Made by a program: the position numbers and the translations under genes
In this document: positions 1 through 64,000 of the stretch, one piece after another
How the letters are laid out: each line of letters begins with the position of its first letter
How positions within the stretch are numbered: position 1 is the first letter of the stretch
DNA from: Sipunculus nudus
Taxonomy: Eukaryota > Annelida > Sipuncula > Golfingiida > Sipunculidae
DNA: 64,000 nt
Assembly: GCA_026874595.1 (NCBI GenBank)
Contig: CM049314.1
Location: 57,956,300-58,020,299 of the forward strand
Direction of reading: 5' to 3'
Notes under the pieces: generated by a model
Databases searched by the model: none
What the model saw: only the letters and a program-made list of their open reading frames with translations
What the model was told of the DNA's origin: nothing

Positions 1-839
1 CAAATGTTCAATTCAGGCTTAAAAATCTAATTAATGAACTGGAATTTTTATTTCATTTAGGAAAATACATCAAGAACGCTAGGCCATTTTCCCATAATTG
101 ATAAAATATTCTGTCCCACTTAGCCAAGTCGAAGCACAGTAATCAATTTCTGTTTGTCATCAAAGATACTACAAAAATTATAATATCTTTGCTTTTCATT
201 AAATAGGATATTTACATTTTGGTTGTTGTAACTCATCTTTATAAAAGAACGAGGATTCCTTTATTTCTGCGCATCAACTGTATCCTGTACTTTTCCAGGA
301 TCACTTGAACTTATTTCTAACGTTTAAGGCAAAGATAAGGCCTCGTGAATGAATGTATTGCAGTTTTCTTAACTTAGCTTCGTTATGATAGTTAACTTCC
401 AACTATTCTTTTAGCGATATGCCTCACAATATATAAAACGGAGAATCGCTGAATCAGATAACACTCGAAATATTTCATGACCTCCAAATATTGGATAAAG
501 TATCTAGTTATGGAGGGTTTATGTATATATATATATATATAAGATTTTAATTTTATGTAATATAAATATAATACTAACCACAAATATAGATATATAATAT
601 AAAGTTCCATTGAAGGATAACATCTAATCTGTATCAGTATTTGTAATCTGGATTTACTTTACTCATTTGTAAAATGACGTTAAAATTTGAAATAGGAGCA
701 TTGTCTAAAGTTAAGTTGAAACTAAAAGAAAAAAACTTCATAGTATAAATAGTGTCAATCCTTTGTCCTGTATAGCTTTTAAGTTTATATATAAACCTTA
801 TTTATTTTCAAATGGATTGTACAACTAGTTATTATAGCT

Positions 840-1015
840 TTTACGAGGCACTCTTCATGGCTCGGATGTAGGCGCTCGGTAGTCGCTGAAGGTGGAGGAA
901 ACAGGAGGACCTGGAGAAAACCACCGACCTTGGACGGGCCCAAGCAATCGACTCTTGTAGCCAGCGGAGAAGGCAGAGCGTTTTACTACTCAGCTGTCCA
1001 CCAAGACTAAAAGCA
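840..1015 (-). repeat. SINE-like dispersed repeat, possibly tRNA-derived
   Basis: The block has a GGTGGAGGAAAC..GGAGAAAACCACCGACCTT core. Read on the minus strand it begins with a stretch like a tRNA A box (cttagtggtaaaacgct in the better-preserved copy at 51540-51710). The B box is degenerate. It is present in both unit 1 and unit 4, so it was inserted before they separated. The tRNA origin is inference from the A-box-like start only. Confidence 0.4.
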
Positions 1016-1608
1016 CCTGCAATAAATAGATGATATTAATTGCACTTCACTCGAGGAAAAAGCATATAGGCATTCTAAGGGCAAATTTAAACAGAAACTG
1101 CTCAGTACACTTACGTCGGCCTTTTGTTTTAAAATCGTAATAACAGCAAATGGGAATTAACTGCGAATTAGAAAAATATTGTGAGACAAACTGGTGTATA
1201 TACTGTGCATACTGGCTGATATATTTTGCATACACTGGTGACCAGTAATTTATGTAATCTAATAAGAGGGTCATGTACATTAACCCTTTCTTGAACCTTG
1301 AAAGCTTAAGGGCAAGCGTATTATATAACTAACAGCAGATATGTTATGTTATCCCGAAATGAGTATTGATATATTCCACCTAGGTCAAAATTGAGACAAA
1401 TACGCAAATAAAAGTGGTAATGATTTAAAGACAATCTATTTAATGCGCCAGAATTACAAATTCACTACAACTTTATATCATTTCATAACGCAGCAGCGAC
1501 CTAACACATTTAAAACGTTAGAAGACAATAAGTCCATCCGATGAGTAGAAAAGTGAACATAGCATAAAAGGTGACCACATTACATTGAGGAATAAAAACA
1601 AAGTGTAC

Positions 1609-1752
1609 CTGACATGAGCATGGATCAAACGTCATTGGCGTGACGGTGCACTTTTTCTGTGGCCGAAAAATGGTAGACTGTGTACCGTATGTTACGAGCT
1701 GAAGGCTCATGGGCGTATTTGCAAAGTCAATAAATGGACAATTAACAACGGC
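1609..1752 (-). other. Candidate 48-codon exon (cysteine-rich), unproven
   Basis: On the minus strand a pyrimidine-ending acceptor (tttcag) is followed by exactly 48 open codons and then CAG|GTAC, which looks like a splice donor, so the exon would be phase 0 at both ends. The peptide ends in C-x3-TPMTFDPCSCQ. The paralogous stretch at about 52337-52475 keeps the same ends and the TPMTFDPC part but has an in-frame TAG, so at least that copy is dead. I do not recognise the family, and no neighbouring exon was found. Confidence 0.25.
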
Positions 1753-2552
1753 CTGAAACATTAAAGCATATATATTTGAATACAGGAAAAACAGGTTCTG
1801 TCCAATTATATATACACAAGTAGTGCAAAGCAAACTTTGTGACTTATGTTTTTGACTGGGAGGGCATTCAAATTACCGCTGGCTTTCTCACACTGTGCAC
1901 AAAAGTACCTAAGTGGCTGACTGACTTTTCTAGGTATGTAATGAACTAGTGGATTCAGGCTGAAGCCATCTAGCGGAGGTTACATTTACTAGATTCCCTG
2001 GTCGGAAACTAAATTTACATTAATATACAGATACAGTAAACTCTCACCTAACGTCCACCTCGGTACAGGTAAAACCTCAAAACGACGATCACTTTTTCAT
2101 TGCTTCTTTCTATATATCTTTCAATTTAAATCTGGGACACCGGCCACCTCTTTTTTTCTGTTTTACGAACAGTTATTTTGGCCCACACGAGTGACCAGAC
2201 AGTGGACCATATCAGTTAGAGGTATGCGGTAAACTTTAGTATTCCAGTTAGTAATGAAGATATATATGGCAATCATAGATACTAATATTAACAATGCATA
2301 GCCATACGGGCTGTTGCGAAATCCTTTGGAAGTCAAACCTCGCTTAGACGACAATCTCGAAAATGCAGTACTGAATAAAATGGCATAAAAATGGATAAAC
2401 TGTTTGTCGGTTACTGCATTGTGATATTGCTTAAATTAAAACCTCAAGAAACCATAAGATATTGACTTGCGAATATGAGAGTAACCTCAGTATATTTGGA
2501 TTTGGTTAAGTGCGAAGTCCGTACCACGGTATATGCGAGCACAGTGTTACAC

Positions 2553-2556
<4 letters not shown>

Positions 2557-2612
<56 letters not shown>

Positions 2613-2625
2613 TGTGTGTGTGTGT
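2557..2625. repeat. (AG)n followed by (TG)n microsatellite
   Basis: About 54 bases of perfect AG dinucleotides run straight into about 14 bases of TG. Unit 4 lacks a comparable tract at the matching place (around 52850), so this expansion is private to unit 1. Confidence 0.95.
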
Positions 2626-3627
2626 TGGTGTATAGGCCGCAGCTGTTGTTGTCCGTAGTTGACCTAAACGAAGACATGGTATATGAGGCCAATTTTATAA
2701 TTTTTTAATGAGCAATTGGCGGTGACCTCAAACGTTGTAATTATAAGGATGGTGATGCTTTAATTGTGTCAGGCGAATCAAGTACACCATAAAAAGATCG
2801 TAATGTGCTAATTACAGTGCTATGTGTTTTTGCATTTGTAAGGAACAACAGCACGGGAAGTTAACGTTTTGCTGTCAGTGTCCAGAAGCTGAGGGAACAT
2901 TGCAGCCGGATATAAAATAGAAGATAGAAGAATATCGTCATCATAGGTCAAACTTTATTTTATTATTTGGATATCATTTGAGTTTATTATTCTTTGTACT
3001 ACCTGTGTATTTGTCCAATGACCACGAAAACGGTGATCTTCATCTGGATCTGAAAGGTCATGTCACCCGAAACGCAGGGTTATTGTGAACCCCGTATTTT
3101 CCAAATGTTGTACATCTTGATTTGTACCTAGTCGTTGGATTGATCGGAAGACAGGTGAACTTGACCATGGTCGTCATAGTCAAATTTGCGGAAATAGAGG
3201 AATTTATGAGTTATAAATTTCCATATTCTTTCAAGTACTGCATATTTTTCCTTAAATTGTATATACAAATTTTATCAGCAAAGGTTTCAGAAGAGTTTGA
3301 AAAAAATTGTTGCCTTGACCTTGGAAAGGGTTTATGTATGCCTCAGTTGAAGGGGACCTTTTTAAAATGGGGCATGCCTGATGTCTGGGAATACAACGGA
3401 TATTCGGTGCTAGATCTTTCTAGGGTTTAATTCATTTAAATTCGGATCCGAGAAGATGAAATTGCAAATCAAATATTTCTAACAATATTTCATATTCTAC
3501 CTCCATAACAAGACAGAGCTGGATACTGCAGATGAGAGTATTATCTTTTCATATAAAAATACAGTCATTATCTTTCAATTAAATTTGTTTATATAGTTTA
3601 TGCAGTGATGTAAATACCTTATCTTTA

Positions 3628-3642
3628 TTTTCTCTGTTTCAG
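3628..3642 (+). promoter_or_regulatory. Predicted 3' splice acceptor in the 5' UTR of ACS-1
   Basis: A pyrimidine-rich run ends in tctgtttcag, with the AG at 3641-3642, 13 bases before the ATG. The same acceptor occurs before ACS-3 (AG 43018-43019) and ACS-4 (AG 53847-53848). This implies a spliced non-coding first exon joined just upstream of an uninterrupted coding exon. The upstream donor was not located. Confidence 0.6.
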
Positions 3643-3655
3643 TTTTAAAAGAGCG

Positions 3656-5305
3656 ATGGACCAGAAGAGCTACATTAATAGTCCATCATCATTTCCCCTC
3701 ATGTATACAACATGGCCGGAACTGTTAGATGAACGTGTCAAGGAAAACCCAAACAAGGTAGCGCTAAAGATTTACACAGAGGATATGAATTCCGATTCGC
3801 TAACATACGCCGAACTCCAGCAGAGATCCTTGGCGGTTGCTACTGTACTCCGACGCTCGGTGCCTGAAATGGAATATGAGGACACGGTAGGCATAATCGG
3901 TGCTAACACGTGCGAACTGCTAATAACCATACATGCAGTTTTCGCTCTAGGCGCTGTGATTGTGTTTCTTCCACATCATGCTAAAACAGCTAAAGACCTA
4001 CGTCCCTTCCTGCAAACAACACAGTGTAAATTATTGGTTTTCCAGCATGGTAGTTTGGATTCCTCCACATTGGGTCCATTAGAGGAACAGGGAACCCGAC
4101 TAGTTCGTTATGGATGCAATGGTGAGGAGGGCATCAATGGGATTAGATCCCTCGGCAAACTTCTGGAAAATGTGACTTCATCGGAAGTGAATGATACGAA
4201 GAAATTGAAAAATGAAATTCACTCCGATTTGGCAGCCACAGTGTTTTTTACTTCAGGGAGCACTGGCGTTCCTAAAGCTGTTACTTACTCACATTTCCAG
4301 CTGATTAACAATGTCCATATTTTCGGAAAACAACTGAAGCTTACGCATAACGATATTTTCTTCAACGACAGGGCCATTGTCCATATTGCGTCATTCGTAT
4401 GCATACATTGGTTTCTGGTATCAGGCCTGTGCTCCGTCTGTCTGGACACTCATGTCACAAGAACGGACATAAAGACAATATTTGAAATCACTAAAAGAGA
4501 AAATTGCACCGTTTCCCTGGCGTTTGGTTATGTTCTCTTCGATATGCTAAACGCCGAAAAATTAGCAAAGCAATACCTTAGTTCCCTAAGGCTTGTCATC
4601 ACAGCGGGGCAGACGCTGAACGAACGATTAGCATCAGAATTCCGACGGGTGCTGCCAGATATTTGGCTGGTTAATGGGTTTGGGTCAACAGAAATAGGAT
4701 ACACTCTGATGAATCAGGAACGATTGGAGGAGCGGGAAGACGGCTTCATAGGGCCGCCCCTGCCGTACTATGAAATGAAAATTGTTGGAGATCATGGTGA
4801 AACATTACGACTTGGCGAAATTGGCGAACTGCATATAAGAGGCCTTTTAATGGCGATGGGGTATATGCGTGGAGACAACCTACAGGATCTGACGTCACGG
4901 GAGGGGTGGTTTGCCACCGGTGACATGGCCGTGTTGAACGGTAGCGGTCATATCAAGATCGTTGGCAGATGCGCGGACATAATTAAACGTGCTGCGATTA
5001 AAATATATCCAACAGAAGTTGAAAACGTTATTTCTGAACATCCTGAAATCAGTGCTGTCCAAGTGTTTGGCGTCCCCGACGAGCGACTCGGAGAAGAGAT
5101 CTATGCATGCGTGATTCTGAAGCAGGGCAGCACGATGAATGAGGCGGATTTGTTGGATTGGTCTGCTGGAAGATTCAAAGATTCCAAAGTTGGAGATAAT
5201 AGGGCCCCGAAGTTTGTGGAAGTATTTGGAGACTTTCCACGCCTTCCTTCTGGAAAGGTTTTCCGAAAAGGACTGAAGGCAGAAATCCTTGGGCGTATGG
5301 GCTAG
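3656..5305 (+). CDS. ACS-1: ACSF2-like acyl-CoA synthetase (AMP-binding enzyme)
   Basis: 549 codons, intact, in one exon. The family activates a carboxylic (probably medium-chain fatty) acid with ATP to an acyl-adenylate and then forms the CoA thioester. Seen: ATP-loop TSGSTGVPK at residues 199-207, the GFGSTE adenylate motif at 341-346, the GWFATGD motif with TGD at 421-423, the hinge motif GRCADIIKRAAIKIYP at 437-452, and the C-terminal PSGKVFRK with the catalytic lysine at 534. The start is the first ATG after a predicted acceptor and matches copies 3 and 4. There is no obvious mitochondrial presequence and no SKL-type C-terminus (it ends GRMG), so the location is uncertain; ACSF2 itself is mitochondrial and longer. 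The hinge has Ala447 where the family normally has Gly. Alternatives are a 4-coumarate:CoA- or luciferase-like ligase. The enzyme class is firm; the substrate is not. Confidence 0.9.
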   Translation: MDQKSYINSPSSFPLMYTTWPELLDERVKENPNKVALKIYTEDMNSDSLTYAELQQRSLAVATVLRRSVPEMEYEDTVGIIGANTCELLITIHAVFALGAVIVFLPHHAKTAKDLRPFLQTTQCKLLVFQHGSLDSSTLGPLEEQGTRLVRYGCNGEEGINGIRSLGKLLENVTSSEVNDTKKLKNEIHSDLAATVFFTSGSTGVPKAVTYSHFQLINNVHIFGKQLKLTHNDIFFNDRAIVHIASFVCIHWFLVSGLCSVCLDTHVTRTDIKTIFEITKRENCTVSLAFGYVLFDMLNAEKLAKQYLSSLRLVITAGQTLNERLASEFRRVLPDIWLVNGFGSTEIGYTLMNQERLEEREDGFIGPPLPYYEMKIVGDHGETLRLGEIGELHIRGLLMAMGYMRGDNLQDLTSREGWFATGDMAVLNGSGHIKIVGRCADIIKRAAIKIYPTEVENVISEHPEISAVQVFGVPDERLGEEIYACVILKQGSTMNEADLLDWSAGRFKDSKVGDNRAPKFVEVFGDFPRLPSGKVFRKGLKAEILGRMG

Positions 5306-7050
5306 AACAGGTTCATATTAACATCTGACCTTTGCATTTAAGCAAAGAAAAGATATATTTTTAAATTACTAATATAATATCTGCAACATAAATATCACTG
5401 ATGATAAATGCGAGATGCTTTTCTTAATCACCTGTACATATCAGCTTATGCTATTATTTGTAAACAAATATTATTATATATTATCATGGTCAAAGGAAGC
5501 ATTTCATATTCTTTACATTTTTAGCGAACCTATTTGCTTTTTCGATGGTTTGTGGCTTTATCCTTCGTCTGAAGGTTTATAATTTCAAGTAATATACCGG
5601 TTGTCTGAAAGATTTAATGAAAGCGGTCAGCAGTTGATTCTGTGTAAAATGTAAAGATCGAACAAAATGGCCTTTAAAAATCCTTTAAAAAATACCTCAC
5701 ACTATATATATATTTTAAATGCTTACTGGATTGTAAATTTAAGGCCTAACCTAAACAACTAAGGCCATTGTGACTTACATTTTGCAAGTTACACCTGTTT
5801 TTGTGTGCTTTTAATACACAGATGTTTACACACTGTTCAAGTCAGCTGGGCGTCATTACTAATGGGTCACTTATTGTTTGGTTTGTTGAATGTCTGCTGC
5901 TATTAAATTCTGTGTTTTTGATTGAGCAAAGAACAGAGTGATTCATGTAAGTTTTTATTAAATCAGTGTTAGAAATAAAATTAGGAAGGTTCGTTAAAAA
6001 ATATTGTTTTATTTACCTTTGTATGTAATATCATACAAATTTCATGAAGATTTCGGAATATTCCTCCTCTTCCATGACAAACTGACAGCCTTGTAATCCG
6101 ACATAAATACGAGGACTATCAAATTATGACCATATATGCAAAAAAATCTGCATATAAACCTTACTTGCTTGATAGCTACACTATTACCTAAATTAATGTA
6201 GGATGCATTATGTGAAGAGGATAAAGTAAAAAAAATCATCTGGACCTGAGAATTTAAAATACGACGCCTATCGAGATTAAATAAAAAAGATAAAGGCTAC
6301 ACCAAGCATAGCGCCATATCGGCCCTTTGACATTACGACCAGATTGAGTGGGCTTACTAGCCCAAATACCATTGCCTACCGAGTCGGGTTGTCACGGCTA
6401 CACAAAGCATTAATTGTTCTACTGTTTCTGGGAACAAAAATATGGTGCGAGCGGGAATTTTGAAAGTTTACAAGGAAAATTTTTAAGATTCACTTTATTT
6501 CCCGAGTTTTATTTGCAGAGTGGAAATAAACTATTGTATAATAATAATAATACACGAGGCGGACTATTGCACCTTAACCTCATAACAATATATATAGTGT
6601 GATAATTAAGCAAGATAATAAAAAAAACACAGACAAAATTCTGAGAAAAAAGTCCTTTACCTTGACTGTCACCTTATGATTCATTACCTTATATTGTTTT
6701 ATATTGACCTGATTGCCAAGTCATGGCTGTTAGTGTGCCGACCAAGCCAGCATTTAGGCCTCTTACTGTAATTTGCTAGTGATAAAAATGTGGTTAATGT
6801 CGAGTCATGCTACTCACATCCAACGGGTCATGAACACTTGATGGATTTTTTTTTATTTGGGGGGGGGGCAGGGTCAAGTCATTAATACATTCACAAAACG
6901 ACTCCTCCGCTAACCGTTGTTTTGTGCAACCTTGGCCTTCCTGTACTTTTCCGTTGCAGGGGTGGATCCAGGATTATTGAAATATGGGGGGTGGGGACAT
7001 ATATAGAGCATATATGATGGATCACTGCCACCATATCTTTCGTCAAAAAT
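5306..7050. repeat. Downstream block of unit 1, shared with units 2-4
   Basis: No gene is seen. The 3' flank resembles 26819-27260, 44682-45120 and 55512-55880. At about 5750 it jumps to the equivalent of 28850/46640/56960, so roughly 1.5 kb present in the other units is missing here. A second deletion near 6510 skips the equivalent of 47400-48430. At 6840-6990 there is a G-run followed by the CAGGGGTGGATCCAGGAT sequence that recurs at 30300-30420 and 48870-48990. Confidence 0.6.
6957..6975 (+). repeat. CAGGGG(C/T)GGATCCAGGAT terminal-like repeat
   Basis: The same tract recurs at about 30398 and, in degraded form, at 48962. A CAGGGGCGG-type end is common in hAT-derived miniature elements; assignment to hAT is inference because the opposite end was not found. 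Confidence 0.3.
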
Positions 7051-7424
7051 ATGTATTTATCGGCCGGTGCGCACCCTACGCTCTTCTAACGAAAGTCTTC
7101 TAATATTGCCTAAGTGCCGTACGAAAGTCGGTGAACGTTCTTTCAGTTATATTGCCCCTAAGATCTGGAATTCCCTTCCAGCTGAACTTAGAAAATCCCC
7201 CACTATCAATACTTTTAAGACAAATCTTAAAACATACCTATTTCTGCAGGCATTTTGTAATTAGCAACCTTTACCATACATGTAATCTCGGGTGTGTGTG
7301 GTTGAGTAGGTGTGTGTGTGTGTGTGTGTGAGTGTGCTTATATATTTATATATTGTGTAACTGATGTGTAAAAATGCAAGCGCTGTGAGTCTGATCTTGG
7401 AGTTCAGCGCTATATAAGTACTAT

Positions 7425-7455
<31 letters not shown>
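7050..7455 (+). mobile_element. 5'-truncated non-LTR retrotransposon, 3' end (CR1/L2/Rex1-like)
   Basis: The open stretch up to 7264 encodes the last part of a LINE reverse-transcriptase protein: LRSSNESLLILPK, GERSFSYIAPKIWNSLP, then an FKTNLKTYLF motif and a stop. The tail follows, with a GT-rich stretch (7310-7336) and gcgctatataagta, ending in an (ATT)n run at 7426-7455. An ATT-type microsatellite tail is typical of CR1/L2/Rex1-type elements. The matching place in unit 2 (around 30440) has no such insert, so this is a private insertion of unit 1. Confidence 0.75.
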
Positions 7456-7470
<15 letters not shown>

Positions 7471-7520
7471 TTTAAATATATATACTCCCCAAGAGTGATA
7501 TATATATATATATATATATT

Positions 7521-7551
<31 letters not shown>

Positions 7552-7560
7552 ATTTAACGT
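7455..7560. repeat. Compound (TA)n microsatellite
   Basis: Several TA runs are separated by short unique words. It directly abuts the ATT tail of the LINE fragment. Confidence 0.9.
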
Positions 7561-7764
7561 AAACGGCGGAATTCATTGAAGGGAAATCATTTAGCTACAG
7601 AAATGTTTATATCTGAATCCATCATTGGTATATATCCAAATTAATTATTCTTCTGAAAATACAAATAGATATCAGCATGGCACAGACACACGCTTATAGC
7701 CCGGTGATTCTTTGTTTCTTTTTAAACTTTTGTGCTTAAATTGATTCGGGGGACTTTTATCTTA

Positions 7765-7960
7765 GCTGACTGAAAGTCATATGAGCTACAGTGATCACTC
7801 TTTGTCCGTCGTCCATTGGGCCATCCGGCCATCCGGCCGTCGGTCCGTTAACGGGGCTAAGTTCGTGACCGCTGGACCTAGAATCTTCTCACTCAACATC
7901 CCGGGAGGTCCATGAAAGATCTCCTAGCAAACCTGAAGTCCAGTCGTTCTCGCCCGCGGA
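7765..7960 (+). repeat. GTCCGTC-type dispersed repeat
   Basis: Begins with agctgactgaaagtcatatg and runs into short GTCCGTC/CCATCCGGCC iterations. Relatives lie at 30785-30905, 27630-27730 and 45468-45560, the latter two starting TTTAGCTCAGCTGA. It looks like a moderately repeated element with an internal CCGTC minisatellite; the class is unknown. Confidence 0.5.
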
Positions 7961-7992
7961 GGAAAGACTTCATTCCCGCATATCATTTCTAC

Positions 7993-7993
<1 letters not shown>

Positions 7994-8074
<81 letters not shown>
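7994..8074. repeat. (TA)n microsatellite
   Basis: About 80 bases of TA with one interruption. The tyrosine-isoleucine open frames across it are artefacts. Confidence 0.95.
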
Positions 8075-8076
<2 letters not shown>

Positions 8077-8257
8077 TACAATATGCTGTCATACGTTTGT
8101 TCGATTTCAGAAATATACTGATTGAATAGCATCTGACCTACAATTGTTGTTACCAGTTTAAAATCATACATAGAAAAAAGACTTTCGAAAGAGGAGGGAT
8201 AACGAAACCCAAGCAAGATAAATTCTCAGTTCTGTTATGATACCGGTATACCTAAGC

Positions 8258-9889
8258 TAAAAGAATCCGACTTCCCAATGCAGCGCTGGAGAAAAATGGT
8301 TGGACACTGCTAATCAATGATAACCTTGGTCCATTGATCCAAAAGTCTGACCAACTACATCTTAATTAGAAAGGCACACAGGTCTTTCGTTCAAATATAT
8401 GTATTGAAATCAAAATTGCAACCTCACTTAAAAATTTTCACACGCAAGCCGTAATAGAATTGACATGAACTGTACCCCTTGCAACCTGAACAACTTACCC
8501 TATCAAATAATTGACAGTTACATTCCTGTTGGTCACAATGAACCGCCTATCTGCTCGCAGAAAACTGGAACTTCTATTAGACACTGTTACAAAGTATCAA
8601 CAATCAACATGGCCTTACTATAATCCACTTAAATATAAGAAGTCTTCCCCCTTAATTTGATGAACTATCGCTCCTACTTAAGGTTTATACAGTCCATGTA
8701 GCTTGTCTCTCTAGGACTTATATACGATATACTGTTGGGTAAACTAAAACAATATGGCGTGTTATATAAGCAGTTCGTCCGATTCCATAACCATAATTCC
8801 GCATTGAGGTCCGTTAATACTGGTGTACCACAAGGCACGGTACTCGGACCTATTCTGCTTTTATTATACCATAACGACTTGCCTGTTTATATAACAGACG
8901 CTAAATGTTCAATTTATGCTGACGACATCACTCTATACGCAGACGTTGAGGAATTCTCTCACCTTGGCCTCATAATTGATTCACATCTCCCATGGAAATC
9001 TTACACTTCTGCTGGTTTAAAAAAGTTATGTTGCAAAAAAGGGCTATTACACAGACAAAGCAAATATCTGCCACCAAAGGTTCTACTCACAATATATCAT
9101 GGTTTCCTTCAGCCGACATTAGACTTTGGCTTAACTGTATGGGGCAGCTGTCCGAGCATCTTCCGTGCCGCTATCCAACGTATTCAGTGTCGGGTGGCAA
9201 GGAATATAACAAGAAGCTATAACCCGTCACAAAGTAGTCTGGAATTAATCAAAGAGATAGTTTGATGACAGTCGAGCAGCGATACCTTTTATCTGTTGTG
9301 ACTTATAAATGCATAAATGGTTTAGCCCCTGCGTATCTATGTGATAAATTCGCTCTGGCTAAAGACATTCATCATCATTCCACACGCTCAACCAATAACA
9401 ATAACTGTATCCTTCCCAAACCACGGATTGAATCTTTCAAAGCTGCTTTATTCTATGCAGGCAGTATCCTAGTGAATGCCCTTCCCCTGGACATTAAATG
9501 CGCCGCTAATTCGCAGAGTTTTTTAATAGCTACCACGTGCGTACTTTTCTAGTCTAACAGCGGTTTCTTAGTTTTGGCACTATACGAGATTGTTTAAGTT
9601 AGAATATTCGTTCTTACCACTCTTAGTACGAATATCTCCATGATAATCTATTTATTTTAAAGTATAATCTGTCATTTTGTAATAGTGTTATTGTCTTAGT
9701 AAGTCTTTCATATTCGTATTGTAATTTGTACTTTAATTCTATTTCATGGTCATATTTTGTTGTTTAAAAATTTCTTGTACTTTATATATGTAACAGGGCC
9801 CTGCTTACAAGAGAAGTGTTCTTCTGGTGCAGGCTACCCTGCATGTTATTGTAATAAATCTATTACTTAATAAATAAATAATCCTTAGA
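8258..9889 (+). mobile_element. Internally deleted non-LTR retrotransposon with RT remnant
   Basis: The left part (about 8620-8690) contains NIRSLPP..FDEL-like codons, the usual start of a LINE endonuclease. It jumps to reverse transcriptase with GVPQGTVLGP (about 8826) and the catalytic YADD at 8915-8926. A second internal deletion follows, and the frame resumes with HLGLIIDSHLPWK. After a frame change at about 9262 the C-terminal YKCINGLAPAYL region is seen, then a non-coding tail with TAAATAAATAA. Unit 2 has an uninterrupted equivalent at 31079-31100, so the edges are set by an empty site. Most of the endonuclease and RT palm is missing, so it cannot be autonomous. Confidence 0.8.
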
Positions 9890-10681
9890 GACACTTGCCG
9901 TAGAACACAACCACTAGCGACCTGATAAAGAACTACTCTTTGTACTTATGTATTTGCTCGGAACATGTTCAATGAACCTGGACGCTGATGCGCACCTTGC
10001 GATATCATGGCGCAGATTTTGGGTCCACGAATGAGGAGAACTCTCAATTTGCATTTGTACACCGCACCCTGCATTCTAACCTGATTTCTCAGTGAATAGT
10101 GCAATATCTTTCCGAAAGCACTTGCTTAAGTGATGACACCCTGTATATTATGCATTACAATATCGGAAACACTGTCAGAATAACTGATTTGGTGTTTTAC
10201 TAACAGTTGTCATAAATTGTCATAAATAATTGATACAACATTATCACGACATAGTAACCAATGATGAGATTTACTTTGCCCCTATTCTCCTTACAATGTT
10301 TTTTTTTGGCTGGCAGAACAAGGCTTTTTGAGGTACCATAATACCTCTGACACAGCTTTGGCTGAACCTTCCCTCTTAGCATGGCAGGTCAGTTTTTATC
10401 TTTTGTATTGATCACCTTATTCAGTACATGACTACTTGTCCGCTTGAACACTTATTCGTTCGTATGGCAATACAATTAAGCCCGAGATAACGCTAACTGG
10501 TTTTGTATGGAGAATTCGACACATTCAGTTTCAGCAAGGTGGTGATAATGCCACCCCTGTCCACTTACCTAGGGGCGTAAATAGAAGGGGGGGGGGGGGT
10601 AGTCAAAGTTTTACAAAGTTGGGATAGTCAATGTAATCACCACCCTCTACCCCTGATTTTCAGAGAAAAATGTTTATATAT
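9890..10681. repeat. Unit 1 segment paired with 31085-31910; no gene
   Basis: Collinear with unit 2, for example tccttagagacacttgcc at both places. It includes a G-run of about 13 at 10589 after taggggcgtaaatag. Open frames here are not conserved in unit 2. Confidence 0.65.
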
Positions 10682-11340
10682 TGTTACATGTATATGTTTT
10701 ACAGTGTCGCGTGTATCTGATGTGTTATGCGCAGGGTTTGGCGTTGACATTTTGATTCGTGTAGCGCAGGCATAGGGCGTTGCTATGGCGTTAAGAGACA
10801 CAACGCTCGGTGTAGTCTGTACTGGTTGAACTCTGATGGTAAACACAGCGCTCGCTGTTGTGCTAATCTGGAACTTTCTGGGCTGTTCGCGCTCCACGAG
10901 CGCGTCTTGTTGTGTTCTTTGGGAAGTTTCTAGGCTTTCGGTCAAAATGTTATAAATAGGGGCTATGCTAGAGCCGAGAGGAGGAGAGTGAAAAATTCCA
11001 GCGGATAAGGAAGAGTGTGTGTCAGTTTAGGGACGGACATTTCCGAGAATTGCAGAACCTATAGATATTCTTCTTTGGGATTATTTGGGATTCTTTGAGA
11101 TAACATTAGACTATTCTCCGAGTAGATTTACGAGAACTGTTCATCTGGATTATATGTTTTAAAGGACTGGTGGAGCTGTGAGAATGGTAGTATCCAGATT
11201 CAGAGCAGAGGATTCTCTGGTACTGTAAATTTTGATTGTTTTACTGTGTAATTCTATTGATTAAGTGTCCAGGAGGCTTAATAGTTTAGACATTTATTAG
11301 GCCTTGACCTAGACACATTGTTTACATTACAATGTTAACA
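10682..11340 (+). mobile_element. Putative solo/5' LTR of a Gypsy-type retrotransposon
   Basis: Homology to unit 2 breaks exactly where tgttacatg begins (after gtttatatatt), and the block ends in tgttaaca, giving TG...CA ends. A TATAAATAGGGG promoter-like box lies at about 10949-10962, followed by purine-rich leader sequence. No partner LTR was found downstream, and the 3' edge is the less certain one. No primer-binding site was recognised. Confidence 0.5.
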
Positions 11341-11385
11341 GGATTTATCTCAGTGGTTTTTTTGCTATTGTTTTTACATCTTAAC

Positions 11386-11980
11386 ATGACAGATTTCAAA
11401 CCTGACGCATATGTTGAAGAACCAGACCCTGGTCAATTTGAACAGTTGACAAAAGATCAGTTGTTGCGTTTGGTACAACACTTAGGGCTAGGTGTGAAAA
11501 AAAGCTTTGAGAAAGCCTGATGAAAAACATTTGCTATAATCATGCAAGATCTAGTTATCATAGGTTTAATTGAAGAGAGTGAAGTGGAAACATCAAGAAA
11601 TGATAGCTTTGCTATGCAGTTAGCATTAAAAAGTTGGAAATGTAACATAAACTAGCATTAAAAGAGAAAGAAAAAGAAAAAGAAATTGAGTTAAAACGAC
11701 TGGAGGTAGAAAGACAAACTAAAACACAGTCTAGATGAATACGCTGATGATGAGTGGGCCATCAAACATCAAATAGTAATGCCAAAAAGCTATCGCAATC
11801 AAATTGATATTTCTCAAGAAAGTTTAATGCAAACCAGAAAAAAAACTACTCAACTATTAAAAAAAATGTTTGACTTTGATTTTGGCATTGCAACATTTTG
11901 AAGTTTATGTTACTTCATCGGTCAAGCCTATCATTGTCTTCAGTGATCACAATCCCCTCACCTTCATGAACAGGTGGAAT
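11386..11980 (+). pseudogene. Gypsy gag and RNase H remnants
   Basis: A gag-like start (MTDFKPDAYVEEPDPGQFEQ, then LTKDQLLRLVQHLGLGVKK) runs from 11386 and breaks at 11518. A degraded charged stretch, rich in KEKEKE and KRLEVER, follows to about 11730, as in metazoan Gypsy gag proteins. At about 11894-11977 the frame reads like the RNase H segment of Gypsy pol, with a SDHNPLTFMNRW motif. Protease, most of reverse transcriptase and integrase are absent, so this is a heavily deleted copy. The insertion is private to unit 1. Confidence 0.65.
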
Positions 11981-12631
11981 TGTAAAAATCAAGATTGTTG
12001 AGATGGAGTTTTTTTAAGGTCTATTTAACGACTTTTATATTTGGTTCGGGTTTCTGAAGAATCAGAAATTAAAACCAAAAAAAAAAAAAAAAAAAAATTA
12101 GTAATATTATTTGCCGCCAGGTAGGAGCACCTGATCTAGGGTTTGCCATTGGGAGACCAGGTCTAAAAAGCTGTTGGTCACGATGTCCTATTTATATACC
12201 TGATATAGAGTAGTGAATAGTCTGGCTTTCTCTGGTTGGCTCCAGCCATTATGTGATGGAGAATAAAAAAACACGACATTGCATGATGTTTTATAAGTTT
12301 GTTAAAAAGGTTCATGTATTCTGAGTGATTAGAGTTCTTTGAAAATAGTTTTAAGTTGTACAATAAAGTTGAGAGTATTGGTCATTTTTTATGGCCAATC
12401 AATGACATGTTGTCAACATGCTTGTTGGGGACTGCTTGGACTGCTTTCGGCTTCACTGCATTCGGACCAGGTTGGCTGGAAAAGGAGATGCACAAGCTCC
12501 CATTTTCTTAGACTTGTTGGACTGAAAAAAAACTCTCAGGTAAAAAAAGTTGAATATCAGAATTTATTTTTAGAGTTGTGGAAAAGAGGCCCCCTGCCTG
12601 CAGGTTTACCTGCAGCGCAAATGCTCCACAC

Positions 12632-12711
<80 letters not shown>

Positions 12712-13090
12712 TTATCTGTATGTTTTTAAAAATAAATACAGACACGCACATATATATGGGCTTCAGCACGGGGGGGGGGGGGGTAGGGGTACTAGAATGG
12801 GAGGATAAATGTTATAATACCCCCTGCTGTTCAGAGAATAAGATTTACAGACTGGATTTATATACTGGAAATGAAATACGTCAATTATTATAATGAGAGA
12901 CTTTGTTTATATTTCTGCCTTTCTGCTTCACCATATTTTAAAAATCTTATACTTTGATTGCATCAAACTACACCAAGTCGTTAAAGAAGGTTGTAGTACA
13001 CTGTTTCACCAATAGGGAACAGCACTTAAGTCTGAAGGATACCATCATGAATTACTGGAAATGGGGCACTTTTAAAATGTGCCTGTATTA

Positions 13091-13110
<20 letters not shown>
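11981..13110. repeat. Unit 1 segment paired with 32450-33486; no gene
   Basis: Collinear with unit 2, including ttgccgccaggtag, tagagtagtgaat and the G-run with its flank at 12770-12900 (33145-33300 in unit 2). It contains a poly-A run near 12077 and a long TA tract. No coding frame is conserved. Confidence 0.65.
12635..12709. repeat. (TA)n microsatellite
   Basis: A TA run with one TG interruption; it generates spurious YIYIYI frames on both strands. Confidence 0.95.
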
Positions 13111-13128
<18 letters not shown>

Positions 13129-13200
13129 ATATATCATATACAGTTGGTGTATCACTTTGATTTTATATATATACATACATATATATATATATATGTATAT
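13091..13200. repeat. (CT)n then (TA)n compound microsatellite
   Basis: The CT run at 13091-13111 passes into TA runs. Homology with unit 2 ends here; unit 2 has a pure TA tract at the matching site (33487-33541). Confidence 0.85.
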
Positions 13201-14030
13201 ATATGTATATTCACAGGTCTTTTTATATAATCCGACTGGGCCTTGGGGTTATAATACCAGTCACAGTTGAACATCTGCTCCATAGGTCAGATCAAAATAT
13301 TGCCTGAATGGAAGTATTTCAAATAAAAACATGTAAAAGTCAGGTTATACTTGTACTGTGATTGAACATATACCTAAATATTGGTTGGTGCAAAACACCT
13401 CTCTATTCTTCAACACCAGCTTTGTCGTGAGAAAGCAATCATTACGTTATTACCCGAGCGCTGTTATGAACAATTTATTCTTCTTTCACCATACAGTGGG
13501 TGAAACTGCGCTGGTTCTATGTGTACGGCAGTCTTGCATATCGTTTCTGAGGACACTTTTAAAGCTGAAGTGATATTTTTGCACATTTGTGATGAAAACG
13601 CCTTTATTTATCACAACATGTAAGTTTACTTGAGATGTGATATCTTTTAGTTATTTTTTTTTATTTCTCTACTATCGATGTCTTAGTATTTTATTTTCTT
13701 ATTCTTCTTTTCATCATTGACATCGGAGAAAAAAGAATGTGATGTCAACAGTCGTAACACTAAAATTACATATGATAGCATGTTGACAAAAAAAATACTT
13801 CTTACGATCATCAGGACATGATAGGACTACCGTTCACGTGACAAATGTAAACAGAAGAGCGAGCATGAAGTGGTGACAAATTATCTCGCTTCATACTAGA
13901 ACGCTGCTGAATTTCATAGTATAAATATGTATATTTAATTCAAGTACTGTAGGGGCCTAAAACTGTGAAAGAAACCAAGCGAGAAAGTTTGTTTTAGCGA
14001 GTTAACATAGGGAGAAATCCGAGTCGAGCG
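13201..14030. other. No recognisable gene
   Basis: AT-rich sequence with no match seen elsewhere in the window and no convincing open frame or RNA gene. Confidence 0.5.
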
Positions 14031-14039
14031 GCAATCAGC

Positions 14040-14640
14040 TGATCAGCCACAAGAAGCCATCACGTCGAATAGCAACCATGGAACCGGCAAACATAAAATT
14101 GATAACTTGCACATGTAAGAGAAGAAACGCTGGAGGCAAGAATAAGCGCCCTGGAAATGGACAATGACCCACATACGAGAAAAACTGAATTGGTTCAAGC
14201 TGAAGTAAGACTTGGCAATAGTCCATGAAGCCGGCTCCAGCAAATAGCCTGACAAACGAATTGAATATTAAGAAAATAAAGAAAAAAACAAGCTCCACAC
14301 CCTACCGGAAATTCACGAGGAAACCAAAACAAGCCTCAAAACAAGAGTGACAGAGGTTTTGAAACATAAAAACAAACATCTTGATTCAGACCATGTACAA
14401 AAAGCGTATTGGTTCGAAACAAAACAGCAGCCAGCATTAAGTTAAGGCCGAAGCGACCCAAAAAGGGGATCGACTGTGTTGGTCACACTGTCAGCCGAAG
14501 AGCTCGTTGACGGGATATTAAAACATGGAAACAGCACTAAAATCCTAAAAACAGGTAAATACAGAGTTGTTGACGATGTCTGTAAATATACACACGAGAA
14601 AAGAAGGGGCGACCATAGAAACCGGGCTTCAGCCTAACGC
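14040..14640 (+). pseudogene. Possible LINE ORF1 relic
   Basis: In one plus frame at about 14290-14640 the codons read like the RNA-binding part of a LINE ORF1 protein: TRVTEVLKHKNKHLDSDHVQ, then LVTLSAEELVDGILKHGN and KILKTGKYRVVDDV, with one stop between. The lysine/glutamate-rich composition and low stop density distinguish it from its surroundings. It could belong to the minus-strand LINE nearby only if rearranged, since the strands differ. The minus-strand open frame over 14035-14298 is a shadow. Confidence 0.3.
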
Positions 14641-15099
14641 CGGTACCGATCATAAGATATGCATGAAGTCATACCTATATTGTTCAATAGAACATATTTA
14701 GTCAACAACGTGTATATCAAAACATGCAGGTCTACCTCGTTCGCAATAATTTAGTATCCACCCACGCTATAAGTACTGGGAAGTATGTCGTCAACATTAC
14801 CAAATGTTTACGTGCGACTCCATGTAACCCCGTGTGCACAAGGTATACCTACCTCAAGCACATTTCTTTTAAGGGGGTGGATTATAGCGTGGGTGTGAGG
14901 GCGCTAGCCCCCATTTCATTTTGATTCTTATTTTGAAATATTCGCATTATATTTATTTTCATGTACACTTTTTTAACCTTTATACAGAGATACATTTCAA
15001 CAGTCATTTAAAATTTCATTTGAAAGGTACATCACATGCAAGATGTATGGGGCAATTCATGTGCAAAAAGGTATATCGGGTTTGTTAAATTATCATATT

Positions 15100-17885
15100 T
15101 GTACTTGCTGATACATTTTTTTGCTATAAAAATATATTCGTTTATAATGTCTATGTGATGTTGTGTAAGTATTTCTGTTTTCTTTTACCCTAGCATTGTT
15201 TCTCTTTCTATTAGTGTTATCCTTTTACATAGTTTAACACATCTGTCTTAGTTTCACACAGTGAAAGACGAAATGTCCCACAAATTCTATTTCACTGCAA
15301 TAGAAACACCTGTTTGTTTCAGTCACACCACATTTTGGCAACATGATACGGGTAGGTTAGATGTTGAGGACGATTTTCCACTGTAAGACTCTTAATCTGG
15401 TTTCTTTAGTACAACTGTATATGTTTTTCCATAAAGTACTTCTCCAATTATAATTTTTATATTTTTTGGTTCAAGAACTTTTGAATTTGGGGATTTAGGT
15501 CATCATTCAATAAAGATATTCTTATAGATCTCGGGGTCCAGTTACTAATTTCTTTATCTCTTAATAGAATAGCTGAATTTAGCGCCACCTGGAGGCTAAA
15601 TGAGCTATGCAAGACATCTGTCTTCACTACGTTATATTTCTGCTTGACCCACACCCCTTTTTCTGCACTATCTCATCAGATGATAAAATCTGTCCGTTTT
15701 GAAATATATCTTCAATGTAAATAATATTTTCTTTAATCCAGTCTCTGAAGAACATAACCGATTATTTATGAGTAAATGCCTTATTTTTCCATATAACCCT
15801 CGATCCATGATCATTTTCTCACATTATACTAGCTTTAGTTAATATTAGGCATGTGTTCCATCAATTTCTGTAGAAATTTTATTTTATTGGGTGTGTCCCT
15901 TTCATATTAATGGGTTTGATACTACTTTGAAATACAGAGAGATTGTTTCTCATTTTACCAAAGTAGTATAACGGAATGTTTTTCTTAGTTGTTTTATCTT
16001 TGCTCAATAATAATATTACCCATTTTTGGAGTAGGGCATGTTTTATATCTTTTGCGTTTATACCTCCAGAGTCCACCAATTTCATAATCAGATGACATTA
16101 TTTTCCGTTCTACTTTTTCATATGCCCTTTTGTTACTGATTTTTTTTTCTGCCAAATAAATTTGAAAATCATTTTATTAATGGTATTTATAACCTTTTTA
16201 GGCATATACAAAGCTTGCATAATGCATACCATCTGGGATATAAGAAATTTTTTCACAAAAATTATTTTCCCTACCATCGAGAGATTTCTCTTTTCCCATT
16301 TCCTAATTTCTTCAAATATTATTTTACTCGAAGCTCCCAGTTGGTTTTTAATATCAGATGCCGGCTAACAGCTGCCAAATTTGACTACTTAAATTTTGAT
16401 TTCACAGTTTGGATAGAAATTCCATTTAATTTCTTCATATTTTTCTTGTTTACGTTTTAAGATCCCTACCCATATAGCTTCCGTTTTATTTGGTTTTAAC
16501 GCCGTTCTAGAGACTTCTGTAAATTTCTTAATTTGTCTTAAGCATAATCTGATATCTGCTTGATCTCTCATGAACAAATTAACATCATCAGCATACAATG
16601 CATTTTTAACATTGTTCACCGAGTAATAGGTCAACGGTAATTTAATACCTTTTATTTCAGTTGTCTGTCTGATTTAAATTGCTATCAGTTCCAGGCCAAG
16701 AACAAAAAAAAAAAAACCAGGAGAGAAAACACACACCCCTGTCGGACCTAACCATGAACTTGAAACATTTGAAAAAGCCAGCCGTTGAGAGATATACAGT
16801 TTTCACTGCCATTGAATAAAACTGACACCCAATGCATGAACTGCCAACCGAAACCTAATATCTTCATTGTCTCGAGTACATTTGTATATACTCTTTGTTA
16901 ATCGAATCAAAGACGCTTTTAAAATCTAGCGTTATTACAGCACCAGAAATATTTTGTTTGCGTTATTTATGACATCGTCCATTTGTCGGAAAATTGTAAC
17001 AATGTTGCGAACTCTAATAAAACCCACGTGGTCTCGATTTACTATATCACTGATTACGGACTGCAACCTCATAGCGAGCACTTTCGCCAATATTTTATAA
17101 TCGGTGTTGCAGAATTACACAATTCACCCTTTGGTTATTTTTCCCTTTATTCAGTAAATTAACAACCCCTCCCCTTTTTTTGTAGTGAAAATAACATTCC
17201 TGTTTTATATGCAGAGTTAACAGAAAAAGCACTAGGTATTTCACAGGTGGCCAAACAAATTATAAAAAAAATCCGTTGTAAGTCCATGTAATCCCAGACT
17301 TTATCCTGTTTCATTTTTCTTAAGGCACTTGCAACTTCAGCCGAGAAAACGAGACCTTCACATTTCCCTTTCTTTCTTCATTAAGCCTTGGAATTATAAG
17401 GCCATCTTTAAATGAATTACTCTTGTAATTAAGTGGCCTGACTTCTCGTTCACTGTTATCTTTGCCTGATACAATGTCCAGAGAGTTAGCCATTACTGAA
17501 TTAAAATCTCCTAACACTGCTATATAATCAGAGTCAGTTTCCTTAGATGCTATATTATCCTGTATTCTACGTAAGAATTCGACATTTTCTTTATTTTCAC
17601 AGGGCGCATATATATTAAATATTTTTCTCATCTGCCTATTTTTCTTGGAAGCATGCGATATTTATTTTGTTGCGTTTAATTTCGTTTATAATTGTGTTTC
17701 TTCTTATTTTGTTATATCTCAAACCATGACAATTTAAAATTACACTTACAACTGCAGTCCACGTATTAAACAAGACCGTATAACTTTAATGCAAAGTCCG
17801 TACCAACAGGCAATGTTAGAGAAACGAAGCGTACAGCCGCTAAGCTGGCGAATCCTGAATCAAATTTAGTTTCTGTTCTTATATT
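15100..17885 (-). mobile_element. Degenerate Tx1/L1-like LINE, minus strand
   Basis: Read from high to low coordinates: an endonuclease segment with IYAPCENKENVEF and VLGDFNSVM (17320-17631); a reverse-transcriptase region whose YADD motif is at 16584-16595, followed by LKPNKTEAIWVG; a downstream GGINAKDIKHALLQKWV region (15879-16085); and a C-terminal zinc-finger-like C-x2-C...H-x4-C part near 15250-15340. Frames are broken many times. The 16380-17885 part is collinear with 33720-35900, so the two minus-strand LINEs are the same family. There is no ORF1 at this copy. Confidence 0.75.
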
Positions 17886-17899
17886 ATGAATGAAACTGG

Positions 17900-19130
17900 T
17901 AATGTAGTCTTAAGTCCAATAGCTGTATTCTGTCTTTGCAACCTGCAGGGACGTAGATTATTTAGACGTTGTTGGCCTCCAGACACTTGTGGACCTCTTC
18001 TTTCTGGTAGGCCTCGTAACATCACAAATCACCAGGGCTGTCTGTTTTGGTTCCCCCAGCACTTAGCGTTGATGCGTCATTTACGGCACGAGGATTTTCT
18101 CGACAAATTCCACCATGGTCTAAGAAGTGCTCCAGTGATCGGGTGAGCATGTTACGTTACAGTTACCTGGGAATGGGGCTGTAAGTAAACATCTGTTTGT
18201 TTTGCCGGCGTAGATGAGCTGGGGCAGTAAAAGTGCGCCCGTTTATGTCACAGACAAGAGGAGGAGGATCTGCTGTTTGCCATCTTTCCCCGCTATGGTC
18301 ACCTACCTGTGGCACCTCTTTCTCTATTGTCCAATCTCCTCCAGGTTTGAGCTGGCAGCCTGTACGGTCAAAGTTGATGAAAAGCTCATCAGTAAATATC
18401 GCCATCCTTTGTCGCTTTATCAATGCGCTGGAGGTATTCTGCCTTGATGGAGTCGAAATCGCTTGGTAGGTGTTTGACGTCCTTAGTTCCCTTCCGCTGA
18501 ACAAATCCGATACGGCGCAGCACCGTCCGGACCCAGCTCTATGTGATGACAATGGGGCCTCCGTTACAAGCCAGCCGGGATGGTGCTTCTTTGCGGACTA
18601 TTCCATCAGCTGCGGCTATAACCAATTTCGATGTGACGGCAGCACCATTATTAGGACATGCATTGATGTAACGTTGCACTTTAACATTCAGATCTCCGAG
18701 CATCAGGTGTTGTCCTCGCAGGCTGCGTTGAAGGGTAGTTGGCTTACTGTAGAGCTGTTTTTTCACCTTGACGTAGCGGTCACGAATGATGCGCACGGTA
18801 GTCCCTGAAAGCCTTTCCCCCAAAAATCTGTGAACATGTTCTCTCAGTTTTGGCTACACCGATCTCGACTGCAGACCGTCCAATTTTGACTCTGTCACCG
18901 GCTGAGTAGTGTCCGCTTGCTGGTAGATGTGACAAACTCGCTGGACTCGACAGCGTTGTTTGCAGCCTCGAACAGGAGAGCACCCTGTTTTGTGTCGCAG
19001 TCCTGTGGATTTGGCAGGCATGACGAATTTGGTCGTTTACTGGCTTTGGGGATTTCAGCCAATTCAGGAGAGACATCGTAGGCTATCTAGCAGAGATTTA
19101 GGCTGTAAACAAATGACGTAGTACAAAGTT
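17900..19130 (-). pseudogene. pogo/CENP-B-like DDE transposase relic
   Basis: Minus-strand frames give RLSGTTVRIIRDRYVKVKK, then LVIAAADGIV..LACNGGPI (18539-18823), then SWVRTVLRRIGFVQRKGT, FINFDRTGCQLKP, DWTIEKEVPQV, PLVCDINGRTF, then HWST..TMVEFVEKILVP, QTALVICDV and VPAGCKDRI. The three acidic positions of a DDE_1-type transposase can be placed: NFD, ICD and CKD. Several frame changes and stops divide the gene and the end is lost near 17930, so it is dead. The N-terminal DNA-binding part is poorly readable. The exact superfamily is inferred from motif order. Confidence 0.7.
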
Positions 19131-20035
19131 GATCGAAGTATGACTGACCAGGGCTATCGGGGGATGTATTTATATTAAAGGGCCGTGCAGGTAGTCTCTG
19201 GTACAAGTGATTGTGACAAAACACCCCGAAAAGAGCACATCTTTGCAATGATTGCAGGGGTGGGGGGGGGGGTTCATAGTGGGGTTCCTTTATTGTCTTC
19301 GTTTTTAATATTGTGGGTTTCTCGGGATGCACGAGGGTTCCGATCAACAGTAAAGCACTGGGCTTCCTTGGGGTTTCACTGAGTTTCTTTGACCTGTTTA
19401 TCCATTCGTGCACACGTTAGGGTGTAGGTGTCCCTCACAAATTAATCACTAGGACAAACACGGGATGAAACTACCACGGCCGAAAGGTAAGTTTTGTGTG
19501 GACGATATTATGAATTTAGATAGCAGCTGTCGACGTAAAATCATAATAATGTTATAAATATTTGACGTACTTCTGATTAATTTACATCCTCATTTCTGTT
19601 ATTCATTAACTGTTGTTATTAATTATTTCTCGTAAAGTACAATTAAAGAATAAGGGGACGATAAGCTTAGGAGGATAAATGGATCAGCACGCGCACATCA
19701 CGGCTAATTAATCTCTGTATAGAAGGCACAGAGGAAGCGGGCGTTCCTTGTTTGTACAACACTTATGTAATGATTGCGCGGGAAGCACATAGTGTAATCT
19801 GGTAATACGTAACTAAATTGAATTGCCGATGTATATGCCGATAATAAGCTCTTTTCTAAAGTATGTACATGAAGATTTATTAACCACAACTTATAAAAAT
19901 TTTCAGTCTCTTTCCACGAATTCAAAAACCACACGATATGCTTTGATCACATAAACCACGAAATTTTAAGCCGTGAAAATATCTGAATTTACAGTATATA
20001 TATAAGTTATAAGTGGTATAGCCGTGTTAGTCTGT
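19131..20035. other. No recognisable gene
   Basis: Nothing convincing is seen. A G-run at about 19260 and short open frames are present; the minus-strand frame at 19087-19413 is proline-rich and without recognisable motifs. It may include the missing flank of the transposase element. Confidence 0.4.
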
Positions 20036-20041
20036 AGTTAA

Positions 20042-20157
20042 AGCAAAAGTTAAGATAAACAGTGACGCCTTTTAGATAGACTAACTAGTTTATTAATAAA
20101 CTAGTTAATAAACTAGTTAGTCTATCTAAAAGCCGTCACTGTTTATCTTAACTTTCG

Positions 20158-20159
<2 letters not shown>
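20042..20159. repeat. Near-perfect inverted repeat (54-bp arms, 10-bp loop)
   Basis: The left arm 20042-20095 and right arm 20106-20159 are reverse complements with only two mismatches (a/g near the base and c/g inside gacgcc/gacggc). Just outside the left arm is gtggtatagccgtgttagtc, which looks like the end of a miniature element. It abuts a TA tract at the left edge of unit 2. Confidence 0.95.

Positions 20160-20205
<46 letters not shown>
20160..20205. repeat. (TA)n microsatellite at the left edge of unit 2
   Basis: The TA run is followed by tatgattctccttattata, which is also the left edge of unit 3 (37386 on). Confidence 0.9.
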
Positions 20206-20208
<3 letters not shown>

Positions 20209-20985
20209 GATTCTCCTTATTATATACTTTTTAAATGAAATATACATATCTTCGTATTATTAAAAGTTTTTATATATATATTACTTTTTATATTTATGTT
20301 TTTTTAATTTTTCAAATATTTTTCATTTGTTATACTTGCTTTATCTATTTCTTATTGCGCACCACGCTTGACTTGAACAAATATATGTATGTACATCACT
20401 CACCTCTCCACCATTTTATGCTTTCCCTACCTTAACTGCGACTATAATGTTAAGTTAATCCTCCTTCACATCCTTTTGTTTCCACCTACCGGTACTCGCT
20501 GTCTGTTATACCTTTTTCCTTGTCACTTTAACCTCATTGTATCCACATCTCTCTCTATTTTGGAAAGGACGTTTGAAGACACTCCGTTCATTTCAACAAA
20601 TCTCATCCGACCTTAGTCAGAACATAGTTCTTTGTTATTAATATATTTCTTAATTATTCTTCATAATAACATTTTTCTTTTTCCATTCAGCACCACATTT
20701 TTATTCTCATTATCTTCCTATCATTATCACTCCCTTTCAACCCTCCTTTTACACGTTTGTTTCCCAAACTTACTTTTTCAAATCGAAAGATCTTTTAACC
20801 TCAATGTCACCTACGACTCTATCGGGAATGTCCGCCCCTCCCGTGTTACACAAAATTAGTACCTATACAGTCCAATAGGGGTCGCAACCGGTTCTAATTA
20901 CGTCACCACATTTTCCATGTGCTTTCACATGGGATTTCACTGACAATAGAGTTAAATACCCCACTTTTCGCTTGCTTGCAATTTG

Positions 20986-21060
20986 CCTTCGTGACTCAGT
21001 TGGTTACGCAGACGGCTTCTGGGCATACGGTCGGTGGTTCGAGTCTCCTTCTGTCTTGAT
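20986..21060 (+). repeat. tRNA-derived SINE head
   Basis: Seen: an A-box-like TGACTCAGTTGGTTACGC followed about 30 bases later by GGTTCGAGTCTCC, a near-canonical pol III B box. A foldable acceptor stem is lacking, so I call it a SINE promoter and not a tRNA gene. The same element is at 37875-37950 in unit 3, so it is older than that duplication. Confidence 0.65.
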
Positions 21061-21499
21061 ATTATTGTTATTGATATATCACGTTATGCTCTATATACCA
21101 ATGAGTCATGTCTCTATTCAATTCCAGATTAGCAACTTCAGGGTTACGCTAACAATGGTGATCAGGGAGTTTAGAAATGACATAGATATATACGCCTTAA
21201 CGAAATATACGTTTCCCCCGAAAAAAAAACTAAAACCCAAGTTTTACTCTATCCATATCAATTATATCGCCCTCTTTAGCTAGTTCCTTGAACCAAGATG
21301 AAGCAAGCGTACTATAGTCGCTCCCAAATCAGATATAACGCAACCTCAGCACGCCAGGAAATACCTATTATTTATACCGGTATGTCATTCATTCATGAAG
21401 TTTTTATCATTGAAGTGACTCGGACATTTATTTTCAAGAATATACATCAGAGAATGATGGAATATCAAAAGAATTGTACTTTAGTATTTTTAATGAATT

Positions 21500-22420
21500 A
21501 GGTTTAAAATGACTGCTGGTTTAAATGAAGGGTGTCAATCAGGGAGAGTTATCAGAGAGCAAAAACAAAAAGTAATTAAGCTTTTAGAAAAACCAGGTAA
21601 GAACAAAAGATATATAGAATCCTTGAGACCAATAAGCTTAATAATTGTTGACTGTAAGGTGTTATGTAAAATTCTTGTTTCACAATTGCGTAAGGTTTTG
21701 CAAAACTTGGTCCACTAAGTTCAGAATGCTTTTGTTCTAAATATGTTTATGATATATTGATGGAACAAAAATCAACTGCAACCTCTTCATTGGTCCAATT
21801 AAGAGATACAATACAGGATGATAATATCAACTGGGAGAGTTACTTTGGAGCCACCCAAATAATGTCATGTGATATGTTCTCAGAGGAATTCTTATTTAAA
21901 ATACTCTACAACTATTAACCAACCAACAGTTTACTATACAATTGAATTTTAGTTGATAGTTGCCGATGTTCTTATTGCTTCATAAATTTTGAGACCAAGG
22001 AACACATATTTTTATGAATGTTTTGTAACAAAAAGTCTGTATTTTAGAATTGTGGATTTGATGAAAACAAATGGAGTGATAATGCCACCATTAACCTTGT
22101 CCACAGTATTGTATAGAATGTTTTCAATTAAGAATAACCTTTTAAATCAGGTGCTCCTTACATTTAAAATGTGTGTATATCAAAGTAAAAAGGAATATGA
22201 TCAGAACACAAGCAATTTAATGCCAGAATTTTTAAGGAGGTTGAAATATATAGAAGAAATTGAACTTATAAAAATAAAACAGAAATATAAGATTACTGCA
22301 CATTTGGAAAAATGGGAAAAAATAAGGAAAAAAATTAAAAAATACAGCAGCATTGTAGATTTAGTATTGCAAGAAAAATCAAGGGGAAAATATGTTCTGT
22401 AAAGACCACTAAAATATATG
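21500..22420 (+). mobile_element. LINE relic shared with unit 3
   Basis: A reverse-transcriptase entry region reads SLRPISLIIVDCKVLCKIL (21590-21700). After a large deletion the C-terminal part follows (21960-22400), ending in KKIKKYSSIVDLVLQEKSRG. This 3' part matches 40160-40620 in unit 3, so the insertion predates the 2/3 duplication. The palm, including the YADD box, is missing here. Confidence 0.7.
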
Positions 22421-22439
22421 TATATTGTGGTATATTGTG

Positions 22440-23600
22440 CTAAGGCGATGAGTTCCGGAATCGACCAGAGTTACCTCCAGGTTTTGGTAGAGAAGAGGCC
22501 AGACCTTGACCTCAGAGAAAAAGACCAGGATGGTGCTAAGCACACGGAGCTGAGCATTTGACCGATTAAGCACGTCTTCTCACGCTGGGGATCGATGTTC
22601 TTCAGTCTCAGGAGTGAGTATCTTTGTAGAGTAATATACGCTGTACTCAAACTGGCGGCTAGTCTATTTGGAGCAGGATAATATTTCATAAACGAGGTCG
22701 ATATTAATCGGGGGTGTCAATTTCGTTCTGGCTTGTACCCAGCTCGCTACATCGTCTGTTACTCGGCCCATCCTAGATAGTCCGCTGTGACTGTTGCTAA
22801 TTTTAGATGCAACAGCAGACACGGACGGTTTTGTAGTAATTTGCCCGCAACCTGTAAGTGACAGGAAGGTTGACTTTCTTATAACTACTGCCTTAATTCA
22901 GTCACGTTACGTTTCGTGGGAAATTGTAGCAGTCAAAACCTCAGTCACTGTAAATTTCGTACACAACCAATTGGCGCACCTCGTATAACAGTCCCCTTAT
23001 TCTCATAATTTGATCAACTCTCAGTATCTTATACTTGGTACATAATTAAAGGAACTTAATTACCATTGTATTCATCCTAATAAAGAATATTTCCCCACCC
23101 ATAGAAACCTGCTTATTGAATATATTATTTATTGTTTTCCAAGTGTTTTGGGAATATTCTTCATGTGACTTGACATTATACTCAGTCGTCTGTGTACTTT
23201 CTTAATTCTTTCTTATTTTATTCCAAAGAGTATTGAAGGTACTAGACAAGCAACAAAAGCTCTTTTTATAAGTAGTTTTGTAGGCTGATTAGCTAAAAAA
23301 AATAGTGACATCATGATAGAAATTACTGTTGCTTGGGACTTCAAGCACTCGCTTTCATAGTGCATTATATATATCTCTGAGCGTGTGTAAGTCCATACAC
23401 ATACCCCCTTGATGTTTATTTAAAGTTTCACTTAATGGCCATACGCAACTGTGAATACATTTACAGTAAAACATAGATGTTTTAACATTACATACATCCA
23501 TTAAGGTGGTCCAAATTGGCATTGTTTTATCAGTTTGGTTATAGTTTATTAATGTGATAATTCTTATCTACAGATTATTATACTTCTGCTTATTCATATT
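22440..23600. other. No recognisable gene; conserved with 40670-41550
   Basis: Paralogous to unit 3 with many small differences. Short frames exist on both strands (for example 22794-22988 and 40934-41125 share NFVLACTQLATSSVTRPIL-like words upstream) but none is continuous in both copies. Confidence 0.4.
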
Positions 23601-24353
23601 TTATCTGCCTTTTGCTTGTGACTTGACATTCTGTTAGCTCTGCTAATTTACCTTTGCTTTTGGCCTCACTGTGCATTCCGCTTGGTTTCAACGATCTCTC
23701 TTGTAATTGTTGCTAGCATAAGAGAATTTACTCACCCTGTTCATCATGGCATTGAACGTGTGCACGGCAACTGTTCCGGAACTGGTTCTTGGCTGCCATT
23801 TGCTTTGACTTGTGATTCAGTTCAAGCCTAAGTTACCATACACAAGGTTAAGCCTGAATTTCTTGTTCAAGACCTGGAGAAGGTTACCAACTACCCTTCT
23901 TCTGCTTGGACAAAATTGATCTATGATGGTTCCGTCATTATAACTCCTGTGCATACTTCAGGAGTTTGAAGCATAAAGTCAGAGATCTCAGTCCTCCAAA
24001 CCAATCTGTACCCGGGTAATGAATGTGAAACAAATGTTTTGCGCTCCCATGCTGCAGTTATATGGGGCAGAGACAGAACTGTGGCGTCAAGTCAAGCTGC
24101 AAACTCCAACTCTGATAACAAAAATGACCAAATTATGTATGCTTTGCCAAGAAGCAATATTTACCATCAGCGGCCAGATGAGCCACCACCAGTTAAGCAG
24201 GCTACAGGATATTCATATGGCATGCAATATAATTCTGAATTTGTCCTTGACAGAACATGGCCACCTGTTGGAAACATAGATTATTGTCTATTCCAGTTTG
24301 CTGGTGGGGCCACTGAGTCCGTAGAATTGTCAGTGAAAAATCTTGCGGATTAG
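23600..24353 (+). pseudogene. Degenerate coding-like tract, unidentified protein
   Basis: One frame stays largely open for about 750 bases with only about three or four internal stops, far fewer than expected in AT-rich DNA. It begins with a hydrophobic stretch (ILLALLIYLCFW, then LVSTISLVIVASI) and continues as KVKPEFLVQDLEKVTNYP, IYDGSVIITPVH, EISVLQTNLYPGN, RTVASSQAANSN, MYALPRSNIYHQRPDEPPPV and FAGGATESVELSV before a TAG at 24351. The same frame is recognisable at 41550-42219 with its own stops and small indels. I do not recognise the family; a membrane protein fragment is possible. Confidence 0.35.
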
Positions 24354-24639
24354 TCGGCCCTTATTCTCAGGAATGTTGAAGTTACATCTTTTCTCATTTA
24401 TCAACATTGCTGTGTTTACAAACATGTTGTTGATAAACAAGTTCAGGGAACCTTCACTGAGGCCTTATAAGAACTTTCAATGACCAGGATTCCCCTTAGT
24501 TCATTTATATATACACAGAGGAAGCCAGAAAGCACATGTATTCTTTCTTTTCTTTAATTATTTTTTTTTGTACTACATGTGTAATTTTTTATTGAGAAAC
24601 CCATATTTTCAAAGTACTTCTAATTTTTTTTCTCAGATT

Positions 24640-25160
24640 TTTTACACCTTGGTTTGAAGCATGGATTGATCGGAAGACGGGTGAACCTTACTTTGATCGT
24701 CAAAGTTAGAAATTTTCATAAATAAAGAAATGAATGATTTATCCTTTTCTTTATCCTGTTTAAGTACTACATATTTTCTCTTAAAATTTGATATACAAAT
24801 TTTTAAGCAAAGGTTTCGAAAGAGTTTGAAAGAAATGTTGCCTTGACTTGGCAAAGGATTAATTTATGCTTCAGATGAAGGGGACCTTTTGTAAAACGGG
24901 TTATGCCCAATGTCTAGGGATACAATGGGATATTGTGTGCCAGAAATGTCTAGGTTTTAATTTATTTAATTTCGGATTCATGAAAATGAAATTACCATTA
25001 AAAATATTTCTAACAATATTTCGTATTCTCCTTCATAACAATACAAAAAATGAGAAGAGTAATGAGATAAATATCTTTTCATATAAAAACAGTCATTATC
25101 TGACAATAAATTAGTGTTTATGGTGTAGGCACATTTTTTTTTATTTTCTTTGTTTTTTAA
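24640..25160 (+). promoter_or_regulatory. Gene-proximal upstream sequence of ACS-2
   Basis: Common to all four units (compare about 3120-3655, 42490-43031 and 53330-53861). It probably contains the first intron and perhaps the first exon. In this copy the acceptor is lost: where the others read tgtttcagttttaaa, this reads tgttttttaaa. Confidence 0.45.
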
Positions 25161-25167
25161 AAGAGCG

Positions 25168-26818
25168 ATGAACCTGAAGAGCTACATCAATTATCCATCA
25201 TCAGTTCCTCTCCTGTATACAACATGACCGGAACTGTTAGATGATCATTTCAAGAAAAACCCCAACAAGGTGGCGCTGAAGATTTACACACAAGATATGA
25301 ATTTCGATTCGCTGACATACGCCGAACTCCAGCAGAAATCCCTGGAGGTTGCTACTGTTCTCCGACGCTTGGTGCCTGGAATGAAATATGGGGACATGGT
25401 AGGCATTATCGGTGCTAACACGTGCAAACTGCTGATAAACATACATGCAGTATTCGCTCTAGGCGCGGTGATTGTGTCTATTCCACATTATGTTAAAACA
25501 GCTAAAGACCTACGTCCCTTCCTGCAAACAACACAGTGTAAAATATTGGTTTTCCAGCACGGTAGTTTGGATTCCTCCACATTGGGTCCAATAGAGGAGC
25601 AGGGTACCAGGCTAATTCGTTATGGAGATAATGGTGAGGAGGGCATCAATGGGATTAGATCCCTCCGCAAACTTCTGGAAGATGTGACTTCATCATATGT
25701 GAATGATACTAAGAAGTTGAAAAATGAAATTTGCTCCGATTTGGCAGCCGCAGTATTTTTTACCTTATGGGAGTACTGGCGTGCCTAAAGCTGTCACTTA
25801 CTCACATTTCCAGCTGATTAACAATGTCAATGTTTTCGGAAAACAACTGAAGCTTACGCAAAACGATATTTTCTTCATCGACAGGGCCATTGTCCATATT
25901 GCGCCATTCCTATGCATACATTGGTTTCTGGTTCCAGGCCTGTGCTCTGTCTTTCTGGACACTCATCTCACAAAAACCGACATAAAGACAATATTTAAAA
26001 TCATTAAAAGAGAAAATTGCACCGTTTCTCTGGCGTTTGGTTACGTTCTCTTCGATATGCTAAACGCCGAAAAATTAACAAAGCAATACCTTAGTTGCCT
26101 AAGGCTTGTCATCACATCGGGGCAGACGTTGAACGAAAGAATAGCATCAGAGTTACGACGGGTGCTACCAGATATTTTTCTGGTTAATGGGTTTGGGTCG
26201 ACAGAAACAGGATGGACCCTGATGAATCAGGAACGATTGGAGGAACAGGAAGACGGCTTCATAGGGCCGCCCCTGCCGTACTATGAAATCAAAATTGTTG
26301 GAGATCATGGTGAGACATTACGACTTGGCGAAATTGGCGAACTGTATATAAGAGGCCTTTTAATTGCGATGGGGTATATGCATGGAGACAGCCTACAGGA
26401 TCTGAAGTCACGGGAGGGGTGGTTTGCCACCGGTGATATGGCCGTGTTGAACGCTGGCGGTCATATAAAGATCGAAGGCAGATGCATCGAAATAATCAAA
26501 CGTGCTGGGATTAAAATATATCCAGCAGAAGTTGAAAATGTAATTTGTGAACATTCTGAAATCAGTGCTGTCCAAGTGTTTGGCGTCCCCGACGAACGCC
26601 TAGGAGAAGAGATCTACGCATGTGTGATTCTGAAGCAGGGCAGCACGATGAAGGAAGCGGATTTGTTGGAATGGTTTGTTGAAAGATTCAAAGATTCCAA
26701 AATTGGAGATTACAGGGCCCCTAAGTATGTGGAACTATTTGATGATTTTCCACGCCTTCCTTCTGGAAAGGTATTCCTAAAAGAACTTAAGGCAGAAATC
26801 CTTGGGCGTATGGGCTAG
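25168..26818 (+). pseudogene. ACS-2: ACSF2-like acyl-CoA synthetase pseudogene
   Basis: Full-length homologue of ACS-1/3/4, closest to ACS-3. Three lesions are visible. Codon 20, Trp (TGG) in the other copies, is TGA at 25225-25227. One extra base at about 25761-25769, inside the ATP-binding loop (accttatggg where the others read acttcgggg), shifts the frame. The upstream splice-acceptor CAG is missing. After the shift the frame is open to the normal stop, with GFGSTE, TGD, GRCIEIIKRAGIKIYP and PSGKVFLK all preserved. A late ATG could give a C-terminal fragment, but it would lack the complete ATP loop. Decay therefore looks recent. Confidence 0.9.
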
Positions 26819-27306
26819 AACAAGTTCATATTACTTGTATATCTGACATTTGCATTACAGCTAAGAAAAGATATATATTTAAAATGCTAATATGATATAT
26901 AAAACATGAATATCACTTTAGATAACTGCGAAATGCGCCTCTAATTCAGCTGTGAATATCAGATTTTGCTATTATTTGTCAAATATATTATTAATATTAT
27001 ATATTATAATGGGCAAAGGAAGCATTACATGTTCTTTCAAATTCTAAACCAAATTCTTATTCAGCGAACGTGTTAGCTTATGTGATGGTGTGTGGCGTTA
27101 TCCCTCGTCGGAATCTTAATTTCAAGTAATATTCCGGTTGTCTCAAAGATTTAATGAAAGGGGTCTGCGGTTTATTCCGTATAGAATGTAAAGATTGAAC
27201 ATAATGACCTTTAAAATCTTACCTGACACAATATAAATATTTTAAATTCTAACTTGATTGTAAACATTAAAATGTGACAATATACCGATACATATACGAT
27301 AAAAGT

Positions 27307-27308
<2 letters not shown>

Positions 27309-27358
<50 letters not shown>
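27309..27358. repeat. (TA)n microsatellite
   Basis: Pure TA run at the same relative position as 45161-45202 in unit 3. Confidence 0.95.
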
Positions 27359-27361
<3 letters not shown>

Positions 27362-27719
27362 TTTTTTGAGGCAATAAGATTTATGCTGATAATGGTTTTC
27401 AGATTAGAGCGTTATTGTTGTTTATCAAGTTCAAGAAAGATTAATGATATACCCAATCAAGTGTCCGTGTGTGCGAAAAAATGCAAAGTGTCACCAAAAA
27501 GAATATCACTTTATAATCTCGTCAGGTTTGATTATGTATGGACTACAAATTGCCGGGCTCCGATTGTCATTTTGTCGAACTAATTCGATGGCTATAACCG
27601 TTTTGCGTATCTAGACGCAATGTATTTTTAGCTCAGCTGACCATAGATCATATTAGCTTTAAGGATCACCCTTCGTCCGTCGTACGTCTCTCCGGTCGTC
27701 CGTACATAAACAAAGCACA

Positions 27720-28960
27720 TATCGTAACCGTCTGACCTAGAGACTTCTTACTTGATATTAAAGTAAGCCCTTGGTAAATCTCCTTGCAAACTAAATGTAG
27801 GTCCCTGTGACCTATATTTAACGAGTTAAGCGCGTTTTTCTGTGTTTTCCGTAGTTAAAAAATCAGATTTTTTAGTGTTCTTGGCTGCAAAACAAACATT
27901 TTGCACTCAACCCTTAAACTAAATCATGATAGATCAACTGCACATATTACGTTGTAACCATGCAAAAATTAAGACATCGTCCTAGCCAGTTCTTCAGAAC
28001 TGCTGTGGACACATTGCAAACATTTTAACATTTTCAGATTTTGATGTATGAAATTCATACTAAAGAAAAAATATCTCAGTAATGATTGTATGAATCTTTC
28101 TGAGACTCGGCAAGCTTTTTGATCTTTGAAAGTCCTTTCTACTCTGAAAGGTGATGTAGACTAGCTGTAGAAGATTGGTGGCATGATCTACATTTTTTTT
28201 ATTTTTGCCCATTTCTTTATTGTATTAATTGTACACAGAAATAATGCAAGCCAGTTAAGCGGTTAATAAGGTCAAATCGTTACCGACCTAAAACCTGTTC
28301 ACCTAATATTTTGGTAGGTCCTTTGTAAGGCTCCTGTTATCCTGTATAAGGCTATTTATGTGTTTTAAGTATTTTAGTTTTTAGTAAAATCAGTCTCATG
28401 TTAGGGTTGTGGGCTACATAACAAAACACTTGCACTCAACCCTATACCTAAAACATTGTGCATCATCTGCCCATATAACATTGTTACCATGCACATCATT
28501 AAGAAAATCCGCCCAGCCGGTTCACCAGAGGTGTTTCAGACACAGTTTCATATGTTTACATTTTCAGCTGTTTATGTATGAAACTAATACTCATCGGTAA
28601 CATCTCAGTAATACTTGCATGGATCTTTCTGAAATTCTACAATCTAATTAGCCATGGATGGTCCTTTTATCTTTGAAAGACTGGTTGTGCCATCTTCATA
28701 TTCTATATTTTTACACAATTTTTAATGTATTTTTATTTAGAAATTACGGACGGCCAGATGTGAACGAAGCACAGCTTGTAACCGCTTGACCTATAAACAT
28801 TTTACTTTAATTAGGTCCTTTGTAAATCTCGGAGCATACCAAAACTTAGGCCAGTGTGACTTAAATTTTGCAAGTTACACCAGTTGTTGTGTGTGTTTCA
28901 CACCCAATAATTTACACACTGTTCAAGTCAGCTGAGCGTCATTACCAGTGGGTCACTTGT
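27720..28960. repeat. Imperfect tandem repeat, about 500-bp period
   Basis: Words such as gcacaaatcgtaaccgcttgacct, aacaaaacacttgcactcaaccct, cattgttaccatgca and aatatctcagtaatgattgtatg recur in the same order about 500 bases apart, with a third partial copy from about 28740. The same arrangement is at 45550-46720 and 55880-57040. Confidence 0.6.
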
Positions 28961-29506
28961 TGTTTGGTTTGTTGAATATCTGCTGCTATTAAATTCTGTG
29001 TTTTTGTTTGAGAAAAGAGAGATGCATGTACATTTATATTTGTTTAATGTAAGAAATAAAAGTAGGAGGGCTCCATAAATTTTTGTTTTATTTTACCTTT
29101 ATAGGTAATATCATACAAATTTCATTAAGTTTAAAGAAATTTATTTTTTTAGAATATTACTCCTCCTCCATGACAAACTTACGGCCTTGTAATCCGACAT
29201 AAATATGAGGGTTTTTCAAATTATGACTATATATGCAAAATTATCTGCATATAAACCTTACCTGCTTGATACATAATCGTAGCATGTATTAATTAGGAAA
29301 GTATTAGGGAGTATTTAAACTGCGACGCCTACCAAGCTTATATGAAATAATTTTATTAAAAGCAGTCAGATATAGGCCACACCAAGCATAGCACCATATC
29401 GCCACATTACGACCAGATTAAGTATGCTTATAAGCCCAATTATCATTGCCTAAGGAGTCGTAATATTACGGCTACACTAAGCATTAATTGTTGTACTGAT
29501 TGTGGG

Positions 29507-29624
29507 CAGGGGCGTCAAAACAGCTTTGGGGACAGGCGGTCTGGTATTTTGTGTTAGCGGTCCTGGAACGGTCCAGCCCAAAATTGTGGACTACACGTGT
29601 CTAAGCGGTCTAGTCTGCACCCCT
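29507..29624. mobile_element. Miniature element with CAGGGGCG / GCACCCCT ends
   Basis: Starts caggggcgtc and ends tctgcacccct, giving short inverted ends (AGGGGCG/AGGGGTGC). The interior contains repeated words gcggtctggt and cctggaacggtcc. A longer copy is at 48056-48218. It resembles a hAT-type MITE; target duplications are not clear. Confidence 0.45.
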
Positions 29625-30471
29625 TCTACCTTGTGAACGGAATGCCATCTCATAAACAAGAAACTTTGCACAACGTGTGTGTATGTGTAAGAACAGTGTT
29701 TGTTATAATGCAAGGATTCAGACCTAGAACCTTTACCTTTCAACCAGGACTTTTATTTAATTACATATGGAATTAATGGTAACATATATATATGTTATGT
29801 TCGACAATATTTTTCATCCCTTGTCTCAGCTTAACATGCAGAGTGGAAATGAACTATTGTATAATATAGTGGTTATGGAAGGTGATTTCCCGAAAAAAGG
29901 AGATACCGTATAGCTTAGGATACATGGCCCATGGCAGTATATTTACAAACGAGAACGCACCGCTTGGCACGTCCCACGATGCGGACTTCGTGCACATTAA
30001 CCTCATTACAATATATGTAATGTGACAATTAAACAAGATAATAAAAAAACAACACAGAGAGAAATCCCAGAAAAAAGTCCTTTACCATGAAAGTCACATT
30101 GCTCTGGTAATTTTATTAACTTATATAGTGTTAGATTTTGACCTGATTGCCCAGTCATGACTGCAAGTGTTCCGACTAAGCAAGCATTTAAGTGTCTTAC
30201 TGTAATTTGCCAGTGATAAAAATGTGGCTCATATCGAGTCATACTACACACATCCAACGAGTCATGAACTTTTGACGGATGTATTTTTTAAATTTAATTT
30301 TTTTTTGGGGGGGGGGCAGGGTCATTATAATAATCACCAAACGACCCCTCCGCTAACCGGTGTTTTGTGTAACCTTGGCCTTCCTGTACTTTTCCGTTGC
30401 AGGGGCGGATCCAGGATTTTTCAACTGTGGGGGTGGCGTCATATATATATTTATAGATATATATACCCCAG

Positions 30472-30529
<58 letters not shown>

Positions 30530-31910
30530 CTCTGAAGAAAAACAACACTGTTAATTCACAACAGTCTGTTTCACGGGATGCAGGTGAATGTGGTTATATA
30601 TATATACATTTATTTATCAAACGGGAACGGCGAAATTCATGGAAGGGAAATCATTTAGCTATAGAAATGTTGATATCTGGATCCATCATGGGTATATATC
30701 CAAATTAATTATTCTTCAGATACAAATAGATATCAGCATGGCAAAGACACACGCTTATAGCCCGGTGTTTCTGTGATTTATTGGCCTTAACGCTTAGCTG
30801 ACTGAAGGTCATATGACCTATAGAGATCACTCCTTGTCCGTCGTCCGTAGGGCCACCCGGCACTCCGGCCGAGTGAGACCTGGAATCTTCTCACTTGACA
30901 TCCGACACTCTCGACATCGACATACGTTTGATCGAATTGAGTAACATACTGAGTGAATAGCATCTGTCCTATAATTTGTGTTATCCATTTAATATCATAC
31001 ATGGAAAGAAAAAGACTTTCGATAAAGGAGCAATAGCAAAAACCATGCAAGATAAATTCTAACCTCTGTTATAACCTCTGTGTACCCGGGCGAATCCTTA
31101 GAGACACTTGCCCGTATAACACGCCGACGTAATAAGGAACTACACTTTTGTACTTACGTTTTTGCCTGGAACCTGGACACTGATGCGCGCCTTGCGATAT
31201 CATGGCACAGATTTTGGGTCCACGAATGAGTAGAAACACACAATCTGCAGTTGTGCACAGCACCCTGCTTTCTAACCTGATTTGACAGTGAATAGTGCAA
31301 TATCTTTCCGATAGCACTTGCGTAAGTGATGGCACCCTGTATATTATGCATTACAATATCGAGAACACTGTCAGAATAACTGAGTCGGTGTTTTACTAAC
31401 AAGTGACATAAATTGACATTAACAATTAAAACAAAATTATCACGACATAGTAACCAATGATGGAATTTACTTGGCACCCTATTCTACTTACAATTTGTTT
31501 TCTGGCTGGCAGAACAAAGCTTTTCTAGGTACCACAATACCTCTGACACAGCTTTAGAAGTAAACAGCTGAACCTTTCCTGTTAGCATGGCAGGTCAGTT
31601 GTTTTTTTGTATTAGAATGGTCACTGATCATCTTATTCAGTGCATGACTACTTGTCCGCTTGAACACTTACTCGTTCGTATGCCAAATTATGCCCGAGAT
31701 AACGCTAACTGGTTTTGTATGGAGAATTTGACACATTCAGTTTCAGAGAGGTGGTGATAATGCCACCCCTGTCCACTCACCTAGGGGCGTTAATAGGGGG
31801 GGGGGGGTTCATATATCCCCACATATTTTACAAAGTGGGGATAGTCAATGTAATCACCCCTCCCCCCGACCCCTGATATTCAGATAAAATTGTTTATATA
31901 TTGGAAAAGA
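29625..31910. repeat. Unit 2 segment paired with 6510-10681 and 48225-49190; no gene
   Basis: Collinear with unit 1 except that the two LINE insertions of unit 1 are absent here. It includes a G-run (30307), the CAGGGGCGGATCCAGGAT tract, a TA tract (30475-30528), a GTCCGTC-type repeat (30785-30905) and a second G-run (31798). Confidence 0.6.
30475..30528. repeat. (TA)n microsatellite
   Basis: TA run producing antisense and sense YIYIYI frames only. Confidence 0.95.
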
Positions 31911-33486
31911 AATATTTTAATTATTATAGTCTTTGGTAAATTTTCTTTGTTTATTATGAAATTATATATATCTAAACCTGGTTTGAATTAACCTATGCTG
32001 AGAACATAATACCATATTTTTTTAAAATCTCATACTTAGCTGTAAGGTCTAGAACTGATTTCATTATACAGAGATTGTCTGTCTTATCTTAATCAAATTA
32101 AAAGGTAGACTGGAATTTGATTTTGGTCATTTAATAAGCTCTCACTATTAACGAAATACAGATTTATTTATTTACCCAGTAAAACCCAGGAAAAGGCAAT
32201 ATTAAATATGTTGTGTTAGAATTGTTTTCCATATTTTCCCTCGTGAATAAAAACAGGATGAATACCACTCTAAGTGTTGCAACAATAACTTTTTAAAGTC
32301 GGTAATTCATAGATTTTAAAGTACTTTGACCTATGCAAGGCTAAGTTTCAGCCACGTTACGGGCCCAATTCAAGGACCGACAGTTATTCAAAATAGGGTA
32401 GAAGAGTATTTCCCACATACAACCATGCAACGAATGAATACAATGGAATTGATACTCCTTTTTTACTGTTAACATGGTAGTAGGTAACCAATTCATGGCA
32501 ATATTTGTAAGATCTATTAAACAACTGGTATATTGGGCTCGGGTTCCTGAAGAATCAGAAAACAAATTAGTAATATTATTTGCCGCCAAGTAGCAGCACC
32601 TGTTCTAGGGTTTGCCATGGCGAGACCAGGTCTCATCAGCTGTTGGTCACGTGGTCCTATTTATATACCTGATATAGAGCAGTGAATGGTCTGGTTTTCT
32701 TTGGTTCGGTCCAGCCATTATGTGATGGAGAATCAAAAACATGACATTGCTTGATTTTTATAAGTATGTAAAAAAAGGTTCATGTTTTCTATGTGATTAG
32801 AATTCTTTGAAAAAAGTTATACAATTCTATAATACAGTTGAGAGTATTGGTCATTTTTTTTTATCTGTAGCCAATCAAAGACATGTTCTCAAAACTGCTT
32901 GAAGGGGTATTTTCGGTATCACTGCATTCGGGCCATGTTGGCTGGAAAAGGAGATGCACAAGCTCCCATTTCCTTGGACTTGTTTGACTGAAAAACAACT
33001 CTTAGGTAAAGAAAAAGTGTAATATCAGAATTTATTTTGAGAGTTATCCAAAAGAGGCCCGCTGCATAAAAAAACATATATACTTATATATATATATGTT
33101 TTTAAATAAATACACACAAGCACATATATATTCGGGCTTCAGCACGGGGGGGGGGGGGTAGGGGTAATAGATTACCCCCCACGTTTTTGCAATGGGGATG
33201 ATAAATGTGATCATACCCCCGTCTGTTCACAGAGTAGGATTTAAAGACTGGATTTATATATACTGGAAATAAAATTCGTCAATGATTATAATGAGAGATT
33301 TCATTTAAATTTCTGCCTTTCTGCTTTACCATATTTTTTTAATCTTATACTTGGATTGCATCAAACTGCACCAAGCCATTCAAGATAGTTGTAGTACACT
33401 GTTTTACCAATAGGGGACAGCACTGAAGTCTGAAAGATGTCATCATCTATTACTGGAAACGGGGCACTTTTAAAACGTGCCTGTAT
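31911..33486. repeat. Right part of unit 2, paired with 11981-13110; no gene
   Basis: From about 32450 it is collinear with unit 1. The first 500 bases correspond to what the LTR element replaced in unit 1, and their beginning resembles 58200-58340 in unit 4. A G-run of about 12 lies at 33147. Confidence 0.55.

Positions 33487-33541
<55 letters not shown>
33487..33541. repeat. (TA)n microsatellite at the right edge of unit 2
   Basis: The TA run marks the end of homology with unit 1. Confidence 0.95.
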
Positions 33542-33546
<5 letters not shown>

Positions 33547-33699
33547 ATGTTTTGGCCTCCTTTGCATGACTTAATAACCATATTTCGATATACTTGCACA
33601 AAGTTTATCTCCTTTAAGATATTTCTGGCCTAATTTATGACCCCTTCAAAAAATCCCAAACAAACATTTGAAACCATGTCATTCACAGGACACAGATAA

Positions 33700-36600
33700 A
33701 AAACTATTGACCAACGTAGTAAACGTGCTAAATTTGACCCCTGAATTTTAATTTCACAGTTGGGATAGATATTCCATTTAATTTCTTCATATTGTTCTTG
33801 TTTACGTTTAATGTTCCTATTCCATATAGATTCGTGTTATTTGGGTTTAACGCCATTCGCGAGTTTTTCTGTAAATTGCTCTCTTTGTCTAAAGCATAAT
33901 CTGATATCTGTTACCTATCTCATGAACAAAGTTACATCATCAGCATTCATTGCAACTTTAACATTGTTTACCAAGTAATAAGTCAACTGTAGTTAAATAC
34001 CTTTTATTCCAGTTGCCTGTCTGATTTTAATTGCCATCAGTTCCTGGCCAAGAACAAAAACCAGGGGAGAAAACGGACACCCCTCTCTGACCCCAGACTG
34101 AACTTGAAACATTTGAGAAAGCCAGACTTTGAGTTGTATACAGTATCACTGCCATTAATAAAACTGACACCAAATGTATTAACTGCTAACCGTAACCGAA
34201 TATCTTCATTATCTCTAGGATCTACTCGTTGTTAATCGAATGAAAGGCGCTTTAATATCTAGCGTTATTACAGCCCAAAAAATATTGTCTTTGTTTGCGT
34301 AATTTACGATGTCATCTATTTGTCTGATTATAGTGACTATGTTGCAACATCTAATAAAACCCATCTGGTCTGAATTTACTTTATCACTGTTTACGGACTG
34401 CAACCTCATAGCGAGCACCTTCCGCTGTAATTTATAATCGGTGTTGCATACACTAATAGGCCGCAAATTACACAATTCATCCTCTGGCAATGTTTCCCCA
34501 TTGTTCAGTAAAGTAACAACCCCCCTTTTGTTGTTGTGTGGATAACATTCCTGTTTTATATGCACAGTTAAAAGAATTGACAAGAAGTGATTTCACAGTT
34601 GGCCAAAAAAAAATGATTTAATAAATAAATAAAACATTTCCGTTGTAAGTCCACCTTATCCGTTATTTGGTTCGTTTTTCATTTTCCTTAAGGCACTTGC
34701 AACTTCAGCCGAGATATCGAGACCTTCACATTCTCCTTTTTATTCTTCATTAAGTCTAGGGATAAACATACCATCTTTAAATTAATTAATCTTAGTTGGC
34801 ATGCATTCATCTGAAAACCCTTGTTTGCGTCTTTATAGATCCCTGTAATAAGTTATTTGAGCATTTAAAATATCGGCCTGTTTTGTTAGCACATTACTAT
34901 ATGTAGTTTTGAGACTTGTTTTCGTTTTTCCTTGTTCCCTTGACTTCTCTAAACTAAGAAAATATTTCTTGCTTCTTTCCCCTTGCTCACACCATTTGGC
35001 CCTTGCTCTTGTTCGTATGCTATATATCAAGTTCCCGTTGGATCTGAATGAATTTATTTTGTATCAGTTTATGTCTCATGTCATAGTTTGCTTCTGTCTG
35101 TTAAAGTTTATTTAACAATATATCTTTCTTAGTTATATTGATTTACCACGACAATAAATCTATGTAATCTCTTTAATTTTGGCTTTACAACTTTCCCATA
35201 TGAATTGCCAGTTATTAAATTTTCAGAACGAAGGGACTCTTGTCTCTGTGTTTATATGTATTGTGACGATAGTGCCTCTGTGACGAGTAAGCTGTTAATA
35301 ACTTAATCCATAGTGCTTCGTTAGCGAAAACGTAGTCTATTCTCCTAGTAAGGAAAGGATTACTCCGACTCCATGTAAAAGCGCTTTTTATATCCATGCA
35401 TTACACGCCACACATAAATTAACAGGGAATTTTGCATCATGTCATTAAGGGCCCTGTCATCTCGTTTTCTGTGAACTTTGCCTGATACATTGTTAAGAGA
35501 GTTATTCCATTACTGAATTAAAATCTCCTCACACTGCGATAAATCAGTCAGAGTCCTGAGATGCTAAGGTATCCTGTATTCTACTGAAGACTTCTACCTT
35601 TTCCTTACTTGCACAGGGCGCATATATGTTAAATATTTTTTTCTCATCTGCGTATGTTTCTTGTAAGCAAGCGATATTTATTTTGTTGCTTTCGTTTCAT
35701 CAATAATTGTGTTTCTTCTTATTTTGTCCTCAAACCATGTATATTTAAACTTACAATTTTACAATTGAATTCGACGTATTTAAAAGTCCGTATACCTTTA
35801 ATGCAAAGTCTGTGGACAATCCGTACTAACAGGTCAGAGAAACGAAGCGTACCTCCTCTTGGCTGGCGAATCCTGCATCACATGTCGTTTTTGTTCTTGG
35901 TTGTCCACAGGGGAGAGAGCGTTGGCCTTACGTTTCTTGGAGTCTGAGCGGATGTCGGCGAGGTAGTTGGTAATGGCTTATTTTTCTTTACCGCTGAGCG
36001 TGATAATGATCTTGGGCGATTTTGGTCTGATTTTCCCCGTGTGTTTTCTGTTCCCTCTCTCTCTTCGAGGTTGGCGTTTGTCTTTGTATGTCTGTGTGTT
36101 AGCTACCTCAGTGTCTTGTGCCTGTATCTCGGGGTCTGGTTGCTGAGTCGGGTGGAATATGACTTCCCCCATTTCTAGTATCTCACATTCTGGGTCATCA
36201 GTCCTGTGTCCATCCTTTCGACAAGATTTACATTTTATAGGAGCGTCACATTCATGTTTGTATTGTCCCACGTTCAGAAAATGTCCACAGCTTTTATTTT
36301 TTCTCTTTTTTCTTCCATTACCTTTTGTGGTACACTTTGTGGCGTCGAAAATTCCCATTCGTATTTTCCTAGGGAGGCAATTATTTTGTTTAGATATATA
36401 TACAAATCGCTTTCCAGTTTTCCAACGTGGGAGCTGACCATTATGATAACGGTCACATTCACCATATATTTTTGATCTCAGTTGGTATCCTAAGTTTTCT
36501 TGCGTTCGCTTTATTTCGTCAGTGAAAACGAAAGTGGAATGGCTCCAATCTTAACGCGAGTGGTGGGGTTTTCTTCTGTTCCCTCGGAGTCCGTTTGTTG

Positions 36601-37090
36601 GCTTACAACATAGGGATTAACAGCATGAGGTATAATGGTGAGGCTCCTTAAATGTAAACCCTCTATAAGCAAGCGAGCCCTAGCGTCACTTGATTTTGGA
36701 TATAATCAAGACGCCCCTGATCCGCTGAGCGTTCTCTATTGTCCCGTATCGCGACCACCTCGCCGGCAGCGCACAGCTCTCTTGTTGATATGTTAACTGG
36801 TTTTGAGCCTCGGCCTTTGCGCCTTTGCACCGAGTGAATTCAGTTTCAACTCTGGTTGATTGGGTATTGCTAGCAACGCTAGATGCAGGTCCTTGTTTAT
36901 TGTTTGCATGTTTTTTTTCGCCATCCATTCTTATAACTTATAACCGGCCAAATTACAGTCCACAACCTGCAATCACGACGCACGGATACAATTCTTACAA
37001 ACCGACAGTCCACCGAGCCACAAATCAAAGATAAAACACTTTAAAGCGAGAACCCTTAAAAGTCCTGCCCAGCCGACATCATTCGGAATC
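33700..37090 (-). mobile_element. Tx1/L1-like LINE, minus strand, ORF1 plus partial ORF2
   Basis: From the 5' end (high coordinates): ORF1 remnants (35978-36928), an endonuclease end with TWSRSNPFLTRRIDYVFANE (35215-35397), the linker ARAKWCEQGERSKKYFLSLE (34833-35030), and the reverse-transcriptase start with LCNLRPISVCNTDYKL, DQMGFI and AVITLDIKAPF (34215-34583). The catalytic YADD region is degraded near 33930. The 3' end is missing compared with the related copy at 15100-17885. Multiple stops and frameshifts make it inactive. Confidence 0.8.
35978..36928 (-). pseudogene. LINE ORF1 remnant with zinc knuckle
   Basis: Two separated frames are seen. The 5' part (36686-36928) is lysine/glutamine-rich without motifs. 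The 3' part (35978-36358) has KCKSCRKDGHRTDDPEC, a CCHC-like knuckle (C-x2-C-x4-H-x6-C), preceded by GHFLNVGQYKHEC, which is the layout of gag-like ORF1 proteins in Tx1-type LINEs. The C-terminal tail is basic. At least one frame change lies between the parts. Confidence 0.6.
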
Positions 37091-37301
37091 GGAACTGTCT
37101 ACATTTTCTTTATTTATTAACAAAATGAGTAGGGGTGTCTTTTTTCAATTACTCTCATTGTATAGAAATATATATACGTTTTGATTCTATTCTGTATGTT
37201 CGATTGCCTAATATCAATACATCTACCTTTCTTATGAACCTTTTGGTTAGGTTCATTGACGTATTTCGGTTGCATTCCTTTTTGAATTTTTTTCCTCTGA
37301 A

Positions 37302-37317
37302 TATATATATATATATT

Positions 37318-37386
<69 letters not shown>
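37302..37386. repeat. (TA)n microsatellite at the left edge of unit 3
   Basis: Long TA tract with two TTTA interruptions; the sequence after it equals the start of unit 2. Confidence 0.95.
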
Positions 37387-37389
<3 letters not shown>

Positions 37390-37874
37390 GATTCTCCTTA
37401 TTATATCCTTTTTATCAAATATACATATCTTCATATAATAAAACGTTTTTATGGATATTTCTTTTTATATTTAGTTTTTTAACTTTTCAAATATTTTCAT
37501 TACATTTGTTTTACTTACCTTATCTATTTCTTATTGCCTACGACGTTCCACTTGTTCAACTATATGTACATCACTCATCTCTCCACCATTCTTGCTTTAC
37601 CCCCCTTAACTGCAACTACAATGTTGGGTTTAACTGTGCACAAATCTATTTGTTTCCTTTAACAGACACACAGACTCCAATCTACCACTGTCACCATTCT
37701 TTGCATCTTTCTGTTTCTCTCTACATGGACGCCCCTCCCGTTTTACACAAAATTAGTAGCTATAAATTCCAATTCGGGGTCGCTGCCGGTTCTTATAACG
37801 TCAACATTTCCCATGTGCTTTCACATGGGATTTCACTGATAATAAAGTTAAATACCTCCACTTTTTGCGTGCTT

Positions 37875-37950
37875 GCAACTTGCCTTAATTGCACAGTTGG
37901 TTACGCAGACGGCTTCTGGACATGCGGTCAGTGGTTCGAGTCTCCTTCTG
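37875..37950 (+). repeat. tRNA-derived SINE head (copy in unit 3)
   Basis: CACAGTTGGTTACGCAGACGG, then GTGGTTCGAGTCTCC: A-box- and B-box-like words spaced as in tRNA. Orthologous to 20986-21060. Confidence 0.65.
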
Positions 37951-38269
37951 TCTTGATAACATTGCATGTTATTCTTTATATACAAATGAGTCATGTGTCT
38001 ATTCCTTTCCTGATTAGCAGCTTCAGGATAACGCTAACAACGGTAATCGGGGAGTTAAAAATGACATAGATATATAAACGTCTTTATCAAAATATACGTT
38101 TGCCCCCTCCCCCAACAAAATAAAAACTGAACCCAGTTTTACTCTATCCTCATCAAATATATCGCCCTCTTTAGCGAGTTTAAATTTGAAGGCACATCCA
38201 GTATTATAGTATTAAAATCTTTCTCATATGACGTTCATACATTGTACAGTTATTCAGTGTAAGTTTAAA

Positions 38270-40630
38270 TGATAAAAAAGAACAGCTTCAAATTCAAGAA
38301 TCCCTTAATGGAAGGTGATCATTATAAATTCCCAAGGTTAAATGTGCGTAGCATCAGTAATTATGTAAGACGCAGGAAACTTTTAAATTTGTTAACAAAA
38401 CACGACATGGATAGAGAAGTAAGTTTTATTCAGGAAACTCATTCAGTAGGAAAGAGAGCCATTGTTTCTACAGACCCTACTATTATTTTTTATAACTGTT
38501 ATTTCATGAATTCTCTTTTCAAGATTTAAGAAATATTTTGAACTGCGCTCACCCTGCTCATACCACTTCTTTAACTCTTTGTATTTTCAAGAATACTTAT
38601 ATCATTACACTCTTTAATATTACTCCCTACCTGCTCCACTTCATTTTGCTAAGCTTATCCGCTTTATTCTGTTAGCTCTGCTTTTTTCTTTTGAGTATGC
38701 TAATTTTAATTTGGTGATAAATATGGTGTCTTCAGCTGATGAATTATTAAATTTCCATTACGATGGTTTTACAACACCTTACATTTTGTGGTCTAGGGGT
38801 ACTTAACAAGGGAATACAATATCCGCATATTTGTTTATATTAGTTTTGGAAGTTTTAACACCATAAGATCGTATAAATAAAAATATCCAAGGAGTCCATG
38901 TCGATGCATATGGACAAAAGATGACATGTTTTGCAGATGACATAATTTTTTTCATCAGGAACACAACTTCATTTGAAACTTTGATTAGCCATATATATGG
39001 GTTTTCACAATTTCTTTCCTACATGTCAATAAAATAAATCTGGGGCAGCCTGGATAGGTGCAAGTAAACATAGTGTACAACAACCAGTTTCATGTAAATT
39101 GGTGAAACTGACAAAAGGAGCAATAAAATTCTTTGCATATGGCAATCCTATTATCAAGATATCAGTAGAAACTTATTTTTGAAAATATGAGAGAAAAGGT
39201 GAGAAAATCTTTACTGTGTGGTCAAGCAGAAATTAAGCATTGTTTGGAAGGGCAAAATTTGTAGAACATTAGCTTTATCCAAAGTTATTTATGTATGCAA
39301 TATGCACGTACCACCTAAGTCATTCGTAGATATAGTTATATCAATGATGACACAATTTTTATGGAGAGTAAAAAAAAAACAAAAAAAAACTTAGGGTCAG
39401 ATATAGTACACTGATAGGACCATACCATAAAGGTGGTATAAACTTTGTAGACTTAGCAAGCAGGCTGAAAACTCAAAGAATAATATGGATTAAATGGTTG
39501 ATCCTATGTAATAATGCTTATGCTTGGAAAGCAGTACCAAGGTTTTATCTTTGGAGAACCGCTGGAGTTACCAATGTGTCTTCATACTTTGAACCCAATA
39601 GAATACCATAAAAGAAACCAGGCTTTTATAAACAATGTTTGGAAGATAGGTCACAATTTGTCTCAAAAGAACCAACCCTAAAAAATGAGTTAAAACTGCA
39701 AACTCTTTGGAACAATAGGTGGGTTAAAGTGGATGAAAAGTCAGTTTATTGAAAACATTTGAATTTATGTGGAATAAGGTTTGTTAAAGACTGTATCAAA
39801 GAAGAAAAAACGCTAAAATGGTATGAATTGATTAAATAATATCCAAATATTAGATCTCATATGGGGACCCAAATTAGCCGCAATACCATGTTACTGTTTA
39901 CTATTGCAAAACAAAGGTATCGAATCTAATAAAGGTATATCAGATGAGCCTATAATTATTACAACAAAGGTTATAACAAATATACAATCTTTGTCTTCTA
40001 AATATGTTTATGATAAATTGCCTGAAAAAAAATCAACTGCACTCGATCAATGGTCCAATCAAGACATACAAAACAGGATGATAATATCAACTGGGAGAGT
40101 TACTTTGGGGCCTTCCAAAAAATCTCATTGAATATGTTCTCAAGGGAATTCTTATTTAAAATACTCTAAAACTGTTTAACAACCAACAGTTTATTATATA
40201 AATGAAGTTAGTTGATAGTTACCAATGTTCTTATTGCTTCATAGAATATGTGACCAAGGAACACATTTTTGATGAATGTTTTGTAACAAAAACTCTGTAT
40301 TTTAGAATTGTGGATTGGATGAAATCAAATGCAGTGATATTGCCACCATTAACCTTGTTCACAGTTTTGTATAGTATGTTTCCATTTAAGAATAACCTTT
40401 GGATAAAATTTAGATGCTCCTTACATTTAAAAAGTGTCTATATCAAAGTAAACAGGAATATGGTCAGAACACAAGCATTTAAATACCAACATTTAAAGGA
40501 GCTTGAAATATATAGAAAAAAAAAAAAAAATTCTGAAAAATGGGAAAAAATAAGACAAAATATAAAATACAGCAGCATTGTCGTTTTGTATTGAAAGAGA
40601 AATCAAGGGGAAAATGTGTTCAATAAAGAC
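38270..40630 (+). mobile_element. LINE relic, plus strand, with endonuclease start and FADD box
   Basis: The endonuclease start reads LNVRSISNYVRRRKLLNLLT, then VSFIQETHS (38340-38450). The frame then breaks; the catalytic box reads FADDIIFF (FADD at 38930-38941). Further on come LALSKVIYVCNMHVPPKSF and FLWRV (about 39260-39370), a STGRVTLGPS region, and the C-terminal CSYCFIEYVTKEHIFDEC zinc-finger-like motif (40220-40280). Part of the palm is deleted. Clade assignment to Tx1/L1-like is inference from the C-terminal motif shared with the minus-strand copies. Confidence 0.75.
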
Positions 40631-41549
40631 AAATAGAATATATGTATATTGTGGTAGATTGTGCTCGAGGGCGTTCTTAGCCGATGAGTTCCCGAATCGA
40701 CAAGAGTTACCTCCAGGTTTTGGTAGAGAAGATCCCCAACCTTGACCTCGGAGAAGAAGACCCGGATGTTGCTAAGCCCACAGAGCGGAGCATCTGACCG
40801 AATAAGCACGTCTTCTCACGCTGGGGATTTGTGGTTTTCAGTCTCAGGAGTGATTATCTTTGTAGAGTATGATTCGCTGTACCACAAATGACGGCGAGTC
40901 TAGTTGGAGCTGGATAATATTTCATAAACGAGGTTGATATTAATTTGGTATGTCAATTTCGCTCTGGCCTGTACCCAGCTCGCTACATCCTCTGTAACTC
41001 GGCCCATCCTAGGTAATCCGCTGTGCCTGTTGCTAATTCTGGATGCAGCAGCAGACACGGACCGCTCTGTCATTTTGCCAGGAACCTGTTCTTTACAGGG
41101 AGGTTGTCATTCTTATAACTGTTGAATTAATTCAGTCACGTTACAATTTGACGTCACTCGTGTGTACTTGTAGCAGTCAAAACGTCAGATACTGTTAATT
41201 TGGTAAATAACCAACTGGCGCACCATGTACACCAGTCCCCTTACTTTTATAATCTGATCAACTCTCAGTATATTAAACTTGATCAATTATTAAAGGAACT
41301 AAATTTCCATTGTATTCATACTAATAAAGAATATATCCCCATCCATAGAAATCTGCTTATTAAATATATTATTTATTTTTTTCCAAGTGTGTTTGGGAAT
41401 ATTCTTAATGTGATTTGACATTATACTCAGTACATCTGAATACTTTATAAATTCTTTCTTATTTTATCCCAAAGAGTATTGAAGATACTAGACAAGCAAC
41501 AATGGCCCTTTTAACAAGTGGGTTTGTAGGCTGATTCGCTAAAAAATAG

Positions 41550-42219
41550 CCTCTTTGTTCAAACGATTTCTCTTGTAATTGTCAATAGCATAAGAGAATT
41601 TATTCACCCTGTTCATCATGGCAATGAACGTGTGCACGGCAACTGTCTCGGAACTGGTTTATTGGCTGCCATTTGTTTTGACTTGTGATTCAGCTCAAGC
41701 AATCGTTACCATACACAAGGTAAAGCCGTGACAATTTTTCGTTCTAGACCTGGAGAAGGTTACCAACTACCCTGCTTATGATTTGACAAAATTGATCCAT
41801 GATGGTTCCATCATTATAACTCCTGTGCATACTCCAGAAACATAAAGTCAGAGATCTCAGTCCTTCAAACCAATCTGTACCCTGGTAATGAATCTGAGAC
41901 AAATGTTATGCGCTCCCATGCTGCTGGTATATGGGACAGAGAAAGAACTGTGGCGTCAAGTCAAGCTGCAAAATCCAACTCTGGTAACAAAATTGACCAA
42001 ATTATGTATGCTTTGCCAAGAAGCAGTATTTACCATCAGCGGTCAGACGAGCCACCACCAGTTAAGCGGGCTATAGGATATGCATAAGGCATGCAGAATC
42101 ATGATCAATTTGTCCAAGACAGAACATGGTCACATGTTGGAAACAGAGATTATCTGCTCCAGTCTGCTGGCGGGGCCACTGAATCAATAGAATTGTCAGT
42201 GAAATATCTTGCTGTTTAG
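41550..42219 (+). pseudogene. Degenerate coding-like tract (copy in unit 3)
   Basis: Paralogue of 23600-24353. The frame reads ISLVIVNSIREFIHPVHHGN, then after small indels SEISVLQTNLYPGNESETNV, RTVASSQAAKSNSGNKIDQI and MYALPRSSIYHQRSDEPPPV, with a TAA after GYA and a final TAG at 42217. The stops differ in position between the copies except the last, so both are decaying versions of an older open frame. Function unknown. Confidence 0.35.
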
Positions 42220-43004
42220 ACGGCCCTTATTCTCAGGAATGTTGAAGTTACATCTTTTCTCATCTATCAACATTGCTGTGTTTACAAACATGTTGTTGAT
42301 AAACAAGTTCAGAGAACCTTCACGGAGGCCTTATCAGAAATTTCAATGACCAGGATTCCCCTTAGTTCACTTATATATATACACAGAGGAAGTCAGAAAG
42401 CACATGAATTCTTTCTTTTATATATCATTCTTTGTACTACATGTGTATTTGTTATTGTGAAACCCATAATTTTAAAGTACTTCTTATTTTTTTCTGTTTT
42501 TTTTACACTTTGGCTTTAAGCAAGGATTGATCTGAAGACTGTTGAACTTGACTTTGATCGTCAAAGTTAGAAATATTTGAAAATACAGAATTTAATGATT
42601 TATCATTTTCCTTATTCTTTTAAGAACTACATATTTTCCCTCAAAAATTTGATATACACATTTTATAAGCAACGGTTTCGGAAGAGTTAGAAAATAATGT
42701 TGCCTTGACCTAGCAAAGGACTAATTTATGCTTCAGATGCTTATAAAAATATTATACCCAATGTCTAGGGTTATAACGGGATATTGTGTGCCAGAAATGT
42801 CTAGGTTTTAATTTATTTAAATTCGGATTCATGAAGATGAAATTACAATTAAAAATATCTCTAACAATATTTCGTATTATCCTTCCATAACAAAACAAAA
42901 ATTAAGAAATAATGAGAAAAATATCTTTTCATATAAAAAAACAGTCATTATCTGACAATAAAATTAATGTATATGGTGTAGTCTGTGATGTTAACACGTT
43001 GTTA

Positions 43005-43019
43005 TTTTCTATGTTTCAG
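43005..43019 (+). promoter_or_regulatory. Predicted 3' splice acceptor before ACS-3
   Basis: The tract ttctatgtttcag ends 12 bases before the ATG at 43032, as in units 1 and 4. Confidence 0.6.
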
Positions 43020-43031
43020 TTTTAAAGAGCG

Positions 43032-44681
43032 ATGAACCAGAAGAGCTACATCAATAATCCACCATCGCTTCCTCTCCTTTATACAACATGGCCGGAACTG
43101 TTAGACGAACATGTCAAGAAACACCCCCATAAGGTGGCGCTGAAGATTTACACAGAAGATATGAATTCTGATTCGCTGACATACGCCGGACTCCAGCAGA
43201 AATCCATGGCGGTTGCTACTGTTCTCCGACGCTTGGTGCCTGAACTGAAATATGGGGACACGGTAGGCATTGTCGGTGCTAACTCGTGCGAACTGCTGAT
43301 AAACATACATGCAGTATTCGCTTTAGGCGCCGTGATTGTGTCTATTCCACATTATGTTAAAACAGCTAAAGACCTACGTCCCTTCCTGAAATCAACACAG
43401 TGTAAATTATTGGTTTTCCAGCACGGTTGTTTGGATTCCTCCACATTGGGTCCAATAGAGGAGCAGGGTACCAGACTAGTTCGTTATGGAGATAATGGTG
43501 AGGAGGACATCAATGGAATTAGATCCCTCAGCAAACTTCTGGAAGATGTGACTTCATCGGTCGTGAATGATACTAAGAAGTTGAAAAATGAAATTTGCCC
43601 CGATTTGGCAGCCGCAGTATTTTTTACTTCGGGGAGTACTGGCGTGCCTAAAGCTGTCATTTACTCACATTTCCAGCTGATTAACAATGTCAATGTTTTC
43701 GGAAAACAACTGAAGCTTACGCAAAACGATATATTCTTCAACGACAGGGCCATTGTCCATATCGCGCCATTCCAATGCATACATTGGTTTCTGGTTCCAG
43801 GCCTGTGCTCTGTCTGTCTGGACACTCATCTCACAAAAACCGACATAAAGACAATATTTAAAATCATAAAAAGAGAAAATTGCACCGTTTCTCTGGCGTT
43901 TGGTTATGTTCTCTACGATATGCTGAATGCCGAAAAATTAGCAAAGCAATACCTTAGTTCCCTAAGGCTTCTCATCACATCCGGGCATACGTTGAACGAA
44001 CGAATAGCATCAGAGTTCCGACGGATATTACCAGATATTTGGCTGGTTAATGCGTTTGGGTCAACAGAAATAGGATGCACTCTGATGAATCAGGAACGAT
44101 TGGAGGGACAGGAAGACGGCTTCATAGGGCCGCCCTTGCCGTACTATGAAATCAAAATTGTTGGAGATCATGGCGAGACATTACGACTTGGCGAAATTGG
44201 CGAGCTGTATATAAGAGGCCTTTTAATGGCGATGGGGTATATGCATGAAGAAAGCCTACAGGATCTGACGTCACGGGAGGGGTGGTTTGCCACCGGTGAC
44301 GTGGCCGTGATGAACGATAGCGGTCATATAAGGATCGTAGGGAGATACATCGACATAATCAAACGTGCTGGGATTAAAATATGTCCAGCAGAAGTTGAAA
44401 ATGTAATTTCTGAACATCCTGAAATCAGTGCTGTCCAGGTGTTTGGCGTCCCCGACGAGCGCCTAGGAGAAGAGATATACGCATGTGTGATTCTGAAGCA
44501 GGGCAGCACGATGAAGGAAGCGAATTTGTTGGAATGGTTTGCCGAAAGATTCAAAGATTCCAAAATTGGAGATTATAGGGCCCCTAAGTATGTGGAACTA
44601 TTTGAAGTCTTTCCACGCCTTCCTTCTGGAAAGGTATTCCGAAAAGAACTTAAGGCAGAAATCCTTGGGCGTATGGGCTAG
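43032..44681 (+). CDS. ACS-3: ACSF2-like acyl-CoA synthetase
   Basis: 549 codons, intact, collinear with ACS-1 without gaps. Seen: TSGSTGVPK at 199-207, AFGSTE at 341-346 (Ala341 where the other copies have Gly), GWFATGD with TGD at 421-423, GRYIDIIKRAGIKICP at 437-452, and PSGKVFRK with the catalytic lysine at 534. The hinge keeps the family glycine at 447 but has Cys451 where the others have Tyr. It is nearest to the ACS-2 pseudogene: both share SIPHYVKTAKD and HLTKTDIKTIFKI, where copies 1 and 4 have (L/I)PHHA(K/Q)TAKD and HVTRTDIKTIFEI. It should catalyse ATP-dependent acyl-CoA formation. It is the only working copy of its subtype in the window. Confidence 0.9.
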   Translation: MNQKSYINNPPSLPLLYTTWPELLDEHVKKHPHKVALKIYTEDMNSDSLTYAGLQQKSMAVATVLRRLVPELKYGDTVGIVGANSCELLINIHAVFALGAVIVSIPHYVKTAKDLRPFLKSTQCKLLVFQHGCLDSSTLGPIEEQGTRLVRYGDNGEEDINGIRSLSKLLEDVTSSVVNDTKKLKNEICPDLAAAVFFTSGSTGVPKAVIYSHFQLINNVNVFGKQLKLTQNDIFFNDRAIVHIAPFQCIHWFLVPGLCSVCLDTHLTKTDIKTIFKIIKRENCTVSLAFGYVLYDMLNAEKLAKQYLSSLRLLITSGHTLNERIASEFRRILPDIWLVNAFGSTEIGCTLMNQERLEGQEDGFIGPPLPYYEIKIVGDHGETLRLGEIGELYIRGLLMAMGYMHEESLQDLTSREGWFATGDVAVMNDSGHIRIVGRYIDIIKRAGIKICPAEVENVISEHPEISAVQVFGVPDERLGEEIYACVILKQGSTMKEANLLEWFAERFKDSKIGDYRAPKYVELFEVFPRLPSGKVFRKELKAEILGRMG

Positions 44682-45157
44682 AACAAGTTCATATTACTTG
44701 TATATCTGACATTTGCATTACAGAAAAGAAAGGATATATATTTAAAATACTAATATAATATATTAAATATGAATATCACAATATATAACTGCGAAATGCT
44801 CCTCTAAATCAACTGTGAATATCAGCTTTTGCTATTATTTGTCAAATATATTATTAATATTATATATTATTATTGGCAAAGGAAGGTTTACACGTTCTTT
44901 AAAATTCTAAACCAAATTATTTTTCAGCGAACGTTGTAGCTTATGCGATGGTGTGTGGCGTTATCCTTCGTCGGAATGTTAATTTCAAGTAATATTCCGG
45001 ATGTCTCAAAGATTTAAGGAAAGCGATCTGCGGTTTATTCCGTATAGAATGTAAAAAATTGAACATAATGGCCCTTAAAAGTCTTTAAAAATACCTTACA
45101 AAATATAAATATTTTAAATTCTTGATTGCAAACATTAAAATGTAACAAATGTACAGA

Positions 45158-45205
<48 letters not shown>

Positions 45206-48055
45206 TTTCATGAGGCATTACGATTTATGCTGATAATGGTTTTCAGATTAGAGCTTTATAATTGTTTATCAAATTAAAGGAGGATTAATGATATTCCCAA
45301 TCAAGTGTCCGTGTTTGCGAAAAAATGAAGTGTCACTAGTATTAATATCACTTTATTATATCGTCAGGTTTAATTATGTGTGGACAACAAATTGCCGGGC
45401 TCCACTTGTCATTTTGTCGAACTAATTCGATGGCTATAACCGTTGTGCGTATCAGGGTGCAATGCATTTTAGCTCAGCTGAATATAGATCATTTGATTTT
45501 TAGGCATCATCCATCGTCCGTCGTACGTAATGCCGTCTGTCCGGTCAGTCGTAACTGTCTGACCTAGAAACTTCTTACTTGATATCAAAGTAAATGTAGT
45601 TCCCTGTGACCTTTAATTTACGAGTTAAGCGCGTTTTTATGAGTTTTCCGCAATTAAAAATTCAGACATTTTTTAGTGTTTTATGCTGCAAAACAAAAAT
45701 TTTGCACTCAACCCTTAAACTAAAACATTATGGATCAGCTGCACATATTACGTTGAAACCATGCAAAAATGAAATACATCGTCCAAGCCAGTTCTTCAGA
45801 ACTATAGTGGACCCAGTTGCAAACATTTGAGCTGTTTTTTTATATATGAAATTCATACTTTAGATTAAATATCTCAGGTATGATTGTATGAATCTTTCTG
45901 AAATTCGTCAAGCTTTTTGATCATGGAAAGTCGTTTCAACTCTGAAAGACTGGTGCGGTAGACTAGCTGTAGAATACGAGTGGCACGATCTACATTTTCT
46001 TTATTTTTTCCCATTTCGTTATTGTATTTATCGTACACAGAATTAACGCAAGCCAGTTAACCAGTTAACAAGGCACAAATCGTTACCGCTTGATCTAAAA
46101 CTGTTCACCTAATATTTAGGTAGGCCCCTTTGTAAGGCTTCTGTTATCCTGTATAAGGCTATTTATGTGTTTTTGGTAAAGTCAGGCTCGTGATAGTGTT
46201 GTGGGCTACATAACAAAACACTTGCACTCAGCGCTATACCTAAAACATTGTGCATCATCTGCCCATATAACATTGTTACCATGCACAAGATTAAGAAAAT
46301 CCGACCAGCCGGTTCACCAGAAATATTTCAGACATAGTTTCAAAATGTTTACATCTTCAGCTGTTTATGTATGAAATTAATACTCATCGGTAACATCTCA
46401 GTAATATTTGCATTGATCTTTCTGAAATTCGACAAGCTTATTAACCACGGAAAGTCTTTCAACTTTGAAAGACTGGTTGCGCCATCTTCATTTTCTTAAT
46501 TTTTGCACAATTTTAATGTATTTTTTATTTAGAAATTACGGACGGTCAGATGTTCACAAAGCACAAATTGTAACCGCTTGACCTATAAACATCTTACTTT
46601 AAATAGGTCCTTAGTAAATCATCGAGCATACCAAATCTTAGGCCACCATGACATAAATTTGCAAGTTACACCAGTTAGTGTATGATTTTAACACCAAATA
46701 ATTTACACACTGTTCAGGCCAGCTGAGTGTCATAACCTGTGGGTCCCTTGTTGTTTGGTTTGTTGAATATCTGCTGCTATTAAATTTTGTGTTTTTGTTT
46801 GAGAAAAGAGGGAGTCATGTAAATTTATATTTGTTTAATGTAAGAAATAAAAGTAGGAGAGTTCCCTTAAATTTTGTTTTATTTATCTTAATATGTAATA
46901 TCATACAAATTTCATGAAGTTTAAAGAAACCTATTTTTAGAATATTCTTCCTCGTCCATGACAAACTTACGGCCTTGTAATCCGACATAAATATGAGAGT
47001 TTTTCAAATTATGACTATATATGCAAAATTATCTGCATATAAACCTTACTTGCTTGATACATAAACGTAGCATGCATTAATTAGGAAAAGGATAAAGTAA
47101 AAATTCATCTGGACCTGAGTATTTAAACTGCGACGCCTAACGAGATTTAGTGAAATGATTATTATTTAAAGCAGTCAGTTATAGGCCACACCAAGCATAG
47201 CGCCCTATCGCCACATAACGACCGGATTAAGTAGGCTTTTAAGCCAATTATCATTGCCTAAGGAGTCGGGTTGTTACGGGTAGACAAAACATTAATTGTT
47301 GTACTGATTCTGGGAACAAAAATATGGTGCGAGCGGGAATTTTGAAAGTTTACGAGGAAACGTTCAAAGATTCACTTTATTTCTCGAAATGTTGCATATA
47401 ATTTACACAAGTTAAGTTTATTTTCCATAACTTTAAAGTTATTTTAGGAATTGAGCACATACCCGCAATATTACCAAAGACCTGGTCTTCATTAAAAAGT
47501 AATAACTATAGAAAACGGAAGCCGCGAATCCGTAGACACATGTGATGTTCCTAAATGTACACCGAGATACTGAGGATGTAGCAACGAACTCTATTTACAT
47601 AACATGAAACCCTGTTGTGCCTTGCCATACTTGATACGTGCTTCAGTCTTATAACTGTAACTTCACTAACTTCAAGTAGAGATGCGGACCAGACCAGTCT
47701 GGCCAGTCACATAAAGGGTCGGTCCTGGTCGAATCCAATAGGTCAAAGCGGACCGATTCATTTATTAAAATATCATTAAATAAATTTAAATTGTAGTTTT
47801 TTAATTCTGTTTTATTGTACATAATTTCTCTTCACTTATATTCGAATATTTATTAAAAACGGAATATTTTTTACATATCAAACCGTTAAATGAATGTAAT
47901 ATTACAATCTGTACGTGAATTGCAAGATCTGGGTATGAATTATTAATAACAAATTGAAATGACAATCTTTGTAAAGAATTTAACAACAGTGGAATAATTC
48001 GTGATACTGTGTGAGGCATTATGGTTTTAATATAAACAAAATGGTGCATGTTGCA
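44682..48055. repeat. Downstream block of unit 3; no gene
   Basis: The most complete version of the downstream block. It contains a TA tract (45161-45202), a GTCCGTC-type repeat (45468-45560) and two to three imperfect 500-base repeats (45550-46720). The 47300-48055 segment is missing from units 1 and 2 and partly present in unit 4 (57420-58110). Confidence 0.6.
45161..45202. repeat. (TA)n microsatellite
   Basis: Equivalent to 27309-27358 in unit 2 but shorter. Confidence 0.95.
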
Positions 48056-48218
48056 CAGGGGCGTCAATAGAGCGGTGGGGATAAGCGGTCTGGTATTTTG
48101 TGTAAGCGGTCCTGGAACGGTCCAGGATTAAGCGGTATGGTATTTTTGTTAGCGGTCCTGGAACGGTCAAGCCCAAAATTGTGGACTGGTTAGGTCTAAG
48201 CGTCCGGTCCGCACCCCT
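48056..48218. mobile_element. Miniature element with CAGGGGCG / GCACCCCT ends
   Basis: Longer copy of the 29507-29624 element. The internal word agcggt.tggtattttgt...cctggaacggtc occurs twice in tandem here and once there. Ends AGGGGCG and GCACCCCT are inverted. Likely a hAT-like MITE (inference). Confidence 0.45.
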
Positions 48219-48224
48219 CCTACC

Positions 48225-49190
48225 ATGTGTAAGGAATGTCAACTCGTAAATAAGAAGACTTTGCACAATGTGTGTGTGTGTAGGTGTGTAAGAACAGTGT
48301 TTGTTAAAATGCAAGGATTCAGACATAGAACCTTTGCTTTCATACAGGACTTTAATTTAATTACCTATGGAATTAATGGTAACAAATATAAATATTATAT
48401 TCGACAATGTTTCATCCCTTGTGTCAGCTAAACACAGAGTGGAAATCAACTATTGTGTAATAATATGGTTATCGAAGGTGATCTGCCGAGAGATACATAC
48501 CATATAGCTTAGGATACAGGGCCCATGCCAGTATATTTACACACGAGAAAGCACCACTGGGCACGTACCAAGAGGCGGACTTCGTGCACATTAACCTCAT
48601 AACAATGTATGGGATGGGATAATTAAGCAAGATAATAAAAAACACAGACAGGTCCTTTACCTTGAAAGTCACATTGCTCTGGTATTTTTATTAACTTATG
48701 TAGCGTTAGATTTTGACCTGTTTGGCCAGTCATGACTGTAAGTGTTCCGACCAAGCGAACATCTAGGTTTGTTAATGTAATTTGCCAGTGATGAAAACTG
48801 TGGCTCATGTCGAGTCATTCTACACACATTCAACGGGTCACGAACATTGGGACTTGACAGATTTTTTTTTAGGTGGGGGGCAGGGTCTTTATAATAATCA
48901 CCGGACGACCCCTCCGCTAACCGTTGTTTTGTGCAACCTTGGCCATCCTGTACTTTTCAGTTGCAGGGGCGGAACCGGTGGTTTCAACTGTGGGGGGATA
49001 TACGTATATATATAATTAAACGTAAACTACAGAAGCTATGCCAGAGAAATCATTTAGCTATAGAAATGTTAATGTCTGATCCATCTTGGGTATATATCCA
49101 AGTTAGTTTTTCTTCAGAAACTACAAATAGATATCAGCAGGGCATAAACATACGCTTATAGCCCCATGTTTCTTTGTTTTTTTTTTTTTT
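48225..49190. repeat. Right part of unit 3, paired with 29640-30760; no gene
   Basis: Collinear with unit 2 through the G-run, the CAGGGGCGGA tract and the gcttatagcc word at 49155. The homology fades at about 49200. Confidence 0.6.
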
Positions 49191-49199
49191 TGCTTTTGT

Positions 49200-50390
49200 T
49201 TTAATTGATTTGGAGGTCTTTTAGCTAAGCTTTCTTTTTAAAACATCGGGAGGTCATGACTTAAGTCACGAGCACATGTGTGTATTATGGTATAAACGAT
49301 AATAACGCTACAGATGCAACAATGTTATTCAGGCCAGTTAATGGGTTTAAGTCTAATGTAAAATGATTGTTACAGATACATGATCTATATATGTGTTAAC
49401 AGCTGTGCGTCATTAGCATTTTCTGCAGAACTGACCTCATTATAAGTGAGTTAAAATGGGTATTACAGGCCAAAACCATGACAGCCATCGATTTACGATA
49501 ACGTTTCCCTCTCTTGTTCAAATCTGTCTAGTTTACAAATTACATACCCCATTGCTCCCAGTTAATATTCGGTCATTTGGACAACTAAAAAAGCCAATCC
49601 GGCATTTTAAAATCCAGTTTGTAATTTAGAATTCTGAATTTAACAGGGATTCTGGCCAAGGTTTGCTGATATCTGGCTACCATTAATGCCACACTTTCCA
49701 AGTTAAATACATGTTGGGGGACCATATGTGCCTCAAGGCCCTTGCTAATTTATAAATTTAAAATATGGAGCCTAGCTTGATTAATTAATACATCTTTCCT
49801 GTTACACAGGCTGAATTAAATTAATGTAATGGTTATATTTAAGGTAACACAACAGTTGTTCAATCTGGCATGTATATTATTCAGTTACCGACTGCAAAGA
49901 GTAAATCTGGAAAATTGACCCTCTCAGTCCGTCTGTCCATATGTATGTTGTCAACATTGCACATGCAATGCAATATTTCAAATCAGTTACTCATATGCAG
50001 TTCCCATTTACATATCAGGTATATCTCTTGTGGGTCTTCTCTCGTGATTATGTTTTGGACATAAGTTTTAACATTTCTGACATTTTTTTTGTCAATTTTG
50101 GTTTTAATATTTCATCATTGATCAGGATTGCCTGCATGGCATCTCCCGTACAACCCTCATTGAAATACACGATACATCATGTCCTAGATTGATTTCAGCT
50201 GAGGTATCCGTCTATGTTTTCCTGTTTCATTTACCCCAATCAAAAAGGGAATGCTCAATGTAAAATTGAAATATAAGGCCGTAAACCTAAGTTTAAAGGC
50301 AAACATTTTCACAGTCTAACCTGGCGGCGAACTCGGTCCTCTTGCCATGATTGTCTGCATTATCTATCCTTATATTGACATGATATTGTG
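49200..50390. other. No recognisable gene
   Basis: Between units 3 and 4. No repeat partner, coding frame or RNA gene could be supported. Confidence 0.5.
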
Positions 50391-51446
50391 CAAATGTTTA
50401 ATTAATGCTTTAAAAAATGAATGAACTGGATTTTACTATTTCATTTAGAAAAATGCATCAATAATGTTGGGCCATTTTCACATAACTGATATAGTGGTCT
50501 GTCACATTTAGTCAGGTTGAAGCAGAGTGATATATTTCTGTGTTGTCATCAAGGATACTACAAGATCTATAGTATCTTTGTTTTAACATTAAATAGGATA
50601 TTTTCAATTTGGTTGTAACCCATCCTTATAAAAGAATGTGGATTCCATTATTTCTGCGCATTAACTGTAACCTGTACTTTTCTGGGATCTTTGAGCTCGC
50701 TTCTAACTTTCAAAGCATAGATAAGGCCTCGTGAATGAATCTTCCTGGTAAATCAACAATCGTGATACTGCTACCTGGTTACTGAAAAATTACAAGATAT
50801 GAATGTGCTGTAGTTTTCTTAACTTTGCTTCGTTTCTGATAGTTTACTTCCAAATATATAAAAAGGTAAATCGCCAGGATCAGATAACATTCGAAATATT
50901 TCATGACACCTAAATATTGGATAATTATCTAGTTATAGAGGGTATATGAATATATATATATATATGATTTTAATTTGATAAAATATAAATATAATATCAA
51001 CCACAAATAAAGATATATACTATTAAGTCCCTTCCATTTTTTTCAATTGAAAAGGATAAAATCAATCTGTATCAAAATTTATCTTGATTTATTTTTCTCA
51101 TTTGTTTAAATCACGTTATAATTTGAAATAAGAGTATTTACTAAGTAAAGTTGAAACTAGAAATAAAAAAGACAATAGTATAATGAGTGTCAATCCTGTG
51201 TCCTGTCTCACTGTTAAGGGTTTTGTCAGGGCCTACAGCTTGTACTGCCACCTCAATGTGTCCAATTTTTAACATCGAAGTTTCAGACATGTACTGGCAT
51301 CAACGGAACCCTAGAACTGACTTCATTATCAAACAATGGGCATCCGTCCATACATGGTTAAACCTAACTGTGAACATGTTAGATTCATGCAATGCTGCCC
51401 ATAGTTGTAGCCGAAACAAACTGACCTGATCATGGAATATTAATAA

Positions 51447-51450
<4 letters not shown>

Positions 51451-51499
<49 letters not shown>
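51451..51499. repeat. (TA)n microsatellite
   Basis: TA run directly before the SINE-like element. Confidence 0.95.
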
Positions 51500-51503
<4 letters not shown>

Positions 51504-51539
51504 TTATTTATTTTAAAAGGATTGTACAATTAGCTATTA

Positions 51540-51710
51540 TAACTAGTACGTGGCATTCTCCCTGGCTCGAAAGTTGGCGCTCGGTAGTCGCTAAGGGTGG
51601 AGGAAACCGCAGTAACCCGAAGAAAACCACCGACCTTGGACTGGCCACTACAACCACCACTCGTAGCTAGCGGAGAAGGCCGAGCGTTTTACCACTAAGC
51701 TGTCTGTCAA
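51540..51710 (-). repeat. SINE-like dispersed repeat (copy in unit 4)
   Basis: Paralogue of 840-1015. On the minus strand the head reads gacagcttagtggtaaaac, close to a tRNA A-box region. Confidence 0.45.
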
Positions 51711-53835
51711 GAAAAAAAATCACCTGCAGTGAATAGATGATATTAAATGCACTTTCACTCGAGGAACAAGCATATCGGCATACTAAGGGAAAATTTAAAC
51801 AGAAACTGCTCAGTACACTTAGGTTAGCCTTTTGTTTTACATTTGTGATATCAGCGAAAGGGAGTTAACTGCTAATATAACAAAATATTGTGATACAAAC
51901 TGGTGAAAATACTGTGCATTCTGACTGATATATTTTGCATATACTGTTGACCAGTGATTTATACTGTAATCATTGGTGTGCCATGTACATTAACCGTGTC
52001 TGTAGCCTGGAAAGCTAAAAGGCAAGCGTATTTTATAACTAATAGCAGATATGTTATGTTGTGCCGAAATGGGTTATTGATAAATAGCACCTCCCATCCT
52101 AATTGAAACAAAAACACAAACAAACGTGGTAATAGTTTGATGACAATCTATTTAATACGCCAGAGTTACAAATTCACTACAACCTAATTTTATTTCATAA
52201 CGCAGCAGCGCCCTAAAACATTAAAACCATTATAAAACATTAAAGTCCATCCGATGAGTAGAAAAGTGAACATAGCTTAAAAGGTTTCCATATTACATTG
52301 AAGAAAAAGAACGAAGTGTACCTGATACGTACATGGATCAAACGTCATAGGCGTGATTGTGCATTTTTCCTGTGGTCGCAGAATAATAGCCTATGTACCG
52401 TAGGTTCCGATCTGAGGGCTCATGAGCGAATTTGCTAGGTTAATACATGTACAAGTACAATTAACAACGGCCTCAGAACGTTAAAGCACATATATTTGAA
52501 TACAAGAAAAACAGGTTTTGCCCAATTATATATACACAAGTAGTGTTACTAATGTGGTGGGATGGGAGGGAAGCCAATCAAATGGCGCCTTCTCGCTCAC
52601 GCTGTGCACAAAAGCTACCTCAGTGGCTGACTGGCTTTTCATGGCATGCCATGGTCCAGTTGGTTCAGGCTTAAGCAATCTAGCAGAGGTTACATTTACC
52701 TTGGTTCCCTTTTTGGAAACTAAATTTATATTTATATACAGATACAGTAAACTCTAGCCTAACGACAATCTTGGTACAGGTAAAACCTCGAACCAACGAC
52801 CACTTTTCCATTATTTCTGTTTTACATATCTCTTAATTTAATTTTGGGATGCAGATGTTGTTGTCCTTAGTTGACCTAAACGAATACATGTATATCATGT
52901 ATATAAGGCCATTTTTAAAATTAGCGATAGACGGTGACGTCGACAGCTGTTATTATCAGGATGGTGATGCTTTAATCAAGTACACTGTACAAACATCTTC
53001 ATGGCCTAATTACCGTGGTATGTGATTTTGCATTTCTATGTACAAACAGCACGTGAAGTTAACGTTTTGTTGTCAGTGTCCTGTATCTGAGGGAACAGTG
53101 CAGTCGGGTATAAAATAGAAAATAGAAGAGATTTGTCTCCATAGGTAAAACTTTATTTATTACTTGGATATCATTTTGCTTTTATCATTCTTTGTGCTAA
53201 ATGTGTATTTGTCCAATGAGCACGAAAACCGGTGATCTTGAACTTGATCTGAAAAGTCACGTCACCCGAAACACAGGATTATTGTTAACCCCGTATTTTT
53301 TTAAGTACTTCTTATTTTTTTCTCGAATGGTGTACACCTTGATTTGAACCTAGAAGACGTATTGATCCGAAGACAGGTAAACTTGAACTTGATCGTCAAA
53401 ATCAAATTTGCGGAAATACAGAGATAACGATTTATTAATTTCCATATTCTTTTAAGTACTGCATATTTTCCCTTAAATTTTATATACAAATTTTATCAGC
53501 AAAGGTTCCGGAAAACTTTGAAAAAAATTGTTGCCTCGACCTGGCTTAGGGTTAATGTATGCTTCAGTTAAAGGGACCTTTTGTAAAAGGGGTTATGCCT
53601 ACATCTAGGAATACAACGGGATATTCGGTGCCAAATCTTTCTAGGGTTTAATCCCTGAAGATGAAATTACAAATCAAAATATTTCTAACAATATTTCGTA
53701 CTCTTCTTCAATAACAAGACAAAAATTGAGATGACGAATGAGATTGATATCTTTTCATATAAAAATACAGTCATTATCTTACAATTAAATTTGTGTATAC
53801 GGTGTATGCTGTGATGTAAAAACTATATTTTTATT

Positions 53836-53848
53836 TTCTATGTTTCAG
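53836..53848 (+). promoter_or_regulatory. Predicted 3' splice acceptor before ACS-4
   Basis: ttctatgtttcag, with the AG at 53847-53848, 13 bases before the ATG, as in ACS-1. Confidence 0.6.
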
Positions 53849-53861
53849 TTTTAAAAGAGCG

Positions 53862-55511
53862 ATGGACCATAAGAGCTACATCAATAATCAATCATCAGTT
53901 CCTCTCCTGTATACAACATGGCCAGAACTGTTAGATGAACGTGTCAAGGAAAACCCCCACAAGGTGGCGCTGAAGATTTACACAGAGGATATGAATTCCG
54001 ATTCGCTGACATACGCCGAACTACTGCAGAAATCTCTGGCGGTTGCTACTGTACACCGACGCTTGGTACCTGAACTGAAATATGGGGACACGGTAGGCAT
54101 TATCGGTGCGAACACGTGTGAACTACTGATAAACATTCATGCAGTATTCGCTCTAGGCGCGGTGATTGTGTTTATTCCTCATCATGCTCAAACAGCTAAA
54201 GACCTACGTCCCTTCTTGCAAACAACAAAGTGTAAATTATTGGTTTTTCAGCACGGTAGTTTGGATTCTTCCACATTGGGTCCACTAGAGGACCAGGGTA
54301 CCAGACTGGTTCGTTATGGAGACAATGGTGAAGAGGGAATCCATGGGATAAGATCCCTCAGCCGACTTCTGGAAAATGTGACTTCATTGGATGTGAATGA
54401 TACTAAAAAGTTGAAAAATGAAATTCACTCCGATTTTGCAGCCGCGGTATTTTTTACTTCGGGGAGCACTGGGGTACCAAAAGCTGTCACTTATTCGCAT
54501 TTCCAGCTGATTAACAATGTCCATGTTTTCGGAAAACAACTGAAGCTTACGCAAAACGATATTTTCTTCAACGACAGGGCCATTGTCCATATTGCGCCAT
54601 TCCTATGCATACATTGGTTTCTGGTATCAGGCCTGTGTTCTGTCTGTTTGGACACTCATGTCACAAGAACCGACATAAAGACAATATTTGAAATCATTAA
54701 AAGAGAAAGTTGCACCATTTCTCTGGCGTTTGGTTATGTTCTCTTTGATATGCTAAACGCCGAAGAATTAGCAAAGCGATACCTTGGTTCCCTAAGGCTT
54801 GTCATCACAGCGGGGCAGACGTTGAACGAACGAATAGCATCAGAATTCCGACATGTGCTACCAGACATTTGGCTGGTTAATGGGTTTGGGTCAACAGAAA
54901 TAGGATACACTCTGATGAATCAGGACTTATTGGAGGAGCACGAAGACGGATTCATAGGGTCACCCCTGCCGTACTATGAAATGAAAATTGTTGGAGATCA
55001 TGGTGAAACATTACGTCTTGGCGAAATTGGCGAACTGTATATTAGAAGCCTTTTAATGGCCAGTGGGTATATGCGTGGAGACAGCTTTCGGGATCTGACG
55101 TCACGGGAGGGGTGGTTTGCGACCGGTGATATGGCTGTATTGAACGGTAGAGGTCATATCAAGATCGTAGGCAGATGCGCTGACATAATCAAACGTGCTG
55201 ACATTAAAATATATCCAGCAGAAGTTGAAAACGTTATTTCTGAGCATCCTGAAATCAGTGCTGTCCAGGTGTTTGGCGTCCCCGACGAGCGACTAGGAGA
55301 AGAGATCTATGCATGCGTGATTCTGAAGCAGGGCAGTACGATAAAGGAGGCGGATTTGTTGAAATGGTTTGCTAGAAAATTCAAAGATTCCAAAGCTGGA
55401 GATTATAGGGCCCCGAAGTTTGTGGAACTATTTGAAGACTTTCCACGCCTTCCTTCTGGAAAGGTATTCCGAAAAGAACTGAAGGCAGAAATCCTTGGGC
55501 GTTTGGGCTAG
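53862..55511 (+). CDS. ACS-4: ACSF2-like acyl-CoA synthetase
   Basis: 549 codons, intact, without gaps relative to ACS-1, its closest relative. Seen: TSGSTGVPK at 199-207, GFGSTE at 341-346, GWFATGD with TGD at 421-423, GRCADIIKRADIKIYP at 437-452 and PSGKVFRK with the catalytic lysine at 534. Asp447 replaces the usually conserved hinge glycine, a larger change than Ala in ACS-1; this loop swings the C-terminal domain between adenylation and thioesterification, so turnover could be altered. Other private changes are IGSPLPYY (Pro to Ser) and SLLMASGY. No targeting signal is evident; the C-terminus is GRLG. An AATAAA lies at 55562-55567, about 50 bases after the stop. Confidence 0.9.
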   Translation: MDHKSYINNQSSVPLLYTTWPELLDERVKENPHKVALKIYTEDMNSDSLTYAELLQKSLAVATVHRRLVPELKYGDTVGIIGANTCELLINIHAVFALGAVIVFIPHHAQTAKDLRPFLQTTKCKLLVFQHGSLDSSTLGPLEDQGTRLVRYGDNGEEGIHGIRSLSRLLENVTSLDVNDTKKLKNEIHSDFAAAVFFTSGSTGVPKAVTYSHFQLINNVHVFGKQLKLTQNDIFFNDRAIVHIAPFLCIHWFLVSGLCSVCLDTHVTRTDIKTIFEIIKRESCTISLAFGYVLFDMLNAEELAKRYLGSLRLVITAGQTLNERIASEFRHVLPDIWLVNGFGSTEIGYTLMNQDLLEEHEDGFIGSPLPYYEMKIVGDHGETLRLGEIGELYIRSLLMASGYMRGDSFRDLTSREGWFATGDMAVLNGRGHIKIVGRCADIIKRADIKIYPAEVENVISEHPEISAVQVFGVPDERLGEEIYACVILKQGSTIKEADLLKWFARKFKDSKAGDYRAPKFVELFEDFPRLPSGKVFRKELKAEILGRLG

Positions 55512-58340
55512 AACAGGTTCATATTTCTTTAACATCTGACATTTGCATTAGAGCAAAGTAAAATAAATTTTGAAAATATAGATAAATGCGAACGCGTATG
55601 TAAGTCAGCTGTGAATATCAGCTTATGATTTTATTTGTAAAACATATTATTATATATTGTTAATTGTAAAGGAAGCATTTCATGTTCTTTACAATTCCAT
55701 CACAATTCTTTGTTTTAGCGACCCTGCTTGCTTATGCGATAGTTGGTGAGGTTATCCGTTCAGTCTGAACGTTTATTTCAAGTAATATACCGGTTGTCTA
55801 TAATGAAAATTAAATGAAAGTGATCGCAGTTTAATTTCGTATAGACTGAAAAGATTGAACATAATGGCCTTTAAAAAAATCATTTATCAAAGTAGGCCCT
55901 TGGAAAATCTCCTTGCAAACCAAATGTAGGTTCCTGCGACCTATATTTTACGAATTAAGCGCGTTTTCGTGTTTTCCACACTTACAAAAATCAGACTTGT
56001 TTTAGTGTTCTTGGCTGCACAACAAATATTCTGCACTCGAAACTAGAACTATAACATTATGCATCAACTGCACATATTACATTGTTACCATGCAAAATGA
56101 AAAAACATCGGCACAGCCAGCTCTTCTGAACTGCTGTCGACACAACTGCAAAATTTTATCATTTCCATCTGTTGATGTATGAAAGTCTTAATTCATAAAA
56201 TATCTCAGTAATGATTGTATGATTCATTCTGAAATTCAGCAAGCTTTTTGAACATAAAAAGCACTTTCAGCTGTAGAAGACTTACGGTACAATCTACATT
56301 TTCTTATTTTTATGCAATTCTTTTGTATTATTTGTACACAGAAATCACGGCAAGCCAGTTGTTAACAAGGCACAAATTATAATCGCTTGAAATAAAAACT
56401 GTTCACTTAATATGCAGGAAGGTAGTTTTTAGTATCCTGTTATACAATACAAAAGGTCACAATGGCTTTTTTTGTAGGCCTGTTATGCCTGTTTTATGTG
56501 ATTTCAGCACTTAGAAAATCAGGCTCGTGTTAGTGTCATTGGCTACAAAACAAAACATATGCACTCAGCCCTATAACTAAAAAATTGTGCTTTATCTGCC
56601 CATATAACATTGTTACCATGCATAAAATTCAGAAGATCCGCGCAGCCAGTTCACCAGAAGTTCGAGAGTTTCAGATGTTTATGTATGAAATCCATAATCT
56701 TCAGTAACACCTCAGTAATACTTGCATGGATCTTTCTGAAATTCGACAAGCGTATTGATCATTGAAAGTCCTTTCAACTTTGAAAGACTGGTTTATACCA
56801 TCTTTATTTTCTCTATTTTTACGCAATTTTTAATGTATCTTTACATTGAAATTACAGCCGGCCAGATGTAAACGGAGCACAAATTGTAACCGCTTGACCT
56901 AAAAATTTCTTACTTAACATTTACACTGATCCGTGGTAAATCTCGGAGGATTCCAAAACATTTGACCAATAGGACCTATATTTTGCAAGTTACATTTGCT
57001 TTAGCGTGTTTTTAGCACACTTAAATATACACAATGCTCAAATCCATCAATATGTTTTCTTTTCTTTTTATATTTAAGATCTTACTCATTTCATGAAGTG
57101 TAAAGAAATCTGTCTCTGAGAAGATCCCCCCCTTGACAAAGCGCAAGATATCATAATTACATAAATATGAGATTTACATTTGGTGGCGTATTATCAAGTT
57201 ATAACTGTATATATAAACTATCTGTATATACACCTCATTTGGTTGTGACATACTCCTTAATGGTTACACTTATATGAAATGGATTAGTGGTCAATCGGGC
57301 GAAATATAAAACTCATCTGGCCATGATTATCTAAAATATAACGCCTAAAGAAATAAAATTAAACCATTTTATTAAATTCATCTAGATACAGGCCACACCA
57401 AGCATTAATGTCTCAACCGAATCTTGGAACAAAAATATGGTGTGACGGAAGAATGATGAATTTTTTCTTTGTTTCACCAGTGTAACCATGCGTGTACTTT
57501 TCAAACGTTTACAAGGAATAGTACAAAGATTAACTTCAGTTCTCGAAATGTTGCATAAAATCAACAGAAATTTAGTTAATAATCTATACATTTGGAATTA
57601 TTTTAAGGAACTGATGGAAGAGCACATACCCGCAACATTACATGAGGACCTGGTCTTCTTTTAAAAAACCCAAAAGGATCGATAGAAAACGGAAGACGAG
57701 AATCCGTAGACATCTTTTATGTTCAGAAGTTTACGCCGAGATATATTGCAACGAATGTACATAATATGAAACCCCGTTGTGCCTTGCCCTGTACAATAAT
57801 TGAAACGAACTTCAGTCTTATAACTCTTACTTCACCAACCTCAGGTAGAGGTGCGGACCAGAACAGCCCGGCCCGTCAAATTAAGGGTCCGATTCTTGTC
57901 CGGTGTAGCTGCTGTGGGCGGACATGTCCGGTACATGGACAGTTCAAGTAGTCCGATTCAAATATTAGAATATTATTAAAATAAATTTAAATTGTAGTTT
58001 TTGCTATATTGTGTATAATGTCTCTTCAAATACATTGTTCGAATATTTATCAAAACCGAATATCATAGTCATAGCTAACCATGTAATTAATGTAATGTTA
58101 TAATTCGTTGGTGAATCGTATAGGGGGGATGGGGGGGATATATCCACTCGCTTTTCAGCGAGAGGTTATGAATGGTCAATGTAATCATTTCGCCTGCTTT
58201 TCAGAGAATAATATTTGTATACTGGATATGAAATATTTAAATTATTGTAATTGCAAACTTTGGTTCCATTTCTAGGTTTTACAATGAACCATTGAATACC
58301 TAAACCTGGTTTAGAAGTAATATGTCAGGTTAATTATGTT
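55512..58340. repeat. Downstream block of unit 4; no gene
   Basis: Collinear with 44682-48060 in patches: the 500-base imperfect repeats (55880-57040), the cacaccaagcattaatg region (57390) and the GTGCGGACCAGA repeat (57850). At 58120-58340 it matches the G-run family and then 31900-31990 of unit 2, so the unit homology continues to about 58330, just before the transposon. Confidence 0.55.
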
Positions 58341-58390
58341 TCACTATGTTTAGATTTGAACTTTCGTTGGATTTTTGTGGAGATTATGAA

Positions 58391-58600
58391 AACTATACCT
58401 TTTTGTAAACCTTATACTATAGACAATCAGAAAAACAATGATTCTATTTGCCTTGCGTCCTATATTGCCGCCATCTTGGATTTTACAAAATGGCTGCTGT
58501 GAAAAATGTTTTTTGTTAATATCTCAGCTTCTAATTAACCTAGAGCTTTTATTTTGACAGCTACACTACCATGTTCAAGGCCAAGAAATCCAATACTCGT
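58391..58600 (+). repeat. Left terminal inverted repeat
   Basis: Its reverse complement is found at 63803-63994. Anchors: aactatac (58391-58398 with 63987-63994), caatgattctatttgcc (58436-58452 with about 63936-63952), atctcagcttctaa (58521-58534 with 63868-63881, perfect over 14 bases), aacctag (58538-58544 with 63859-63865). Identity looks around three quarters by eye, with small indels. Confidence 0.8.
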
Positions 58601-61600
58601 AGTTGCAGATGGGTAGAGGCATTTGTTACAGCAGTTCAAAGAAATACTAAATTCATAAAAACACTTGGTCATTAGGCCGTACTGAGCACGAACCACAAGG
58701 ACATGATAATCTAGTGGTGTGATTATTGAAATAGGCTAGTATTATGTATGTGTAACAGTTTACTGTACCCTTTATGAAAGTTGGCGGTGAGTGTATTATT
58801 ATTATTTTTTTGGAGGCTCTAAGCATGAGTGACAAACCACAAGCTGCTAAAGGAGCTACTTGTCAAGGTCAAGAGACTATCAACAGGAAAGTATGTATGC
58901 TGTGCCAGTCTGATGCTGAAGGGTTGGTGCAACATCGCCGTCAAGACTCCTACCAGCGTGTGCTGGACATAATATAGGGAGAGGGTCAGTATGCATGAAG
59001 ACAACTATGTTGAGCTCCAACGATGACTGCAAAGCTGTACAAAGAACACATTCTGTACACATCAGGCAGTGTATCATCGTAGTTGCTATGCAAATGCAAC
59101 TAATAAAGACCAAACCCAGCGTGCCCGAGACCGTCATGCACATGTATTAGCTACTGGCTACCACACTGCCAAGAAACGTGGACAGAAAAGAGGGAGCACT
59201 GCAATGGGTGAATCAGGTTAATCAACATCTGGCTCTTTAACACCATCCACACGGTCCTGTACATGTTCGTTGGATAAGAAACAATGTTTCTTTTGTCAGA
59301 AAGATGATGGTGAACTGCTCTATCAGGTAAGAACAGTCAAAGCTGTGAAATCTCTTTAAAGAAGTTGTTGAAAGATCCAATAATGACAAACTGAAAACAA
59401 GACTGAACACATGCATTGCACTAGGGAATGCGCATTCAATTGATGTTCGGTACCACAAAACCTGTTGGACAAAGCATTTTTTTCCATGGACAGCAAGAAA
59501 CGAGCACCATTTGAAGCAGAAAAGGCCGCCAAGATCCCTTGCTACAGCATGCAAATCTGATCGAGCTGATCAACTTCATTGATGTCCAAACACAGAACCA
59601 AGCATACCTACCTATGGAAGATATCGAAACGACATATGTTAATATGCTTGGCCCAAAAGGCTTGGAAAACCTACATTCAATAGAAAGTGGTTGAAAGAAA
59701 AGATCTGCAATGTCTTGCCACACTTTAAGTCCTGCCTTTAAAAATCGAAGGAAATCAGCTGTTCTCTATTCCCCAGGTGAATGTGAGGAAAGCATGGTCA
59801 ATACTGCGATGGAAAGTCATGGTGAAGAGAACAACATGCAGACAATCTACAAGGCAGCAGAGGTATTGAGAAAAAGCATTGCAAACTTTACCAAATTAGC
59901 CACTGATACAAACACCATATGGTCAACAGTGACATCCAGGACGTTCCAGCTGAACTATATACCCTAATCCGCTGGATCATGATAAGACCTGCTGACAGCA
60001 TGGAAACTCAAAGTAGGACCAAAGTTGTTGACAGAGCAGCAGTCACAGTGAGCCAGAACATCATGTATGGATTCAAATCCAACCGACAGGTCAAGTACAG
60101 GCCAAGAAGAGAATCAGCAGCGTTCAGGCCACCTCATGCACGAGAAAACACACAGGTCCTGGGACTGGCTCTTATTGTTCATCGCGACACCCGCAACAAG
60201 ATTCTGTTGGATCTGCTCAGTGCACATGATTATTGTGTACCGTATTGCCGTACCCTACTAATTGAAACAGCTCTGGCCAATGCTGTTGTAAAAAACATCC
60301 GAGAGTTCTGAGGTCTGCATGTACCACCTTTCTTGAAGAAGGGTGCCTTTGTGTTCTTCGCAGTAGATAACATAGACCATTAGGAGGACACTGCTGATGA
60401 GAAAGGAACCATCCATGGAACGATTACTGGTGTATACCAGAAGGCAGAGATACCTAATGAACCAGTTGCACCAACCTTGAAGATTTGCGATGCCCAGAGT
60501 CTAACTGTCACTCCATACCGTGTAGATATGCTGCGCTGTGACAAGTCAAAACCACTGCTTGCCAAGAAGACAAACCACTTCATCACGAGTAAGAGAGTCT
60601 CAGGATCCTACCAGCTGGCACAACTAGGAAAGATTGTTGCCACTGTTTTATCCAGAATGGAAGCAGGGGAAGCATCAAGCAGTATTCCAGGCTGGGCAGG
60701 ATAAACCTGACTGCTGTCTGACAGCAAGCCGCTCACCCAGGTCGGAGCCCTACCACTACTCCTAGAAGTAGCACACGGGTGGTCAACCCTGCTGACTATG
60801 ATCTTTCAAGCAAGTCAACTGAGAAAGCTGTTTGTTTGTGAAGATCACCACATTGTAATTTCATTTGACATGTCTCTCTATGAGAAGGTGGTCCAGCTGC
60901 TAGATCCAAGATCTCACCTGATAAGCACAGTTGTGCCACGACTGGGAGAGCCATATGTTGTCATGGCTGTCATTCCCGCTCTTGGTGCCTCCATTGAGAA
61001 CTCCTGTATCGATGATGCATGGATAGAAGCTAATGTCTATGGGTCTGCAACAACAAGGCAAATCCTGAAGTGTACCCATTACAAGTGTGCTCTTCGTACC
61101 TATTCATATGCAGCTCTCCATGAAATGGCACTGGAGGAGTTCATCAAGGTCATCCCACAACTGAAAGAGGTCAGTATGAAGGCCACAGAGGGAATTGTCC
61201 GCCTGTTCAGAGGGGAGCAAGGACACAAAAGTTGAGTCTGTGAAACAAGCAAACACCAGCCTATTTGAGGCCTTGACCACTGCTGATGTCATCACAGTTT
61301 TCCAAGAGTTGGAGAAATAGAGATCCAAGAGTGCAATGTTCAAGGCAATGATGAAAACCTACATCGAGTGGAAGCGATCCTGCTCTTAGTCGCTGCAACC
61401 CGAAATGCTGACCTGAAACTTCATCTTCAAGCGGAAGAGTAGTTGAGTAAGTTCTTCTTCGCATTAAACCGGATTAAATACAAGCAACTCTGGCCCAGAT
61501 GCATCACAGACATGTATGATCAGAGGACCAACCACCCTGAAACCTGGAAAGAGCTGCAAGCAGGCAACATTGCAGTCATGAAGAATGACATTCCCTCTGT

Positions 61601-62387
61601 ATCCATTGGGGCTGACCATGCATGCGAACATCTGAACATGCTAATAGAAAACTCATTCTGGACTTATCGGCATCTCAAACAATGCCAATGCTAGACAGAG
61701 GTTCTTTTTTATGTCACACCATAACTCTCCCGTACTGCAAAAGCGTTCAAGAGTCAGCTTGACTTAGAATCTGACAAAACAAGAGAGCATCATGACCTTG
61801 GGCCAAGTGCTGTCAAGAAGGAGCATGTTGTTATCGACCAGATCTAGGCAGCCCTAAGGAGAAATGGAAACACATTTGCTGCTGAAATTGACAAGCTGCA
61901 CAATGTGATCACTCATGCCTACATCCCTGATGAGTATGTACTAACGATCTTGAATGCTAAAAAGACTGGTCAAAAGCTGTATGAAGACTACGTGTCAGAG
62001 AGGATCAATGGAGTTGTCAGCCTGTGGGCACCAGTAATGAAGGAGAACAACAAAATGTTTATGTCTGCAAACAAGAAAGCCAGAGTTAATCTCCGAGACA
62101 AGACTGTGGATCTAAAGGTGACCAAGAACTTATACGGCAGACTGATGGTCCGGGCCAGGTCCAGCAGAGAAATCAACCAGAAAGATGTCATTGGGAACCA
62201 TAAATTCACTCTGACACCAAGAGCCCTTTTAGCTCCAGATGGTACAATCCTGCCATGCCTTGACAAATCGAAGTTGATCCACCTCGTCAACAAGTTAACA
62301 ACAGTAGAAACTCCATAGGAAGAACTGCAGCAAGAAGATGGGATCGACCCCACACCAGATGCTCAAAAAAGCAAGACAGCCCTGGTA

Positions 62388-63041
62388 GATGGAATGGTTC
62401 TCCTACTGAAGATGGCCAAGAAACCAGCAACCATAGTCACAGTCAAAGATCTGAGTAAATGCTTCATTTACCGGCTGATGTCCCTAACACGAGATTACGA
62501 TGAAATCCTCCTCGTGTTTGACACATACAGGGATGTTTCTCTGAAGAGTGAAACAAGGGATAAAAGACGGCAAGGAAGAGCACCAATCCAGTATCAGATC
62601 AGAGATGACACAAACATAAGACATATCTCAATTAGCAGGTTCCTTTCACATGACAAGACGAAGGCTGACCTGACCAACTATCTTGCTGCTAAGACTATAA
62701 GAGTACAACAACACATCACAGAAACTGGTCATCACCTCTTCTTCAGGGCATACCAAGAACAACAAAGAACTGCATTTCCAGGACAACAATCATGAAGACA
62801 CACTGTTGATCTACCAGGCTTTCCTGGCATCACAGCGACACCCATCGGATGCACAGATGATTTTCTTCTCCCAAGACTCAGATGTCCTGGTGTTTCTCAA
62901 AACAAACTTTGGCCTTATGCTGAAGAATACGTCAATTTCCATGGCCTCTGGGGTTATAGGGATAAAGCCAATATGAAGAGCTTTAGGAACAGAGAGAGCA
63001 AAGGTTTTGCAAGGGTTCCATGCGCGTTCACAGGTGCTGAC
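62388..63041 (+). other. FEN1/XPG-like nuclease domain inside the transposon gene
   Basis: The metal-binding positions of flap nucleases can be followed: LVDGMVLL (Asp 62388-62390, like FEN1 D34), LVFDTYRDVSLKSETRDKRR (Asp 62520-62522, like D86), NNHEDTLL (62791-62799, like the E158/E160 helix but with a shortened ExE), QDSDVLVF (62875-62883, like D179/D181), and AFTGADN followed by GKATW (Asp 63039-63041, like D233 and the helix-hairpin-helix). The D179-D233 spacing is 54 residues in FEN1 and about 55 here. The frame shifts twice (near 62750 and near 63025) and returns to the original frame. Confidence 0.65.
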
Positions 63042-63350
63042 AACACTGTAAGATTCTTTCATATTGGCAAAGCAACATGGCTGCAAGTCTGCATGAAGGC
63101 AGACAGAGATGTAATCAGTCCTCTGCAGATGCTTTCAGTAGAAACAGAAATGACCGAAACTATGTTGGCCACTCTTGCCAGCTTCGTCTGTGAAGCCTAC
63201 TCCCCCAAAGGTATCTACATCGAGGCCATCTCCGAAATGCGATGGCATCTCTTTTGCAAGCATATGGCAGAAAGTGATAAGCTAGCTCTTACCCTAGGCG
63301 CTCTGAGAAAACATGTCCTTAGAGTCCATATCCAAGCCAGGGTGTGGGGA

Positions 63351-63569
63351 TAGGCCAGCATTGCTCTGCAGAATCCGCAGCTGGATCCCCTACGGAATTG
63401 CTACCACAAGGGGTCCGATGGTCAGCTGAAACCAACCATGTCAAATGCCCTTCTAACTCCCAAGGCCATCATTGAGATGGTTAGCTGTCAATGCAAAACA
63501 GACTGTTTATCTGTCAGATGTTCTTGTCGAAGAGAGAACTTATCCTGCACCGATCTTTGCCAGTATTGA
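63351..63569 (+). other. CXC-like cysteine-rich C-terminus behind an in-frame TAG
   Basis: After TAG (63351-63353) the same frame continues NPQLDPL..KPTMSNALLT and then CQCKTDC..VRCSC..ENLSCTDLCQ, ending TGA 63567-63569. Spacing C-x-C-x3-C-x5-C-x-C-x6-C-x3-C resembles tesmin/CXC-type zinc-binding motifs. One base change would make the stop, so the extension clearly belonged to the gene. Confidence 0.65.
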
Positions 63570-63802
63570 GAGTCAGAATGGTGAGGACACACTTGAACAA
63601 GTATGAAACTGATGATAACGATGGTGACATGTAAAGACTCCTTCGTTGTCTAAAAGAGTAAACCCATTTCTGTCGTGAGGAGCACGTTGGTTGTTAATGC
63701 ACCCTATGCCAGTGGAACGTTGATGTCTGATCAACTGTAGAACTGTAAAACGAATAATTTCAGTCAAACAGGTCTGTGGTTTAATCTAGCTGATTTATTT
63801 TG

Positions 63803-64000
63803 ATACCATTGGAGTCCTCGATCCTAAAAATGGTGATTTAGCTATCACAATCATATTTCTAGGTTATTTAGAAGCTGAGATGTTGAACAAAACCTTTTTC
63901 ACGGAAGCAATAAGATGGGGCCATATGTGTATCAGGGCAAATGGATACATTGTTTTTTAATTGCTTATACAATAAAATCCAAGAATGTATAGTTCTGATA
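63803..64000 (-). repeat. Right terminal inverted repeat (cut by the window end)
   Basis: Reverse complement of 58391-58600. The match is still running at 63994, so the outer end probably lies beyond 64000. Confidence 0.75.

Follow-up and report, generated by a model that had tools for sequence, protein, structure and literature searches.

The nuclease encoded by AcademX elements is of the XPG type, and to our knowledge its role in Academ transposition is untested. According to the available extract of PMC10045372, AcademX elements generate target-site duplications of 3 or 4 bp and AcademH elements duplications of 9 or 10 bp, and the size of the duplication is tied to the encoded protein, a nuclease in AcademX and a helicase in AcademH. 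Curated Academ elements of bivalves average 5565 bp in the accessible part of PMC10294476, and Academ is treated as DDE/D in the parts available of PMC10294476 and PMC9004415. Among the papers searched, none joins the words Academ, transposon and XPG.

The locus described here lies at the right end of a stretch of 64,000 nucleotides from Sipunculus nudus (C9:57956300-58020299), which is referred to as the window. It is best read, with a probability of about 0.86, as an old and dead copy of a cut-and-paste transposon of the nuclease branch of Academ (AcademX), and it fits a previously known kind of transposon. The assignment to AcademX is by description (layout, duplication and nuclease). The features of the locus within the window are as follows.

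58178..58318, + strand: left part of the dispersed host repeat that received the insertion (blastn to 31872-31991 and 12808-12916; aligned with 16 copies)
58319..58321, no strand: left copy of the target-site duplication, AAT (right copy at 64044-64046, outside the window)
58322..58594, + strand: left terminal inverted repeat, 273 bp (blastn and arm alignment)
58774..59712, + strand: N-terminal part of the gene with paired cysteines, frames broken (three-frame translation)
60711..61691, + strand: transposase-like part, pieces 60711-61232 and 61443-61691 (profile built without the window sequence)
62319..63350, + strand: predicted FEN1/XPG-like 5'-nuclease domain, split between two frames at a break near 62792 (profile without the window sequence; alignments A2 and A4; fold of a relative)
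63480..63566, + strand: C-terminal cysteine-rich stretch resembling the CXC (tesmin/TSO1) motif (cysteine pattern; Pfam TCR)
63808..64000, - strand: right terminal inverted repeat, 236 bp in total, the last 43 bp past the window, to 64043

Terminal repeats, insertion site and other copies

Comparison of the flanks of the gene with the window by blastn showed 69.5% identity between positions 58385-58594 and, in inverted orientation, 64000-63808 (E 1.2e-18 to 1.4e-18, or 1.8e-16 with the whole window as query). The preliminary description had called these flanks inverted copies of each other that share three anchors in matching order, and all three anchors were recovered in this one inverted alignment. 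Two repeat blocks found by a repeat search of the window fall inside the match. The local alignment of the flanks scored 85, compared with a maximum of 44.5 across 300 dinucleotide shuffles; among 278 pairs of random window segments none reached 85, and the highest score was 83.

Because the window stops within the right arm, the surrounding chromosome was fetched (stretch L007). The inverted match ran on beyond the window edge, and the arms extended farther outward in this stretch than the blastn match, to lengths of 273 bp on the left and 236 bp on the right, with 183 identical bases out of 235 aligned. The right tip reads TAGTCAG. The left tip reads ATGTCAG instead, unlike the other tips in its first two bases, and is followed by an insert of 10 bases. 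The element extends from 58322 to coordinate 64043 (C9:58020342) and has a length of 5722 bp, its right end being 43 bp outside the window. An extent of 58391..64000 had been proposed earlier; the recognition of an element with terminal inverted repeats stands, while the left end was placed 69 bp short and the right end lies the same 43 bp outside.

The strongest evidence for these boundaries is the empty site. The host repeat is present in high copy number (1941 candidate places in the genome search, of which 40 were scored), continues past the element outside the window, and has another copy in the window at 31850-32080. When the two flanks were joined with a single AAT, their alignment ran across the junction in 16 other copies of the repeat, namely the in-window copy and 15 others chosen by hand among the 40 scored places. 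For 15 of the 16 copies the true flank outscored all 500 random right flanks, and for the remaining copy 1 of the 500 did at least as well. Against the in-window copy it outscored all of 5000 random flanks. Shifting the left cut by 1 to 6 bases in either direction, with the right side fixed, always lowered the score. The element was thus inserted in the host repeat and duplicated AAT. The repeat copy at 12808-12916 aligns only to a point short of the junction and is therefore uninformative on the empty site. The empty site and the 3-bp duplication support the view that the gene lies in a bounded DNA transposon with terminal inverted repeats.

In a search of the genome (1.43 Gb, 153 contigs) the right arm was found at five places, two of which are the element's own arms. 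The remaining three loci (L008, L010 and L011) were incomplete within the stretches fetched: L008 keeps the left end together with the first half (81 to 83%), in L010 the right end is present along with inner parts (83 to 85%), and L011 has a part from the right side (about 71%). The coincidence of the ends of other copies, which had been named as a test of the boundaries, was then checked. The left end of L008 (position 897) falls at the same edge as in the window element, and the right end of L010 falls near the same edge (about 5204), its tip not being conserved. The tip TAGTCAG, with TTTCACTATG after it, is shared by L008, on its left, and the window element, on its right. The flanks outside the edges of L008 and L010 were random-like, with scores of 23 and 19 against a median of 19 and a 95% point of 27 for random window segments. 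The window element is old and rare.

The decayed gene and its relatives

The single frame from 59901 to 63564 contains 15 stops, and in the three-frame translation the reading frame of the gene switches several times. These breaks agree with the earlier description of a decayed gene, and the window copy is dead. A profile seeded by a family-D relative with an open frame of 711 codons, with the window sequence excluded, matched six pieces of the window in consecutive order: 60711-61232 (E 1.1e-28), 61287-61439 (1.1e-3), 61443-61691 (3.6e-15), 61848-62315 (1e-7), 62319-62792 (1.8e-33) and 62796-63350 (2.5e-11). The window gene is therefore a member of this protein family across both the transposase-like and the nuclease part. 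That family-D protein by itself matched two of the window pieces (2.2e-11 and 2.6e-8). The N-terminal part of the gene gave no Pfam match in a scan covering 58774-58974, and Pfam TCR matched the C-terminal cysteine-rich stretch with E 0.7, below the Pfam cut-off.

The part preceding the nuclease is transposase-like, and its putative DDE core is unproven. DUF6589 matched 3 of 11 family members in Pfam (best E 1.6e-6) and was absent from window piece 60798-61232 in the Pfam scan; none of the papers searched names DUF6589. Among the candidate acidic columns, the first is D in all 10 loci counted and the last is E in all 21, and there are two candidate columns for the middle residue, one with D in 17 of 21 loci (D in the window) and one with D in 20 of 22 (N in the window). 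One residue (the first row) was counted per locus, from L017-L044, L063, L064, L066-L075 and the window, leaving out L065 (inside L075), L016, L045, L046, L047-L049 (repeats of others). A structure model of this part reached a pLDDT of 48 and was too poor to use.

The structure predicted for a family-B relative (pLDDT 87.5) has the fold of the FEN1/EXO1/XRN 5' nucleases, and all 50 of the PDB entries listed for this model are 5' nucleases. The modelled relative aligns with the nuclease piece of the window, and the protein family is accordingly predicted to carry a flap-type 5'-nuclease domain. The suggestion that the gene encodes a flap-type nuclease is thereby supported for the gene family, by way of the family-B model. 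The acidic motifs of the C-terminal domain occur in the same order as those of FEN1. Sequence searches alone do not reveal XPG. Of 17 members only the window piece matched Pfam XPG_N, with E 0.094, and profile A4 matched an asteroid-like XPG protein with E 0.074. The same profile gave nothing up to an E of 10 against PDB sequences, and searches of the PDB sequences, whether by protein or by profile, yielded no 5' nuclease, the matches being a few weak and unrelated chains from two profiles. There was no match in Rfam and nothing of use in NCBIfam, and single-protein searches of viral and phage collections found no relative of the nuclease piece.

Window piece 62319-62792 matched 29 places in the genome, itself included. 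Five families account for 25 of the 28 other places (seven in A, three in B, nine in C, four in D and two in E), with DNA matches 79 to 97% alike within each family. With 93 candidates scored out of 331, one nuclease domain gave at least 104 genome matches, among which are pieces of the same copy; eight of the matches are free of stops and lie within frames of 705 to 1229 codons. Twelve nuclease stretches and one longer stretch were fetched from this set. A first large protein alignment was set aside, as short fragments were judged to lower its quality.

Three copies of family C were read to their ends. Their main stretches are 91 to 95% alike and one part is 85% alike, and one copy is without an inner part. 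The inverted arms (C1, 75% over 191 bp; C3, 69% over 189 bp; C2, only an 84-bp block of 73%) coincide with the ends of the copies, and arms and gene are arranged in the same layout. The elements of this family start with TAGTG and finish with CACTA; two copies are flanked by the duplications TCG and TTA, and the third by CAG/TAG. Two copies of family B have the duplications TGA and AAG. The arms of family B are weak: their local score is 55, the highest among 300 shuffles being 46.5, and blastn found none. An exact 3-bp duplication is present in four of the five copies of families B and C, CAG/TAG being the fifth. The tips of these five copies read TAGT in 9 of 10 cases and AAGT in one, and the one readable end of family A apparently also starts with TAGT.

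Alternative readings and a possible mechanism

It is hardly credible that the arms are a chance pair of adjacent opposite repeats enclosing a decayed host gene unrelated to them. Repeats are abundant in the window, and the random segment pair that scored 83 comes close to the flank score of 85, but an empty site with one AAT, two other copies that share the outer edge as well as gene parts, and the same layout of arms and gene in family C all speak against such a coincidence. Another superfamily with 3-bp duplications, for example CACTA/EnSpm or PIF/Harbinger, is very improbable, although the duplications here are of that size and the right terminus of family C is CACTA-3'. The termini of CACTA/EnSpm elements are 5'-CACTA ... 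TAGTG-3'; the motif is reversed here, with TAGTG at the start and CACTA at the end of family C, and the right tip of the window element, read inwards, is TAGTCAG. The target duplication of PIF/Harbinger is TWA, with which TCG, TGA, AAG and AAT do not agree, TTA being the only one that does. We know of no FEN-type nuclease in either group.

A TIR transposon of an undescribed superfamily, moving in the same way with a FEN-type nuclease and another kind of core, would lie outside Academ. The likeness to Academ is one of description; the model of the core is poor (pLDDT 48), and in Pfam the core matches best to DUF6589, a family with no assigned function. Nevertheless, a nuclease together with a 3-bp duplication is given for AcademX in the extract of PMC10045372, and the length of 5722 bp is close to the Academ mean of 5565 bp in that of PMC10294476. 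We regard a separate superfamily as unlikely. The XPG branch of Academ had been named beforehand as the closest known architecture, and the 3-bp duplication and the nuclease fit AcademX as characterised in the same extract of PMC10045372.

For an AcademX element of this kind, the cysteine-rich parts of the protein may bind the inverted arms, and an RNase H-like (DDE) core would join the ends to target cuts with a stagger of 3 bp. The domain with the FEN/XPG fold might trim or cut the strand left at the ends, or flap intermediates. The window copy, with stops and frame shifts interrupting its gene, is now incapable of these steps. There is a small chance, slightly above that given to a separate superfamily, that these elements form a distinct branch, in which the FEN/XPG-fold nuclease would be an obligate half of the transposase rather than an accessory, setting the 3-bp stagger and cutting the second strand of the ends, with TAGT tips of its own and long, asymmetric arms.

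Comparison with known systems

For the window itself the outcome is ordinary, in that an anonymous repetitive gene turns out to be a dead transposon. The genome contains many relatives, some with long open frames, and with ends and duplications fixed for two families the role of the nuclease becomes testable.

The FEN1/EXO1/XRN 5' nucleases have a fold like that predicted for the C-terminal domain, at identities of 7 to 16% across the structural alignments listed, but the domain described here belongs to a transposon protein. AcademH shares the superfamily name with AcademX. However, its duplications of 9 or 10 bp, as given in the extract of PMC10045372, differ from the 3 bp of the window element, and it encodes a helicase according to that extract; with the gene scanned piecewise, the Pfam matches of the window pieces and relatives included no helicase. 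The length of 5722 bp is near the bivalve Academ mean of 5565 bp in the accessible part of PMC10294476. The closest likeness is to AcademX, with no difference seen in the features compared: by description it agrees with the window element in its inverted arms and, in the extract of PMC10045372, in its 3-bp duplication and its nuclease.

Terminal repeats and insertion site of the element

The left arm of the Academ-type element (58322-58594) and its right arm (63808-64000) were about 70% alike, while arms of the same side compared across copies (left with left, right with right) were closer, at 80 to 84%. Because left and right differ more than same-side arms do between copies, the two arms were probably unlike each other already before the window copy decayed. 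The insertion target was a high-copy dispersed repeat, the abundance of which was assessed by a genome search in which 40 places were scored among 1941 candidate places. It lies in the window at:

31850-32080, dispersed repeat
58178-58318, dispersed repeat

Relatives of the gene and reverse-transcriptase-like stretches

One relative, in the fetched stretch L075, has a stop-free frame spanning the transposase-like part and the nuclease:

L075 443-4129 (C14:48705600-48710600), 1229 codons

In stretch L018 the frame following a nuclease relative (2062-3021) enters a reverse-transcriptase-like stretch, as read by eye, which is perhaps a nested retroelement. A frame resembling part of a reverse transcriptase, likewise read by eye, lies in the window:

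8735-9265, reverse-transcriptase-like, 176 codons

A repeated gene in the window

Four successive copies of a putative adenylate-forming-enzyme-like gene, so named from its translation, were present:

3656-5305, adenylate-forming-enzyme-like
25270-26818, adenylate-forming-enzyme-like
43032-44681, adenylate-forming-enzyme-like
53862-55511, adenylate-forming-enzyme-like

Three have frames of 549 codons and one is broken; the repeated blocks carrying them are 83 to 88% alike.
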